A stretch of 64,000 bases of DNA from positions 124,001-188,000 of the forward strand of contig SAXG01000014.1 in assembly GCA_012932865.1 (NCBI GenBank). Direction: 5' to 3'. The notes under the pieces are model-generated. The model was not told the origin of the DNA, made no database searches, and worked only from the letters and a program-made list of their open reading frames with translations. The DNA is from Amylostereum areolatum. Lineage: Eukaryota; Basidiomycota; Agaricomycetes; Russulales; Stereaceae. The position numbers were made by a program, and so were the translations under genes. Shown piece by piece: positions 1-64,000 of the stretch (positions within the stretch are counted from its first letter, which is position 1; the number at the start of each line of letters is the position of its first letter).

Positions 1-3000
1 CGTGGCTATCCGACACGTCCGCGGCCAACGACGACAAGGTCGTCACTTCCTCGCCCTTGATCGGGAGTGATGCCGCGCTTTGGACAGCGACCTGCGAGGG
101 GTTCAGGCCGAGTAGGATCTGGTGTTGGAACATGAACGGCGTTCCCAGGATGACGTCGTAGTTATCTATGTTCATTACATCGAACCGACGGGTCTCTTGG
201 ACTGATTGATACTTGAAGTCCACAGATACCGAATGGTTTACCTTCGTGCGCGATCCTGTAGCTGCCAGCTGTACAGGTATTGGTTTAGCGAGTACCTCAG
301 TTTTTAGCCTCAGCTGATCTACCAGTGTTGTAGAAACGAAGTCGGCTAGTGAGCCAGAGTCGAGCAGTGCCCTAACAGGATTGCCATTGATGTGGACAAT
401 CACGACGAGGGGTTTGGGGATTGACCGCGTGAAATCGCGCGTCTTTCCTGCATTTCGTTCTAGCATCGCCATTGAGTCGGCAGGTACGTCCTTTTGCTTT
501 GGTCGTTTCGAGGATGCCATACTTACCGTGACTTCGCATAGCTCGTCGTCACTTTCCGTGCAGTCGTCTGAATCCGACTCCGAGGTTGTCGCCTCGTTGT
601 CCGATTCTGTATCACTTAGCAGGTGAGGGGGTTCCGCGCTGTCGCACCTGGATGGTGTTTCCGACAGTGCGGAGTAGGCGTCCTGGATCCATGCCTTGAC
701 ATCGAATTCGCCGTAGAGAACTTGTTCGAACGGTAGGCTATACTGACAGTTCGTGTGGTTGTCTGTGACCAGGAACGCATCTGAACGAGTACCCCGTTCA
801 ACTTCGAATCTTTCGGGGTGGTACGCGTCGTGTACCCTATCGCCCTCCAGGTTGTCAAACTCATATGGGATGCCCATGAGCAAGTGGTCTCGTATTTCCG
901 CCATCAGCGGTACGAGCAATTCCTCGCCTTCTGCTTCGTCGATAACTGAGCCGTTTTTGTCTGCAGGTTCTTCCGGAGGGTCAAACAGATTCAACACCTC
1001 TTTTGGTGGTGACTGGCTAGGCGTTACGCAGCCGGTAAGTAGCTCGTCTTTTACATGTACTTTTTCCATGAATAACCAGTTGACTAGATCAAAATTGTCG
1101 TCCAGCAGCTTCGCGCGGGGAACAACGTGCTGGTCCAATGTGTGCCAGTCCCAAATCATGAAGTCCTCAGGTCCGTGTTTCTCGATTTCGAAACGCTTCG
1201 CGCTGAAGGGATCATTTTTCGGGTTGTCGTAATAGTCAAACACGAACGGTACGGCATCGTGCAACTGCGCTAATGCTCGGGACGTCAAAACATCGTCCGT
1301 CGCTGCAAGTACCTCGGGGCTTTGTGGTGCTGGTACCACCATCGACATCGCGAACAATCCGAGGGATTCCGCAGTGCGAATAGTCTCGATATGGGAATGT
1401 TCTTGCAAGTTGACCGTCGCCGCGCGCAGAGCTGTTGGCGGCTTGGCCGTTCGCCGTTTCGGGCAGTCTTTCCCAAGATGACCCTTGTCACCGCATTCAA
1501 AGCATTTGCCCTGTGCACGGTATTCGTTCATCTGTTCGCGCGACAGCTTGCGGCGTTTCTGATCAATGTTACCAGGTCCTTTGCCTTTGCTATCATGTTT
1601 GGCAGCATTGCTGCTTTGCGAGGATGAGGTTGTGGCCCCTCGGTTTCCTTGTGACGAGGAGCCGGGGTTGTTGGAAGATTGTTGGCCCTTCTGCGAGCCC
1701 AAGGAGTGCGGGGTGGAACTATGCTTGTTATCACGTCTTGTGTTAGTCCTCGCTTCTTCCTGTTTACGAAGCTTTGCCCCGTTCTCATAACGTTCTGCTG
1801 CTTCCTGCAGCTCATCTAGCATAGAGATTTCTGGGTTGAACCCATTTTCGGCCCACTTGACGCGGATATACGAGTCGGCACCATGCCAGAAGCGAATGGT
1901 GAAGTCCCTTTTTGAGATCTTCCCTACGCTTGCTGCTAAGTTGTCCAGGTCTCGTCGGAAATTGCGTATCGGGTGACCACGTTGCGAGTATGCCAAAAAT
2001 TTCTCTCGCTGAACCGTGCGGAAGTTCGTTGGGAAGCAGTGATCAAATAGGCCCGCGAGGAATTGACTTAGGGTCCATTTGTGCGGTTTGCGGGCTACGT
2101 CGCGTGTGTAGAAGTCGTACGCGTTCCCGTCTAGGTACTTTTTTACACGAAGTACTCTGTTCTTTCGCTGAATACAACTCAGTCGTACCCAGTCGCGCAC
2201 CTCCAGTACCCACTTGGAATAAGTGTTATAGTTAGGTTCACCATTGTATACGAACGGAGGGTCCATCCTTGCGTTGCTTAGTTCCATTCGTCGTTTTGCA
2301 GACTTACGCTTCCATTCCCGACGAGCATCTTTCTTGCGCTTTCTCGTCGTTCGGGAGTCGTTCGAATCAGTGTCCGATGGTTCGGATCCAAGCGAACCCC
2401 ACGTTGAGATTGAATCGTCATCGGATGGAGGCGACGAGTGCGAAGGGCTCGGAGGCGGTGAGTTCTGCGGCCGCGCGTACTTTTCTGCTGCAATTGCCCG
2501 GTGCAAGTGAGTGCCTTCCGGCACCTGCGACGACGCTCGTAGCAATGTCGGGGCAGGGCCAGGCGTCGCGGTACTACGTTGCTTGACTCTTTGAGGTTCG
2601 TCGGATGGCTGCGCCACGAAGTTAGTGGGCTTTACCGAATTCAGGAATTCGTGCAGGCGATGTGCCAATTCCGCGTCGAACCTGATCTGCTGCAGTCGCG
2701 ACTCATCGTCGTGCTGCTCGTAGGGTACCGTAGCTTCAGGATGTACCTTTCGTTCTTCGGGAGTTGGGGGGTATAGCACTTTTTCCTTCCCTTTCTCCTT
2801 CCATGGGATACGAGCTGGTGGAGCTAACTCCTCCCGCTCTCCACTACAAGTTTCCTTGATTGACGCAGCAGCCGTTGCTATCTGCTCATCAATGTCAGTG
2901 ACCGTTTCCACCTTGGGCCTGCGGCCATGACGGGTTCGGAGACGGCGGGTAGCCGTGCTCGAATCACTTGGTGAGTATTGCGTTGAGATGGAAACTACTT

Positions 3001-3826
3001 TCATGTCTTTCAGCCGTTCTGCCCGACGTTTGAGAAGCTCTTGCACGTCGGGTGGAAGTCCTTGAGTGATTTCATCGAAGATGTCTGTCAACGGGACGGG
3101 GTCTTGTACGATTTGCGGGAGTTGAGGAGCGGCCGTGTTCGCCGTGATCCATGCGGGAGGTATTTCTCCTAGATCATCATCCTCCTCGTCATAATTAGCC
3201 CATCTGCCTTGTTCACTGTATGAGGGGTTGTGCGAAAACTCAAACCATGGCTCGAAATACTTTGCCTCAGTCGTCAACGAAGGCGAGACACTACCCGAGT
3301 TACTGCGAGAAGTAAATTTCGGCATAACGAAGCCATCGTCATTGTCCGAGTCGGCTATGTGACAGGTAATCGAGAGGAAGTCGGGAGATGAGACGGTAGA
3401 GTAGGGGAGATTGGCCATGATGGCTGGAGAGACCACCGTGTCGGCGGGGTCGTGTGCATCAGCGGCAGGGCCGAAGTGCATGTTACTGGCAACAGCGGCA
3501 GAGCCGGAGTGCGTATCCTCTGCTGCATCGACAAGGCCGGAGAGCGAGTTCTGTGCTGCATCGGCAAGGCCGGAGAGCATGTTCCTCGAGGCTACATCGG
3601 CAAGGCCGGAGAGCTCGTGTGTCGAGGTGTCGTCGGCAAGGCCGGAGGTACTCGTCTCTGCGGGAGGACTTGCGGACCTTTCGGTCCCAAGCGGAGTCAG
3701 AGTCGAGGACGAGTCGGTGACAAACTCACCTGAACCGGTTGGTGTGCCCGCAACGGGGGCATCCATACCACCGGATTCACTGTTGTCGTCCGGAAGGTTG
3801 TAAGCGGTACCGCGCCTAGTAGGCAT
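1..3826 (-). CDS. Ty3/Gypsy retrotransposon Gag-protease polyprotein, partial at window edge
   Basis: I read this frame codon by codon from the ATG at 3826 down to base 1 and found no stop, so at least 1275 codons are open and the 3' end lies outside the window. The N-terminal ~500 residues are Ser/Thr/acidic low complexity; residues ~55-125 are encoded by imperfect repeats around GGCAAGGCCGGAGAGC. Residues ~530-655 look like a retroviral-type Gag core. Residues 775-788 are a CX2CX4HX4C zinc knuckle (CFECGDKGHLGKDC). An aspartic protease follows, with LLDSGS at about residue 1154 and DVILGTPF at about 1225. Reverse transcriptase and integrase would lie beyond base 1. The protein would package element RNA and process itself in cytoplasmic particles. 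The family differs from the two chromodomain copies downstream (different LTR and Gag). The lack of stops suggests a recent copy. Confidence 0.88.
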   Translation of the reverse strand, partial: MPTRRGTAYNLPDDNSESGGMDAPVAGTPTGSGEFVTDSSSTLTPLGTERSASPPAETSTSGLADDTSTHELSGLADVASRNMLSGLADAAQNSLSGLVDAAEDTHSGSAAVASNMHFGPAADAHDPADTVVSPAIMANLPYSTVSSPDFLSITCHIADSDNDDGFVMPKFTSRSNSGSVSPSLTTEAKYFEPWFEFSHNPSYSEQGRWANYDEEDDDLGEIPPAWITANTAAPQLPQIVQDPVPLTDIFDEITQGLPPDVQELLKRRAERLKDMKVVSISTQYSPSDSSTATRRLRTRHGRRPKVETVTDIDEQIATAAASIKETCSGEREELAPPARIPWKEKGKEKVLYPPTPEERKVHPEATVPYEQHDDESRLQQIRFDAELAHRLHEFLNSVKPTNFVAQPSDEPQRVKQRSTATPGPAPTLLRASSQVPEGTHLHRAIAAEKYARPQNSPPPSPSHSSPPSDDDSISTWGSLGSEPSDTDSNDSRTTRKRKKDARREWKRKSAKRRMELSNARMDPPFVYNGEPNYNTYSKWVLEVRDWVRLSCIQRKNRVLRVKKYLDGNAYDFYTRDVARKPHKWTLSQFLAGLFDHCFPTNFRTVQREKFLAYSQRGHPIRNFRRDLDNLAASVGKISKRDFTIRFWHGADSYIRVKWAENGFNPEISMLDELQEAAERYENGAKLRKQEEARTNTRRDNKHSSTPHSLGSQKGQQSSNNPGSSSQGNRGATTSSSQSSNAAKHDSKGKGPGNIDQKRRKLSREQMNEYRAQGKCFECGDKGHLGKDCPKRRTAKPPTALRAATVNLQEHSHIETIRTAESLGLFAMSMVVPAPQSPEVLAATDDVLTSRALAQLHDAVPFVFDYYDNPKNDPFSAKRFEIEKHGPEDFMIWDWHTLDQHVVPRAKLLDDNFDLVNWLFMEKVHVKDELLTGCVTPSQSPPKEVLNLFDPPEEPADKNGSVIDEAEGEELLVPLMAEIRDHLLMGIPYEFDNLEGDRVHDAYHPERFEVERGTRSDAFLVTDNHTNCQYSLPFEQVLYGEFDVKAWIQDAYSALSETPSRCDSAEPPHLLSDTESDNEATTSESDSDDCTESDDELCEVTVSMASSKRPKQKDVPADSMAMLERNAGKTRDFTRSIPKPLVVIVHINGNPVRALLDSGSLADFVSTTLVDQLRLKTEVLAKPIPVQLAATGSRTKVNHSVSVDFKYQSVQETRRFDVMNIDNYDVILGTPFMFQHQILLGLNPSQVAVQSAASLPIKGEEVTTLSSLAADVSDSH

Positions 3827-3957
3827 TTTCGAGGGAGTTCGAGGCGTTGGATGGTCGGTTGATCAGGCCGAGAATCGTCGCCAGAGGAGGAAGATAAGCG
3901 TAGAGTGAGAGAGTGAGAGAGAGAGTCGAGTGAGAGTCGAGTGAGAGGTTCAAAATA

Positions 3958-4278
3958 TGTGACGCTTGGGCAACGCTTGCGCGTTACGTAAGCTCACACG
4001 AAGAGGACGCTCAGAGAGGGGACTCGAAAAGAACCGGAAGTGCGACTCTATTCGAGGGCAAACAAGAATCCTGAGCGTAGATACATGTGCGAGCTCTCTT
4101 TTATACGGAGGGAGTGCAAATCGGAGTTCGGGGAATGAAAGGAAAATGAAATACGGTCCGTGTGGTCTGCGTACGAGGAACGGGAGCAGGCCCATTGGGG
4201 ATCGTAGGTATTGACTAACGCGTGAAGTGTAACCTAGTGAAAGGGTCAAGTTAGTCGATAAGTAACCAATCCGTGACA
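3958..4278 (-). repeat. 5' LTR of the minus-strand Gypsy element
   Basis: This 321-bp stretch runs, on the minus strand, from TGTCACGGATTGG to GCGTCACA, with the near-inverted ends TGTCAC/GTCACA expected of an LTR. It lies 131 bp upstream of the Gag ATG. It contains a TATA box and a CT-rich leader follows it. The partner LTR is outside the window, so the boundaries are inferred from the termini alone and the target duplication cannot be checked. Confidence 0.6.
4098..4105 (-). promoter_or_regulatory. TATA box in the LTR
   Basis: TATAAAAG on the minus strand lies inside the putative LTR and is oriented to transcribe the Gag-protease frame. Confidence 0.55.
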
Positions 4279-4984
4279 CCGGCCTATGCCGGCATGCGTG
4301 AGTCGGCACGCGTGAGTCGGCACGCAGCACCGTTGTGTGACGCAGCCTGATTCCAACTCGATTCCAACGTAGAGGAGCTCATCGAGGCCACGGAAGCCCG
4401 TCGACGGTTGGGACCAAGTTGGGACACCCCTTCCACGAGCTACATCTTCCGTTGGAATACGCTGGTGCAGAACACATCGAAGAAACTTCACGTCACGTTC
4501 CGATCCACTTAAGTACACGAGGGTTCTGAATGTTAGTTTATTATGTTTCATCAAGCCCCACCCCATGCGTGTATAAGGTCATGACGTTCGCATTATGCTC
4601 TATCCCCAAATGTCATATTGAATCCTACCCCTCCTCGTCCACAGAAGTAGTACCGAGTGGGCCCATCATCATTCCAGTACGTTGTTCTTCCCCGTGTGCA
4701 CAGTCCAGTTTGAAGCTACAGCTTGACATCAGACACGTCAAGCCTTCAGACAGAATCTCGTGTTCTCCTGCCCTAACATTGCGATACATACGCACGCTTG
4801 CGAAGGGTGTCTATGCGTCCTTCAGCTTCCTGGATTCAGAGTGAGTTGTGACGTCATCGCGAAATAAGTACCGTTGAACGATCACGTGCATAGTTGACGG
4901 CCACCGTTCCGTCGGCTCAACGTCTCGTTCCTTTCCTCCCAGTTCCCTCCACAACAACATAACCGAAGCTATTAGTCCTCGACC
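4279..4984. other. Intergenic region
   Basis: No convincing gene. The first 45 bases hold a short imperfect repeat, GGCAYGCGTGAGTC, directly outside the LTR. The rest is unremarkable up to the FunK1 start; the last ~60 bp before that ATG are pyrimidine- and A-rich like a fungal 5' leader. Confidence 0.5.
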
Positions 4985-6534
4985 ATGCTATTTAAATGCG
5001 TTGGACCTATGCCGGTCTCTGAGTTTATGACCAAGTTCACGCCAGATACTAGTCCCACGAAACCGACAACGGCTGGATTCAAACTCGATAAACCTCAGGC
5101 AGAGAGCGACATTGTGAGTCCCTTTCTGTGTCCGCGGTAGTGCATTTTAATTGAATTGCACTTCAAAAGCTCGGATTTGAGGCATTGGATCTATGTCCGC
5201 ACCTTTGCTTCTCGTCGGTTCCCAAGATCGACGATGCATCCACGCCCTCCGATCCAGCCCAACAAAAAACCTGCATCGCCGCACTGTCCAAGTCTCAGCC
5301 TCCGGGCGTACCATCACAATCGATCCATTTCCCACCGTGTTCCAATCCAAACCCAGAACTATTGATCGACTACGTCCAATCGGACCCGTTCAAAGAACCC
5401 GACGCCACCAACGCCCCAAATCGAAAGCGGTTCGACATCCGCCGTTTGGACAGAAAATCCAAAGATATTTTCGCGCCTCACCTCAAGTTTGTGAGGGCCC
5501 TGTTTGGGTCACACTCATACGTCTTCTTCTTTTCTATCCTTGTCATGGACGACGCCGCTCGGCTTCTTCGATGGGACCGCAGCGGGGCAATCGTCAGCGA
5601 GCGGTTCGAGTGGACGTCGCCTTCGAATCCCCTCACCGATTTCCTTTGGAAGTTCGATCATATGGCACCAGAAGACCGCGGATTCGACACCACTTTTTCT
5701 TCGCCCTCCCCTGAAGAGGCCACTTTGGCCCTTGCCGCGTTCCAGCGTTCCGACAAAATCTCAATCTCCCCGGAAGATCCCTATCGCGAGCTCGGCATCT
5801 TGCATGGAGACATCAGTGCGGGGAATATTCTTATCACGGATAGTGGGCGAGGTCTACTCCTTGATTGGGATCTCGCTTTCGACGTCGCGGTCGGTCGTCG
5901 CGGTTCCGTTATAGTATGTCGTCATCCACTCGTCAAGTACACCACGTTCTTACGATGGCCTATACAGGGAACTTGGAAGTTTATTTCCGCGGCCCTCATG
6001 GAGCAACCACGCGAAACTGAACATGTACTCGTTGACGACCTGGAGTCCTTCCTTCACGTTTTCGTCTTTCACGTTGTCCGCCACCGACCCACCGGCATCC
6101 CTAATCTCATCGACATTCTCGACAACATCTATTATTCGGGGATGCAGGACAACGAACCCGAGGTCAACGGCATGCACAAGGTCGCCTTCCTAAGCGGCGG
6201 TCTTGTCCGACTGGGGCAGCTCCGTGGACACTTGAACGAACCATGTTACAACCTCGTCGTCGAACTCCGCGGACTGTTCTGGCGCGGTCGATACGCATAC
6301 GACTCCGACATCCCGGCGAAAGAACGAAGGGAGAAGGAGCGCGCACTCGAATCTTCCGACCGGATATTGGCCATGTTTGACGCCGCGGTGGAAGGGGATG
6401 GGTGGTCGGACGGGGACGGGAGCAGGGATATTGTAAAGGAGATTCGAGAAAGGACGAGGCTACGCAAAGCCACCAGAGTCGCCCACTACATCAGCAACTT
6501 CTCACATTGGGTTGGGGAGTTTCCACGGGTTTGA
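4985..6534 (+). CDS. FunK1-type (fungal-type) protein kinase, internally shortened
   Basis: Exons 4985-5113, 5170-5913 and 5968-6534 with introns of 56 nt (GTGAGT..AAAAG) and 54 nt (GTATGT..ACAG) give a 479-aa frame. FunK1 kinases are an expanded serine/threonine-kinase-like family of Agaricomycetes, role poorly known. The N-terminal FunK1 signature is present (LLRWDRSGAIVSERFEW). The catalytic loop reads HGDISAGN where HRDIS..N is usual, and the magnesium loop reads DWDLA in place of DFDLA. Removing the second intron restores the usual GTWKF segment after the activation region. Only about 30 residues separate the N-terminal signature from the catalytic loop. In the family as I know it that gap holds much of the N lobe, including the ATP-binding lysine, so an internal deletion is likely and this may be a pseudokinase or pseudogene. 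No stop or frameshift was seen. Confidence 0.7.
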
Positions 6535-7397
6535 TGCCCGGTTGGCTTCTTGCGAGGTTCTGCCGAGTTGTCCCGTTAAGGAAGTCCTCGTGGAACTCGG
6601 CAACTTCCCGCGCGCGCGTCGGGATTTGCCCGAAGGTTCCATTAGGCCTGCCCTAAAGACATTTGACCGTGAGACAGTTCACGGGGCACTTCTGCCGTCG
6701 TGCCAGCTCACACTCTTGTAGACAACCACCACCACCGTCCTCCGTCTTCCCTCCCACCCCCGTCGTCCCTCCCACCCCCGTCACCCTCAACGCCCTCGGC
6801 ACCTTCGCCGCCCCCGTCACCCGCAATGCCTGCATCATCCTCGACGCGCTCGACACCTTCACAGCCCTCGCCACCCTCGCCACCCTCGCTGCCATTGGCG
6901 TCCCTGTCACCCACATCACCCATGACGCCCACGTCACCCTCGACGCCCTCGATGCTCCCGTCTCCCGCAACGCCCTCGCAGCCCCCGCTACCCTCAACGC
7001 CCCGTCACCCCCGTCGCCTGCAATGCCCCTGTCCCCCGCAACGCCCTCGACGCCCCCGTCTCCCGCAACATCCCCGTCTCCCGCAACACCCTCGCCGCCC
7101 CCGTCACCTGCAATGCCTGCGTCACCCTCGACGCGCTCGACACCCTCGCCACCCTTGTCGCCCGCTGTCACGCCCACAAATGGTTATGGGCGGGACAGGA
7201 CAGACAACAACCAGGTAATAGCCAGAGCAGAGTCACCCGGAGACAGGAAGGGCCGGACAAAGAGAACACCGAAGATCGGCATCCAAGAAGCCCAAAATAG
7301 AATGCAGATCCAGAAGGCTGATCCCGCAGCGTATAGGCAGGCGGCACGCAGACGCCTCCCTCTTTGTTCCTCCCGTCTCTCCTACACATCGAGCACC
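6535..7397 (+). repeat. Intergenic region with a C-rich minisatellite (about 6740-7170)
   Basis: From about 6740 to 7170 the plus strand is an imperfect array of ~18-24 bp units built from CCCTCGAC, CGCCCCCGTC and CCCGCAACG. It reads through in one frame as Pro/Ala/Thr/Ser low complexity, but with no in-frame ATG before 7302, so I treat it as a repeat upstream of the next gene. The last ~30 bases before 7398 are a CT-rich leader. Confidence 0.55.
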
Positions 7398-8319
7398 ATG
7401 CAAAGCTCCTCCTCCCCTGCCAGCAGCCTGTTTGCCCCCCTTCCCTCTTCAACCGCTCCACCCTCGACACGCCAGTCAGCATCTCCCGACCCATACACCT
7501 CGGCACGAATCCTGGACGCCTGCCTACGCTCCCACCAAGGCCACGTCGACAACGTAATTTACGATCCTGTCCTGTCGAACAGGCTGATTAACCACCCCTA
7601 TATGGTTCCATCCATTCCTTCCTATCAGGCCCACGACGACATGGCAACCACACGAGCCAAGATTCTTGCCAAACTGGTCAAGGACGACGCCTCGCACCAG
7701 CAGTGGCTGGAGGCCAATGAGGCCCTTAACGCGGGATGGGGACCTAACCCGTCCACCGGCCCCGTCGAGATAAATGGTCTATGGATCGTGGAGGGAAAGG
7801 CACAGCAGCTCGGACCCGCCATGCTCGTCGAAGCCGTCACTGGATGTGGCTTCCATTACTACGCAACGGCCGGCGAGTGCCTTGGGAGCGACGGACAGAG
7901 TGCGATCTATGTAGGACGAGTGCGGAATCATACCTCCGCTGGTGCGTCACTGTCTGTCTTGTTCGCAACACACACTAACCTGCCACCAGAACTAATTGTG
8001 TTCATCGTCTGCAATATTAATTGGACACTCAACCTCGAGCCCAGCACCCCAGCCTCCAGCTCCATCGCCGCCGACTGGTTCTGGACTTTCAACCTTCATC
8101 GTGATGGTCTTATCGGTCCCCCCTCGCAAGTCGCTGTAGCAATCGCCCGTCTCGTCGATCGCCACCTCCCCCAGATGCTTTACTACGCCACTGGGTGCGA
8201 GGGGTACTCGGTATTCGTGTTTCCCCCTTGGGGAAATGCCACAGGTACGCCGCTCAACCCCCATACACTGCTTGTCCACCCACCTCACCATATCTGCCAG
8301 GCATATACAAGATAGATCC
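7398..8319 (+). pseudogene. 5' part of an unknown host gene interrupted by a retrotransposon
   Basis: Exons 7398-7941 and 7990-8244, then the first 19 bases of exon 3 (8301-8319); introns are 48 nt (GTGCGT..ACCAG) and 56 nt (GTACGC..GCCAG). Exon 3 is cut by the 5' LTR at 8320 and resumes at 15419. Before the insertion the coding length was 544+255+19+208 = 1026 nt, exactly 342 codons, so the gene was intact when hit. The 341-aa product starts with a Ser/Pro-rich tract, then a mixed alpha/beta-looking region with several Trp and Tyr (for example GCGFHYY and WFWTFNLH). I do not recognise the family and see no signal peptide or membrane span. An in-frame ATG at 7302 is an alternative start. Confidence 0.65.
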
Positions 8320-8739
8320 TGTCACGGATCGCTCCATTTCTCTCTTCGTTTGCAGACCTCGTACACGCGACGTGTCACGGCACATGACTTTCCCTTGCAT
8401 CACATGCTTCAACGACGTCATTGCCCGGACTTCCGAGCAGGGTTCCGCATCCTTATCTATGACATCACTGCTCCGGACCTTCGTCCTCCGCCCCATGACT
8501 CCTTTCCTATTGTTCCCCCCGCTCGCACCACTATCGCATCGCATCGCACCATCGTTCCCACTTGTATATAAGGACAGTGTTTCTCTTCCCTTTTCCCTAG
8601 ACTGTCCATCTCGTCATACGGTACTGTAGCGCACGTTGCACTACCCTAGACCCCGGCACTCTCGAATCTATTTTCTTCTCGCTCCTCCCATCGTCGCGAC
8701 TTAGGCGGTTCATCGGTCTCATAAACTGCGTTTCTGACA
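8320..8739 (+). repeat. 5' LTR, copy 1
   Basis: 420 bp, TGTCACGG...TTCTGACA, with TGTCA/TGACA ends. The TATA box is at 8565-8572 and the predicted transcript start at 8598, so U3 is about 278 bp. Four differences from the 3' LTR. Confidence 0.93.
8565..8572 (+). promoter_or_regulatory. TATA box of copy 1
   Basis: TATATAAG lies 33 bp upstream of T8598. From that base the sequence TAGACTGTCCA is complementary to the primer-binding site, which independently suggests the start of transcription. Confidence 0.65.
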
Positions 8740-9947
8740 CCTGGACAGTCTACCCCTACGCCTACCTCGCACCCCTCTCTCCATCTACCTCTGCCGTCTC
8801 TACGACGTTAAAAACTCCCACCACGGACCTCCCGAACGCACCGGTTTTCCTCCCGTTCAACGGAAAGCCAATCACCCCCCGCGACGACGCACCACTCCCC
8901 TACCCTTGGTCCGACGCCGTCACCGTCAACTGCCTCGTCCCCGTACAGAACCTCTGCAAGAAAGATCCCTGGACCGCGCACGGCCTCAACTTCCGCATCT
9001 TCGAGTGGAGGTGGCACAAGGATCACGGTACTGTCGTCCTCGCCCTATACGTCCGGATCACTACGTGCATCAACGTAGATCTCGAACGCCTTGAATTCAC
9101 CCTCCACGCCCCCACCTACCACACATACCTCATCCAAGACGCCCCCAACCCGATCCTCCAAACCAGTTTCACCTCCGTCTCCCAGTTTAACCGCCGGACC
9201 CCCGAATCCACCCCGCCACCAGTCCTCCGTCCCACCATCAAGGGTAAGACCCTTCGTCGCCGCCACCACGAACATAAGATCCGCCAGGCAGTAAAAGCCG
9301 GCTACCTCACCAAGAAACTCCTCGGCCGTCGCCCCATCGCGGCGGACTTCTTCTAGACCATCATCACGTCCTCCACAGCCCCTCGTCCCCCCACCCCGAA
9401 CCTTCCCCCAGGCGTCTTTCGAGACTACTGTCCCGAAGAATACTATATCCTCACCTCGCAGCAGACTAAGGAATCCGTACGTTGGCTGCACGACGAACCA
9501 AACCGGCAACGTCGAGACTGGTACTTCGACGACCGCGACGAACAACCCTACGTCGAAGAATCGGATTTTGCCACCGCTGCGGACGTTCTACAGCGCTTCC
9601 TGAACCCCCCTCCGACCAACTCGCCCCCACCCCGTCGACGTACTGTAATCGAAGTCCCAGAAGGGATCAACCACAACGACACAACTGGGAAGTGGTACGC
9701 CTATAGACGAAACAAGAACGGAACCCCAGGACGATCAGTAGTTGAGTGGCAGCCCACTTCGTTCAGCCCCGTCCAAGATCACTGGTCGTGGCATCATAAC
9801 CAGCAATTCCTCACCCCCGCCGACTTCCTTGTCGCAAAACAAGTTGAGGACGAAGTTGAAGAAGCAGAAGAACGCCGACGAGAAACCCTACGCCGCCTTG
9901 ATCAAGAACTCGCCCAATCCCTCACCGTCCCCCTCCCCTTCAACAAG
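8601..9947 (+). other. ATG-free leader with a long open frame in phase with Gag
   Basis: No ATG in any frame occurs between the predicted transcript start (8598) and the Gag ATG at 9948. In the Gag frame the leader is open from 8601 to a single TAG (9354-9356), then open again for 197 codons straight into Gag. The translated text looks protein-like, with several W and Y and a Glu/Arg-rich stretch just before Gag. The second copy keeps the same frame, the same TAG and the same lack of ATG. The TAG also ends TTCTTCTAG, which resembles a 3' splice site, and GTAAGA occurs at 9244. Splicing those would shift the frame by 113 nt. Confidence 0.7.
8742..8752 (+). other. Primer-binding site, self-priming type
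   Basis: TGGACAGTCTA, two bases after the 5' LTR, is the exact reverse complement of TAGACTGTCCA at 8598-8608, the predicted first 11 nt of the element RNA. Tf1/Sushi-group elements are known to prime reverse transcription by folding the 5' end of their own mRNA onto such a site. The match is seen directly; the mechanism is inferred. Confidence 0.75.
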
Positions 9948-10973
9948 ATGTCCGACGCCGAATCCAAACCTGCCGTCTCCAAGCGGGAGATCGGCCCCAA
10001 GCCAAAGCCATTCAAAGGCGATAGACGCGACACCCTCCGGTTCTCCCTCGAGCTCCGCATGTTCCTGCGCGTTAACAAGGATGTTTATGCCACAGATGAC
10101 GCCAAGATGATGCTCCTCCTCAGCCTGATGGAGGACGACACGGCGAAAGCCTGGGCCACGCATCGCCGCATGGAACTCTTCGCCGATGAAGACGAGAAGG
10201 AAGACGCCGAAACCCTCGACCCCACGCCCCCAACACTCCACTATAACTCCTACAAAGAGCTCTTCGAGAGGTTTGGCAAAGACTTCGTGCCCGTCGATCC
10301 GAAGATAGAGGCTCAGCGTAAGATCAACGAGCTCGCAATGACCACCCGGGATGTCACTGACTTTATCACCGAGTTTGAGATGCTGGCAACCATGTCAGCG
10401 TACGACGACGAGGCGCTAATCCACTTTTTCAAGAAGGGACTTCAGCGTGACCTCGGCAAGCAGGTGGCCCGGTCGTACCCGTTCCCCACCAAGCTCGCGG
10501 AGTGGAAGGAGCGCGCCCGCCGCATCAACCACCAGTGGCTCGAAGAGAACCCGGAGAGGAAGAGCAGTCAGTCCAAGGGGGCTGTCGCGCTCACCTCGAA
10601 CGGTTCAACCAACGACTCCTCGTTGCGCCGAGTCGGCGCCTTCACCAACACCTCGACCCGCCCTGCAAAGCTGACGGACGACGAGCGCGCAAAGATGATG
10701 CGCGAAGGCAAGTGCTTCATGTGTCGACAAGCCGGTCACGTCTCTCGCGACTGCCCCAACCGCGACTCGAGCGCGCGACGGGTGGGCGCAGTAGAGACTG
10801 GGTCCAAGGCCCCTCCCCTGCCAACGAACACGGCTCCGTCCACTGCGAAAGCAGCTCCCGACCCATCCAAAACCATCGCGGCGATCACTCGCCAGCTGAA
10901 GGATCTGGACGCGGAAGGCAAGGAGCAGGCAGTAGCGCTGTTGAAGGACATCCTGGAATCGCAGGATTTTTGA
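9948..10973 (+). CDS. gag: Gag, copy 1
   Basis: 341 aa. It starts at the first ATG after the leader (MSDAESKPAVSKREIG). Residues ~20-210 look like the Ty3/Gypsy Gag core (GDRRDTLRFSLELRMFL, FGKDFVPVDPKIEAQRKINE). A zinc knuckle CX2CX4HX4C (CFMCRQAGHVSRDC) lies near residue 257, then a basic and Ser/Pro-rich tail. It should form the particle and bind element RNA. The frame ends at TGA 10971-10973 right after GAT TTT. Pol continues in the -1 frame from the overlapping T run, so Gag-Pol probably needs a programmed frameshift. Confidence 0.9.
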   Translation: MSDAESKPAVSKREIGPKPKPFKGDRRDTLRFSLELRMFLRVNKDVYATDDAKMMLLLSLMEDDTAKAWATHRRMELFADEDEKEDAETLDPTPPTLHYNSYKELFERFGKDFVPVDPKIEAQRKINELAMTTRDVTDFITEFEMLATMSAYDDEALIHFFKKGLQRDLGKQVARSYPFPTKLAEWKERARRINHQWLEENPERKSSQSKGAVALTSNGSTNDSSLRRVGAFTNTSTRPAKLTDDERAKMMREGKCFMCRQAGHVSRDCPNRDSSARRVGAVETGSKAPPLPTNTAPSTAKAAPDPSKTIAAITRQLKDLDAEGKEQAVALLKDILESQDF

Positions 10974-13900
10974 AACACCCCCCAGTCGCGTCGTCTGGTG
11001 GAGGCAAAGGACTTTTGGTATCATCGTCGAATCGTTTCGCTGTATTATCATCCATGCATACCTGTGAGCAATTGTATCCCCCGTGTTTGTATCTGTCTAC
11101 TGTCACCAAGAACAGGCAAACACCATCGATCACGCTCAAAGTCAAGCTGATCGGACGAGTTACCAAAAGAGAAATCGACGCAGACGCGCTGCTTGATAGC
11201 GGCGCAGAAGGAATTATCCTGAACCGAAGCTTCGTTGAACGCAAGAAGCTCACCACAAGAAAACTAGAAAACCCGTTCCCCGTGCGTAATGTGGATGGCA
11301 CCGAGAACGTCATGGGCTGGGTACGCGACACAACGACCCAGCGGATCCGGATATACTCGCAAGATTCAAAGGCGTACCATGAGGAAGAAGCTGAGTTCTT
11401 CATCACCGACATCGGCGATCATGACATGATCCTTGGAACAGACTGGCTCGACGAGCACAATCCCACCATAGACTGGCAACGAGACCGTGTTGACATGCTC
11501 CGCTGCCCTCCCTCGTGCACTCTGTCCAAACCTCCTGTGACGAACCTCGCAACCAAGCCACGGAAACCATCATCGGTCCAATCACAGCGTAAGGTTGAAG
11601 CAGGTAAAACCCCGAGGACACCCCTCGTCGTGGACGATCCCTTCCCAGAGCCGACATATGTGTCCTGGACCCCAGTCCCCACTTATGTTATTCCTGCACG
11701 CAGAGTCAAAGGTGTTCGCGTCCGCACGGTCCATCGCTCCCCTCTACCCGCACGACTCTTCACTGAAGACGACGACGAGCGGCCCATGGTATTCCGAGAC
11801 TGGGAGATCAATGGACTACGCCGCGCCGGAATCCTCCCTGAAACCGATGGTCCTAATCCAGATGCAATACCCATCCGCGCGGGCTTTACAAAAGCGCAGG
11901 AGCTTGCAGAGCATTCAAAAGAGAACGCACGCCCGCAAACCTTTGAAGACTTAGTCCCCCCGCCGTACCGCGACTTTGCGCCTGTATTCGACAAGAAAAC
12001 CTCCGAGCGACTTCCTGACCGACGGCCATGGGACCATGCTATCGACATGAAAGACGGCTTTGAACCCAAACCGTGCAAGATCTACCCCCTCTCACCTTCC
12101 GAGCAGATCGAACTCGACACCTTCCTCGACGACCACCTGAAGAAGGGCTATATCCGCCCATCGAAGTCACCTCAGGCGAGTCCGTTCTTCTTTGTGAAGA
12201 AAAAGGATGGAAAGCTGCGTCCCGTACAGGACTATCGAGAATTAAACAAGGGCACTGTCAAGAATGAATACCCCTTGCCACTGATCTCTGAAATTGTCGA
12301 CCGCCTCAAAGGTGCAAAGATCTTCTCCAAGATGGATGTTCGCTGGGGCTACAACAATGTCCGCATCAAGGAAGGCGACGAGTGGAAGGCTGCGTTCAAG
12401 ACGAATCGCGGTCTCTTCGAACCTACGGTGATGTTTTTCGGGCTTATGAACTCCCCTGCAACATTTCAGGCAATGATGAATGAACTGTTCAAGGATCTCA
12501 TCGACTCAGGCAAGGTCATCATCTACATGGACGACATCTTGGTGTTCACTCGCACCATGGACGAACACCGTGCCATAGTGCGGCAGGTTCTGCAGCGTTT
12601 GCAAGACAACGACCTCTTCCTCAAACCGGAGAAATGCGTCTTTGAGCAAGACTCTGTCGAATACCTCGGACTCATCATCTCGCACGACAAGATCGCTATG
12701 GACCCCGTCAAGGTAGCAGGTATTCAGGACTGGCCGACACCACGAACGGTCAAAGATGTGCAATCCTTCCTCGGCTTTGGCAACTTCTACCGACGTTTCA
12801 TCAAGGACTTCTCCAAGGTGGCACGGCCCCTATTTGATCTGACAAAGAAGGACTGCACATGGGACTGGTCGACGGACTGCCAAACTGCGTTTGACGCACT
12901 GAAAGCTGCGTTTACTTCCTCCCCCGTCTTGGTCATGCCTGACCCAAAGAAGCCTTACCTCGTTGAAGTCGATGCCTCGGACTTTGCTACTGGAGGTATA
13001 CTCTCGCAGGAAGGCGACGACGGTCACTGGCATCCAGTGGCGTATCTGTCCAAGGCCCTATCGGAACCGGAACGGAACTACGACATCTACGACAAGGAGC
13101 TGCTTGCGATCATCCGTGCGCTTGAAGCCTGGCGCCACTACCTCGAAGGCGCCCCCGACACCGTCGAAATCTGGACAGATCACAAGAACCTGGAGCACTT
13201 CAAGATGGCACAGAAGCTGAGCCGCCGACAGGCACGTTGGGCTCTATTCCTCACTCGATTTGACTTCTCGCTCGTTCATAAACCAGGAATTTCCCACCGC
13301 CCAGATCCAATGTCTCGACGACCCGATCACAAGGATGGTGTTGAAAACGACAACAAGGAACGCGTCTTGCTTGACCCCAAGTACTTCCAAGTACGCGCAA
13401 CAAGGCCAGGAGCAGTAACCTCCCTCGGTGATGTCGAACTCCGACGACGTATCCGCGACTGCAAAACCAAGGACATCGAGGTCGTTCAAGCCCTGGACGC
13501 CATCTTACGAAACGGACCACGTACACTCGTCAAGAACCTTCAAGAGTGGAACTACGAAGAAGGCCTGGTCCTGTTTAGAGGAAAGGTATACGTCCCTGCG
13601 GATGACGAGTTGCGACGCGACATTGTCAAAATGTACCATGAATCGCCCCTGGCTGGACACCCCGGTCGCTTCAAGACTTACGAGCTTGTGAGTCGTGAAT
13701 ATTGGTGGCCTGGCATGTCTGTCTTTGTCCGCGACTTTGTAGCAGGATGCGCAACCTGCCAGTCGACGAAGACACAGAGCAGCCGACCCCACGTCGACAT
13801 GATCCCAAACGAAGTACCCGATCGACCATTTGGCGTCATCTCCACCGACTTCATCGTCGAACTCCCTGACTGCGAAGGCTATAACGCCGTCAATGTCGTG

Positions 13901-15061
13901 GTCGATCGCCTCACCAAGATGGTGGTTACCACCCCATGTACAACGAAGATCACCAGCGATGGCACGGCCGACATTCTCTTTGATAAGGTATACCGACACT
14001 ACGGCTTAGCAGACAAGATCATCTCGGATCGTGGACCCCAATTTGCTGGACAGGTGATGCGTACACTCAACGAGAAGCTCGGGATCAAGTCCGCCCTCAG
14101 CACAGCGTATCACCCACAGACAGACGGCCAAACCGAACGCGAGAACCAGAACCTCGAGCAGTTTCTGCGAGTATTCTGCAACTACCGTCAAGACGACTGG
14201 GTGAAGTGGTTGCCCTTCTTCGAGTTTTCTCACAACTCTCGCACCCATGCAGCGACTGGAAAGCCTCCCTTTGAAGTCCTCTATGGCTTCCTCCCCAAGA
14301 TGTACCCATCCGTAAACCCGTCCTCAAAGGTCCCTGCAGTTGAAGAACGCCTCCGTCAACTTGAAGAAGTCCGACAAGAGATCAAAGCCAGCCTTGCCCT
14401 CGCATCGGACTTAATGAAGCACTACAATGGTGACACGATCAGCAAATCGACACTGTTCGCCGTTGGAGACAAGGTCTGGCTCGAAGGCAAAAACCTGAAG
14501 ACGACGAGGCCGAAAGCTAAGCTTGCTGCCAAACGATTTGGACCCTTCGAGATCGTTGACGTCATTAGCCCAGTGAATTACCGCCTGAAGCTGCCGAAGA
14601 CGTGGCGAATCCACCCAGTCTTCCATGCTTCGCTGCTCACCGCATACAAGGAGACAACGGCACATGGTCCAAACTATGAACAACCACCGCCTGACCTCGT
14701 TGATGACGAAGAAGAATATGACGTTGAAGACATCATCGACTCGAAGCCGACCCGCAACAAGAAAGGCATACAATACCTCGTCAAGTGGGTAGGCTATCCT
14801 GACTCTGAGAATACCTGGCTCCCTCGCTCCTCGCTCTCAAAGGTCACCGACATGATTGACGCCTTCCACAAACGCCATCCAAACGCGCCCCGCCCTGTGC
14901 GTTCCCTCGGCATCTCCTTTGACGATTTTCTCGCATCTACCCTTGCAGATGACATTGCGCTCCAGGCGAAAGCGCGTCTTAAAGGGGGGGTAATGTCACG
15001 GATCGCTCCATTTCTCTCTTCGTTTGCAGACCTCGTACACGCGACGTGTCACGGCACATGA
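10970..15061 (+). CDS. pol: Pol polyprotein (protease, RT, RNase H, integrase, chromodomain), copy 1
   Basis: Uninterrupted for 1363 codons in the -1 frame relative to Gag; I start it at the codon after the T-run slip site. Numbering from there: aspartic protease ALLDSGAEG (Asp 76) with DMILGTDW; reverse transcriptase with the YMDD box at 519-522; RNase H with EVDASDFATGG (~665) and YDKELLAI; integrase zinc finger (HESPLAGHPG..CATC, ~890-925). The integrase core has Asp 960 (STDF), Asp 1020 (SDRGPQF) and Glu 1056, the D-D-35-E spacing. A chromodomain follows at ~1252-1305 (YLVKWVGYPDSENTWLP). The last ~20 codons run into the 3' LTR. It copies and inserts the element; the chromodomain suggests targeting to modified chromatin. 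No lesion seen. Confidence 0.94.
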   Translation: MKHPPVASSGGGKGLLVSSSNRFAVLSSMHTCEQLYPPCLYLSTVTKNRQTPSITLKVKLIGRVTKREIDADALLDSGAEGIILNRSFVERKKLTTRKLENPFPVRNVDGTENVMGWVRDTTTQRIRIYSQDSKAYHEEEAEFFITDIGDHDMILGTDWLDEHNPTIDWQRDRVDMLRCPPSCTLSKPPVTNLATKPRKPSSVQSQRKVEAGKTPRTPLVVDDPFPEPTYVSWTPVPTYVIPARRVKGVRVRTVHRSPLPARLFTEDDDERPMVFRDWEINGLRRAGILPETDGPNPDAIPIRAGFTKAQELAEHSKENARPQTFEDLVPPPYRDFAPVFDKKTSERLPDRRPWDHAIDMKDGFEPKPCKIYPLSPSEQIELDTFLDDHLKKGYIRPSKSPQASPFFFVKKKDGKLRPVQDYRELNKGTVKNEYPLPLISEIVDRLKGAKIFSKMDVRWGYNNVRIKEGDEWKAAFKTNRGLFEPTVMFFGLMNSPATFQAMMNELFKDLIDSGKVIIYMDDILVFTRTMDEHRAIVRQVLQRLQDNDLFLKPEKCVFEQDSVEYLGLIISHDKIAMDPVKVAGIQDWPTPRTVKDVQSFLGFGNFYRRFIKDFSKVARPLFDLTKKDCTWDWSTDCQTAFDALKAAFTSSPVLVMPDPKKPYLVEVDASDFATGGILSQEGDDGHWHPVAYLSKALSEPERNYDIYDKELLAIIRALEAWRHYLEGAPDTVEIWTDHKNLEHFKMAQKLSRRQARWALFLTRFDFSLVHKPGISHRPDPMSRRPDHKDGVENDNKERVLLDPKYFQVRATRPGAVTSLGDVELRRRIRDCKTKDIEVVQALDAILRNGPRTLVKNLQEWNYEEGLVLFRGKVYVPADDELRRDIVKMYHESPLAGHPGRFKTYELVSREYWWPGMSVFVRDFVAGCATCQSTKTQSSRPHVDMIPNEVPDRPFGVISTDFIVELPDCEGYNAVNVVVDRLTKMVVTTPCTTKITSDGTADILFDKVYRHYGLADKIISDRGPQFAGQVMRTLNEKLGIKSALSTAYHPQTDGQTERENQNLEQFLRVFCNYRQDDWVKWLPFFEFSHNSRTHAATGKPPFEVLYGFLPKMYPSVNPSSKVPAVEERLRQLEEVRQEIKASLALASDLMKHYNGDTISKSTLFAVGDKVWLEGKNLKTTRPKAKLAAKRFGPFEIVDVISPVNYRLKLPKTWRIHPVFHASLLTAYKETTAHGPNYEQPPPDLVDDEEEYDVEDIIDSKPTRNKKGIQYLVKWVGYPDSENTWLPRSSLSKVTDMIDAFHKRHPNAPRPVRSLGISFDDFLASTLADDIALQAKARLKGGVMSRIAPFLSSFADLVHATCHGT
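14981..14990 (+). other. Polypurine tract, copy 1
   Basis: AAAGGGGGGG three bases before the 3' LTR, the expected plus-strand primer. It overlaps the end of the Pol frame. Confidence 0.8.
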
Positions 15062-15413
15062 CTTTCCCTTGCATCACATGCTTCAACGACGTCATTGCCC
15101 GGACTTCCGAGCGGGGTTCCGCATCCTTATCTATGACATCACTGCTCCGGACCTTCGTCCTCCGTCCCATGACTCCTTTCCTATTGTTCCCCCCGCTCGC
15201 ACCACTATCGCATCGCATCGCACCATCGTTCCCACTTGTATATAAGGACAGTGTTTCTCTTCCCTTTTCCCTAGACTGTTCATCTCGTCATACGGTACTG
15301 TAGCGCACGTTGCACTACCCTAGACCCCGGCACTCTCGAATCTATTTTCTTCTCGCTCCTCCCATCGTCGCGACTTAGGCGGTTCATCGGTCTCATAAAC
15401 TGCGTTTCTGAAA
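14994..15413 (+). repeat. 3' LTR, copy 1
   Basis: 420 bp, same length as the 5' LTR with four substitutions. One changes the terminal CA to AA; another falls in the 11-nt primer segment (ACTGTTC for ACTGTCC). Confidence 0.93.
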
Positions 15414-15418
15414 GATCC

Positions 15419-15626
15419 CTGGACGCCCATAGATGAAGTAGCTAGATACTTCAAGCATATCCGGCACGCAATCTATCCCAACTCGTACGAGACGGTGGAG
15501 ACGGCACTCTCCCAGCTGATCGCTGAGGCGAAGTACGATGCCATGGTCCAGCTCTCACACGAGGTTCAGGAGCGGGTGGCGGAGGTAGGACGGAACAGGG
15601 AGGCTGGGTTATACACTCGCCAGTAG
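15419..15626 (+). pseudogene. 3' part of the interrupted unknown host gene
   Basis: Continues exon 3 of the gene that begins at 7398, starting just after the second GATCC. It runs in frame (PWTPIDEVARYF..) for 69 codons to TAG 15624-15626. The sequence is helical-looking, with VETALSQLIAEAK and LSHEVQERVAEV. As it stands it is separated from its promoter by 7.1 kb of retrotransposon. Confidence 0.65.
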
Positions 15627-16300
15627 GAGCTGACTCTTCACCTAGCCCTTTCTTATCCGCACTCTGTTTGTTGATGTCCTTATTAGATTAGCTTGCCTCG
15701 TTGTACGATTACCGGCTCCGGTTGTGCTGTCTCGTGTCGCTTACTGTCTCCCCCCCCCCTCTATGTCATACTTCTACGTACGCCTTGGTTATGTTTGTCA
15801 TCCTCCCCTCTCTCAACGCTGCACTGCCTTAAGTAGTCGGCATAGCCGCAGATCAGGAAAGGCTACGTCGCCTGAGTGGCACTGATACGGCTGTGTTGAT
15901 TGCTCATGAGGCAGGACTGCACTGCCCTTGCACAGCCAACAACGAACAGTGCACAAACAAAGCTGGAGCACTATATAAAGGCCCTGCTTCAGGCATCAGA
16001 TAGATAGATACGTACCAAGTTCCATACCCACGAAGTTCCCATCACCCAGTTATTCAGTAGTTCCCAGTTCCCACGATCAAGTCAGTTTTCAGCTAGTTCT
16101 CTCTCAGTTCTCAAGTTAGTTTCAGTCCCAGTTTAGTCCCCCATTCAATCCAAGTTCAAGTTTCAGTCTCTGCAAGTCAAGTTCTAATCTAAGTTCCGTT
16201 CTCTATATATTGTGTCTATCACTGAAAGGTAGATTCAGTATCTCCACGTCTGTCCGTGTACCGAGCCCGTCTACCGTGACCGTCTCCTTACACATCCCTC
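15627..16300. other. Intergenic region with a TATA box and CAGTTC-rich stretch
   Basis: No gene seen. A TATATAAAG box sits at about 15972, followed by ~230 bp rich in AGTTC/CAGTT words (15990-16220). It could be an old solo LTR (TGTTGATT at 15894 to CTTACA at about 16292), but I found no matching target duplication. Confidence 0.35.
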
Positions 16301-16302
16301 TG

Positions 16303-16336
16303 GGAAAACCCCTCTTGCAAAACCCTGCTAATTAGC
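16303..16336 (+). repeat. Left terminal inverted repeat of the Plavaka element
   Basis: GGAAAACCCCTCTTGCAAAA followed by CCCTGCTAATTAGC. It pairs with 23636-23676 on the opposite strand, with a few mismatches and one 15-bp gap. Confidence 0.5.
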
Positions 16337-16828
16337 GCTAACCTAGCGCATTTGCAGATTTGCGGGTTAGAGAACCCCCCCCTCTAAATTACCGCTCAGT
16401 TATCACATTTTTAGTACAAAAAGCCGCGCACGGCACGTTGGACGCGCCCCATGCGCTTGTATCCCTTAGCTTCCGGTTAGTGCAAGGTTAGCGCATAGCG
16501 CGCGCACAGTGGGCACATCATTTCCCGACTTTTAGATAAGGCTTCACTAGTTCCCAATGGCTGTTTAGACCATTTTTAGATCACTGCACTTTCTTTTGCA
16601 AGCATTTAGTAGGAGCAATGAACATGATTAGCATTGCAGGTGGTCAACATTAGCGCTAAGCGCACACAAAAAGTACGATACGGATATCCTGGTTGATGAG
16701 CATAGTGGGTAGGGAACGAGGAGCAGCACGTAAAGTATGATACTAGAATGTCATTAAGAGGAATGCGAACGGAACAAAGGTATACCCCTGCGTCGCTGCG
16801 AGCGAAGTTTCATCCACCACGCGATCGC

Positions 16829-19536
16829 CTATTCGGAGGCGTCGACATCACTCTCCGGGCCATCCTGAATGACCCAGTCTATTGGAGCAGTTTTGATGTT
16901 GGGAGCGGCGGCCTGCACTGCGGTAGTTCCGTATGTGCTGTAGAACAAGAGATTAGTGGCTGGACTGAGAGGGGGATAGAAAAGAAACCAACCTTGCTTT
17001 CATATACAGGTCATGCATAAACACGTGGAACCCATCCTCACCACGCTGAACTTCGCCTGCGTCGAGAGACAGCATGTGGCCACGGTACACGTCGAGATAG
17101 TTGTCAGACGAGAATTCATACTTGTTGGATTTTGCTTTCTTCCCCGGAATGATGGGTGGTGGTGGATCGGCCGCTTTGGTCTTGTCATTCAGTGACGCAT
17201 ACACCTTGATGATATTAGTGTCATGGTCAGAAACAAGGTATGAGAAACTTACCCCGGTATAACACACCGCGACAAAGGATTTTGTGACCGCATATTCAAT
17301 CTCACCCGTCGAAGCGTTGACACGACGAGGAAATCGATCTTGATACTCGGCAGCGAAACCGTCGGCGAAAATCGCCGCATGCATGACCTTGATTCCAATT
17401 TCAGCCTGGTAGCCGTGCTGTCGACGAATAGCCCCAGACTGGTCGATGATAAGTATGTAAGTATTCAGCACCAACAGCGAACAGAGAGGGAGAGCAGGAA
17501 GCTTACCGCTGAGTGAGGGAATATGTAATTGTAATCCTTGAGCAGTTTATGAACTTTGTCATTGTACCCGGGAGTGGAAGGTACGCCGAGGTCGAATTCA
17601 GTGGTGATAAGGCGGTCAGTGATACTCTTGATGTCTGCGCGGAAATGACAGATTCGCGCGATGGTCTGGTAGATCCAAGAGTTTAGTAATCAACAAACCC
17701 AAGAGACAACAGGACTGTAACGTTACCAGTGGTGATAGAGCTCGAGTATACTCGGGTTGCTGTTGCATGCGTGCAAGAACATGGCTTCCGTTAGCTGCGC
17801 GGCCAGCACCGACAAGGAGCGCGTGCTTTGCCCAAGCCATGGAAGTCGGAGAGTCTGGGAAAGGGTTGACGAGCGCTACATTCACGCGTATCTCGGGGAA
17901 TGAAAGCTTGACGGATTGCTGCATGGGTTTATGCTGATCAGTTGTCCGCAAACGAGAATCACGGCGGTCTGGGGGCGGCTGGACCAAATCGGTCCCAGGG
18001 AGGTTGAAGTCCGAGGGTTGCGATGGCGGAAGGACCATGGCACCTGCAGATACCGGCCCCCCAGCATCAGAGACGTAAGGGTCGCCATAAAGTTCGCGAA
18101 TAAGGCGCATGTTCATACCCTGCGAAGCGGTCGGGATGCTTGGAATATCAGTTGCCAGTGGGTGGCTCGCCATCGGAAGGAGGGGCCCCGGTCCAAAGCC
18201 TATGGGTGGTCTGTGTCCGGCCACCGTTCGGGCACTCTAGACAGTGCATAGATGATAAGACTACGCATGACCGTACAATAACGGGACACATACCGGGCTG
18301 GGACCTGGATCCGAAAACGAATACGCAAATTGAGTACCTTCGGGGGCCGTATTTAATACATCCTGCAACGTCATAACACCCCAGCTACCAGAGGTCAGCG
18401 CAGAAGCCGACAAGACTGCAGGATTGACCGTCGCGGCGGTGCTTTCGACGGGATTGGCTGCTGCTGCAGTGCTTGGGACAGGATTGACCGTCGCGGTGGT
18501 GCTTTCAACGGGATTGACTGCTGCTGCGGTGCTTGGGACAGAATTGGCCGTTGCAATGGTGCCTCCGATGGTCTCAGAGCGGGAGGGTCTCTGTATTGAA
18601 TAAGTGATTAGTTCAATGAGTTAACAGTAGATTGCAATAGACGTACCTCGAGTTCCATTGACTTCTGAAAGTTTGTCGGGTTCTTCTTCGACAATGCAGC
18701 AAGCCGCCGCTCATCGGCTTCGGCCTCGTGCTCGTCGACGTCAGAGTCGGAGCCCAACTTTGATGCATCCGAGTCGTCGTCGTCATTGCGCATCACGGCG
18801 CCGTCATCCTAGGTAAGATGTGAGAAACGGACGAATCATGAAAAAGTGGACGAACAGCTCACATCAAGTAGCATGGAGGCAGGAGCGAGTGCCGACGTCC
18901 GAGTCGGAGAGCGTAATCCGAGTGTAGTGTGTTCCTCTTCAAGATTGTCAAGGTTCAGCGAGGGAACTTCAGAACGCCTAGTGGCACTGGCAGCGGAGAC
19001 AGATTGTTGAACTGTGAGAGAGGAATCGTACGAGCAGCGATGTTGAATCGCATTGAGCATTGACGCCAAGTTCGTGAGAAACACGTACCATTATCGGCCC
19101 TGGCTTTCTTCGACGCCGAGTTCGCGTTGTCGTTCACGTCGCTCGCGCGCTTCCGGCCACGTCCTTGAGATGCTGGTATAGCCGTGGCTATGAGAAAGGA
19201 AAAGGTATGTCAACCTAATGTGCAATACTGATTTGGGAGTACTGACCAGGTGTAGGAGGAGTCGGTGGTGTGTCAAGAACCTGAGCCAAGCTGGCGCTGT
19301 TGGCGCCTGTTGCCCATAGGAGAGGGCGACACTGAGAATAAATGGTCAGTACTTCAGTACTCATCAATCACGATAGGTGTAGAAACTCACCTGCCCGCTG
19401 TAGCACTTTCCTCTTCGCGCCTTGCCTGGTTCTTGGAACGGGTGTGAGCAGAGCGTTGACCCGGCGTCATGGTCGACGTGTCCATCGCGAGGAGCTCCGC
19501 AAGGGTACGTTTGACCTTCTTTGCTTTGGGAGGCAT
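16829..19536 (-). CDS. DUF6532-like protein, 11 exons
   Basis: Exons on the minus strand: 19391-19536, 19247-19290, 19089-19187, 18863-19011, 18647-18808, 18294-18590, 17727-18236, 17507-17665, 17253-17438, 16993-17204, 16829-16937. They total 2073 nt (690 aa), all introns are GT-AG, and the frame closes exactly. The N terminus is basic (MPPKAKKVKR), then comes an acidic stretch and a Val-Asn-Pro-Val repeat with Ser-Thr-Ala. The C-terminal ~330 residues resemble DUF6532 of Agaricomycetes: a helical region with GVPSTPGYNDKVHKLLKDY, HGYQAEIGIKVMHAAIF, and a late NYLDVYRGHMLSL. Its function is unknown to me. It is intact while the neighbouring transposase is frameshifted, so it may be a transposon accessory protein or a captured gene. 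The family call is from memory of the pattern. Confidence 0.7.
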
Positions 19537-19930
19537 GAGTATAGTTTAATGAGTGACTGACGGATGAGTAGGATAGTGAAAAAGCGGAAGAGGGAGAGCT
19601 GTGGTGACTGCGAAGCCGTAAAAAATGGGGCGACGGAGGACAAGAGACAAGGTTCGTTCTCTGGCCGCCTTAATAGTCAAAATTGGAGGACTTACCGAAA
19701 TTTCACTCGCAGATCCGCTTGGGCACGGTTTAGGTTGGGCTTAGCTCAAATTTAGCGTCAAGGTTGCATGGAATTTGCGTGCCATTCGCTGTCGTTGGGG
19801 AGCGAGCTGAGGTGAATCACTAATTCTTCTCCCCCACGCCTTTTCCACGTTCCCCCATTCTCATCGCTTTGACTCCCCGCCTACCCACAGCTGCTCCGAC
19901 TCTCCGCCTGCCCACAGTCACACGCCAATC
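19537..19930. promoter_or_regulatory. Shared divergent promoter region
   Basis: 394 bp between the DUF6532 start (minus) and the transposase start (plus). No clear TATA box. The transposase side ends in a pyrimidine-rich leader with two copies of a CTCCGCCTRCCCACAG-like repeat at about 19876 and 19900. Confidence 0.4.
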
Positions 19931-22900
19931 ATGGCCTCCACTAGCATATGCCCTGGGTGCGGCATGTCGTTCAAACCCTCCGGACTCTCCCGCCATTGGA
20001 CATCAACCCACAACGTGTGGTGCAAGAACGCGTATAGCGCTGCCCAAGCGAAGGCGGCTCTCGCCGCCCCCCTTATTCCACCCAATCATACAGCACCTGC
20101 ACCCCCGACCCCGACCCCGCCTGCCGTCACTTTGCCTGCATCTGATTATTTTGACCAAGACTATACTCCGGAACGGCCTCGGGCTTGGCGCGATGGACGT
20201 CGACGGGGCAGGGGATATGCCTGGACTGGAGAGTGATACGGACGAGGAGGACGAAGAAGATGACGGAGACGAAAATGACGAAGAAGACGCACTTGCACTT
20301 GAAGAGCTGAATGCGGCGGCCTACTGGGAGGCTCGAGAGGCTTCGCCATTGAACACAACATCCCCTCCTATGTCTCCGCTGTCTGCCACCATAACCGGTC
20401 AACACTCTAATCCCGATGCTGCCAACGCAAACTCGCCGCCTGCGCCTTCCCCTGCCATTGGACCACAAGCCTCACGCCGGTGTCCAGCTCCCCACTCTCA
20501 AGGCTCCCCTCCGGCTCACTGTCAACCATTTTCCCGGGCAAGCTGGGGAAGCAATCGGCGCAAGTCAATCGCCTTACGCGGACATGCGTAACAAAATGGA
20601 TTCGAACCATCGCAACAACATATGGGCACCAGTTCCGCTCGAAACTGGATTGGTCTATGGCGTACTGGGCGAAGTCTCGAGGCGCGACATCATCCGCCGT
20701 TACTGATCTGCTTCAGATTGATGATGTGGGTATCCTCATATTAACCATCCCTGTTGTGTTTACTAAAAGTCAGTTGTATAGCTTTCCTGAACGCCTCGGG
20801 CTGTCGTACAAGAACATCAACCAGTTAAACAAGATCATTGATGAACAAATTCCAGACCGTCCCGTCTTTCGAAAAGAAGAGATCCAATTGGGTGGCGAGA
20901 CATTTGACCTCTATCTTCGCGACCTTATCCCCTGCATACGGGCTCTTTTCGGTGACCCCGAGTTCGCAAAATACCTCGTGTTTGCACCTGAACGTCACTA
21001 TCAAGACCCGGACAAGACAATTCCCATCTACAACGAGATGCACACCGGTCGTTGGTGGTGGAGTGTTCAGGTAACATGTCTCATCCTTGACGGAACTCAT
21101 GCAACAACTCCAGAAATCGCTCGAAGCAATCTGTCCGGGCGCGACCGTGATCCCGCTCATTGTATCTTCCGACAAGACGCAGCTCACGCTGTTCCGGAAC
21201 AAGTCAGCGTACCCGGTATACTTGACAATTGGGAATATCCCCAAAGACATCCGGCGCAAGCCCTCGCGCCATGCGCAGGTGCTCGTCGGTTACCTTCCCA
21301 CCGCCAAACTCAACAAGATTACGAACAAGGCTGCACGCCGTCGCGCCCTGTCGAACCTGTTCCACGAGTGCATGCATCGCATTCTGAAGCCTGCAAAGCA
21401 GTACGGGTTGTCCGGGATCGCCATGATGAGCGGCGACGGGTGCTGGAGACGATGCCATCCGATCTACGCCACTTTCGTTGGTGACTATCCCGAGCAAGTG
21501 TTGGTGACATCAACGCTCACGGGTGACTGCCCCAAGTGCACTGTCCATCATAACGAACTTGGCGACCACATCCACAACCCTGTTCTCCGCGATATGGACG
21601 ACATCCGAGACATCTTCATGGATCTTGAAGACGGCGATGCCTCCGCTTTCCACGCTGCATGCCGCGAGGCTCGACTGAAGCCGACATTTCATCCGTTCTG
21701 GGAAGATCTACCTGCTAACCAACATATTCGTCTCGGTTACCCCGGACATTCTCCATCAACTGTATCAAGGAGTGGTCAAACATGTCGTCTCATGGATCCA
21801 GGAGCCCGGTGTCTTTGGTACCGACGAAATCGATGCGCGTTGCCGCCGGATGCCCCCTAACCACCACACTCGACTCTTCACGAGCGGTATCTCGTCGCTG
21901 TCACGGATCACAGGATCCGAGCACAAGGATATCTGCCGCATCCTCATGGGTCTCATTGTTGACCTTCCCCTCCCAAACGGCTTGGACCCTGCTCAACTGG
22001 TCCGCGCTGTCCGCGCCCTCCTAGACTTCCTCCACATAGCCCAGTTTCCGTCGCACACTGGGGAGACCCTTGACTCTCTTGACGACGCGCTTCGACGGTT
22101 TCATGATAACAAGCAGATCTTCGCCGATCTCGGTGTCCGCGAGCACTTCAACCTTCCCAAGATCCACTCCATGTGCCATTACCGTCCCAGCATCGAGCTT
22201 TTTGGTACGACAGACAACTACAACACAGAACAGTCGGAGCGTCTCCACATTGATTTCGCGAAGGATGCATATCGAGCAAGTAACCACAAGGACGAATATC
22301 CTCAAATGACTACCTGGCTCGAGCGCCGCGAGAAGATGCAGCGACATTCCGCTTTCATTCAATGGCGTCTCTCTGAGCATCCAGGTGCTTCCGACGTACC
22401 CGAACCCGTTTCGGAGACCCGCTTGCGTGTCCGGCTTACAAAGGAGCCCACGCACAAGGTCGTCTCACTCGACACCCTCAGCGACGAGTACGGTGCGGTA
22501 GATTTCTCCGACGCACTGGCCGACTTCGTCACCCGCCACAACAACCCATCTCTTGGACCTGCGGCCGCTCGGCATGTTGCAGACAACACGCGCATCCCAA
22601 CGCGGAGTGTGGCCGTATATCACCGAATCAAGTTTTGGAATCACGACGAGTTGGGGCGTGATTTTGGCTTAGAAGAAGACGATGCCATTCACGTTCGCCC
22701 AAGTCGAACGGACACGCTGGGAAGGCACGTTCCGGGGCGGTTTGATACTGTGCTGGTGAAAACGCGTTCCGGATCGGCGGGTGGAGCAGGCGCTAATAGT
22801 AGGTTCTAGCACCTTTCGCGCGTAACATGGCACTGCTAACTTTCCTAGATTACAGAGTCGCGCAAGTGCGCGTCGTCTTCAAGATTGCAGCCCGGGCAGC

Positions 22901-23213
22901 ATTTCAGCTCTATGCTAACTCGCGGTCGGACGCAGATCCACCCCAACATCTCGCATATGTCGAGTGGTTTACTCCATTCGCAAGGACACCCAATCCGGAC
23001 GATGGCACGTACACGGTATCTCGCTCCATGCGGAACCAGAGGCGAGAGGCGCAGGTGATTCCTGTGGATTCCATTGCACGTAGTGTCCATCTATTCCCGT
23101 GTTTCGGGTCTCGTGCCCCTCGACACTGGACTAGCTTCAATGTCCTTGAAGAATGCACGAGCTTCCGTGTAAATGTTGACCTAGACAAACATACTTACAT
23201 GACTGTTTATTGA
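19931..23213 (+). pseudogene. Plavaka transposase, at least three frameshifts
   Basis: The N terminus has a C2H2-like finger (CPGCGMSFKPSGLSRHWTSTH), then a Pro-rich and an acidic region, the conserved VNHFPGQAG, WAKSRG, LGLSYKN and GDPEFAKYLVFAPERHY blocks, SSDKTQLTLF, TIGNIPKDIRRKPS, GDYPEQVLVT, HPFWEDLP, and a C-terminal TDNYNTEQSERLHIDFAKDAYR. Introns: 20726-20773, 21071-21113 (43 nt) and 22799-22848. The reading frame must change without a usable intron near 20160-20205, near 20631 (WAP to FRSKLDW) and near 21718 (DLP to NIFVSVTPD), so it is probably dead. The family match is to basidiomycete proteins annotated as Plavaka (CACTA-like); SSDKTQL probably holds one catalytic Asp. Confidence 0.8.
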
Positions 23214-23357
23214 ATACCACTCCGTTGTAACTGTATACATCTGGCTTTATATCACTGCAATGTCATTTGATTCTCATTGTAATACCAGCCAATCTGATCT
23301 ACTAGCTAAACAAGAGATTTCAACGGGACTCGTCGAGATACACGGCTAGCCTGAAGA

Positions 23358-23585
23358 CCGTGAGAATGACGTGAGACCATCAGTGCGAGCGCGAAGGGCG
23401 TGCACTCACCGTGAGAATGTTTTGAGGCCCTCGGCGGAGGCGTGAAAGCCTGCACTGTCCGTGAGAGCCTCGTGAAGGCCTCCAGAGCAAGCGTGAAAGG
23501 CCTGCAAGGTCCGTGAGAACGTCCAAAAGGCCTTCAGAGCAAGCGTGAAGGATGTGCACCGACCGTGAGAACGTCGTGAAGACCC
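23358..23585 (+). repeat. Subterminal ~51-bp tandem repeats
   Basis: Five imperfect units starting with CCGTGAGA at 23358, 23409, 23459, 23511 and 23563. The shared core is CCGTGAGAAYG..GAGCAAGCGTGAA. Position near the element end suggests transposase-binding subterminal repeats. Confidence 0.6.
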
Positions 23586-23635
23586 GTTTGAGGCCGTTTG
23601 GGGCCGTTTGCGCGCGTTAGAGAACCCCCTGCTAT

Positions 23636-23676
23636 ATAGCGGGGGTTTGCACGAGATTTGCAGAATGGGGTTTTCC
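23636..23676 (-). repeat. Right terminal inverted repeat of the Plavaka element
   Basis: Ends ..GCAGAATGGGGTTTTCC on the plus strand. It includes a palindromic segment, CCCCCTGCTATATAGCGGGG, at its inner side (from 23627). Confidence 0.5.
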
Positions 23677-24989
23677 TGATGCTGTATCTAATTCGCCACC
23701 ATTCTCTTCTATTTCGCATGAAGGAGCTGATCTATACCTGCCACCCGCAACACAACCCCTCCCAGCTACCGATAGCAAGACGAATTCGTCGCGTACAGGT
23801 CGTTCTGTACGCATTGCAGAATTTGCTTGCCCTCGCGATGGAATCGCCCACGGTCCTTTGCACTCTTCGCAACATGGATGCCGAACTTCAAGCCACAGCC
23901 TCTTTCTACGCAATAGTCAAGAGAGCTTCTTTCATTTCCCGTTCTCCCGGTACAGATCTATCCTTCGCAGTATCGGTCGCATGCGCGCTTGCGCAGCTTC
24001 GAGACGAGATGGTGAATGACATTGTGAACGGCGCGGGCGCGGGCGCAGAGATCGGGTCAGCTCCTAACGGCGATTCGTACGTTCTACGGATTTTCAGGAC
24101 GAGCTGGAGCGCTGCCCGTCCCGGAGGTCCTTTTTTTGATCCTGCAGACATCGATCTTCGTTGGACACCCTCGAGCGCGAAGACGGCTCCCATCTCGAGC
24201 AATGAAAGCGCCAGCTATGTTATGGATGCAATACGGCGGGGAGGATATCTCCACAATCTCAACATTTTCCTTCAAACCGTATGGGGGATAGATTGTCGCT
24301 CTGACGGCATCCCCACAAAAGACCACGACCTTGTCATGCAGACCATGACCATCCTCTCCCACTCCTTCGAAGAGGGATGCGCATACAAAGGTCGTATCAT
24401 GTGGCAAGACGCCGTGGACAAATTCGCGGAGCTCTGGGAGGAAATCATGGGAGACCGATGTATATATGCCCTGCCAGCTCAATTTCTCGAGTTGTTACGC
24501 CATGTCGCCAACTTCGTTCTTCCCCTCGCCACTCCTTTCTACGCACTCAGAGCGCCGCTTCCAGACCCCACCCCCTCTGAAATTGTCTACCTTGAGGGCA
24601 GTCCAAACGTCGCAGAAGGCGGAGATGTTGGTTCTCGTGCACCAACTAGAGGTGGCGAGTATAACGATGACTACGATGCCCATACTATCGAGCCAGATCC
24701 TGCGCGTGGCACGGATAGGAAGACGATTGTACGTTTCTCCTCACCGGCCAGCGAGAACGGCCAAACTCTGCAGACACGTCCTATGCTATCACCCGAGCTC
24801 GAGCGTCTCAGCGCAAGCGCGGGTTCACGAGAAGGCGATGGACGCGCACAGGCTCCTGATGCAGACGGGTACATGTCGAGGTCCCTGTCGGGTAGTGCGC
24901 GTGCCGTACATAAGGGTCTGAATGGCGGCTCATTGCCTGTGTCGTACGTCGCGGGCGAAGGAGATCATCCACTGAATGAAGAAGGTTAG
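23677..24989 (+). pseudogene. DUF6535-family gene lacking its N-terminal half
   Basis: From 23677 the frame reads LMLYLIRHHSLLFRMKELIYTC, aligning with residues after the membrane domain of the intact paralogue at 41.8-43.9 kb (VVYLIQHQSLVDRMHNLIWTC). Shared blocks continue: RRIQAIL-like, CALAQLRDEM, FFDPADIDLRWT, RRGGYLHNLN, MWQDAVDKF. The frame is open to TAG 24987-24989. The membrane-spanning DUF6535 domain is absent; the sequence immediately upstream is the transposon end. The sequence left of the transposon (before 16301) does not look like the missing half. Most likely a remnant, unless the ATG at 23719 is used. Confidence 0.7.
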
Positions 24990-25643
24990 GGTTTTCCCGC
25001 CCGCTAGTTCCCATCCTTTACCTTGTTCACATTGCGATTCAGATGGAACGCGGTGCGGACATGAAGGAGGTAAAGTCGAGGTGGTCGTGGTTTCTCGTGA
25101 CGGTGCCGATCTTGGAGCGAGTGCGTCGTTGAATCCGAAGCAGGAGCGTGCCATGTGCATGTAAGGCTGCCAGAGGCTGGATGGCCCGCGTGGAGGAAGT
25201 GGACTCGAGGAATGTTCCAGTGAGGACAGATTTTATGCGAAATGTTATAGTTAGGATTGCATAATCAAATAAGTGCGCTTTCGCTCTCTCGATCTCTCGA
25301 ACAACTTCAAAGTCAAAGAGCGGATGGAGGATGGTCGATGAAACTGAGAAGAGCGGGGTACAGTATCGCGGGCCGCAATCCGGCAGCTGCCGGTACAGCA
25401 ACTTTCAGCAAGGCTCCAGAGCTCCAGCACCCATCTCTCACTCGACCGGGCCCCGCGACGAACACCATCCATCCAACCCATCCGTATCATATGTCCCTCA
25501 GCGGTACGCAACAGGTACTGTTCATCATCCGCTTTCAAGCAGTCAAGCCTGACACTGACATCGCAAAGTGCACATCCCGGACGACCATATATGGCAGTGA
25601 TCTCCATACTATACAGGTCACTCGCGCTTTACATCCTGTGTGA
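24990..25643. other. Intergenic region; 3-bp target duplication at its right edge
   Basis: No gene seen. Bases 25641-25643 are TGA, matched by TGA at 41305-41307 on the far side of the KDZ element. Confidence 0.5.
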
Positions 25644-25669
25644 GTAACGGCTCGACCGCTTGCGGCCGC
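25644..25669 (+). repeat. Left terminal inverted repeat of the KDZ element
   Basis: Starts GTAACGG and ends GCGGCCGC. One mismatch (A versus T at position 4) with the reverse complement of 41279-41304. Confidence 0.85.
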
Positions 25670-26171
25670 ATATGAGAGGATTTTCCACCCCCCAGCGTGT
25701 TTCGATCCAAACGGCGCGGCCGCCCCCTCAGTTGTCTCCCAGCACCCCCTCTGCCGGTATCCGCTTCGCCAGGACCTCGGTCTAATTTACCATTCGCCAG
25801 GATGTCCTCGCTACACATCCCCTAGCCACCGCTCGCTAGAATTACTGTGTCGGTACCATGTATCCCATGTTTTATTTCCAATACATCCGTGTTACAAACA
25901 TGCTACCAAGATTTGAATAGGCTACAACAAATATACTATGACCAATAATGAACCCCTACACTCGGTGGCAGGCAATATGAAATCGTCCGTTCGAGATGAA
26001 CCCTCGGTAGGCGGAGTGGTCTGCCGAACCACTCATTCCTCGCAGTCGGCAGACCGCTCCACCTACTGAGGGTAGCCAATCATCCCAAACAGATGACTTT
26101 GTCTGTCCTCCCGCCGCGCTAAAACCTCCCCCAGGAAACTACAAGCGAAAACAACACTGTACCGAGGAATC
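25670..26171. other. Left subterminal region with a large hairpin (26001-26072)
   Basis: No gene. Arms 26001-26027 and 26046-26072 pair at 24 of 27 positions around an 18-nt loop; both arms end in the element motif (GGTCTGCCGA / TCGGCAGACC). The outward sequence, GGGATGATTGGCT then GAATGAGTG, recurs at the right end (41171-41229) with similar spacing. Confidence 0.6.
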
Positions 26172-27462
26172 CTACGTTCGGGACCGCTTTCTGTCTCGAC
26201 CCTCTTCCCTGATATCCTCCACTCCACTAACATACCGGGCACGCATCAGAGCCACCAGCTCCTCCTTCATACGATGCAGGGTATTCTCATCTTGGGTGAG
26301 GACACTCAGCATGTGGTCGTACGTCTTCAGGTTCTGAGCAATCCGCCGAGCGTCTCGGTAGATGCTCATCCACGCCGAGGTAAGCTGAGGACCGGCAGCG
26401 TCCATGACATCGTCCGGTAGGGCTGGAGCCTCGGGAGAGCGATCCAGGAAATTGAGCCACTCTTGATACGATTCGTGCTCTGCCGGATGGTCAAATCCAT
26501 ACCCGTCGGCAGCACAATCAAAAAAAAACTCACCTTGCAAGTTGGATCCCTCCAATGCCGCGTCCAGGGTGCCGTTGGAGGGTTCGGCGGCGGTAGGCCA
26601 GGATTCTGAGAGTTGTTAGATCAACAGGTGAAATACGCAGGGTCCACTCACCGTTTGCAAGCCCATCGGCACGCTCCTGCCGACCCACCCTGAAGGATGG
26701 CCGACCGCTGACCCCTGTCACCGAGTCGTCCCAGGACGCGCGTGGCTTTGAAGCCTTCATCAGAGCAGCGTGCTCGGGAGACAGGTCGGGGTCAGACCTC
26801 GTCAGGATCCCCCGGGACGGGGTCGCTTGTCGGTTGCGAATCCGCGGTCGAGTGGGGGACATGGGCGGCACAAGAGACTTGGGCGGTGAGGACGGGGCAG
26901 AGGGGAAAGTCCAGCCCCCGGCCCCAGGCCTTGATCCTGCCGAGGCATTTGTTTCAGGCGGACGCCGGATGACGTAGCATCCCACAGAAGGCCCAGGCAT
27001 ACCAGCTGCTGCCGAGGAAGCGGGGTCTAGCTGCCCAGAAGCATCTTCGTCTCTTGCATCTGGTGGGGGCCGCCGAAAGGTAAACACCGTGGGAGGGGAG
27101 GTAGAAAGGGAAGAGGGGGGAACATGTTGAGGTGGCCGGCGAATTGTGAAGGCGGGATGACGTATGCGCCGTGCCGAGGCCTCCTCGGCAGCTGGCATTC
27201 CCTCAGGTTCGACCTGTTTGTGAGGCCCCTGCATTGTGTATTGGACGGGGTGAGGGGATGGCTGAGAGGGAGCGGGTCGCCGGATGGTGAACTGCGCGGG
27301 GGTAGGGTTTGGGGAAGGTACCGGAGAGGTGTTCATACCTCTCGCCAGTTCTTCGGTTTCAGGCGGTGGGCGCCGAATCACGTACCGAGGGGGAGGGACA
27401 CCAGGTGAAGGAACTTCATGATCAGGAGGCCGACGAATGGTGAAGGGGGTTGAGGTGGGCAT
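26172..27462 (-). CDS. KDZ-element gene A: protein with repeated [FY]xIRRPP motifs
   Basis: Exons 26652-27462, 26534-26605 and 26172-26479 on the minus strand, introns 46 and 54 nt, 1191 nt = 396 aa. The N-terminal ~170 residues hold six copies of an aromatic-x-[IF]-R-R-P-[PA] motif (FTIRRPPD, YVIRRPPP, FTIRRPAP, FTIRRPPQ, FTFRRPPP, YVIRRPPE) plus one degenerate copy, in Pro/Ser-rich linkers. This looks like a disordered, repeated short linear motif, perhaps a docking site. The C-terminal ~120 residues are helical (YQEWLNFLDRSPEAP.., RMKEELVALMRARYV) and end in a basic RDRKRSRT. The second intron could also be read through, being a multiple of three. I know no family for it. It is divergent from gene B with 364 bp between them. 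Confidence 0.6.
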
Positions 27463-27826
27463 GTTTGGGGTGAGGCTTTCGGTGGTCGACGTGGCAGGTG
27501 GTGGACGGAAAATAAGTCGCGTGAAGATGCAGAGGCAAGACTTCGCCACGTGACATAACATATGCCGATCCGAGCCTAAATCATTCCCTTTTCTGGCACC
27601 GTAAGCGACAACACGTCGAAGTAAGCAACGTGTGCCTGAGTTCGGCAACAATCTGTCAAGGCTGCCGAGTACGGTGAAGTTGTCAAAAGTGTGTTTGCTC
27701 GCCCGATTGTTATCAGTCCGGGCCCGCACCGGACCCATCTGCCGAGCGGAGTGCAAATGTCTCTGCCTTATACTTTACAGTTTTGAACCCTCTCTGTTCT
27801 GCCCCCATCGCATCATTTTCCTCACC
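27463..27826. promoter_or_regulatory. Divergent promoter region of KDZ-element genes A and B
   Basis: 364 bp with CTGCCGA copies at about 27665 and 27736. No clear TATA box. Confidence 0.4.
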
Positions 27827-30646
27827 ATGTCCGCCGCCGCCACGAGCAGAGCATGGGAAGCCTTCGCCAACCGGGGCTCCCTCATCATCAACCGTGTAAC
27901 GGCCTACCGAACGTACCGAGCGTGGCTCGCACTCAAGCACGCTTCGCCAGAGGTTCGTTTTAAGTGGATTGGGATGTTTGTGGAGGAATGGGTGCGTCTG
28001 CCGATTGTCTCCCGTTTTCAGATCCTCATTATATCCACAGCATCGTGCAGCGGAACCGCAAAACTGGCACAAGTTCGTTCGCTACGTCTACGACCAAATC
28101 TGCAACCCTGGAGAGGGGGATACTATCACGGCAGATGTCATGGCGAACCGATTCGCCACCGCCCCCCCTTTCCTCGATCAGCCACCAGAGGAGATTGCGG
28201 ACCCGGGCCCAGATCAGTGGTGGATAGCGCTCGGTACGTCGCCGCCAACTGATCTTATCTCATTCGTCTCATGTTTACTCCAGAAGAGTCCGCCGATCCG
28301 GCACTCCAGCCAACGGGTTCACATTCCCGTGCCCCGCGGGCCATCGATGCCGCCTCCGCGACTTCACCATCTACCGACCCCCCAACACGCGGCCGTCGCC
28401 ACACTCGGGACAAGTCTGTCTCTCGCACCCCCGCTACCCCGTCTCGCCCTTCCCGCCAAAGGTCAACCACGCCTAGGCGCAACATCAGCAAGGCGACAGT
28501 GGAAGATTCCGATGAAGAGGACAACACTCAACAACAGGCACAAGATCTGCCGAACGAGGACGCGGACGAGGACGCCGAGGCAGCTGGCGAGAAAGGCAAA
28601 GGTTCCGGGAAGGCCAAAGGCAAGAGGCACCGGGCGCAGGTCACCGGACCCATCGACCCTCCCGACGACCAGTCTGCCGAGCACCTTGCCGATCTTGTCG
28701 AGCGCAAAAACAGGATGTGGAATACCCCGCAGGGCGAAAACTACGTCTACAACGACGTTCGGCAGCATCCTGAATGCTGGGGTTTGCACCCAGACCACCC
28801 GGCACATGAGGTACGTCCCGTACCGATCTCCTCCGCTCCATTTCTGTCAACTTACCGACTTACAGGAACCTTGCACAAACTGTGAAGCAGGCGACTACCC
28901 CTGCTACTGGGGTGTCTCTGGTTCTTGCAGCCCCTGCAGCCTGCGCAATATCAAGTGCAGCCACAACAGTGCCGCAACGTACGCAGCCCTCCACCGAGGA
29001 TGGCATTGGAACGAGGATCGTCGCGGAGCCTTCGTCCGCAGGCTCACCGAGACTGGCAGGCTGACCGAGGAAAGCCTGAAGGCGCTCTCGGCAAGGTTGA
29101 CTCAGCCGGTGCTCCAGTACCCAGGTAAGAACTCTTTGCATGCTCGGTACGAATTCAACTAACATTACCTCAGAGTTTTCCGAGCAACCGATGCCCACCG
29201 TCGCCGAATGGCAAGGCCAGGGCCAGGCAATGAGCAAGGCGAAGAAGACCGCGTCGAAGAAGGCTGCCGAGGAGAAGACCACATCGAAGAAGGCTGCCGA
29301 GGAGAAGACGACTGCCGAGGAGGCGAAGAAAGCTCCCGCTAAGAAAGCGGCCGCTAAGGCTAGCAAGAAGGACAAACCGCCGAGCCGGGCAGCCTCCAAA
29401 CCTCCAAAGCCTCGCCCTGTGCCGACCGTTGAGATGCCCGATAGGACTCCTGCCAAAGGGGCAAGATCGGCAGCGTCGTCATCTCACCAGGCAGACCCCC
29501 CTCGTGCTATCGTCCAGCCTGCGCGTCCCGGTGAGTTTCTTCCCCGACCCCCTCACCGTTAGTATTCCATGCACATCCTCCCCAGTCACTTGCTAATGAT
29601 AGATTATTCTAGCGAAACCAGTAGTTCAAGACGAAGATGATCAGGACATCGACATGGTGGACCAGCTGCACCCCTCCAGCTACGGCCCCCCCTCGCAAAG
29701 TCCTCCCCCAGCATCAGACGTACCGACCCCCGCCCGTGTTTCCTCCATCTCCTTCCCCCGAGCCAGCACCTCCGTCCCCGCTCCCACACCAGGAGTCGTT
29801 CTCGACACAACCGCCCTCGCCCAGATGCTATCGCCATTGCTGTCGGCACACGAGGCTCGCATCGTCAAGATTGTGGAAGATGGCGTCCGGGACGTTCGTC
29901 GGCAGGTCGAGGGCACGAACGCAAAGTTTGCCGAGCTACAAGCGACCATGGCCGAGTTGCAAAACGGCCTCCCTTCTCTCTTGCGCCAGTCCGTACCCCC
30001 CGAGATGGCAGCATCCCAAGGTCAGGCTCCCGACGGCAGCAAGGTTCAGGAAATCTTCGAGATCGTGGAGGCGATCCACGAAAACGTCAAGAATCTCCAT
30101 GTCCTCGTTGTCGACAAATCCCACGAGCAGGTAGACCGGGACGACACGTCGAAGGAAGCCTTGGAGAGCCTCGACAGGCAGCTTGACACGGCACTAGAGA
30201 GTCTTGCAGCCCTCGGCAGCACCGCCGAGAGATTTGCCACTGCCGACCAGGTCAAGGCGTTCCGGACTTCCCTCTCCCAGGACCTCGCCGACTTCCACAC
30301 CGCTACATCGACGAAGCTCACAGACGTGACCCAGGCCACGGACGCGCTGGCGACTTCAACGAGGAAGTCATTCCTCTCGGCTGCTGACGACTGGCAGAAG
30401 GTCTCCCAAGCTATCACAGGCCGGATCTCAAGCCAGGGGAACATGTTAGAGACGTCGGCACAGCAGCGCCAAGCAACTGTCGTTGCATCCTTGACAGGAA
30501 TCACCCAGCAGCTCGTCCAGATCTTCCTCGGCAACATCCCCAATCAGGTCGGGAATCAGGTAGGGGCGTTTGGGGTGGACGACCCCATGTGGCAGGCCAT
30601 GCAGCAGCACCAACAGCAGCAGCAGCAGCAACAGCAGCAACAGCAG

Positions 30647-30687
<41 letters not shown>

Positions 30688-31504
30688 CCCCGCGCCTCCT
30701 CCCGAACCCGCTGCCCAGGGCAACTTCAACCTTATGGACTTCGAGTTTGACCCTAATTTCCTGCCGATTTCCCCTCGGGACGATGCCTTCACGCCTCCCC
30801 AGTCCGGTCCCTCGACCACCGCCCCCCTCCTTGGCTTGCAACCCAAGCAACCCTTGTTTTTTGACTCCTCATCCTCTCCATCGGCTCCCTCTCCAGCTGC
30901 CCCCTCACTCAGCAAGGCTACCTGGGGACCCCAGGCCGAGGGCTTTTCAGACGGCGATGACGGACCCAACTTGGCACCGGCAACTCGCCCGTCCCGAGAA
31001 GGATCCCTTCGTCCATCCCGAGAAGGCTCGATTCGCCCGTCCCGTGAAGGTGGTTCTCGCCAGGGCTCCGAGCATCGCTCGGTCGCGTCTCACGTGTCGG
31101 CGCTCACTATGTCTACCGAGGATGAAGGCGGTGCACGGGTGCCTGCAAAGCGCAAGCGTGTGGGCGAGGACGCTGCCGAGGACAAGCATGGCGGATTATC
31201 CCCCGCATCTTGGGCCGCCTTGAGTCCTGAGGAGCGCATGATCATTGAAGAAGACCCCGAGGCGGACATGCCTGAGCTTCCCAAGAAGGCAAAGAGGGGA
31301 GGCAGCACAGGGAGGGGGGGGAGAGGCAAGGGCAAGGGGAAAAATACCCCCAGCAATGCAGAGCCTGCACTAACTCGGCAACAAGCTCAGAAGAGGGGAG
31401 AAGACCCCGTCGCAGGACCATCTGGCTCTGCAGAGCCGTCGGCATCTGTCACTGCACGTGGGCAGAATAAGCCAAAGAGTGGCAAGGGCCGGGGAGGAAA
31501 TTAG
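27827..31504 (+). CDS. KDZ-element gene B: large protein with Cys cluster, polyQ and basic tail
   Basis: Exons 27827-27991, 28041-28233, 28284-28810, 28866-29124, 29174-29530 and 29613-31504; 3393 nt = 1130 aa with all frames closing. An N-terminal ~120-residue helical region has FKWIGMFVEEW and PDQWWIAL. Next come a Ser/Arg/acidic linker and a cysteine cluster near residues 296-326 (CTNCEAGDYPCYW..CSPCSLRNIKC), probably zinc-binding and loosely like fungal binuclear clusters. Lys/Ala-rich repeats (KKAAEEKTT) follow. Residues ~550-800 are predicted coiled coil (LRQSV.., VQEIFEIVEAIHENVKNL). Then come about 25 glutamines, three RPSREGS repeats and a Gly/Lys-rich tail with KRKR. It is likely nuclear and nucleic-acid binding, by inference. 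Family unknown. Confidence 0.65.
30611..30685 (+). repeat. CAG/CAA repeat encoding polyglutamine
   Basis: About 25 consecutive CAR codons inside gene B, mixed CAG and CAA, which would slow expansion. Confidence 0.85.
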
Positions 31505-31767
31505 ATGGTATGTCGGCTTCGGTAGGTTACGCTTTGGCGTTGGGATCTTGTATGCTTTCATCCATTTTTCTCGGTAGTGTCTGGCTACCCGTCTTGTATC
31601 GCCTGCCGGTTGGGGTGTTTGGTTTCCATACTTGTACTTCGGGTTTTGCTTGCGCGTGCGCGTGTTACTCGGTAGCATTGTGCTACCGAGGTGTATTATT
31701 TATAGGCCCGTACATATACACAAATAAAAATGGCCTTTACAAGTTTTAATGGAGTGGGCTTAGTCTC
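31505..31767. other. Convergent 3' region between KDZ-element genes B and C
   Basis: 263 bp. It contains TCGGTAG-type words at about 31522 and 31576 and a small inverted pair, CTCGGTAGCATTGTGCTACC, at about 31669. An AATAAA lies near 31722 on the plus strand. Confidence 0.4.
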
Positions 31768-34700
31768 TTAAGTCCTCTTCCTCTTCCTCTTCTTCTTTTG
31801 CGGCTCTCCTTCCACACCCTCGGCAGGAACTGCCACTTTCTTCGGCATGGGTTTTGGTTTTGGCCTTGGCTTTTTCGCTGCCGCCTGAGGCCTCCTTTTA
31901 TTGATTTCTTCGTCCCCTAAGAATGCAGACATCCCTACCTGGGGAATGTGATCGTCATCTTCAGGATTATCTGGCTCCTCCTCATCATCGTCCCCCTCCT
32001 CCCCAAGGTCCAGGTCGACAACCGTCCCCTTCCGTCTCTTTGCCTTCTCGGCACGGTTGATATTTACCCTGTCGGCAACCTGAGCCTGCCGCTCCAAGGC
32101 AATGGCTCTAGCTCGGTCCCCCGTTGTCTCACCCTCATTTAATGCTGCTGCAGCGTCCTCCACGCTTGTAGTGGATGCAGAGACATTGATGTTCGCCGGG
32201 ACTCGAATGCGACGACGATGTACCGGGTCCTTCGGCAGGGGGGGGAGAATTTGCCGAAGGTCGGCAAGCGCCGTCCCTGCTGCCGCCTCCAAGTCCTGCA
32301 GTGTGTCGGTCTGCAATAGCACCGAAGACGAGAGGATCTTCTTTGCGTGATCGCTAATCGGGACAAACGTGTGGGGATGCTCTTGGTAGTCCTTCACAAG
32401 TTGGCAGTCGGCAGCAGCAAGCCCGAGCTTGAGGGCAAAGGAGAGAGCCACCTCCCGAGACACCGGCTTATTATGTTGGACGACTTGTTGAGTGTCCATG
32501 TCATTGAGAAACTGCCGGAGCTTGTACATGTCTTTATGCAGCAGGTCAGGTAAACCTCTTCTTGGCCATGAGAATGATCCCCACGCCCTCGGCATAGGTA
32601 GAGAATCTCTCTGGTGCGGATTGTGAACCTGCCGGATGTTAGACGTGGTTGCAGAACATAAGGCGCTGGACACTTACTAGCTGTCGGCAGATTATGGTAA
32701 TCAGTTCTTGGTAGTTTTGATCGTCCCACAAACGTCGCATGAACTTGATTCTGGACTCGCTCGGTGAACGCTCGGTGATGGAGATGCCGGGCCAGGCGTA
32801 ATAATCCACCACCACCTGAATGTCGTCTGCCATGGCACCGAAGACCGCGTTAAGCCAGGTTTCTTGTCGCTCGGTAGGGTTGAATGTTGAGCTGCCAATG
32901 GCCCCCTTCCAAACAGGGTGAGGGGGGTACAGCGTGCCAGGTGGATCGTTCATAAGCTCTGCCTTGGCCTGGTAGCAACGCGCATACAGCATGCCGAGGA
33001 GGATAACATCCCAAGCCTGGCGAAAGCCAAGGAAGATATGTCTCTCGCCAGCCTCACGCTTCCACGGATCTTTGTCCAGCCATTCCTCCAGTCTCTGTAA
33101 ATGTTCGCCATTCTCTTCCAGATACATTGGCGGTAGCCATGCTTTCACCCATGTCCAAGTTAAAGGTGCCTGGATGTTTGGATCCAGCGCACCATGGGGC
33201 GTGTCTACACTCGACAGCTAGTACATGTTAGATTCTGACATCTTCCCCTAGTAGAAAAACACTCACAGGTAGACATGCGAGTGTTTCGGCAGCACGCTCA
33301 AGCTCGGGCACTTCACCCTGCAATGTGTCTCTCACCCAAGTGAGGTATGCATTCGGAGTGGCCAGCACGGATACGGGGGGGACACCCGGCCAGTCTGGGT
33401 TGACAGGCATCCTAGCGAGAGGGAGAAGGTCGGGAGCCTCGGCAAGGCCAGGCGCAAGCTCGGGATCGCCAGGGTCATGGACTTCCTCGTCATCTTCGAC
33501 ATCCTCCCACTCATCGCTATCGGCAGGGGTCTTCTTTGAGACTTGTTTTGGTGTCGGCACAAACTGAGAGTGCCAAAAGCACTGATGGTCGGGGAGAGGT
33601 TCGTAAATTTGGTCCTTGTCGTAGTACGCCTTCATCGTAAAACCACCCCGAGAATGGAAGTGCCAGAAGAGAGCGGTCTTCTCCGCGATCCACATCTTCT
33701 CGGGGTCCTGTATGACGACCCGCTTACGCACCCCCTTGCAGATCCAGTAGGGAATGTCTTGTTCATTGAAGAAGGTGAAGGTCTGATCACGGAGCAATTT
33801 CCATGGGGGTTGTATATGTTCGTTATCGCAAAGGACGGCTACCGAGGGGGGTTAGAGCGTAATTTGCACACTGAGATAGATGAAAACGTACCGACGCCCT
33901 TCTGGATTGCATGCCTCAACCACCGATTCAACCCTTTGTTTTTCTTCACCTTGGCGAAGTCCACCTCGGCAGGAATTGTGATTTTCTTTCCATCATGTGT
34001 TATAGGGATGGGGGACTCTTGCGGACCCAGCTGGGGCTCGGGGAGTTTGCCGTCTAGTTCGTCTGATATCTCGGTCAGCCTTGCTCGGTACCATGTCCAT
34101 AAGGGGGGCTCACTGGTCGCGTCCTCGATGAAGTCGTCAACCTTTTTGAATAGGGGTTTCAGAGAGAATATTTTCTTGAACGGCTTTTTTGAGAGGCCAA
34201 GCTGGACTGAAAAGTCTATGCTACCGGACAGGCGCTTGAGTTAGAAACTAGGGCACAGAAAGTTAATGCTCACATGTCTGCTTTCCCCTCCAACTCGGGA
34301 TCAACACCATACAGCACAAACGCCCATACACCGATCTCACGTGCGCACCAAGTGATGAATTCACGGCATGCATCACGGAAAAATCGTCGCAGTCGCCTAC
34401 TGAGGTTGCTTGGTACGGTGCGAGGGACGAACACTGCGAACCTTTGTTTTACCTTGCGAGGCGGCCCGACTCTGTTCCAAGTCTTTGCCAGCGCAACCAA
34501 GGCTTCATACTCCCCGTCCGGCAGCAGTCCTAATCCCCGAGTGATGCCTGTTTGATATAGTCGGAGATACGCTCCCGATGGGGGGATAGCATCCTCGTCA
34601 ATGGCTTTGATGACCTCGTCGAGATGCTGCTTGAACAGAGCGCCGTAAGCTGTTCTCACTGTCCACCTTCGAGTCGACCGAAGAAAGGTTCGGATCTTCG

Positions 34701-35075
34701 CCACACGACCGTGCTGCGAGAACCACCGATTGACTGCCTGCCAAGCTGTCAATATACGCGAAGGTCAATGAAAGACCAGTCATCACTCACATCCTTAGTT
34801 CTACCGAGCAATTCTTCCTCCGCTTCACTCAGATCCTCATCGTCGGCATCCCAGTCCCATCCCGGGTGAGTAACCTCCCACACTCGGGGGAAAAATGTCT
34901 TGATCCAGGTTGGTCGGCCGGCAGCTGGGGTGTCGATGTATGCAGTGATGTTTTTACCCATGAGGTCGAGCATGGCCACTGTGAGAAGTGGGGCAGGTCC
35001 ATGAGGGCCATTGGGAGTGAGGGAGGTCTCGGCAGCGTTGGGAGGTCCAGGGGGAGGATTCTGGGCGCCTGACAT
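31768..35075 (-). CDS. KDZ-element gene C: unknown 1016-aa protein
   Basis: Exons (minus strand) 34791-35075, 34274-34737, 33892-34220, 33267-33838, 32678-33217 and 31768-32628; introns of 49-53 nt, 3051 nt in total, frame closes. Notable segments are a short N-terminal acidic region (WDWDADDEDLSEAEEE), then AVNRWFSQHGRVAKIRTFLRS and a globular middle with many Trp and Tyr (PLWTWYRARL, WKLLRDQTFTFF, QCFWHSQFVP). A region with RQAWDVILLGMLYARCY follows, and an acidic patch then a strongly basic tail (KKKRKRKRT) that should direct it to the nucleus. Three of its 3' splice sites are TCGGTAG or CCGGYAG. No catalytic motif recognised, and no H-x-D motif of 2-oxoglutarate oxygenases. It lies upstream of the transposase's 3' end, same strand. 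Confidence 0.65.
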
Positions 35076-35280
35076 GGACACTGTGGTAGCGTTGTTGGGA
35101 AGAGCGGAAGAGGAAAACAGATCCCGGTCTATTCAGAGCCTCCATATAAACAGAATAACACGTTGGGACCACGAGGTGTCCCTAGGGGTCTAGACATGAA
35201 ATCTTGGTAGTAGGTACAGCCGGTATCACTTATACAGGGAGCAGGTGCACTCATCGATAACCAACTTATCTCAAACCATC

Positions 35281-35537
35281 ATGACCACCCCCACCAACCC
35301 CAAAGTCCAAGAAGCTCAAGTCTCGCTGGTGCCTCAAACTCAGGGGAGAACAACTCCAACGGTGCAATGTTTGTGATTCCTACCGAGAAAGTCCTGCCGA
35401 GCCGAACACGTCTCTAATTGCGCGTCTTGCAGGTTTTTCAAATGTCCAAATCTGCGGAATGGGGTAATGAAGGGCAGGAGTCGTTTGTAGATACGGTGCC
35501 TAATTCTCGTACCGAAGGTCGATTGGGGGTAGGGTGA
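35281..35537 (+). CDS. Possible small two-exon gene, 61 aa
   Basis: ATG at 35281, exon 1 35281-35361, a 71-nt GTGCAA..TTGCAG intron with a CTAAT branch-like site, exon 2 35433-35537. The peptide is hydrophilic (MTTPTNPKVQEAQVSLVP..). It lies between genes C and D on the other strand. Coding support is weak. Confidence 0.25.
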
Positions 35538-35740
35538 CTTTGTGCGCCTTGCCCTTCGACAGAATGAATGTGAGACAACTTTGGAATTTCGAGCTCTTCG
35601 GTCTTCAGAGCTGCTGGAACCAAGGCAGGCTGTGTTAGAGCAAGGGATGTTGCAATCAAATCTACCTCAACGACATTCACCCCCTGGCAGCACGTTCATC
35701 TCGTACCGAGGCATGGGAACGAGCTAAACATTCGAGAGAT

Positions 35741-38700
35741 TTAATCTACGTCGTGAGGATCCCAGTACCGAATAACCCCGGGGCCAAGCTCGCCATCAAA
35801 TGCGGTACGGGCTCTCTCGGCATACTCAGTCCAATTCGCCATCATCCTCTCGGCAGTGCAGATGTGTCCCGGGGCTTTTGGGTGAGCTGACAGCATTGTG
35901 TCTCGACGGCCTTCCCACTCCTTCGCCAGAAATCGGAAGCTGGAGTAGGTCATACCCATTTCTGCCTTCAAGATGATAATCTCCTCCTCCACTCGGTCTA
36001 GAGACATTCTAGTCTCCAGCCACTTTTTCTTGAAGACTAGAGAATTCGTCAAGCGCATCCATGAGACAAAAAGAGGTACCAACATTCGCCAAGGTACTGA
36101 CTCTCATCTGAATCGCTAGGTATATCCATCGTCCAAAACCAGGCGAGATTCATTTTCCAGCTCATGGGATCGTTTGGATCGATACTCCTGGTTGAGATGA
36201 GCATATCTTCTTTTTTCATTGCCTGGAAACGTTCTTTCTGTGCCGAGGTCCAACCCAATCGCTCCATGTCTTCTCGGCAGCATGCATACTGCTGCGCATG
36301 CAGCCGGACCGTCTTGTTGAGGGAATGCACGGCATTCATACCCCGGGTGTGTGACGAGACCCCTCTGGCAACATTCTGCACTTTGCGAATTGCCACTCGA
36401 TACTGGTTGGCTTTGTCGACCAAGCCAAGACGGATTTGCTGCAGGTGGTGGTCGGCACTCGTTTCCCGAAGTCGGAGCTCCATGTCAGCAAACTTTCTGT
36501 GATCAGGGTTGTCGCACCAGGTCTTGCCTCGTGCCGAAGGAATATCAACGGCTCTGTACTCTGGCTGCTGACCCTCGGCAGAAAGTGTTGCTGATACCGA
36601 GCCCCATTCGTCCTCGGTATGAAGCTTCCGAAGGCGAACCGTATGAAGACGGTTGGGCGGGTGTCCAAGTCGCTCCCTGGCCATCTCGTTATGTTTTTGC
36701 ACCTTGGTCGCCAGCTTATGACGCCAGAGGGCTACATTGGAATGCTCTCGCTCGGTATCGGGCATCTGACTGACATAAGCCTGGAGCTGGAGCCTGGCAA
36801 AGAATTAATGTCTGCCGAACATAGTTTGATGATGGACTCACTGCTCTTCTTGGAGGGCAATCCCCTCAATGATGCATTTCGCATCGCCAGGGTTCTCGCT
36901 GTTGCGAACCTCCTCAGAGATGAGCTCAATCTCAACTTCCTTTCGAGATACGTCTGCCGACATGTTAGCAAACTGAATGGACGTCCTGAGCTCGGGGGAA
37001 GCATACATTTTATATTCGTCGGCATAAACTTGTCCATGGACTTGGGGTCTTTCAAGCGCTCCTGCATCGCCTGCCGAATCTCTTCTGTCCAGTCGGCAAT
37101 CTCCTCTTTGGTAATTGTTTCGTCAAGCTTGGCGAGGGCCTTCGTGCGCTGGCGAAGTACCTTCTGAGCCTTGCGCCATTTGCGGATGAGGGTCGGGACT
37201 GAGACAGTGAGCCTAGATATCAAGACAGAAATATAACCTACTCATCTGGGTCATTTTCTTCCAATTGCTGTCATTCATGTGAGCGTTGAGAGTTTCCGCT
37301 CGGTTCGCCAGCGACATCATTCGGCAGCATGTAGAAATCAAGTTGAGCAAAGCCCAGAGGGTTTCCAGGATTTCGCCATCAATCAGTCCTATGCCTGGGA
37401 TATATAGAGGATAGAACCGAGGGTGGCAGACATTGACGTGGGCATATATGTGCCAGATGCCGACGCCTTGAAGAAACACTTCAAACTTTGGCAGGTTGAG
37501 ATGTGGTGACTTGCCGATGCGCTTGGACAGGTTGATGTAGTGCTGGCAGGCTACATCATAGAGGTAGATTGCCCGGAGTATTCCCTCCATCTTGTGGTTC
37601 AAGGCATGCGTTAGGGTGTAGTCCATGTTCGCTTGCCTAAACTTTATCAGAGAGAGATAAAATGACGAGAACAAGGCACATACTTTTCGCCTTTCTGCAG
37701 GTCACAAGCGCAGTGTGGCACAAAGCACCCGTGCCGACCACAGGCGGCAGCCGCGAGACCTGTTACATCCAGGTGTTTCTTGTCAGACTTCCCTTTGTGC
37801 TTGCTCGCCGTGTGGTCATGACAATCCGCTTTCTCCCAAGTCTACCGACAATGAAGTAGGTTTCCACGTAGCGACTAAAAGCTTACCGGGTCATCTTCCA
37901 CTGCCACAGCGAGGTGCTCCTTGTACGGCCCTGGCGACACCATGAAGCCATTGCCAGCCGTCCAGTCGATATCATTGCCCGGCACATGGGACTTGACATG
38001 CTGTGCACTCATGTTCGCATCCATGGCTACCGAGCGTATGAATTTCCACCTAGAGGACAATGTGAGCTCCTCTTCCAGGAGGTGGGTGAGGAACTTACGA
38101 ATCTGGCTCCTTCTCCCACCCCGGGAACAAGTTCACTCCTACTTGAGGACAGGTAACACAAAACCAGGCCAGCTCGCCATTGGAAGGTCACTTGAAGATT
38201 AGAGTGTGTGCAAACCCAAACTGTTGCAGATTCCCGAGGTCGAGCCACTGCCGACGGATCCTCAATAGCTCGATCAGCCGAGTCTACCGAGAGTCAGAAT
38301 CTGCTACCGAGACGTGGAGAGAAAGAAAATACCTTTGTTGTGTTGGGGGCTTCAGGCTTCGTCACTCGTCGAATCTTTCGCATGTATGCATTTGTAACCG
38401 TCTTGCACTCGAGGTTGTCTAACTGTGCATCGTCGAGACACCGAAAGGTGAATGCGGTCTTCGGCACGTCTTGACTTGCCGGGTACAGTCCGCAGGAAAG
38501 AAGTTGGCGATCCTCTGGCTCCCGAGGAGGTCCGCAAACACAGAAGCGCACACCAATATGATGCAAGCCTGAAGGGTCGACAAGCACCATGACTCTATTT
38601 TGAAAAAGGTCTGTCGTTGGCGCTTCATTGTTCGGTATGGGACCGTCGGTGGTATCTCCCTCCTTTGCATCCGCCTCAGCCTCGACTTCGGCAGCATCCT

Positions 38701-39640
38701 CGGTATCATCGGCAGGATCCTTGGCGTAATCGGGGGGCTCGACTGGTACGCGAGGGTCATCAGGGTCATCGTCATCGTCAACAGTGAGGCCCTCCTCTTC
38801 GGGAACAAGGGCGCACATTGACAAATCCTTAAACGCTGCTGACGAGGATGCTGCCGAAGATGTGGCCGAGGTATCCCAAGAGCCCTGGATTTGAACTTCA
38901 ACCTGTTGGGAGAGCTCGGGAATTGGATTCATAGGACATTCGTCTCCGTCGTGGCCCACACAGATGCATACTCCAGCATCACGGAGCCAGGCGGGAGCAT
39001 AGAACTTACCATTCCACCTTTGTACTCGGTGGAAGGGCGTGTACACATGGGTTTCCTGAAGGCAGAAAGAGCACATGTGCCGACCGCGAAAGCAGTTGCT
39101 GCATCGCCAAGTTGCCTCGTGATTTTTGCACCGTCGGCAGAGCTTGTCCGGGGGAGGGGCATCTCTTTCAACAATCTTGTGAAGGTACGAGGCCTCTACG
39201 TCCAGCCACTCTCGCATATACATGACTGATGTCTGCCGAGCATCCCTGTCAGATGAATCTTAAGGCATACAGCCCAAGCTACGCACCTTTCCTTGTGTGC
39301 TCGTCTCCCTAACGCCAAAGTCCTCCTCATCATCCCAGTAGTTGTCAACGAGAAACTCCTGTGGAATCCCATACGAGTCAACGGGAGGCAGGTGGGTAGG
39401 GCCTGGGGCGGACGGTCCTGCCTGGGATGGGCCTGCCTGGGACGGGCCTGCCTGCGGCTGTGGAGAGGCCTTCTGGGATCGTCCACGCTTTGCTTTTGGC
39501 TTGTCGTCCCAGGGTATCAACTTCTCGGCTTTCTTGGACTTAACCCTGGTTTTGATACGAGCACCTCTTGAATTGTACGACTCTCTCTCGCTATATTCGC
39601 TAGAGGAGGGGGACTCGCGGCGACTTCGATTACGACGCAT
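35741..39640 (-). pseudogene. KDZ transposase with one nonsense codon and one 1-nt deletion
   Basis: Exons (minus strand) 39287-39640, 38333-39232, 38099-38283, 37887-38049, 37684-37841, 37242-37636, 36842-37198, 36102-36793 and 35741-36036. Coding length is 3500 nt; restoring one missing base near 37025 gives exactly 1167 codons. A CxC2-like cysteine cluster lies at ~150-215 (LCRRCKNHEATWRCSNCFRGRHMCSFC). The KDZ core keeps the expected acidic residues: AMDANMSAQH, LYDVACQ and DGEILETLWALLN. Further zinc ligands CVTCPQ and HGCFVPHCACD and a C-terminal coiled coil are present. Lesions: an in-frame TGA at 38187-38189 (residue ~450, plausibly from CGA) and the frame change between MDKF and ADEYKMYASPE. 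It should excise and insert the element; as read it is inactive unless recoded. Confidence 0.85.
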
Positions 39641-39727
39641 GGTTTGACAGAAGAAGGGGGGAAAGGGAAAGGAATAACTGAAATTAGGAAGGTAAGGTAT
39701 ATAGAGACTTCAGGCCAAGGCACAATA

Positions 39728-39889
39728 CTATCTGCTATCGATGTAAGAAATCTCCGACATAAGACCATTGTGGATAGGGGAGAGAGCAAGCTGTGTGTGG
39801 CGTAGCCAAGATGTGGCAGCATATATCTCGGCAACATGAATGAATTCTTCGTAGGAGGGGTCGAGAACGATGGTGGCAACGGTTGACAT
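39728..39889 (-). CDS. Possible small ORF, 53 aa, upstream of the KDZ transposase
   Basis: ATG at 39889 to TAG at 39728-39730 on the minus strand (MSTVATIVLDPSYEEFIHVAEIY..). It lies in the 5' leader region of the transposase gene, so it could be an upstream ORF or an unspliced exon. Its ATG overlaps the divergent promoter of gene E. Confidence 0.3.
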   Translation of the reverse strand: MSTVATIVLDPSYEEFIHVAEIYAATSWLRHTQLALSPIHNGLMSEISYIDSR

Positions 39890-39927
39890 GAGTGCAAGTG
39901 GTCAAGAGAGAGGTCTGCAATCCGATT

Positions 39928-40888
39928 ATGAGAAGTGTTCGGGAATTGCCTGGTGTCCCGAAGGGCTGGGCATTTGTCTTATGTCCCGAGCATTTCTGTC
40001 ACATCTGCCACATCACGCCCCTCTGCTTTCCTCCCTCCATGGCATCCCCTATTCCGCCTTCTGTGTCCCAATCCTCCTTGATCGAAATGTGTGCAGCGGA
40101 TATGGTTGAATACCTAGGTTCTCGGATAGGGCAAGCAGCTCGGTGGTTATCCGAAACCTCGTCCCGACGGTGTACCGACGAGGATCCCGAGAGTGGTGAC
40201 TTCAAAAGTGCATGGGATCATGATCCATACGTCAAAGTTTGTGTACAACATGAGCTGGTGGGTCGTTCTATGTGTTTCTGGAATGTTGGCTTACCTGTCT
40301 TAGAACCTGATCATGACAGTGATCGGGGTAGCACACATGCGAGGAATGGCCCTTCAACCAAATCAAATTGTACGGAATGCTCATCAATACCTGTCTTTCG
40401 GGGGGGAACCGGGCTTGTGGAGCGACATCCCTCGCCTTGCCCTTGAGCTGGGAGAGCCCCCGGAGGCGATGGTTGTTCTGCCTGGGTGGTGGTTTTTTGC
40501 GGAGGCCGGGAAGACGTACGATGCAGTGGATGGTTTCATCGAGTTCCTGGAGAACGCGATGCTTTCGGTACATTTGCTTTTCCTTGGGCGACTCGTAGCT
40601 GACATTGTTCAGGACCCTGGGTTGGATGGGCTTGAAGAATGGCTTCAAAGGGCTGAGGCTCTTCGCACCGCCATCATAGAGGTTGCCGAGGAGGTGGGAG
40701 AGCAGCGAGACTGGGCTGTTGAGCAACGGAAGGACTATGCCGAGCGTTTGGCAAAGGTCACACTAAGGTGGAAAGTCGTGGCGAGTGCGATGGCTGAAGT
40801 CAAGGCGACGGCAGGTAACTCAGGTGGTAAACTGGGTGGGGACGGGGATGTGGAGATGGAGGACGGTACGAGCTCCATTGTTTCATAG
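39928..40888 (+). CDS. KDZ-element gene E: unknown protein with coiled coil
   Basis: Exons 39928-40257 and 40304-40888 with a 46-nt intron (GTGGGT..CTTAG), 304 aa. The N terminus has CPEHFCHICHITPLC, a possible small zinc site; if that part is untranslated, the next ATG (40039) gives 267 aa. The middle has a Trp-rich segment (GWWFFAEAGKTYDAVDGFIEF). The last 100 residues are helical and charged (LEEWLQRAEALRTAIIEVAEEVGEQRDW), ending acidic. No family recognised. It is divergent from the transposase. Confidence 0.55.
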
Positions 40889-40973
40889 CTACTTTGGAAG
40901 ACAGAGTAGTTTCTATTTCGGTGTGGCGAGTGTAACAAAAGTGAAAGTGTACCGAGTGGCGAGGGTACAAAAG

Positions 40974-41153
40974 CGTACCGACGGGGGAACACGTACCGAC
41001 GGGGGAACACGTACCGACAGGGGAACACGTACCGACAGGGGAGTGCGTACCGACGGGGGAGTGCGTACCGACAGGGGAGTGCGTACCGACGGGGGAGTGC
41101 GTACCGACGGGGGAGTGCGTACCGACGGGGGAGTGCGTACCGACGGGAAAGGG
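40974..41153 (+). repeat. 18-bp tandem array at the right end of the KDZ element
   Basis: Ten units of CGTACCGACRGGGGARYR, nearly perfect, each carrying TACCGAC. The last unit is degenerate. Confidence 0.85.
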
Positions 41154-41172
41154 AATCCTAACGAGGGGAAGG

Positions 41173-41236
41173 GATGATCGGCTTCGGTAGTTCTCCCTAC
41201 CCGATCATTTGGCCACTCCCGAATGAGTGTCGGGAG
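41173..41236 (+). repeat. Two adjacent hairpins in the right subterminal region
   Basis: ATGATCGG pairs with CCGATCAT, with an inner GGTAG/CTACC, from 41174 to about 41208. Then CTCCCGA (41216-41222) pairs with TCGGGAG (41230-41236). The blocks GGGATGATCGGCT and GAATGAGTG match the left subterminal region in the same outward order. Confidence 0.6.
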
Positions 41237-41278
41237 AGAATAGAGATCACGTGGGGTTGTACCTGGAGGGGGGGGGCA

Positions 41279-41304
41279 GCGGCCGCAAGCGGTCGAGCCG
41301 ATAC
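41279..41304 (-). repeat. Right terminal inverted repeat of the KDZ element
   Basis: Plus strand runs GCGGCCGCAAGCGGTCGAGC then CGATAC. Followed by TGA (41305-41307). Confidence 0.85.
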
Positions 41305-41826
41305 TGACGAAATATGTACACCTGCGGTCCTACATATCTATCTAAGGTACCCTACCATAAGGTGTGCCCGGACAGCGAAGACTCAGACACCACTGATGCC
41401 AGCGAGGCTGTTCACGTCAGGCTTCAGGTTCAGGTTCGTCTTGTATCCTGTCATCCATCGGAATGCTTGCGTATCGGCACTGAGACGGCGCATGGTCCGT
41501 GCACAGATCAGAGCTGTCCGCCTCTTTTCTCCATCGACTCCACTTCTTTCGGACCACCACCGTCCTTGAAGATCTAGCAAAGCACCATGAACACATGTAG
41601 TAGGTCAACCGGTGATTCTATGGTCTGCGAAATAGATTGAGATCACCTTATCTTGCCAACTCCAGGTGCCGGCCACTGTCAAGGTGGTGTACAAGGTAAG
41701 TGTTTCTGTTGTCCACGCCGTACCACTCACTCATCCAGCTGCTTTCGCTCAGAGAAGACCTACAATGAACCAGAAGACAGGTTCTGGTCACTGTATCTCA
41801 CAGATGCTGATAAGAACGATGCAGAG
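41305..41826. other. Region upstream of the DUF6535 gene, probably holding short 5' exons
   Basis: The frame EKTYNEPEDRFWSLYLTDADKNDAEM runs into the annotated start from about 41755, which is typical of DUF6535 N termini, so coding starts further upstream. A GTAAGT donor at 41697 and CATCCAG acceptor at 41740 suggest an intron. I could not fix the start codon. Confidence 0.45.
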
Positions 41827-43915
41827 ATGACGGAGAATATGAAGGGCGACACGGACGGGCTGCTCATATTTGTGCGTATCTCGAATCAGCGAAGCGGAAG
41901 GTGGGCTCATCAGTGAACATGCACAGACGGGTCTTTTCGCGGCGATAGTCTCTGCGTTCATCATCGAATTCTACAAGACGCTCAACTCCGATCCAGGCGA
42001 TACCACTGTCACTCTCCTTTCCGACATCTCCTCCCAGATCTCGGCGGTCTCGAATGGCACCCAGGCGCCAAGGTCATCCTTGCCCGGATCCTTCCACGTA
42101 CCCCCTGCATCCGTTCGCATCAATTCGCTGTGGTTCATCAGCCTGTTTCTCAGCGTATACGTCGCGCTCGCGTCGACCCTCGTCCAGCAATGGTGCCGCC
42201 GCTACCTCCGCGCCGCACGTAGACGGGGTCCTCCACATAAACGCGGTCCTATCCACGTGGTTGTCTCCAAAGCAATGAAGAGGTTCCACATCAAACATGT
42301 TGTCGAGGTGATCGTCGCCTTGCTCCACATTTCCGTATTCCTATTCCTCGGCGGACTCTTGGATTTCCTGTTCATCATCAACCCGAGCGTCGCGCACGCG
42401 TTCATTCCCTTCATTGTGAGCGGAGGGTTCGTGTACTTTGGTCTTACCATACTTCCCTTCTTTTCCCCCTCGTCGCCGTACGACACCCCTCTTACCCATC
42501 TGGTCCGTGTCTTCATCGCTGTTTTTTACACGGTGCTGTCCGTGGCGCTGTTTACCGCGCAGCATGTCAAAGCAGCTGCTATGCGATGGTCTTCCGACTT
42601 CGCGATGCCCCAAACCTCCCCATCCATCCTTGCACAATGGGCATCTCATGCACGGCAAACCGTACCTCGCCTTTATCGTACACGGAAGCGCGTCTTGGAG
42701 GACCTCGGACGCGTGCCTTCCCAACAGAGTGCCGAGTACGCGCTCCGCATCACCCTCAAGGCTCTCGATGAGGAGTGGGAAACGGAAGAGTTCCTCGCCA
42801 GTCTCCCCGGGTTTTTCGACAGTGCCTTCGTAGGGGACGGCGTGGCGCCGGATCTGGTCGTGTACTTGATCCAACACCAGTCCCTCGTGGATCGCATGCA
42901 CAACCTCATATGGACCTGTCTTCCGTGGCGTGGCTCCTCTCAGCTTTCGGAGGCAAGGACAGTTCGTCGGATCCAGGCCATCCTCGGCACATTGCAGGAC
43001 GGACTCGCCCGCATCATGAGATCACCGATAGCGCTCGATCGCCTCCTCGCCATGGACGAGGAGCTTCAAGCCGGTGTTTTTCTCTCAGAGATCGTCGACA
43101 CCGCCAGGATGATCTCCAACCGCCCCGGTACGGATCCCTACCCGGCGCTGACGGCCACATGCGCGCTCGCCCAGCTTCGAGACACGATGATGCGAGGGAT
43201 GCCGCACCACGACGATGCGAATGTGTCGCCCAACTATCCAGCCAGCGTCGGCGAATCCTTCCTGTTCAAACTTCTCAAGAATATGACTTTGGACGACCAC
43301 CGGCCTGGAAGGATCTATTTCGACCCCTTGGACCCCCGCCTTCGATGGACGACCAGCACGAATAACGAGGCGTTCGCGCCCATCCTAGGCCATGGCGGGA
43401 GGTATGCAGAGGTGACAATGCGACGCGGCGGATACCTGGACAACCTCAACTGCTTCATCCGCAGAATATGGCCCGTCGTTCGCCGTCCAGATCCCGTCCC
43501 TCAAGAGCATTTCGATAGCATCCTCTGGACCCTGCGCGTCCTCTGCCGCTCCGTCCGTTCCGCATATGGCGAAGAGCACGGTGTCCTGTGGCAAGACGGC
43601 GTAGACCACTTCACCTCACTCTGGACGGGTATCGTCGGGAAGCGGGACTCTCGAAACCGATCTCGCAATGGCGACAACGAAGGCCCTTCGGAAAACGCTC
43701 TGCAAGGCAATTTCTTCGACGAATTGCAGGAGGTCGCCGTCCTTTTCCTCCCTCTCGCCACCCTCCGTGTAAGCAGGGCCCTTTCCGATCCCACAAGCTC
43801 TGGTGTAGGGGATCCTGAGCGGGAGGTTCGCGAAAGTGGTCTGGAGACGCACGAACACAGTGGAACTACGAACCAGGATGGTTATCCTCTACAGAGATCA
43901 GAAGCTACAGGGTAA
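41827..43915 (+). CDS. DUF6535-family membrane protein
   Basis: Exons 41827-41871 (5' end uncertain) and 41927-43915, intron 55 nt (GTGCGT..CACAG). From the in-frame ATG at 41827 the product is 677 aa. The DUF6535 domain is at the N terminus (GDTDGLLIFTGLFAAIVSAFIIEFYKTL) with membrane segments near residues ~16-34, ~85-110, ~155-205 (two) and ~220-240. The C-terminal ~400 residues are soluble, with PYPALTATCALAQLRD and RRGGYLDNLNCF. The function of the family is unknown; it is common in Agaricomycetes. Intact in this reading. A decapitated paralogue is at 23677-24989, on the other side of the KDZ element. Confidence 0.75.
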
Positions 43916-45735
43916 GGCTGGACGCGGTTATATTTGATAGAGCGTGGAGAGCAGGTTGGCTCGTCGAGGACGCCGCGCGACCGTGGAACATCATTCTACG
44001 TACTCTTGAGAAGACGTGGATGTGGAGGTGGAACGTGAAGGTCTGTATGTATGTCATTGAGATGCAATGAGTATGCTTCAATTTACAGCTGTGAGTGCTG
44101 AGCGCTGAGGACATGATAACCTTCGAAGACCAACCGTCTTGGTCGTGGGTACACCAGCCTGTGGATTCCAGACGACGTAAAAGGGCCCGGCGGTGTGTAG
44201 CTGGAGAATACCCATGGTGTTTCTATGCCAGAATACACCATCTTTTGGATGCGGGGGTGGATAAAGGTAGCGCTGAGTCGCCGCTGACAGGGAAGTCGGC
44301 GGAGGAACGCGTCACCTCTCCTTTGCGTCTCTTTCTACAACCGCCACCACTGCGTCCACCATGCTACGTCCTCCCTCCATCCCGTATCTCAGCTTCATTG
44401 ACCATCGATGAAAGTTCTAATATACAGCCAGGTAAGTAATTCCTGTTATCAGACCAACTATTTTCACAAAGATGCGACCTCTGTGTAGTAGCTGCTCTTA
44501 TGACGACGAGCGAGAACTCGGAAACGTTGCTCTCCTACGTTGAATCTATCCGGTGAGGTCAAAAGAAAACTAAGCATGCGCTTCCCCGTGGGATATGATT
44601 CGCTCCGAAAATGCGTGCTTTGAAGGCGGTTTCGTGAGGAGGGGCAGCAGATGGCTGATGACGAGCGGAGCGCGAAAGACCAAAGTCCACAGAAGACCTC
44701 GAGGTATGCTTTACATTTCGAACCTCTTTCAAGCGCACATACTTCCCCATCTTCCGCCGCTCCCCATCACGCTACGTCCCCAAAAGTTGTTTTTGTGCAC
44801 ATCCGTCGAACGTCACTCGTCCGACTCAACGCGCTAACCCTAACCCTAGAGTACTCTACAGCCTGCGTCGTATCTGAGTCTAGGAAATTTAACTTGTCGT
44901 CCATAACTTGACCCTTAACTTGGGTTGTTTCTCACGCTCATTCGACCGACGTTAACTTCGTTTGCCTTGGTCTTCCTGCGCGATAACTTCAATTACCTTG
45001 GCTCTTCCATGGCTTTCCTTCACCCGTGTTCTCGTATGTGGCTCGCCTGTAGGACCTCCTAGGATCTTGCCATGCATAAGTAAGGGTCTCTCCTGATGGG
45101 TTCAAGATCATGGAGGTCATCGCGTGTTCTCCTGGATGCGAGACTGGCGGTGGGTGGGAGAGGCTCTTGTGACATAGTAGGTGAGTGTATCAAGTTCAAG
45201 TAGCTTCTAATGGCTAACATAATTGTTCATTTCGCGCATTGAGCACGTTGGGACGGTGTGACGGTGTCTAACGCGAAACTCGTGGGGAACTACCCTCGTC
45301 CGGACGTTTGTCTCCTCCCTGCAGCCCATCCGGAGTGCTTCCCACGCGCGCACAATGACACAAGAATGCAATAACTCTGCAATCACGAGGGGAGATGGTG
45401 TGTGATCAGCGGGCGGGCAACACAGGACTACAAAGGGCAAAAAGGCGAGTACGCCACTCGTTCAAAATCACATCGATGTACTTATCATCATCCCGGTGTT
45501 ACTGGTCACCCTTTCCCTCTGTCCCAACGATCCTCTGCGCGGGGGGACCTGCTCAGAAGGAAACTGTCAGTTACCCGGCCTTGACGACGACGACGACGAC
45601 GCACATACGCGCTGTAGCCCCATCTCTAGCCGGCGGGCTGGACAACACCCTCCGCACCGCATCACTAACACGATGGAAATCGGAGAGTGTGGGGACAGAG
45701 GAGACACCGCCCGGAACAAACATGGTGAGTGCACC
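43916..45735. other. Intergenic region with TAACTTG cluster and telomere-like repeat
   Basis: No confident gene. CTAACCCTAACCCTAG at 44834-44849 is a short telomere-like stretch. From about 44889 to 45000 TAACTTG recurs several times, the reverse complement of the CAAGTTA arrays at 53.7 and 61.1 kb. A (GAC)6 run lies at about 45585. An open frame from ATG 45395 to ATG|GTGAGT at about 45723 might be an exon; it is cut off by the retrotransposon at 45736. Confidence 0.4.
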
Positions 45736-46155
45736 TGTCACGGATCGCTCCATTTCTCTCTTCGTTTGCAGACCTCGTACACGCGATGTGTCACGGCACA
45801 TGACTTTCCCTTGCATCACATGCTTCAATGACGTCATTGCCCGGACTTCCGAGCGGGATTCCGCATCCTTATCTATGACATCACTGCTCCGGACCTTCGT
45901 CCTCCGCCCCATGACTCCTTTCCTATTGTTCCCCCCGCTCGCACCACTATCGCATCGCATCGCACCATCGTTCCCACTTGTATATAAGGACAGTGTTTCT
46001 CTTCCCTTTTCCCTAGACTGTCCATCTCGTCATACGGTACTGTAGCGCACGTTGCACTACCCTAGACCTCGGCACTCTCGAATCTATTTTCTTCTCGCTC
46101 CTCCCATCGTCGCGACTTAGGCGGTTCATCGGTCTCATAAACTGCGTTTCTGACA
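45736..46155 (+). repeat. 5' LTR, copy 2
   Basis: 420 bp, TGTCACGG..TTCTGACA; TATATAAG box at about 45981. The 11-nt primer segment TAGACTGTCCA is at 46014-46024 and its complement, the primer-binding site, at 46158-46168. Confidence 0.93.
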
Positions 46156-47363
46156 CCTGGACAGTCTACCCCTACGCCTACCTCGCACCCCTCTCTCCAT
46201 CTACCTCTGCCGTCTCTACGACGTTAAAAACTCTCACCACGGACCTCCCGAACACACCGGTCTTCCTCCCGTTCAACGGAAAGCCGATCACCCCCTGCGA
46301 CGACGCACCACTCCCCTACCCTTGGTCCGACGCCGTCACTGTCAACTGCCTCGTCCCCGTACAGAACCTCTGCAAGAAAGATCCCTGGACCGCGCACGGC
46401 CTCAACTTCCGCATCTTCGAGTGGAGGTGGCACAAGGATCACGGTACTGTCGTCCTCGCCCTATACGTCCGGATCACTACGTGCATCAACGTAGATCTCG
46501 AACGCCTTGAATTCACCCTCCACGCCCCCACCTACCACACATACCTCATCCAAGACGCCCCCAACCCGATCCTCCAAACCAGTTTCACCTCCGTCTCCCA
46601 GTTTAACCGCCGGACCCCCGAATCCACCCCGCCACCAGTCCTCCGTCCCACCATCAAGGGTAAGACCCTTCGTCGCCGCCACCACGAACATAAGATCCGC
46701 CAGGCAGTAAAAGCCGGCTACCTCACCAAGAAACTCCTCGGCCGTCGCCCCATCGCGGCGGACTTCTTCTAGACCATCATCACGTCCTCCACAGCCCCTC
46801 GTCCCCCCACCCCGAACCTTCCCCCAGGCGTCTTTCGAGACTACTGTCCCGAAGAATACTATATCCTCACCTCGCAGCAGACTAAGGAATCCGTACGTTG
46901 GCTGCACGACGAACCAAACCGGCAACGTCGAGACTGGTACTTCGACGACCGCGACGAACAACCCTACGTCGAAGAATCGGATTTTGCCACCGCTGCGGAC
47001 GTTCTACAGCGCTTCCTGAACCCCCCTCCAACCAACTCGCCCCCACCCCGTCGACGTACTGTAATCGAAGTCCCAGAAGGGATCAACCACAACGACACAA
47101 CTGGGAAGTGGTACGCCTATAGACGGAACAAGAACGGAACCCCAGGACGATCAGTAGTTGAGTGGCAGCCCACTTCGTTCAGTCCCGTCCAAGATCACTG
47201 GTCGTGGCATCATAACCAGCAATTCCTCACCCCCGCCGACTTCCTTGTCGCAAAACAAGTTGAGGACGAAGTTGAAGAAGCAGAAGAACGCCGACGAGAA
47301 ACCCTACGCCGCCTTGATCAAGAACTCGCCCAATCCCTCACCGTCCCCCTCCCCTTCGACAAG
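46017..47363 (+). other. ATG-free leader, copy 2
   Basis: As in copy 1: no ATG from the predicted start (46014) to Gag (47364), the Gag frame open apart from one TAG (46770-46772). Compared with copy 1, the part between TAG and Gag shows three silent changes and one replacement. Confidence 0.7.
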
Positions 47364-48389
47364 ATGTCCGACGCCGAATCCAAACCTGCCGTCTCCAAGC
47401 GAGAGATCGGCCCCAAGCCAAAGCCATTCAAAGGCGATAGACGCGACACCCTCCGGTTCTCCCTCGAGCTCCGCATGTTCCTGCGCGTTAACAAGGATGT
47501 TTATGCCACAGATGACGCCAAGATGATGCTTCTCCTCAGCCTGATGGAGGACGACACGGCGAAAGCCTGGGCCACGCATCGCCGCATGGAACTCTTCGCC
47601 GACGAAGACGAGAAGGAAGACGCCGACACCCTCGACCCCACGCCCCCAACACTCCACTATAGCTCCTACAAAGAGCTCTTCGAGAGGTTTGGCAAAGACT
47701 TCGTGCCCGTCGATCCGAAGATAGAAGCTCAGCGTAAGATCAACGAACTCGCAATGACCACCCGGGACGTCACTGACTTTATCACCGAGTTTGAGATGCT
47801 GGCAACCATGTCAGCGTACGACGACGAGGCGCTAATCCACTTTTTCAAGAAGGGACTTCAGCGTGACCTCGGCAAGCAGGTGGCCCGGTCGTACCCATTC
47901 CCCACCAAGCTCGCGGAGTGGAAGGAGCGCGCCCGCCGCATCAACCACCAGTGGCTCGAAGAGAACCCGGAGAGGAAGAGCAGTCAGTCCAAGGGGGCTG
48001 TCGCGCTCACCTCAAACGGTTCGACCAACGACTCCTCGTCGCGCCGAGTCGGCGCCTTCACCAACACCTCGACCCGCCCTGCAAAGCTGACGGACGACGA
48101 GCGCGCAAAAATGATGCGCGAAGGCAAGTGCTTCATGTGTCGACAAGCCGGTCACGTCTCTCGCGACTGCCCCAACCGCGACTCGAGCGTGCGACGGGTG
48201 GGCGCAGTAGAGACTGGGTCCAAGGCCCCTCCCCTGCCGACGAACACGGCTCCGTCCACTGCGAAAGCAGCTCCCGACCCATCCAAAACCATCGCGGCGA
48301 TCACTCGCCAGCTGAAGGATCTGGACGCGGAAGGCAAGGAGCAGGCAGTAGCGCTGTTGAAGGACATCCTGGAATCGCAGGATTTTTGA
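47364..48389 (+). CDS. gag: Gag, copy 2
   Basis: 341 aa, nearly identical to copy 1 with a handful of replacements (for example Glu to Asp, Asn to Ser and Leu to Ser). The zinc knuckle CFMCRQAGHVSRDC is kept. It ends at the same GAT TTT TGA, with Pol in the -1 frame. Confidence 0.9.
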   Translation: MSDAESKPAVSKREIGPKPKPFKGDRRDTLRFSLELRMFLRVNKDVYATDDAKMMLLLSLMEDDTAKAWATHRRMELFADEDEKEDADTLDPTPPTLHYSSYKELFERFGKDFVPVDPKIEAQRKINELAMTTRDVTDFITEFEMLATMSAYDDEALIHFFKKGLQRDLGKQVARSYPFPTKLAEWKERARRINHQWLEENPERKSSQSKGAVALTSNGSTNDSSSRRVGAFTNTSTRPAKLTDDERAKMMREGKCFMCRQAGHVSRDCPNRDSSVRRVGAVETGSKAPPLPTNTAPSTAKAAPDPSKTIAAITRQLKDLDAEGKEQAVALLKDILESQDF

Positions 48390-50289
48390 AACGCCCCCCA
48401 GTCGCATCGTCTGGTGGAGGCAAAGGACTTTTGGTATCATCGTCGAATCGTTTCGCTGTATTATCATCCATGCATACCTGTGAGCAATCGTATCCCCCGT
48501 GTTTGTATCTGTCTACTGTCACCAAGAACAGGCAAACACCATCGATCACGCTCAAAGTCAAGCTGATCGGACGAGTTACCAAAAGAGAAATCGACGCAGA
48601 TGCGCTGCTTGATAGCGGCGCAGAAGGAATTATCCTGAACCGAAGCTTCGTTGAACGCAAGAAGCTCACCACAAGAAAACTAGAAAACCCGTTCCCCGTG
48701 CGTAATGTGGACGGCACCGAGAACATCATGGGCTGGGTACGCGACACAACGACCCAGCGGATCCGGATATACTCGCAAGATTCAAAGGCGTACCATGAGG
48801 AAGAAGCTGAGTTCTTCATCACCGACATCGGCGATCATGACATGATCCTTGGAACAGACTGGCTCGATGAGCACAATCCAACCATAGACTGGCAACGAGA
48901 CCGTGTTGACATGCTCCGCTGCCCTCCCTCATGCACTCTGTCCAAACCTCCTGTGACGAACCTCGCAACCAAGCCACGGAAACCATCATCGGTCCAATCA
49001 CAGCGTAAGGTTGAAGCGGGTAAAACCCCGAGGACACCTCTCGTCGTGGACGATCCCTTCCCAGAGCCGACATATGTGTCCTGGACCCCAGTCCCCACTT
49101 ATGTTATTCCTGCACGCAGAGTCAAAGGTGTTCGCGTCCGCACGGTCCATCGCTCCCCTCTACCCGCACGACTCTTCACTGAAGACGACGACGAGCGGCC
49201 CATGGTATTCCGAGACTGGGAGATCAATGGACTACGCCGCGCCGGAATCCTCCCTGAAACCGATGGTCCTAATCCAGACGCAATACCCATCCGCGCGGGC
49301 TTTACAAAAGCGCAGGAGCTTGCAGAGCATTCAAAAGAGAACGCACGCCCGCAAACCTTTGAAGACTTAGTCCCTCCGCCGTACCGCGACTTTGCGCCTG
49401 TATTCGACAAGAAAACCTCCGAGCGACTTCCTGACCGACGGCCATGGGACCATGCTATCGACATGAAAGACGGCTTTGAACCCAAACCGTGCAAGATCTA
49501 CCCCCTCTCACCTTCCGAGCAGATCGAACTCGACACCTTCCTCAACGACCACCTGAAGAAGGGCTATATCCGCCCTTCGAAGTCACCTCAGGCGAGTCCG
49601 TTCTTCTTTGTGAAGAAAAAGGATGGAAATCTGCGTCCCGTACAGGACTATCGAGAATTAAACAAGGGCACTGTCAAGAATGAATACCCCTTGCCACTGA
49701 TCTCTGAAATTGTCGACCGCCTCAAAGGTGCAAAGATCTTCTCCAAGATGGATGTTCGCTGGGGCTACAACAATGTCCGCATCAAGGAAGGCGACGAGTG
49801 GAAGGCTGCGTTCAAGATGAATCACGGTCTCTTCGAACCTACGGTGATGTTTTTCGGGCTTATGAACTCCCCTGCGACATTTCAGGCAATGATGAATGAA
49901 CTGTTCAAGGATCTCATCGACTCGGGCAAGGTCATCATCTACATGGACGACATCTTGGTGTTCACTCGCACCATGGACGAACACCGTGCCATAGTGCGGC
50001 AGGTTCTGCAGTGTTTGCAAGACAACGACCTCTTCCTCAAACCGGAGAAATGCGTCTTTGAACAAGACTCTGTCGAATACCTCGGACTCATCATCTCGCA
50101 CGACAAGATCGCTATGGACCCCGTCAAGGTAGCAGGTATTCAGGACTGGCCGACACCACGAACGGTCAAAGATGTGCAATCCTTCCTCGGCTTTGGCAAC
50201 TTCTACCGACGTTTCATCAAGGACTTCTCCAAGGTGGCACGGCCCCTATTTGATCTGACAAAGAAGGACTGCACATGGGACTGGTCGAC
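48386..50289 (+). pseudogene. pol: Pol N-terminal part, copy 2 (protease and RT)
   Basis: Protease DSGAEG and reverse transcriptase with YMDD, as in copy 1, then broken at 50289 by the solo LTR. The frame runs six codons into it (VMNAS, stop at 50306-50308). Truncation falls before RNase H. Confidence 0.88.
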
Positions 50290-50760
50290 TGTCATGAACG
50301 CCTCCTAAATATATACATCGGACCTTACTTTACTATAGCTTACCATCGGACTTCGCATCGGCTTTGCCTCGCGTCCGGCCCTTCGGGCATACCGGACTTC
50401 TCGGCTTCCTCGGTCATGATCTAGACCATGGAGTCATACTTACCTTGCCTCATGTTGTGACCCACTTCGTACTCCGTGGTACCCACTTCGTAGTCCGTCC
50501 TGACCCACTCCTACTCCGGCTTCGTTTGTCCTTGTTTGGGCTCTTATCCTCATGTATATAAGGGCTCACTAATCTATGAGGAGAGGGTCATCTCGACCTT
50601 TTCTATTCTCCGGCTACCTGGGGGATCCTCCCTAAGTACTGCAGGGGAAGGTCCACACCTTCGTTATCACCCGCCCCCCTCGATCCTATCCTCGTCTCTC
50701 CTCGCCTTGTACCTCGTCGCGACGTCCTGAACCTGCATCGCAGGTAGACCGTTGCTGACA
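50290..50760 (+). mobile_element. Solo LTR of a different Gypsy family
   Basis: 471 bp, starting TGTCATGAAC and ending GCTGACA, with perfect 5-bp duplications TCGAC (50285-50289 and 50761-50765). It has a TATATAAG box at about 50555. Its sequence differs from the host element's LTR except for the TGTCA/TGACA ends. It was left by LTR-LTR recombination after a full insertion, or the insertion was always LTR only. Confidence 0.9.
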
Positions 50761-52953
50761 TCGACGGACTGCCAAACTGCGTTTGACGCACTGAAAGCTG
50801 CGTTTACTTCCTCCCCCGTCTTGGTCATGCCTGACCCAAAGAAGCCTTACCTCGTTGAAGTCGATGCCTCGGACTTTGCTACTGGAGGTATACTCTCGCA
50901 GAAAGGCGACGACGGTCACTGGCATCCAGTGGCGTATCTGTCCAAGGCCCTATCGGAACCGGAACGGAACTACGACATCTACGACAAGGAGCTGCTTGCG
51001 ATCATCCGTGCGCTTGAAGCCTGGCGCCACTACCTCGAAGGCGCCCCCGACACCGTCGAAATCTGGACAGATCACAAGAACCTGGAGCACTTCAAGACGG
51101 CACAGAAGCTGAGCCGCCGACAGGCACGTTGGGCTCTATTCCTCACTCGATTTGACTTCTCGCTCGTTCATAAACCAGGAATTTCCCACCGCCCGGATCC
51201 AATGTCTCGACGACCCGATCACAAGGATGGTGTTGAAAACGACAACAAGGAGCGCGTCTTGCTTGACCCCAAGTACTTCCAAGTACGCGCAACAAGGCCA
51301 GGAGCAGTAACCTCCCTCGGTGATGTCGAACTCCGACGACGTATCCGCGACTGCAAAACCAAGGACATCGAGGTCGTTCAAGCCCTGGACGCCATCTTAC
51401 GAAACGGACCACGTACACTTGTCAAGAACCTTCAAGAGTGGAACTACGAAGAAGGCCTGGTCCTGTTTAGAGGAAAGGTATATGTCCCTGCAGACGACGA
51501 GTTGCGACGCGACATTGTCAAAATGTACCATGAATCGCCCCTGGCTGGACACCCCGGTCGCTTCAAGACTTACGAGCTTGTGAGTCGTGAATATTGGTGG
51601 CCTGGCATGTCTGTCTTTGTCCGCGACTTTGTAACAGGGTGCGCAACCTGCCAGTCGACGAAGACACAGAGCAGCCGACCCCACGTCGACATGATCCCAA
51701 ACGAAGTACCCGATCGACCATTTGGCATCATCTCCACTGACTTCATCGTCGAACTCCCTGACTGCGAAGGCTATAACGCCGTCAATGTCGTGGTCGATCG
51801 CCTCACCAAGATGGTGGTTACCACCCCATGTACAACGAAGATCACCAGCGATGGCACGGCCGACATTCTCTTCGATAAGGTATACCGACACTACGGCTTA
51901 GCAGACAAGATCATCTCGGATCGTGGACCCCAATTTGCTGGACAGGTGATGCGTACACTCAACGAGAAGCTCGGGATCAAGTCCGCCCTCAGCACAGCGT
52001 ATCACCCACAGACAGACGGCCAAACCGAACGCGAGAACCAGAACCTCGAGCAGTTTCTGCGAGTATTCTGCAACTACCGTCAAGACAACTGGGTGAAGTG
52101 GTTGCCCTTCTTCGAGTTTTCTCACAACTCTCGCACCCATGCAGCGACTGGAAAGCCTCCCTTTGAAGTCCTCTATGGCTTCCTCCCCAAGATGTACCCA
52201 TCCGTAAACCCGTCCTCAAAGGTCCCTGCAGTTGAAGAACGCCTCCGTCAACTTGAAGAAGTCCGACAAGAGATCAAAGCCAGCCTTGCCCTCGCATCGG
52301 ACTTAATGAAGCACTACAATGGTGACACGATCAGCAAATCGACACTGTTCGCCATTGGAGACAAGGTCTGGCTCGAAGGCAAAAACCTGAAGACGACGAG
52401 GCCGAAAGCTAAGCTTGCTGCCAAACGATTTGGACCCTTCGAGATCGTTGACGTCATTAGCCCAGTGAACTACCGCCTGAAGCTGCCGAAGACGTGGAGA
52501 ATCCACCCAGTCTTCCATGCTTCGCTGCTCACCGCGTACAAGGAGACAACAGCACATGGTCCAAACTATGAACAACCACCGCCTGACCTCGTTGATGACG
52601 AAGAAGAATATGACGTTGAAGACATCATCGACTCGAAGCCGACCCGCAACAAGAAAGGCATACAATACCTCGTCAAGTGGGCAGGCTATCCTGACTCCGA
52701 GAATACCTGGCTCCCTCGCTCCTCGCTCTCAAAGGTCACCGACATGATCGACGCCTTCCACAAACGCCATCCAAATGCGCCCCGCCCTGTGCGTTCCCTC
52801 GGCATCTCCTTTGACGATTTTCTCGCATCTACCCTTGCAGATGACATCGCGCCCCAGGCGAAAGCGCGTCTTAAAGGGGGGGTAATGTCACGGATCGCTC
52901 CATTTCTCTCTTCGTTTGCAGACCTCGTACACGCGACGTGTCACGGCACATGA
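50761..52953 (+). pseudogene. pol: Pol C-terminal part, copy 2 (RNase H, integrase, chromodomain)
   Basis: Resumes in frame after the duplicated TCGAC: RNase H (EVDASDFATGG), integrase zinc finger and D-D-35-E core, chromodomain (YLVKWAGYPDSENTWLP). No further stops. It lacks its own start. Confidence 0.88.
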
Positions 52954-53305
52954 CTTTCCCTTGCATCACATGCTTCAATGACGTCATTGCCCGGACTTCC
53001 GAGCGGGATTCCGCATCCTTATCTATGACATCACTGCTCCGGACCTTCGTCCTCCGCCCCATGACTCCTTTCCTATTGTTCCCCCCGCTCGCACCACTAT
53101 TGCATCGCATCGCACCATCGTTCCCACTTGTATATAAGGACAGTGTTTCTCTTCCCTTTTCCCTAGACTGTCCATCTCGTCATACGGTACTGTAGCGCAC
53201 GTTGCACTACCCTAGACCTCGGCACTCTCGAATCTATTTTCTTCTCGCTCCTCCCATCGTCGCGACTTAGGCGGTTCATCGGTCTCATAAACTGCGTTTC
53301 TGACA
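52886..53305 (+). repeat. 3' LTR, copy 2
   Basis: 420 bp, two substitutions relative to the 5' LTR of the same copy; preceded by the polypurine tract AAAGGGGGGG. Confidence 0.93.
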
Positions 53306-53310
53306 GCACC

Positions 53311-54372
53311 ATTCGTCCCATATTGAAACCAGTATGCTCACCTTCGCCCGCCAGGTAATCCATGTTTGTGGCCCACACAACACGTCATCAAGTCAAGTCC
53401 GATTGCGGTCTTTTCTGCGGTTGGGGGTATATGCAATCGATCGGATTCCAGAGACTCGGGTAAGGGTGGAAGGTTTGCGATGTGCGCGGCGCATACGAGT
53501 TGTTGGTGATGTTTCATATTCTGGTTTTCGTCATTTCAATGCACGCGTCGAGGTTCCCCTATCTTAGATGTCACTTAAATTGTACACTACGCTAGCTTGA
53601 TCAATGGGAGTGTGCGCGCATGAGTGCTCGTGGTGTCTGAACACAAGAAACTTGAGGGTACACCTAGTAACTTGGTTGCAGCGTGTAGGGACCCAAGTTA
53701 CCACCCAAGTTACCACCCAAGTTAGCCAAGTTACCACCCAAGTTAGCCAAGTTATTGCCCAAGTTAGTTAAGTTTGCACCCAAGCTCGCCAAGTTTTCCG
53801 AGAGCCAAGTTAATTCCAGGCGGTGGTGTGCGCGCGTGATGACTAAGCGAAGAGCGAACACTCTAAAACCTATCGGGGATGAACAAGAACAAGGCCGAGA
53901 ACTAATCTGAGAACGTAGGATGATGCAGATAGAGTATCTAATGGAGAATATGTCAAGTGCTAAGCGGTCTTTTGACTGAGGATGCCTTGGGTATATGTTT
54001 GAAGGGAAACATGGTGGTGTGCGGGCATGATGACTAAGCAAAGTGCGAACACCATGTCTAAACATTACGGGGACGAGCACCAATGAGGTTGAGAAGCAAG
54101 TGGACAGTGTGGAAAGTCAATCACAATATACTTGATGAATGTGAGACCAGAACTTAAGGAGGCTTTGTGACTGAGAATGACAATATCACCGATGCACTTT
54201 CTAACGGCCTTATCTGCAGTCTTAGTAGCTAGTATTCGAATCTTGACGCGTGCGACACAAGTTGAATCACTTACACAAGGTTACTATGATCAATTGTAGG
54301 TAGTAGTAAGCCGATATATGAGACAAGTAGAGGATTAAGTATATGGCAACTAAGGCTGAACACGACACTGCA
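53311..54372. other. Intergenic region with a CCAAGTTA minisatellite (53693-53815)
   Basis: At least seven copies of CCAAGTTA in imperfect units such as CCACCCAAGTTA and GCCAAGTTA. Just after copy 2, a frame of ~75 codons (53334-53567) is open after a CGCCAG acceptor and could be the continuation of an exon before the insertion. Otherwise no gene seen. Confidence 0.5.
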
Positions 54373-57300
54373 TTACTTTTTCCGAGTCTGTGTTATCAGA
54401 CGGCTGCTCCTTCTCCGTGCCTTGGGCTCTGGGATGGAAAGCTTGAAGTTATTGGCGTGCTCAGACTGGTCGTTCATGGCAGTATCCAGTCGTCGCTTTT
54501 TCTCTGGAGGTTCATCCTGAGTGACACCAGCTTCATGCGATAAGGATGGGACTTGACTTGGAGCTTGGGTGATGTTGTGATCTTCCGAGTTGTGAGGGCG
54601 TTTGGGAACCGGACGAGGACGTGGTGGTGTGGGATGTAAAACTGACTCTATGATGGGTAAGTCGGAGAGAGATCCTGGGTGTGTGCCGTTGTTGGTGAGG
54701 CCAGATGTTTCGCTTTCGGGCGCACCCCAAATGTAGTCATTCCCGTCTGTGGATACAATACGAACCGAGGTTGACGGGTCAATGAGATCAAACTGATCAG
54801 ACAGTATGATTCGTTGTCCAGGGATTTGGTCGGGAGGCAGGAGATGATGAAGGTCTGTTGTATCTTCGAGTCCATCACAAGCTGCAAGAGCCTGTTCCCA
54901 ATCTGTCGCACGACGAAGACAGCGGCGTGCACGACAAAGTCTGAATATCTCGTTGTCAAACCCCGGTGTTTTTCCAAAATACAAGCGGAGGATGACAAGG
55001 GATGCTAGGACAGTTCCTGGATCACAAGCAAGGTCCGTACAAAGTCGGGTATTCAGGTCTGGTCGCAGATAGGCAAGATCTTGAATGAGAAGGGTGCTGA
55101 ATTGCGGGTGCAGAGAGTAATCTGCTGGAAGGATAGGGAGGGAGAAGAGATCAGCGAACCGCTCCATGTCAATCAAGTCACGGTGCTGGATGGCTTTTTG
55201 AGTGTCAACCCAGTCATTGTACAGGGGAATAATTGGATGCGGACGGCGCTCAGCAAGGATATCACAGATTGCCGAACGAGCATCCTGAAGAGCTCTTGAT
55301 ATTGCATCATTTTTGTAGCCATAGGTGTCTGCGGCTTCATCGCAAAGCTGAACTGGCCAGGAGATGGTGCCGATCTGCAGTTGTGAATGTGAGTTAGAAC
55401 CGTCTCAGATTTCAATGGAGTGTACTAGTGATAGATGCTTACATTTTTAGCACTGACGGGGATTGAGTTGAATAGCGCGTCAACGATACGCTGAGTTGGA
55501 CGTGTAAATTCCGGTGTTTTTTGCGCAACAGCTTTTTCAGAGCGATGCCACTGGTTTCCCGAGAACCATTGAAGGAGTGCTTGGCGTCCTTTTCGACCCG
55601 TTATTTTGGCAGGATAATGCCGGATACCGTGAGCTGTGAGCGGGAGAAGAACGAAGCGTCCAATGCTAGAAAATTGCAAGAGATAAGCCCTAAGTAATGA
55701 AAGGCTCACACAGCACGCCATTTGAGAGAACAGAGCCAAAGTCCTGACAACGTACAGTGAATCTGTCCAGTAAAGGTTTCTATCTCCTGGTGAAGTACAA
55801 CCAGGGCATGACCATGGAGTATTGGGGGACGTAAATCGGGGGGGGTGGGTCAAACTGCTCTCGAATACACTTGACATGTGACCATGTCTGGCACTTGTCG
55901 CATTGAATCGCCCCACCAGCTTTTTTCAGGTCGCCTTGCACGTCATCTGAATCACCATAGCAGCCAATACAATCAATGTGTGATGTATCCGAGCGCGCAA
56001 GATCATCGGGACGTTCAGACATGGCAAGATCCATACGGGTTTTGATGTTGGGTGGATTTGGATAAGGAATGGGTGCAAGTGATCTGGATCGCAGAGGACT
56101 TGGAAAGCGTTCAAGAGAGGTATTTGCACTCATAGGTATTGGTGGAGAAGCAGCAACGACCGGTGGTGGGGGTGGGAAGCTATGATGAGAAAGCCGTTTG
56201 TTTTGCTGATGATCGTTCTCATCGTCAGAAAGATCTATAGATTTTGGATGTGGAGCATCTTCCGAAGAGATAATAGATGCACGAGTGTTGATGGAGTCAA
56301 CTGACTCATAAGATACCTTGATTGATATATCAGTAAGCAGCACGGCGACACTGATTTTTGTCTCAGAAAAACGTACAAAGTTTGGGCTGATCCGTGTATA
56401 GATGATGGCGGAAACCTCCATCTTGCTATCAGCAGGCCACGGTTGACATGTTGACAGCATGGGCCCAAGATATTGATACATTGGGTTTTGCATATCATCG
56501 TATAAGTAACGGTGGCCGTCAATAACTACTTCGGCGAGCCAGTGGCCTGGTCGGTATATCAAACGGCCGACAAGTCTGTACTCGACAGCTATGCCTGTGT
56601 CTTCTTCTTCAGGTGTTGCTGGCGTAGATTCGTAAGTTGCTTGCATCTTGCCGGTGCAGAAAACGAGATTGGGCGCACCAACAATGGAAAAAGAGTCTTC
56701 ATATTGGACGGTGTGATCAGTGTTCGTCAATGTGGGGCTTTGAGGGGTAATATGGAGTATCTGTGGCCACATTGTTTCAACAGAGATCGAAGTTGTTGCA
56801 CTTGAACACTGCTCCGTTGAGCACGGCGTTAAGATTGTATGAACGTCCATCCGGCGACTTGTCCCGGTTGTGCGGCAGTTAGGGATTTGATGAGCAAAAA
56901 AGTCTGTTGTTGTCATAGGAAGTGTCGAGCCCATCTGCTTGCGCGCGAGAGCACAGTCCCTGGGAGGAAGAATGGTATGAATATCGGGGAGGAGGGGCGT
57001 GAGCGTCTCAGTTATATGACCGCTCTCGCACAAGTAACGGATGGAATGCTGGATACCAAAAAAGCGTTGGGTTCCAATGGGAATGTCCAGGTATTTGACG
57101 GTGTGGTTTTCTCCTTTATCCTGCATGTCAAGTTGATGGTTATCACCTAGCGTCATATATACAGAATCACCTACTTACCTGAACAATGTTCACAAACCAC
57201 TGTGTTGCGCTTCCATAGGCCCCCGGTGGAAGAATAGACCATCGATCGAAAATATAGGATCGAAGGAGATCCTGCGCTAATGATAGTTCACTTGTAAGTG

Positions 57301-60300
57301 CTCGCGTCGCTTTGGACAGGGACAAAGTTGATGTAGGGGGTGGAGAAAGAGCTTGGATCTTCTTCATTCGACGTTGAAAATGGTAAAACATGCCTGCAAG
57401 AGGCGACGCTGTGGGGACACTCGCAAGAAATTCTTCTTGAGCTTCAAGCGGCCAGTGATAGAAAGCCTGGAACCATATTTCCTGTCCGGCGTCGAAGAAA
57501 CATGAATTTGGTGACTGCCATGGGTACCCTTGCAAGCGAGCTGTTTTGACTAGGTCGTGTGGAGCGGGAACTGCTAGAGCTGGGGCGACTTCACTTTGGA
57601 CTGGAGGTCGCCTTGCTTCCACTTGTGCTTGAGGTACGTCGGCTTTGGTTTTTGCGAGACGTTCATAGGTGTCGGGCGCACGCCCATCATCATCCCCCCA
57701 TGGCTTCTGGCTATGCTTTGGAGGTTTTCGGAGCTCAGTGGCATTTGTATGCCCATCTAGATAGGGTTTAGAATGACTCGTCAATGGAAATCCTGATAAC
57801 AGAGAAAGTACGCACCTTGGATAGACTGAAATCGATGCTCCATCTCGAGAACATGACGAATGATGCTATCGATACCTTCGAAGAGGTCTTGGTTGGTTCC
57901 TGTCGCGTGGTGAAGGAGCGAATGCTGAGCTTCAATGGGATTCGTTGTCGATGGCACCTGCTCGCGATTGACGGGATCAACTGACATGACGGACGGAAAG
58001 ATCATCGCCGCGATGTTTGGCCGGAGCCACCATTGAAGCCAGCCGCGAATGCGGGGGAATGTTTCGTGCAATTGATGAGCAGCATCTTGAAATTGTGCGA
58101 TGTCCACCGAGGAAGACAACATGGTATTGAGAAGCCCATCAAATGTGTCAGCCTGTGGCGGGGGAACGAGAGCGCCGTTCTTGCGAAGACGATTTGACGA
58201 GCGTCGGAAGTGGATATCACACCCTCGCACAAACTGTTTCGCTTCGTCAGCTAGAGTCGCTCGCTCGGCAGCCATCGCGACAGAGCGAGCCTGTGCCGAT
58301 AGCTCGTTGAATGTGCTCGACATTCGCTCAAGCATAATATCAACATATTCTTCAACGAAAGCGAGGCGCTGAGCGCTGGAGAAGTCCATAACCTAAGGAA
58401 TATATGTGAGCCAAGTCAGGGAGCATGGAATTAAACATAGAAGAGATACGCACGTTAAGGAAGAACTTCGACTCGAAGCGGGGTCCGGCATGGGAGACAA
58501 TCTGGCGGAACAGGCGTCTGAAGTGTGGGCGATGATGCGCCGTGTCTAGCTTGTTAACCCATGTGTAAAGGACGGGTACCCAACAATTCATGGTCACATC
58601 AAAGCAGCACGTAGCGAGGACGTCACCGTCGAGGAAGAAGCTCCGGTCGCCATCTGTAACAAGACCATGGTGTGTCCCAAGTGCACGCCGAGGGGTCTGA
58701 AAGCCTGCAGTGTATTGATGGTTTTGCTCGTCTAAACCTTCGGTGATCCATGCTTCGGTCGCGCGTTGAAGGGATTCCTTCATCCATGCTGTCTGTATAA
58801 ATATGCACGTCGGATCAACTTCAACTTGGATATCGACGCGTGAACCGTGCTTGTGAGGGAGCTCATCGAGAGCATGAAAGACCGTGAACGCATGCTTTAA
58901 GCCTTTGGATCGTATACCTAGACGCTCCTGCGACTTCTCGACTTCGTAGCGAGCCTTGCTTGGATCGGACAGAACGGGGGTTATTTGACCGAGGGGAACA
59001 GAGTCGCGTAGCCCGTCGCCTGTACGAAGCTGGTGAACCGAGGCATTCGGTCGACGGCTGACCTGCTTGTCAAGTTCCGTGGCCTCTGTCTCGGTAAGAT
59101 GAGCACCTCCAGGAGGCCGAGGATGAGAATGGTTGCCTTCCTGCACCCATGCAAGCATCTTGACGCCGTCTCGATCGAATTGGAAACGGTGGGTGAATAC
59201 TCGGGGAGAGCACTCGATATGAGTGAGGCTAGGAGATGTGCACGTTGAATTTTTGCATGGGCCGCCGATCTGCAACTTGCGGGCGGCGTCCGAGGTCTTG
59301 GGGCGTACATATCGTCCACAACCGGAACACTGCAAGACGCCTAAGCACCAGCGACGCGATGCATGACGACGTTCTTGGGTATGTTCCGTGTAGACATGCT
59401 GGCCATTGTCACGCCATGCCCATTTGTTTACGGGCCATGCGCGAGGGGCGTCAGACACAGGGAGTTCAAGTCTGATATCTCCGTCGGGATAGCCTGCTTG
59501 TGCACAAATCGTATCAAACGTAAATATGATACGATCAGAGGGAGACATACCATCGTCTTCCCGCTTCGGCTCGATGGGAAGAGTGGAGCTTGTAGTCTGT
59601 TTCTGAGCTGAATCGTTTCCCGCCGTTGTTGTTGCTTTTGAGGCGGGCATCATTTCAGGACCTTCAGGAGCTAGAGCTGGAGGAGCCGCAGGGGGAGCCG
59701 CAGGGGGAGCCGCAGGGGGAGCCGTAGGATGGGCAGTAGATGACGGAGCAATGAGCGCATATCCACCTGGATGGGTTTGTTGAGGTTGCGAGCCGTCCGG
59801 AGCGAGAGGGAAAAAGGAAGGGGCCGGAAGAGGGACTGCCGGTGGTGCGCCGGAATTAGGGGCTGCAGGAGCTGCATTAGGATGCGAGTAGAAAGAAGGT
59901 GTTGTGAAAGGAGCTGGTGGGTAGTAATACTATTGACGGGGGTCAGTAGCTGGGTGATTAAGTATTGAACGGCACGTACTGGATACCCGGGGAATGAAGG
60001 ATACCAAGGGTTGGGGGCCTGTACCGGCATGCCCGCATGCCCTCCGATGCCTTGGTAATGAGCAACTTGATAGTGGGCAGTCGGAACACTCGGTGCTTCG
60101 GGAAGCGCGGGTTGTTTTGGACTGTAGCCCACCCATTCGAGGATCCTTTTAAGCATCAGCTGGTCAATTCGGAAACCATGAAAAGCATGGCACGTTTGGA
60201 TGGATGTCGGGAAGAGACTATCGAAGAAAGGGGCGCGGATAATTGTGCGCTCCGACCCGGAAGCGGAACCAAATGAGTACGGCGCACTGGACGTACTACT

Positions 60301-60324
60301 AGACTCTTTCGTGTCGCACAGCAT
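54373..60324 (-). CDS. Giant transposase-like protein: GCM/WRKY-like zinc domain, DDE, C19-like peptidase, PHD finger
   Basis: Exons (minus strand) 59980-60324, 59551-59929, 58454-59496, 57816-58392, 57179-57756, 55756-57120, 55443-55665 and 54373-55374; introns of 50-90 nt. Dropping one base of a C8 run near 55840 gives exactly 1837 codons. Numbering is approximate. Residues ~255-340 resemble a GCM/WRKY-type zinc DNA-binding domain (WPVNKWAWRDNG, CSGCGRYVRP). The DDE-like residues are VTDGDRSFF (~515), MDFSSAQ (~590) and NPIEAQHSLLHHATG (~743). NSCFFDAG (~856) and GHWLAEV..YLYDD resemble the Cys and His boxes of ubiquitin-specific proteases. CIGCYGDSDD..CDKCQTWSHVKC..WSCPGC (~1365-1430) is a PHD finger. 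A basic tail (KARRRSSRL) ends it. The DDE and peptidase calls are inference. The homopolymer shift could be real or an assembly error. Confidence 0.65.
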
Positions 60325-60840
60325 GTTGGAAAACAATTGATTTTGTTGTATGTGGCTTTATTACATGGGTGGGGAATAAAAAGGGCGAGTGAGGGAAACG
60401 GGTTATGGACTCGTCGAGAGGATGCGATAACCGAGGCATTGGTAGTATGGTCCTGCGGAATGTCAGAAAGAGCAATGTCCGGCTGAATATATAGGACAGC
60501 TCGCCGCTCAACTATGAGGGAAAAGAAACGGAGCGAACAAGAGTTACTCGCCTGGTATGATACGGCGTCGAGCGGGCCCGGGATGTGGACTTCATGATGT
60601 TTATCAGCTAGGAGACAGAGCCACCGTAGCAAGTGACGCACCTGTGACCGTTCAGTCTCGTATGTCAAATCCTCGGCATATCGTTGTGGTTTGAGGCTGG
60701 ACGTGCACTCGTTCGATCGTCAGAGCGGCGAGCGCAACGAGTGTCTTCAAAGTCGCGAGTTGACGGTTCGACAATGACCGTGGACTAATCCCAACGGTGT
60801 CCAAGGGAATAGCGTCGAAGTACGGACAAGGGAGAGACAT
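60325..60840 (-). other. Possible small gene or upstream exons of the transposase-like gene
   Basis: ATG at 60840 opens MSLPCPYFDAIPLDTVG.., 62 codons to a stop at 60652. A GTGCAC donor at 60708 joined to the acceptor at 60642 gives a longer helical frame (LTIERVRHLLRWLCLLADKHHEVHI). I could not join it to the next gene convincingly. An AATAAA lies near 60365 on the minus strand. Confidence 0.3.
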
Positions 60841-60849
60841 GGCGCGTAC

Positions 60850-61230
60850 TAACGGGGGCTGTGAATGTCGAGAAACAGAATGAGTTGCAGAGAACGACTC
60901 ACGAGTCTCCAGTTGTGTGCCAGCGTGGCTTAGACGCCAACCAATCAGGTCAAGAGTTTTGGGACACCGTGTCCCAAAGTCTAAACCTGCCCCCGCACCG
61001 TCGTGTCAGCCCCCTCGCCTCCCCATGCTCGACCCGGCCTACCTTCCCCCCAAGGTCCCTTCACGGTCCCTTCAAGGTATCTTCACGGTCCCTTCAAGGT
61101 CCCTTCAAGTTCCACCCAAGTTACCTTCAAGTTACCTTGGACCGCCGCGAAGTTAGACGCCCAAGTTAACGTAAGGTAACTTGTACCTAACTTGGCGCGA
61201 CAAGTTAGGCCAAGTTAATTATCCAAGTAA
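60850..61230. repeat. AAGGT/AAGTTA-rich repeat region
   Basis: From ~61055 repeated CCCTTCAAGGT/CACGGTCCCTTC, then from ~61100 to 61220 many AAGTTA and TAACTT words on both strands (CCCAAGTTACC, GGCCAAGTTAATT). It resembles the arrays at 53693-53815 and 44889-45000. Confidence 0.6.
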
Positions 61231-61759
61231 AAAACCGAACCGTCGTCGTATCTCACTCCGAACTCGCCGCCATTCCCTCTGCACCAGTGCAGAAGTCAAT
61301 TCAGGAAGAGTACATAGCCTCCGAAGGACAGGGCTCACTTGTGGTGCGCACGCAATTCCTCGTCGCGGAACAAGATCCTAACGTGCTCTCGTCTGCCTCA
61401 TGCTCATTAGAATCACGGGAGAAATTTCCCGCGGCGTGATTGCCACTCTCCTGCAACCGGTTGACCCATCTCTGAAGCTTTTCCTTGCAGTACGAGGAAC
61501 GCGGTTGCGTATGGGCCACCCGGAACAGCGATTTGAAAATGCCTGGATGTCTTCCTTTTTCACGAGAGGCGCCGGGTTGCCACACCTTTTGTCCATCTCC
61601 ACGGAATCTCTATTGTGGATGGTACTGGGGTATATAACCTCGCTTTCCTTCCGTATTTTCGACGCTTTCCGCCGTTACTAGCTGGTTCTTGGTCCGCCGA
61701 CATCCGACAGTCGCCCATCCGTCCATCGCCCTAGTTGACTGCCCGTCATCACCGTCAAA
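61231..61759. promoter_or_regulatory. Upstream region of the F-box gene with TATA box
   Basis: TATATAA at 61631-61637, 123 bp before the ATG, followed by a pyrimidine-rich leader. No other gene seen. Confidence 0.5.
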
Positions 61760-63659
61760 ATGTCATGGACGTCTGAAGACACATACAACGCCCGAATCAT
61801 GGGTGCGTATCGCTTCTATATCTGCCCACCTGGCCACACTGTTGATCAGCTTATCTATAGCTTCCCTCGCGCCACCATCCCACCCTTCACTGCTCCCCAC
61901 AAATGACAGTTTCGAAGGTGCGTTCTCGCATATCTGCAACAGACAACTGCGTTCTTATGTATTCGCATATATTCCAGAGAACTCGAACGCGCCAGAAGAA
62001 ACAGTGAACCATTGGCCTCGCAAATTCACTCATCTTTATCCCCTCACGGTCCCCGGGCCTATACAGCGTCTCCCCGTCGAAATCCTCGAAAAGGTCTTCC
62101 TTGCTGCCGTGGACGCCGTCCTCTCCGAGTCCATCCCGCACCATCGCTTCCTCTGCTCACTTACCCGCGTATGCCGGCTCTGGAACTCCGTTGCGCGCAA
62201 CTTCCCCGAGCTCTGGACGAAAGTGCCGATCTACAACTCAACATGGACCGCACGCGCGCTCACCCTCTCCAGCCCGATGCCGCTTTCGATCGAAGTGTTC
62301 CCCTGCACGCAATGGAGCTTCGTGTCGTTATCGCATACCTTCGCGCATACAGACCGTATCTCCCGGATCGAGATACCAATGAACTGCTGGGATCTCCTTT
62401 GGACGCTGGGCATGCCGGACCTCCCTGTGCTCGCGGAGCTCTCGCTCTTCGTTGGAGGAAATTGGGACAACGACCAAGAGCCGTATGACGCATGGACAGA
62501 AATGTTATTTGGGCCAGAACACTACGACAACGACACCGACACCGACACCGCTGACGACGAAGATATTTCTGTCGATGACGCAGATGAAGACCAGGACGAG
62601 GACGAGGACGAGGAAGACGAGGAGAAGGAAGAGATGAACAAGCAAATCGGCGTTCCCAACCTTCGCGCGTTGCATCTCGAGTGTGTCTCGCTTTCGCGCT
62701 CAATCACCTCACTCCTCCGCGCACCATTGACCGTGCTCACCGCCAACACATGCAAATTGTGGCGGACGGACCTCGACCTCGTACGCAGACTCCAGCTTCT
62801 TCCTGTGCTCGAAGAGCTCCGAATCAAGGACCCGTTCACCCCTATCATATACATCCATGACATCTTGTTTCCCGACGCCGATGTCCACACCACCGCCCTT
62901 GCTTCGCCGCCCTCTTACACCCCATGCGTCACCCTCGACCGCTTACGCCTCCTCGTCCTCGACGCGCCCGTGCCCGTCCTGGAGAACGTCCTCAGCGTCG
63001 TTCACTTCCCGCCATTCACCACGGTCGAGCTGCACTGTGATTACGACCCGGATATGTGCGTGTCGACGCTACGGGACCTGCCGCTCTGGAAGGGGACAAC
63101 CCCAGAGACGCCGTACGACGCGCTGTCAATCGAGTATGCACCCATGGCCAAGCCCGAAGTTGAGCCTGCTTGCGACCCCTGCGCCCGATCTCGACACAGC
63201 CAACAAACAGAATGCAACACGCTCACCTTCCGAGTTGGGTACTCAGCTCTTGGCGGTCCTTCTTCAGTGTCAAGCCCTCTCTCCTCGTCCTCGACACCTG
63301 AAACCGGAAACCTCCCACTTTCCTTATCCCTTCGCATCCCCACCGCTCTCGATCGCCCCGCACTCCAAGTCAAACTGTTCTCCGCTTTCCGCGCGGCGCT
63401 CGCGGGCGTGCATTCTCTCTCGATCGAGCACGAGCTGGGGCGGATGCCAGATCTGTGGCGGTGGTTCTCGAGGCGATGGGGGGGAAGGCTGCGGGAGATA
63501 CGAGCGACGGGATGCGCGGTGGAGGGAGTAGTTTTGTTTCTAACGGAGGAGAAGGTGACGCAGGAGAAGGGGGTGTTGCAGGGGCTGGAGAAGGTCGAGC
63601 TGAAGGGCAATGGTGGCACGGGCGTGAAGGTGTTATATCGGGCGGGTATATGGACGTGA
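61760..63659 (+). CDS. F-box protein
   Basis: Exons 61760-61802, 61861-61917 and 61978-63659, introns 58 nt (GTGCGT..TATAG) and 60 nt (GTGCGT..TCCAG); 1782 nt = 593 aa. The start is the ATG of MSWTSEDTYNARIM, the only one that splices in frame. The F-box spans residues ~60-108 (IQRLPVEILEKVFLAAVD..LTRVCRLWNSVARNFPELWTKV). A leucine-rich region follows, interrupted by a ~50-residue acidic stretch (DEDQDEDEDEEDEEKEE) near residues 215-260. Such proteins recruit substrates to SCF ubiquitin ligases; the substrate is unknown, and basidiomycetes have many paralogues. No lesion seen. Confidence 0.82.
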
Positions 63660-64000
63660 GTGGCAGTCGGTGTAATTCACAGAGCCTTGGTCTCAGCTTG
63701 AGAACGAATCAGGAAAGTCTCCAGACTGGAAATTGTATCAATGCCGACGCCTGGAGGCGGATAAGTAGGTTGAAGGTGCTGTGGTGCCCCGCGGAGACAA
63801 ACATCGAAACTGAGCTGTGATATATGATTGAATTGCAAGCGAAAGATGAGCATATTACACCGTAAGGTATACATATGCACTACCTCGACTTCCTTCTCCC
63901 GCCAGGATGAAGGGAAGCAGATACCAGCCGCTGAGCTCACATCCGCGTAGGCAAGCTGTCATCCAACGAGAACAGAACCACGAGGCTGGCAAAGACCCAC
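63660..64000. other. Downstream of the F-box gene
   Basis: Likely 3' untranslated and intergenic sequence. No supported gene. Confidence 0.4.

Follow-up and report, generated by a model that had tools for sequence, protein, structure and literature searches.

Organization of the element

The window analyzed here, a 64,000-nucleotide stretch of Amylostereum areolatum DNA, contains a KDZ DNA transposon for which five genes were modelled (Table 1). Gene D is the KDZ transposase, as an earlier, sequence-only reading of this stretch had claimed: it matches the transposase profile PF18758 (E 1.5e-24; 87.3 bits against a cut-off of 26.6) and the CxC2 profile PF18803 (E 5e-21; 75.3 bits against a cut-off of 27). 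The four further spliced genes of that reading, put at about 2,850 residues and assigned to no family, correspond to our models A, B, C and E with a combined 2,807 residues, and no Pfam domain reaches the cut-off in A, C, E or residues 1-828 of B. The cysteine cluster of B gives a sub-threshold match to Zn_clus (E 0.029); Pfam matches of gene E to TniQ (0.17) and of gene B to Baculo_PEP_C (0.11) were dismissed as chance. No homologs of gene C were found among 8,000 protein candidates scored, a collection that may hold few fungi, and the best match of exon 2 of gene E in the PDB has an E-value of 0.026. Starship cargo elements are marked by a tyrosine-recombinase captain, and none was detected among the open reading frames and gene models scanned.

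Table 1. Features of the element in window coordinates
Feature	Position	Strand	Remarks
Complete element, GACCATATATGG...CCATAAGGTGTG	25583..41366	.	15,784 bp; from copy ends, target-site duplication and uninterrupted site
Target-site duplication, left, CCCGGAC	25576..25582	.	confirmed by uninterrupted site
Target-site duplication, right, CCCGGAC	41367..41373	.	confirmed by uninterrupted site
Left subterminal inverted repeat, 26 bp	25644..25669	+	
Right subterminal inverted repeat, 26 bp	41279..41304	-	
Gene A	26172..27462	-	414 aa model, 2 exons, no Pfam; relative in F3 only
Gene B	27827..31504	+	1127 aa model, 6 exons; relative in F3 only
Cysteine cluster C-x2-C-x6-C-x7-C-x2-C-x6-C within B	28872..28958	+	Zn2Cys6-like spacing
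Gene C	31768..35075	-	999 aa model, 7 exons, no Pfam; recurs next to KDZ genes
Gene D, KDZ transposase with CxC2	35741..39640	-	1091 aa model, 10 exons
Junction of missing 2,312 bp	39798..39799	.	present in C1:2739413-2757467; holds TET/JBP gene G and gene F
Gene E	40039..40888	+	267 aa model, 2 exons, no Pfam; recurs next to KDZ genes
18-bp tandem array, 9.7 copies	40973..41147	+	consensus unit with GTACCGA
Dispersed T[A/G]CCGA / TCGG[T/C]A sites, n=131	25583..41366		71 forward, 60 reverse

Borders and mobility

The 26-bp inverted repeats with one mismatch lie where the sequence-only reading placed them but are subterminal, so that its ends, 25644 and 41304, fall inside the borders defined by copy alignment and an uninterrupted site. 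In the single assembly covered (57.1 Mb), the core 22-mer of the repeat occurs 14 times (13 exact, one with one mismatch) and the reversed-pattern control not once. Outside each repeat, 61-62 bp are common to all six A ends and all eight B ends, and the flanks beyond differ among copies, except that C128 and C69 have one flank in common. The TGA noted on both sides is present but is no duplication, being element sequence in every copy; instead, each of the five paired genomic copies has a perfect 7-bp target-site duplication. The window flanks joined with a single copy of the duplication are identical (190/190) to G000:C154:138268-138457, and a junction-spanning match was found for all four of the five paired copies whose empty site was looked for. 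An uninterrupted site with other boundaries, which the earlier reading had named as grounds for rejecting its interpretation, is thus present in the same assembly. The perfect identity of this uninterrupted site implies recent movement: the window element is a recently mobile KDZ transposon with a 7-bp target-site duplication.

Three copies appear longer, but we rejected giant elements of 25-47 kb, the surplus in C14 (7,518 bp), C128 (26,194 bp) and C161 (29,123 bp) being DNA absent from the 18-kb copy. This surplus includes 7.5-kb stretches bounded by 459-bp terminal repeats.

A TET/JBP gene missing from the window copy

The sister copy on C1, 18,055 bp long, carries genes G and F in the 2,312 bp missing from the window copy, an absence that, like the dispersed word described below, went unremarked in the sequence-only reading. 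Gene G is predicted to encode a TET/JBP dioxygenase: a partial exon matches the Tet_JBP profile below the cut-off (E 9.5e-7), and the closest solved relative is CcTet of Coprinopsis cinerea (PDB 8jkk and 7vpn; E about 8e-8, over a partial alignment). Of the H-x-D motif and the distal histidine that AG-type TET/JBP dioxygenases have in one frame, HRD was found, and the downstream FSGYFVLHGV stretch is in a different frame in C1. By coordinates, the gene lies inside the element borders in three of the five paired copies (C1, C14 and C161) and is missing or shortened in the other two, the window copy and C128, the latter retaining 924 of the 2,312 bp with no TET match. The window copy is therefore a derivative that lacks the TET/JBP gene and gene F, whereas the full element is a TET-carrying KDZ transposon whose complete form encodes D, C, E, A, B, the predicted dioxygenase and F.

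Genes that accompany KDZ transposases

Outside F1, the family of the window element, 12 of the 14 loci with a C homolog and 14 of the 15 with an E homolog have one of the listed KDZ matches no more than 15 kb away (two weaker E-homolog matches, E 0.006 and 0.036, excluded), the chance expectation being about 5.5%. Conversely, among the matches listed, a C homolog lies within 20 kb of 12 of 105 KDZ loci. For A and B, a single diverged relative, F3, was found outside F1, and neither gene matched anything in the stretches of F2 and F4. Hence C and E recur in other KDZ families and A and B belong to the lineage of F1, and the multi-component transposition system envisaged in the sequence-only reading is supported for C and E. 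Both of these orphans are candidates to be studied alongside the transposase.

A short word dispersed throughout the element

The element is filled end to end with the word T[A/G]CCGA, at about 8 sites per kb against about 1 around it (131 sites in 15,784 bp, or 8.3 per kb, versus 53 in the remaining 48,216 bp of the window, or 1.1 per kb). We found no description of such an element-wide word in the literature searched. The density is about even along the whole 15.8 kb, with 7.3 sites per kb in coding sequence, 11.4 in introns and 10.9 in intergenic DNA. In all five genes, the word count tops all 500 synonymous-codon shuffles, at 5 to 6.5 times the mean and on both strands, which rules out codon usage as its source. 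The z-score of the best 6-mer in the element is 18.8, compared with 3.3-4.5 in three background 15-kb blocks and 3.7-6.7 in nine 5-kb blocks. The word also tracks the borders in the longer copies: the element DNA of C14, C128 and C161 contains 7.3-7.8 sites per kb, versus 0.40, 0.76 and 0.89, respectively, in their non-element DNA.

The relative F3, with about 50% DNA identity to F1, carries the word at 5.0 per kb, mostly at other positions; only 3 of 38 word sites occupy the same column of the F1/F3 alignment. Nevertheless, this number exceeds that in all 200 shifts (maximum 2), so the word is partly inherited. A distant TET-carrying KDZ family, F4, has a word of its own, CGGYGA, at 8.4 per kb with a synonymous z of 12.7. 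Even spacing of the sites is weak in F1 (P 0.043) and absent in F4. The TET-carrying KDZ families F2, F5 and F6 show no clear word, their best-6-mer z being within or near the control range, and we accordingly rejected a word in every such family: F5 (4.1) and F6 (5.7) fall inside the 5-kb control range, and F2, in which other words rank first, lies just above the three 15-kb controls at 4.9. CCCCCGG in F2 and CCGCGG in F6 seem enriched against background counts; CCCCGG in F2 has a synonymous z of 3.5 (16 versus 7.1).

Relationship to known elements

According to the available text of Kojima 2025 (PMC12730594), the TET-carrying Kyakuja elements of Agaricomycetes share with this element a KDZ transposase, a 7-bp target-site duplication, the lack of long terminal inverted repeats at the extreme ends and, in several copies, a CcTET-related TET/JBP gene; partner genes C and E and an element-wide word are not described for Kyakuja in that text. 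The same text gives 5'-CA..TG-3' termini without terminal inverted repeats for two Laccaria families; the right end here, ..TG-3', fits, but the left is 5'-GA, and we therefore call the element Kyakuja-like rather than filing it as Kyakuja. The Zisupton lineage has an 8-bp duplication (PMC12730594, available text), unlike the 7 bp seen here in all five copies. Cryptococcus KDZ1-3 (about 9-11 kb) are likewise mobile, with a transposase bearing a cysteine cluster, but the available text of PMC12810828 reports 139-241-bp terminal inverted repeats, duplications of 8 bp (KDZ1) or 4-8 bp and a CxC1 cluster, and mentions neither TET nor a motif. In Pleurotus ostreatus, a CxC2 cluster precedes intact KDZ copies, as in gene D; the available text of PMC7641404 is silent on target-site duplications, partner genes and motifs.

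Possible functions of the word

TET dioxygenases are frequent on mushroom transposons; in Coprinopsis cinerea, 46 TET genes adjoin Kyakuja (cited in PMC12730594), and the available part of that report speculates that transposon TETs act without target specificity. The dense word follows the element borders, is seldom seen in nested DNA and is not the same in two families, which makes it a concrete, testable candidate for TET targeting. We tentatively favor, at somewhat less than even probability, a role for the word as a dispersed tag for self-recognition, by which element DNA would be known and spared silencing. The word would be read by an element-encoded DNA-binding component, for which B (through its Zn2Cys6-like cluster) and D (through CxC2) are candidates; C or E might assist. 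Bound all along element DNA, this reader would enrich that DNA for TET activity or for an activating complex, and CpG methylation could be countered in trans for every tagged copy, including the TET-less window copy.

Such a system would do in a fungus what VANDAL/VANC anti-silencing does in the plant Arabidopsis, where, according to the available text of PMC5735166, VANDAL families carry family-specific short motifs bound by VANC. The likeness (PMC5735166, PMC10398659) consists in an enriched, family-specific short motif, TCGGYA in F1 and F3 and CGGYGA in F4, and in an anti-methylation role, here conjectural. The transposase and the host kingdom differ, and the full KDZ element encodes a TET-type enzyme. 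Perhaps one chance in three attaches to a broader scenario, in which some TET-carrying KDZ transposons rebuilt their whole sequence, genes and all, into a dense lineage-specific word array whose self-encoded reader sends TET, or an activating complex, to DNA of the family and nowhere else, as a co-evolving private demethylation address that arose independently of VANDAL/VANC.

Several observations count against the tag. No clear word is seen in F2, F5 and F6; TET is absent or shortened in the window and C128 copies; the motif CpGs of the nine F1 copies are not clearly protected; the word is partly inherited and the Zn_clus match of B is sub-threshold; and the sites, unlike VANC targets, which are mainly noncoding and arrayed in one orientation (PMC5735166, available text), occur in coding and noncoding DNA on both strands. 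Nor can B be the sole reader, since the stretches of F2 and F4 yielded no match to it.

We consider it rather unlikely that the transposase or a partner binds the word to bring about excision, synapsis or strand-transfer immunity, in the manner of the subterminal repeats of other DNA transposons but with sites along the entire element. The CxC2 cluster of gene D, the word-bearing tandem array close to the right end and the difference between the F1 and F4 words are compatible with such a site. However, known transposon subterminal sites crowd the element ends, unlike the even distribution seen here, and KDZ matches are present in F2, F5 and F6 without a clear word.

That biased mutation or repair, or local duplication, produced a word without function is distinctly less plausible. 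The copies decay chiefly by C>T at CpG, CpG sites being 15-fold more variable than other sites, and we found no selection on motif sites among the nine F1 copies: motif CpGs are variable at 42 of 298 sites versus 353 of 2,027 elsewhere, and motif hexamers are kept in 753 of 809 cases (93.1%) versus 8,535 of 9,288 controls (91.9%). Such decay, however, would destroy a CpG-containing word, which nevertheless persists, rather than create it; F1 and F4 have different words in the same genome, all five F1 genes show an excess over synonymous shuffles, and F1 and F3 both stay dense despite so few shared positions.

A cargo carrier with A, B, C and E on board as passengers, the alternative raised in the sequence-only reading, is improbable. 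The want of Pfam families, the lack of A and B matches in F2 and F4 and the scarcity of C among the listed KDZ loci would suit it, but C and E adjoin KDZ genes at most of their loci, and the density of the word inside the genes as well suggests that they have long evolved within the element. The joint recurrence of the genes and the mostly motif-free surplus of the longer copies leave the cargo reading unsupported.

Finally, an RNA function in splicing or transcript stability, proposed because TCGGYAG makes 3' splice sites and ends 6 of 22 modelled introns, is very improbable given nearly equal strands and the high intergenic density.

Borders, copies and mobility of the F1 element

The sequence-only reading of this window (G000:C45:124001-188000) described 26-bp inverted repeats flanked by TGA, a KDZ transposase (here gene D) and four more spliced genes (A, B, C and E). 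All were found at the positions noted, but the repeats, taken there as the ends (25644 and 41304), lie inside the element. The repeat core occurs 14 times in the 57.1-Mb genome searched (182 contigs; 13 exact occurrences and one with a mismatch; control 0), ten of them forming five inward-facing pairs and the other four standing as unpaired ends. In an alignment built from the repeats, 61-62 further bases outward are common to 6/6 A ends and 8/8 B ends; past these, the flanks differ among copies, except for one flank common to C128 and C69 at 95%, so the element extends to the limits in the table, starting with GACCATATATGG and ending with CCATAAGGTGTG. The C69 end copy (L034) and the C128:31300 copy (L022) have about 740 bp of flank plus the end in common at 95%; C69 is probably an allelic contig, and both haplotypes seem to be represented in the assembly.

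Features of the window copy and its right neighbor. Gene models are approximate and derived from DNA alone; word, T[A/G]CCGA.
Feature	Window positions	Length (aa)	Words observed	Shuffle mean
F1 element	25583-41366			
Gene A	26172-27462	414	9	1.7
Gene B		1127	26	5.0
Gene C	31768-35075	999	20	3.1
Gene D (KDZ transposase)	35741-39640	1091	26	4.3
Gene E		267	4	0.8
Point lacking the TET/JBP stretch	39798/39799			
Open frame immediately right of insertion, DUF6535 match (E 1.1e-41)	41843-43915	690		

A perfect 7-bp target site duplication (TSD), different in each case, flanks all five paired copies (CCCGGAC, GGCGGCT, ATCGAAC, AGACCTC and TGCAATG), and uninterrupted sites were sought for four of these, namely, the window, C14, C1 and C161 copies. 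For the window copy, the two flanks put together around a single TSD are identical to contig C154 over 190/190 bases, presumably the empty allele of this insertion on the other haplotype, and the C14 site has an uninterrupted match over 180/180 bases at 99%. The C1 site, matched over 180/180 bases at 98% on C115 and at 86% elsewhere on C1, thus lies in repeated DNA, and the C115 match could be allelic or paralogous; the C161 copy is inside a repeat whose uninterrupted junction is found at 99% in six places (query bases 46-180). Taken together, the TSDs and uninterrupted sites indicate recent movement of the F1 family. Of 13,643 non-CpG positions, 18 in the window copy depart from the majority sequence of nine copies.

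Genes of the element and the recurring module

Among the open frames and models scanned (the B model minus its last 299 residues), D alone reached the Pfam cut-off. The cysteines of B fit Zn2Cys6 spacing, with a sub-threshold Pfam match, and this spacing is kept in F3, a diverged F1 relative. In gene A, the peptide FTIRRPP/YVIRRPP is repeated several times.

Relative to the 18,055-bp C1 copy, 2,312 bp are missing from the window copy; in C1, this stretch encodes a TET/JBP protein and gene F. The protein gives a sub-threshold Tet_JBP match (E 9.5e-7, partial exon) and aligns with CcTet (8jkk/7vpn; E about 8e-8), including the HRD motif; the distal-His stretch is in another frame in C1, where the gene may not be intact. 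The TET gene is found within three of the five paired copies (C1, C14 and C161) and near the unpaired end on C94, and the C128 copy retains just 924 of the 2,312 bp. Because TET is present in F3, at 70% identity, sequence comparison suggests loss from the window copy, not original absence.

The expectation that A, B, C and E recur beside KDZ genes was borne out, within this genome, for C and E. Counting loci outside F1, and KDZ matches among those listed, 12 of 14 loci with C homologues and 14 of 15 with E homologues (cut-off E-value 1e-3, which left out two weaker rows) have a KDZ match within 15 kb, as do 21 of 27 TET loci, compared with a chance expectation of about 5.5%; TET lies within 20 kb of C homologues at 13 of the 14 loci. 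By contrast, A and B (queried with 828 residues of B) were matched outside F1 solely at C128:666-671 kb, in F3. D, C and E were also matched, along with TET, in F2 and F4, and the E proteins of F1, F2 and F4 have 19 invariant columns in common (F2, F3 and F4 are one KDZ stretch each, without delimited borders). These adjacencies and matches show D, C, E and TET to be a KDZ module that recurs and place A and B in the F1/F3 lineage. Seen from the KDZ side, 24 of the 105 listed loci lie within 20 kb of TET and 12 within 20 kb of a C homologue, which makes these partners a feature of a subset of KDZ elements.

A dispersed word in F1

The word T[A/G]CCGA (reverse strand TCGGYA) occurs at 131 sites in the 15,784-bp element (71 forward, 60 reverse) versus 53 in the remaining 48,216 bp of the window, the main background for word densities. 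Coding DNA has 7.3 words per kb, introns 11.4 and intergenic DNA 10.9; the commonest triplet ahead of CCGA is CTG and the commonest base after it is G. In every gene, the count exceeds all 500 synonymous-codon shuffles, and the best 6-mer of the element has z 18.8, compared with 3.7-6.7 in nine background 5-kb blocks and 3.3-4.5 in three 15-kb blocks. In the longer copies C14, C128 and C161, element DNA carries 7.75, 7.28 and 7.52 words per kb, versus 0.40, 0.76 and 0.89 in DNA unaligned to the 18-kb copy.

F3, in which the A, B and C proteins are 27-53% identical to those of F1 (aligned DNA, 46-59%), has 5.0 words per kb (synonymous z 7.1, one stretch). In aligned coding DNA, 38 F1 sites and 25 F3 sites have three in the same column, a number that none of the 200 control shifts reached (they averaged 0.17, with a maximum of 2); hence, a few sites are inherited, and the majority have turned over while density remained high. 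The nine F1 copies diverge chiefly by C>T at CpG, with 353 of 2,027 CpG positions outside the motif variable versus 174 of 15,099 non-CpG positions. Motif CpGs (42 of 298 variable) show no clear sparing, which argues against local protection after insertion. Since a CpG-containing word is steadily lost from copies, we infer that its density was maintained within the transposing lineage.

Words in other KDZ families

The single stretch of F4, a distant TET-containing family (C100), has a different word, CGGYGA, at 8.4 per kb versus a background of 1.6 (synonymous z 12.7); TCGGYA is at background level in F4, and so is CGGYGA in F1. CGGYGA appears again at the F4-type loci L012 and L014 (z 13.6 and 8.1) and at L016 (z 9.7), which lies inside the F4 stretch itself. 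No word stood clearly above controls in F2, F5 and F6, all with TET (z 4.9, 4.1 and 5.7; F5 and F6 over 5 kb), or in five short KDZ loci of 3.4-3.6 kb with no listed TET neighbor (z 4.7-6.3, against 5- and 15-kb controls that are not size-matched). CCCCGG has a weak synonymous excess in F2 (z 3.5). At the TET-containing KDZ locus L044 (C95:2226001-2231000), CCGCGG occurs 12 times in 5 kb, inside the control range, and is possibly another private word.

Possible mechanism and known systems

Beyond the observed mobility, borders, gene set and motif, with its difference between two families, we propose the following mechanism: a protein of the element would read the word, its binding would mark element DNA, and TET or an activating complex would be concentrated there, so that TET-less copies, such as that in the window, would be served in trans. 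Zn2Cys6-type clusters typically contact CGG, which is contained in both words (F1 TCGGYA, F4 CGGYGA). B, with its cysteines spaced in this way, is a candidate reader. No B was detected in the F4 stretch, however; there, the reader would have to be D, C or E, or else an F4 protein yet to be seen.

The element is a KDZ transposon that we call Kyakuja-like because one terminal dinucleotide departs from the published Kyakuja pattern (PMC12730594). Kojima 2025 (PMC12730594) describes Kyakuja elements that contain TET and have TSDs of 7 bp, and speculates that TET acts without target specificity; no mention of partner genes or motif was found in the sections read. None of the titles and abstract openings searched describes a motif of this kind for KDZ elements. 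The nearest working analogy is the Arabidopsis VANDAL/VANC anti-silencing system (PMC5735166, PMC10398659), although the sites of that system lie mostly in noncoding DNA, in arrays of a single orientation (PMC5735166), unlike the F1 word.

In the gene models, 6 of the 22 introns of the five genes, five in D and one in C, end in TCGGYAG, so the dispersed word also serves as a 3' splice site.
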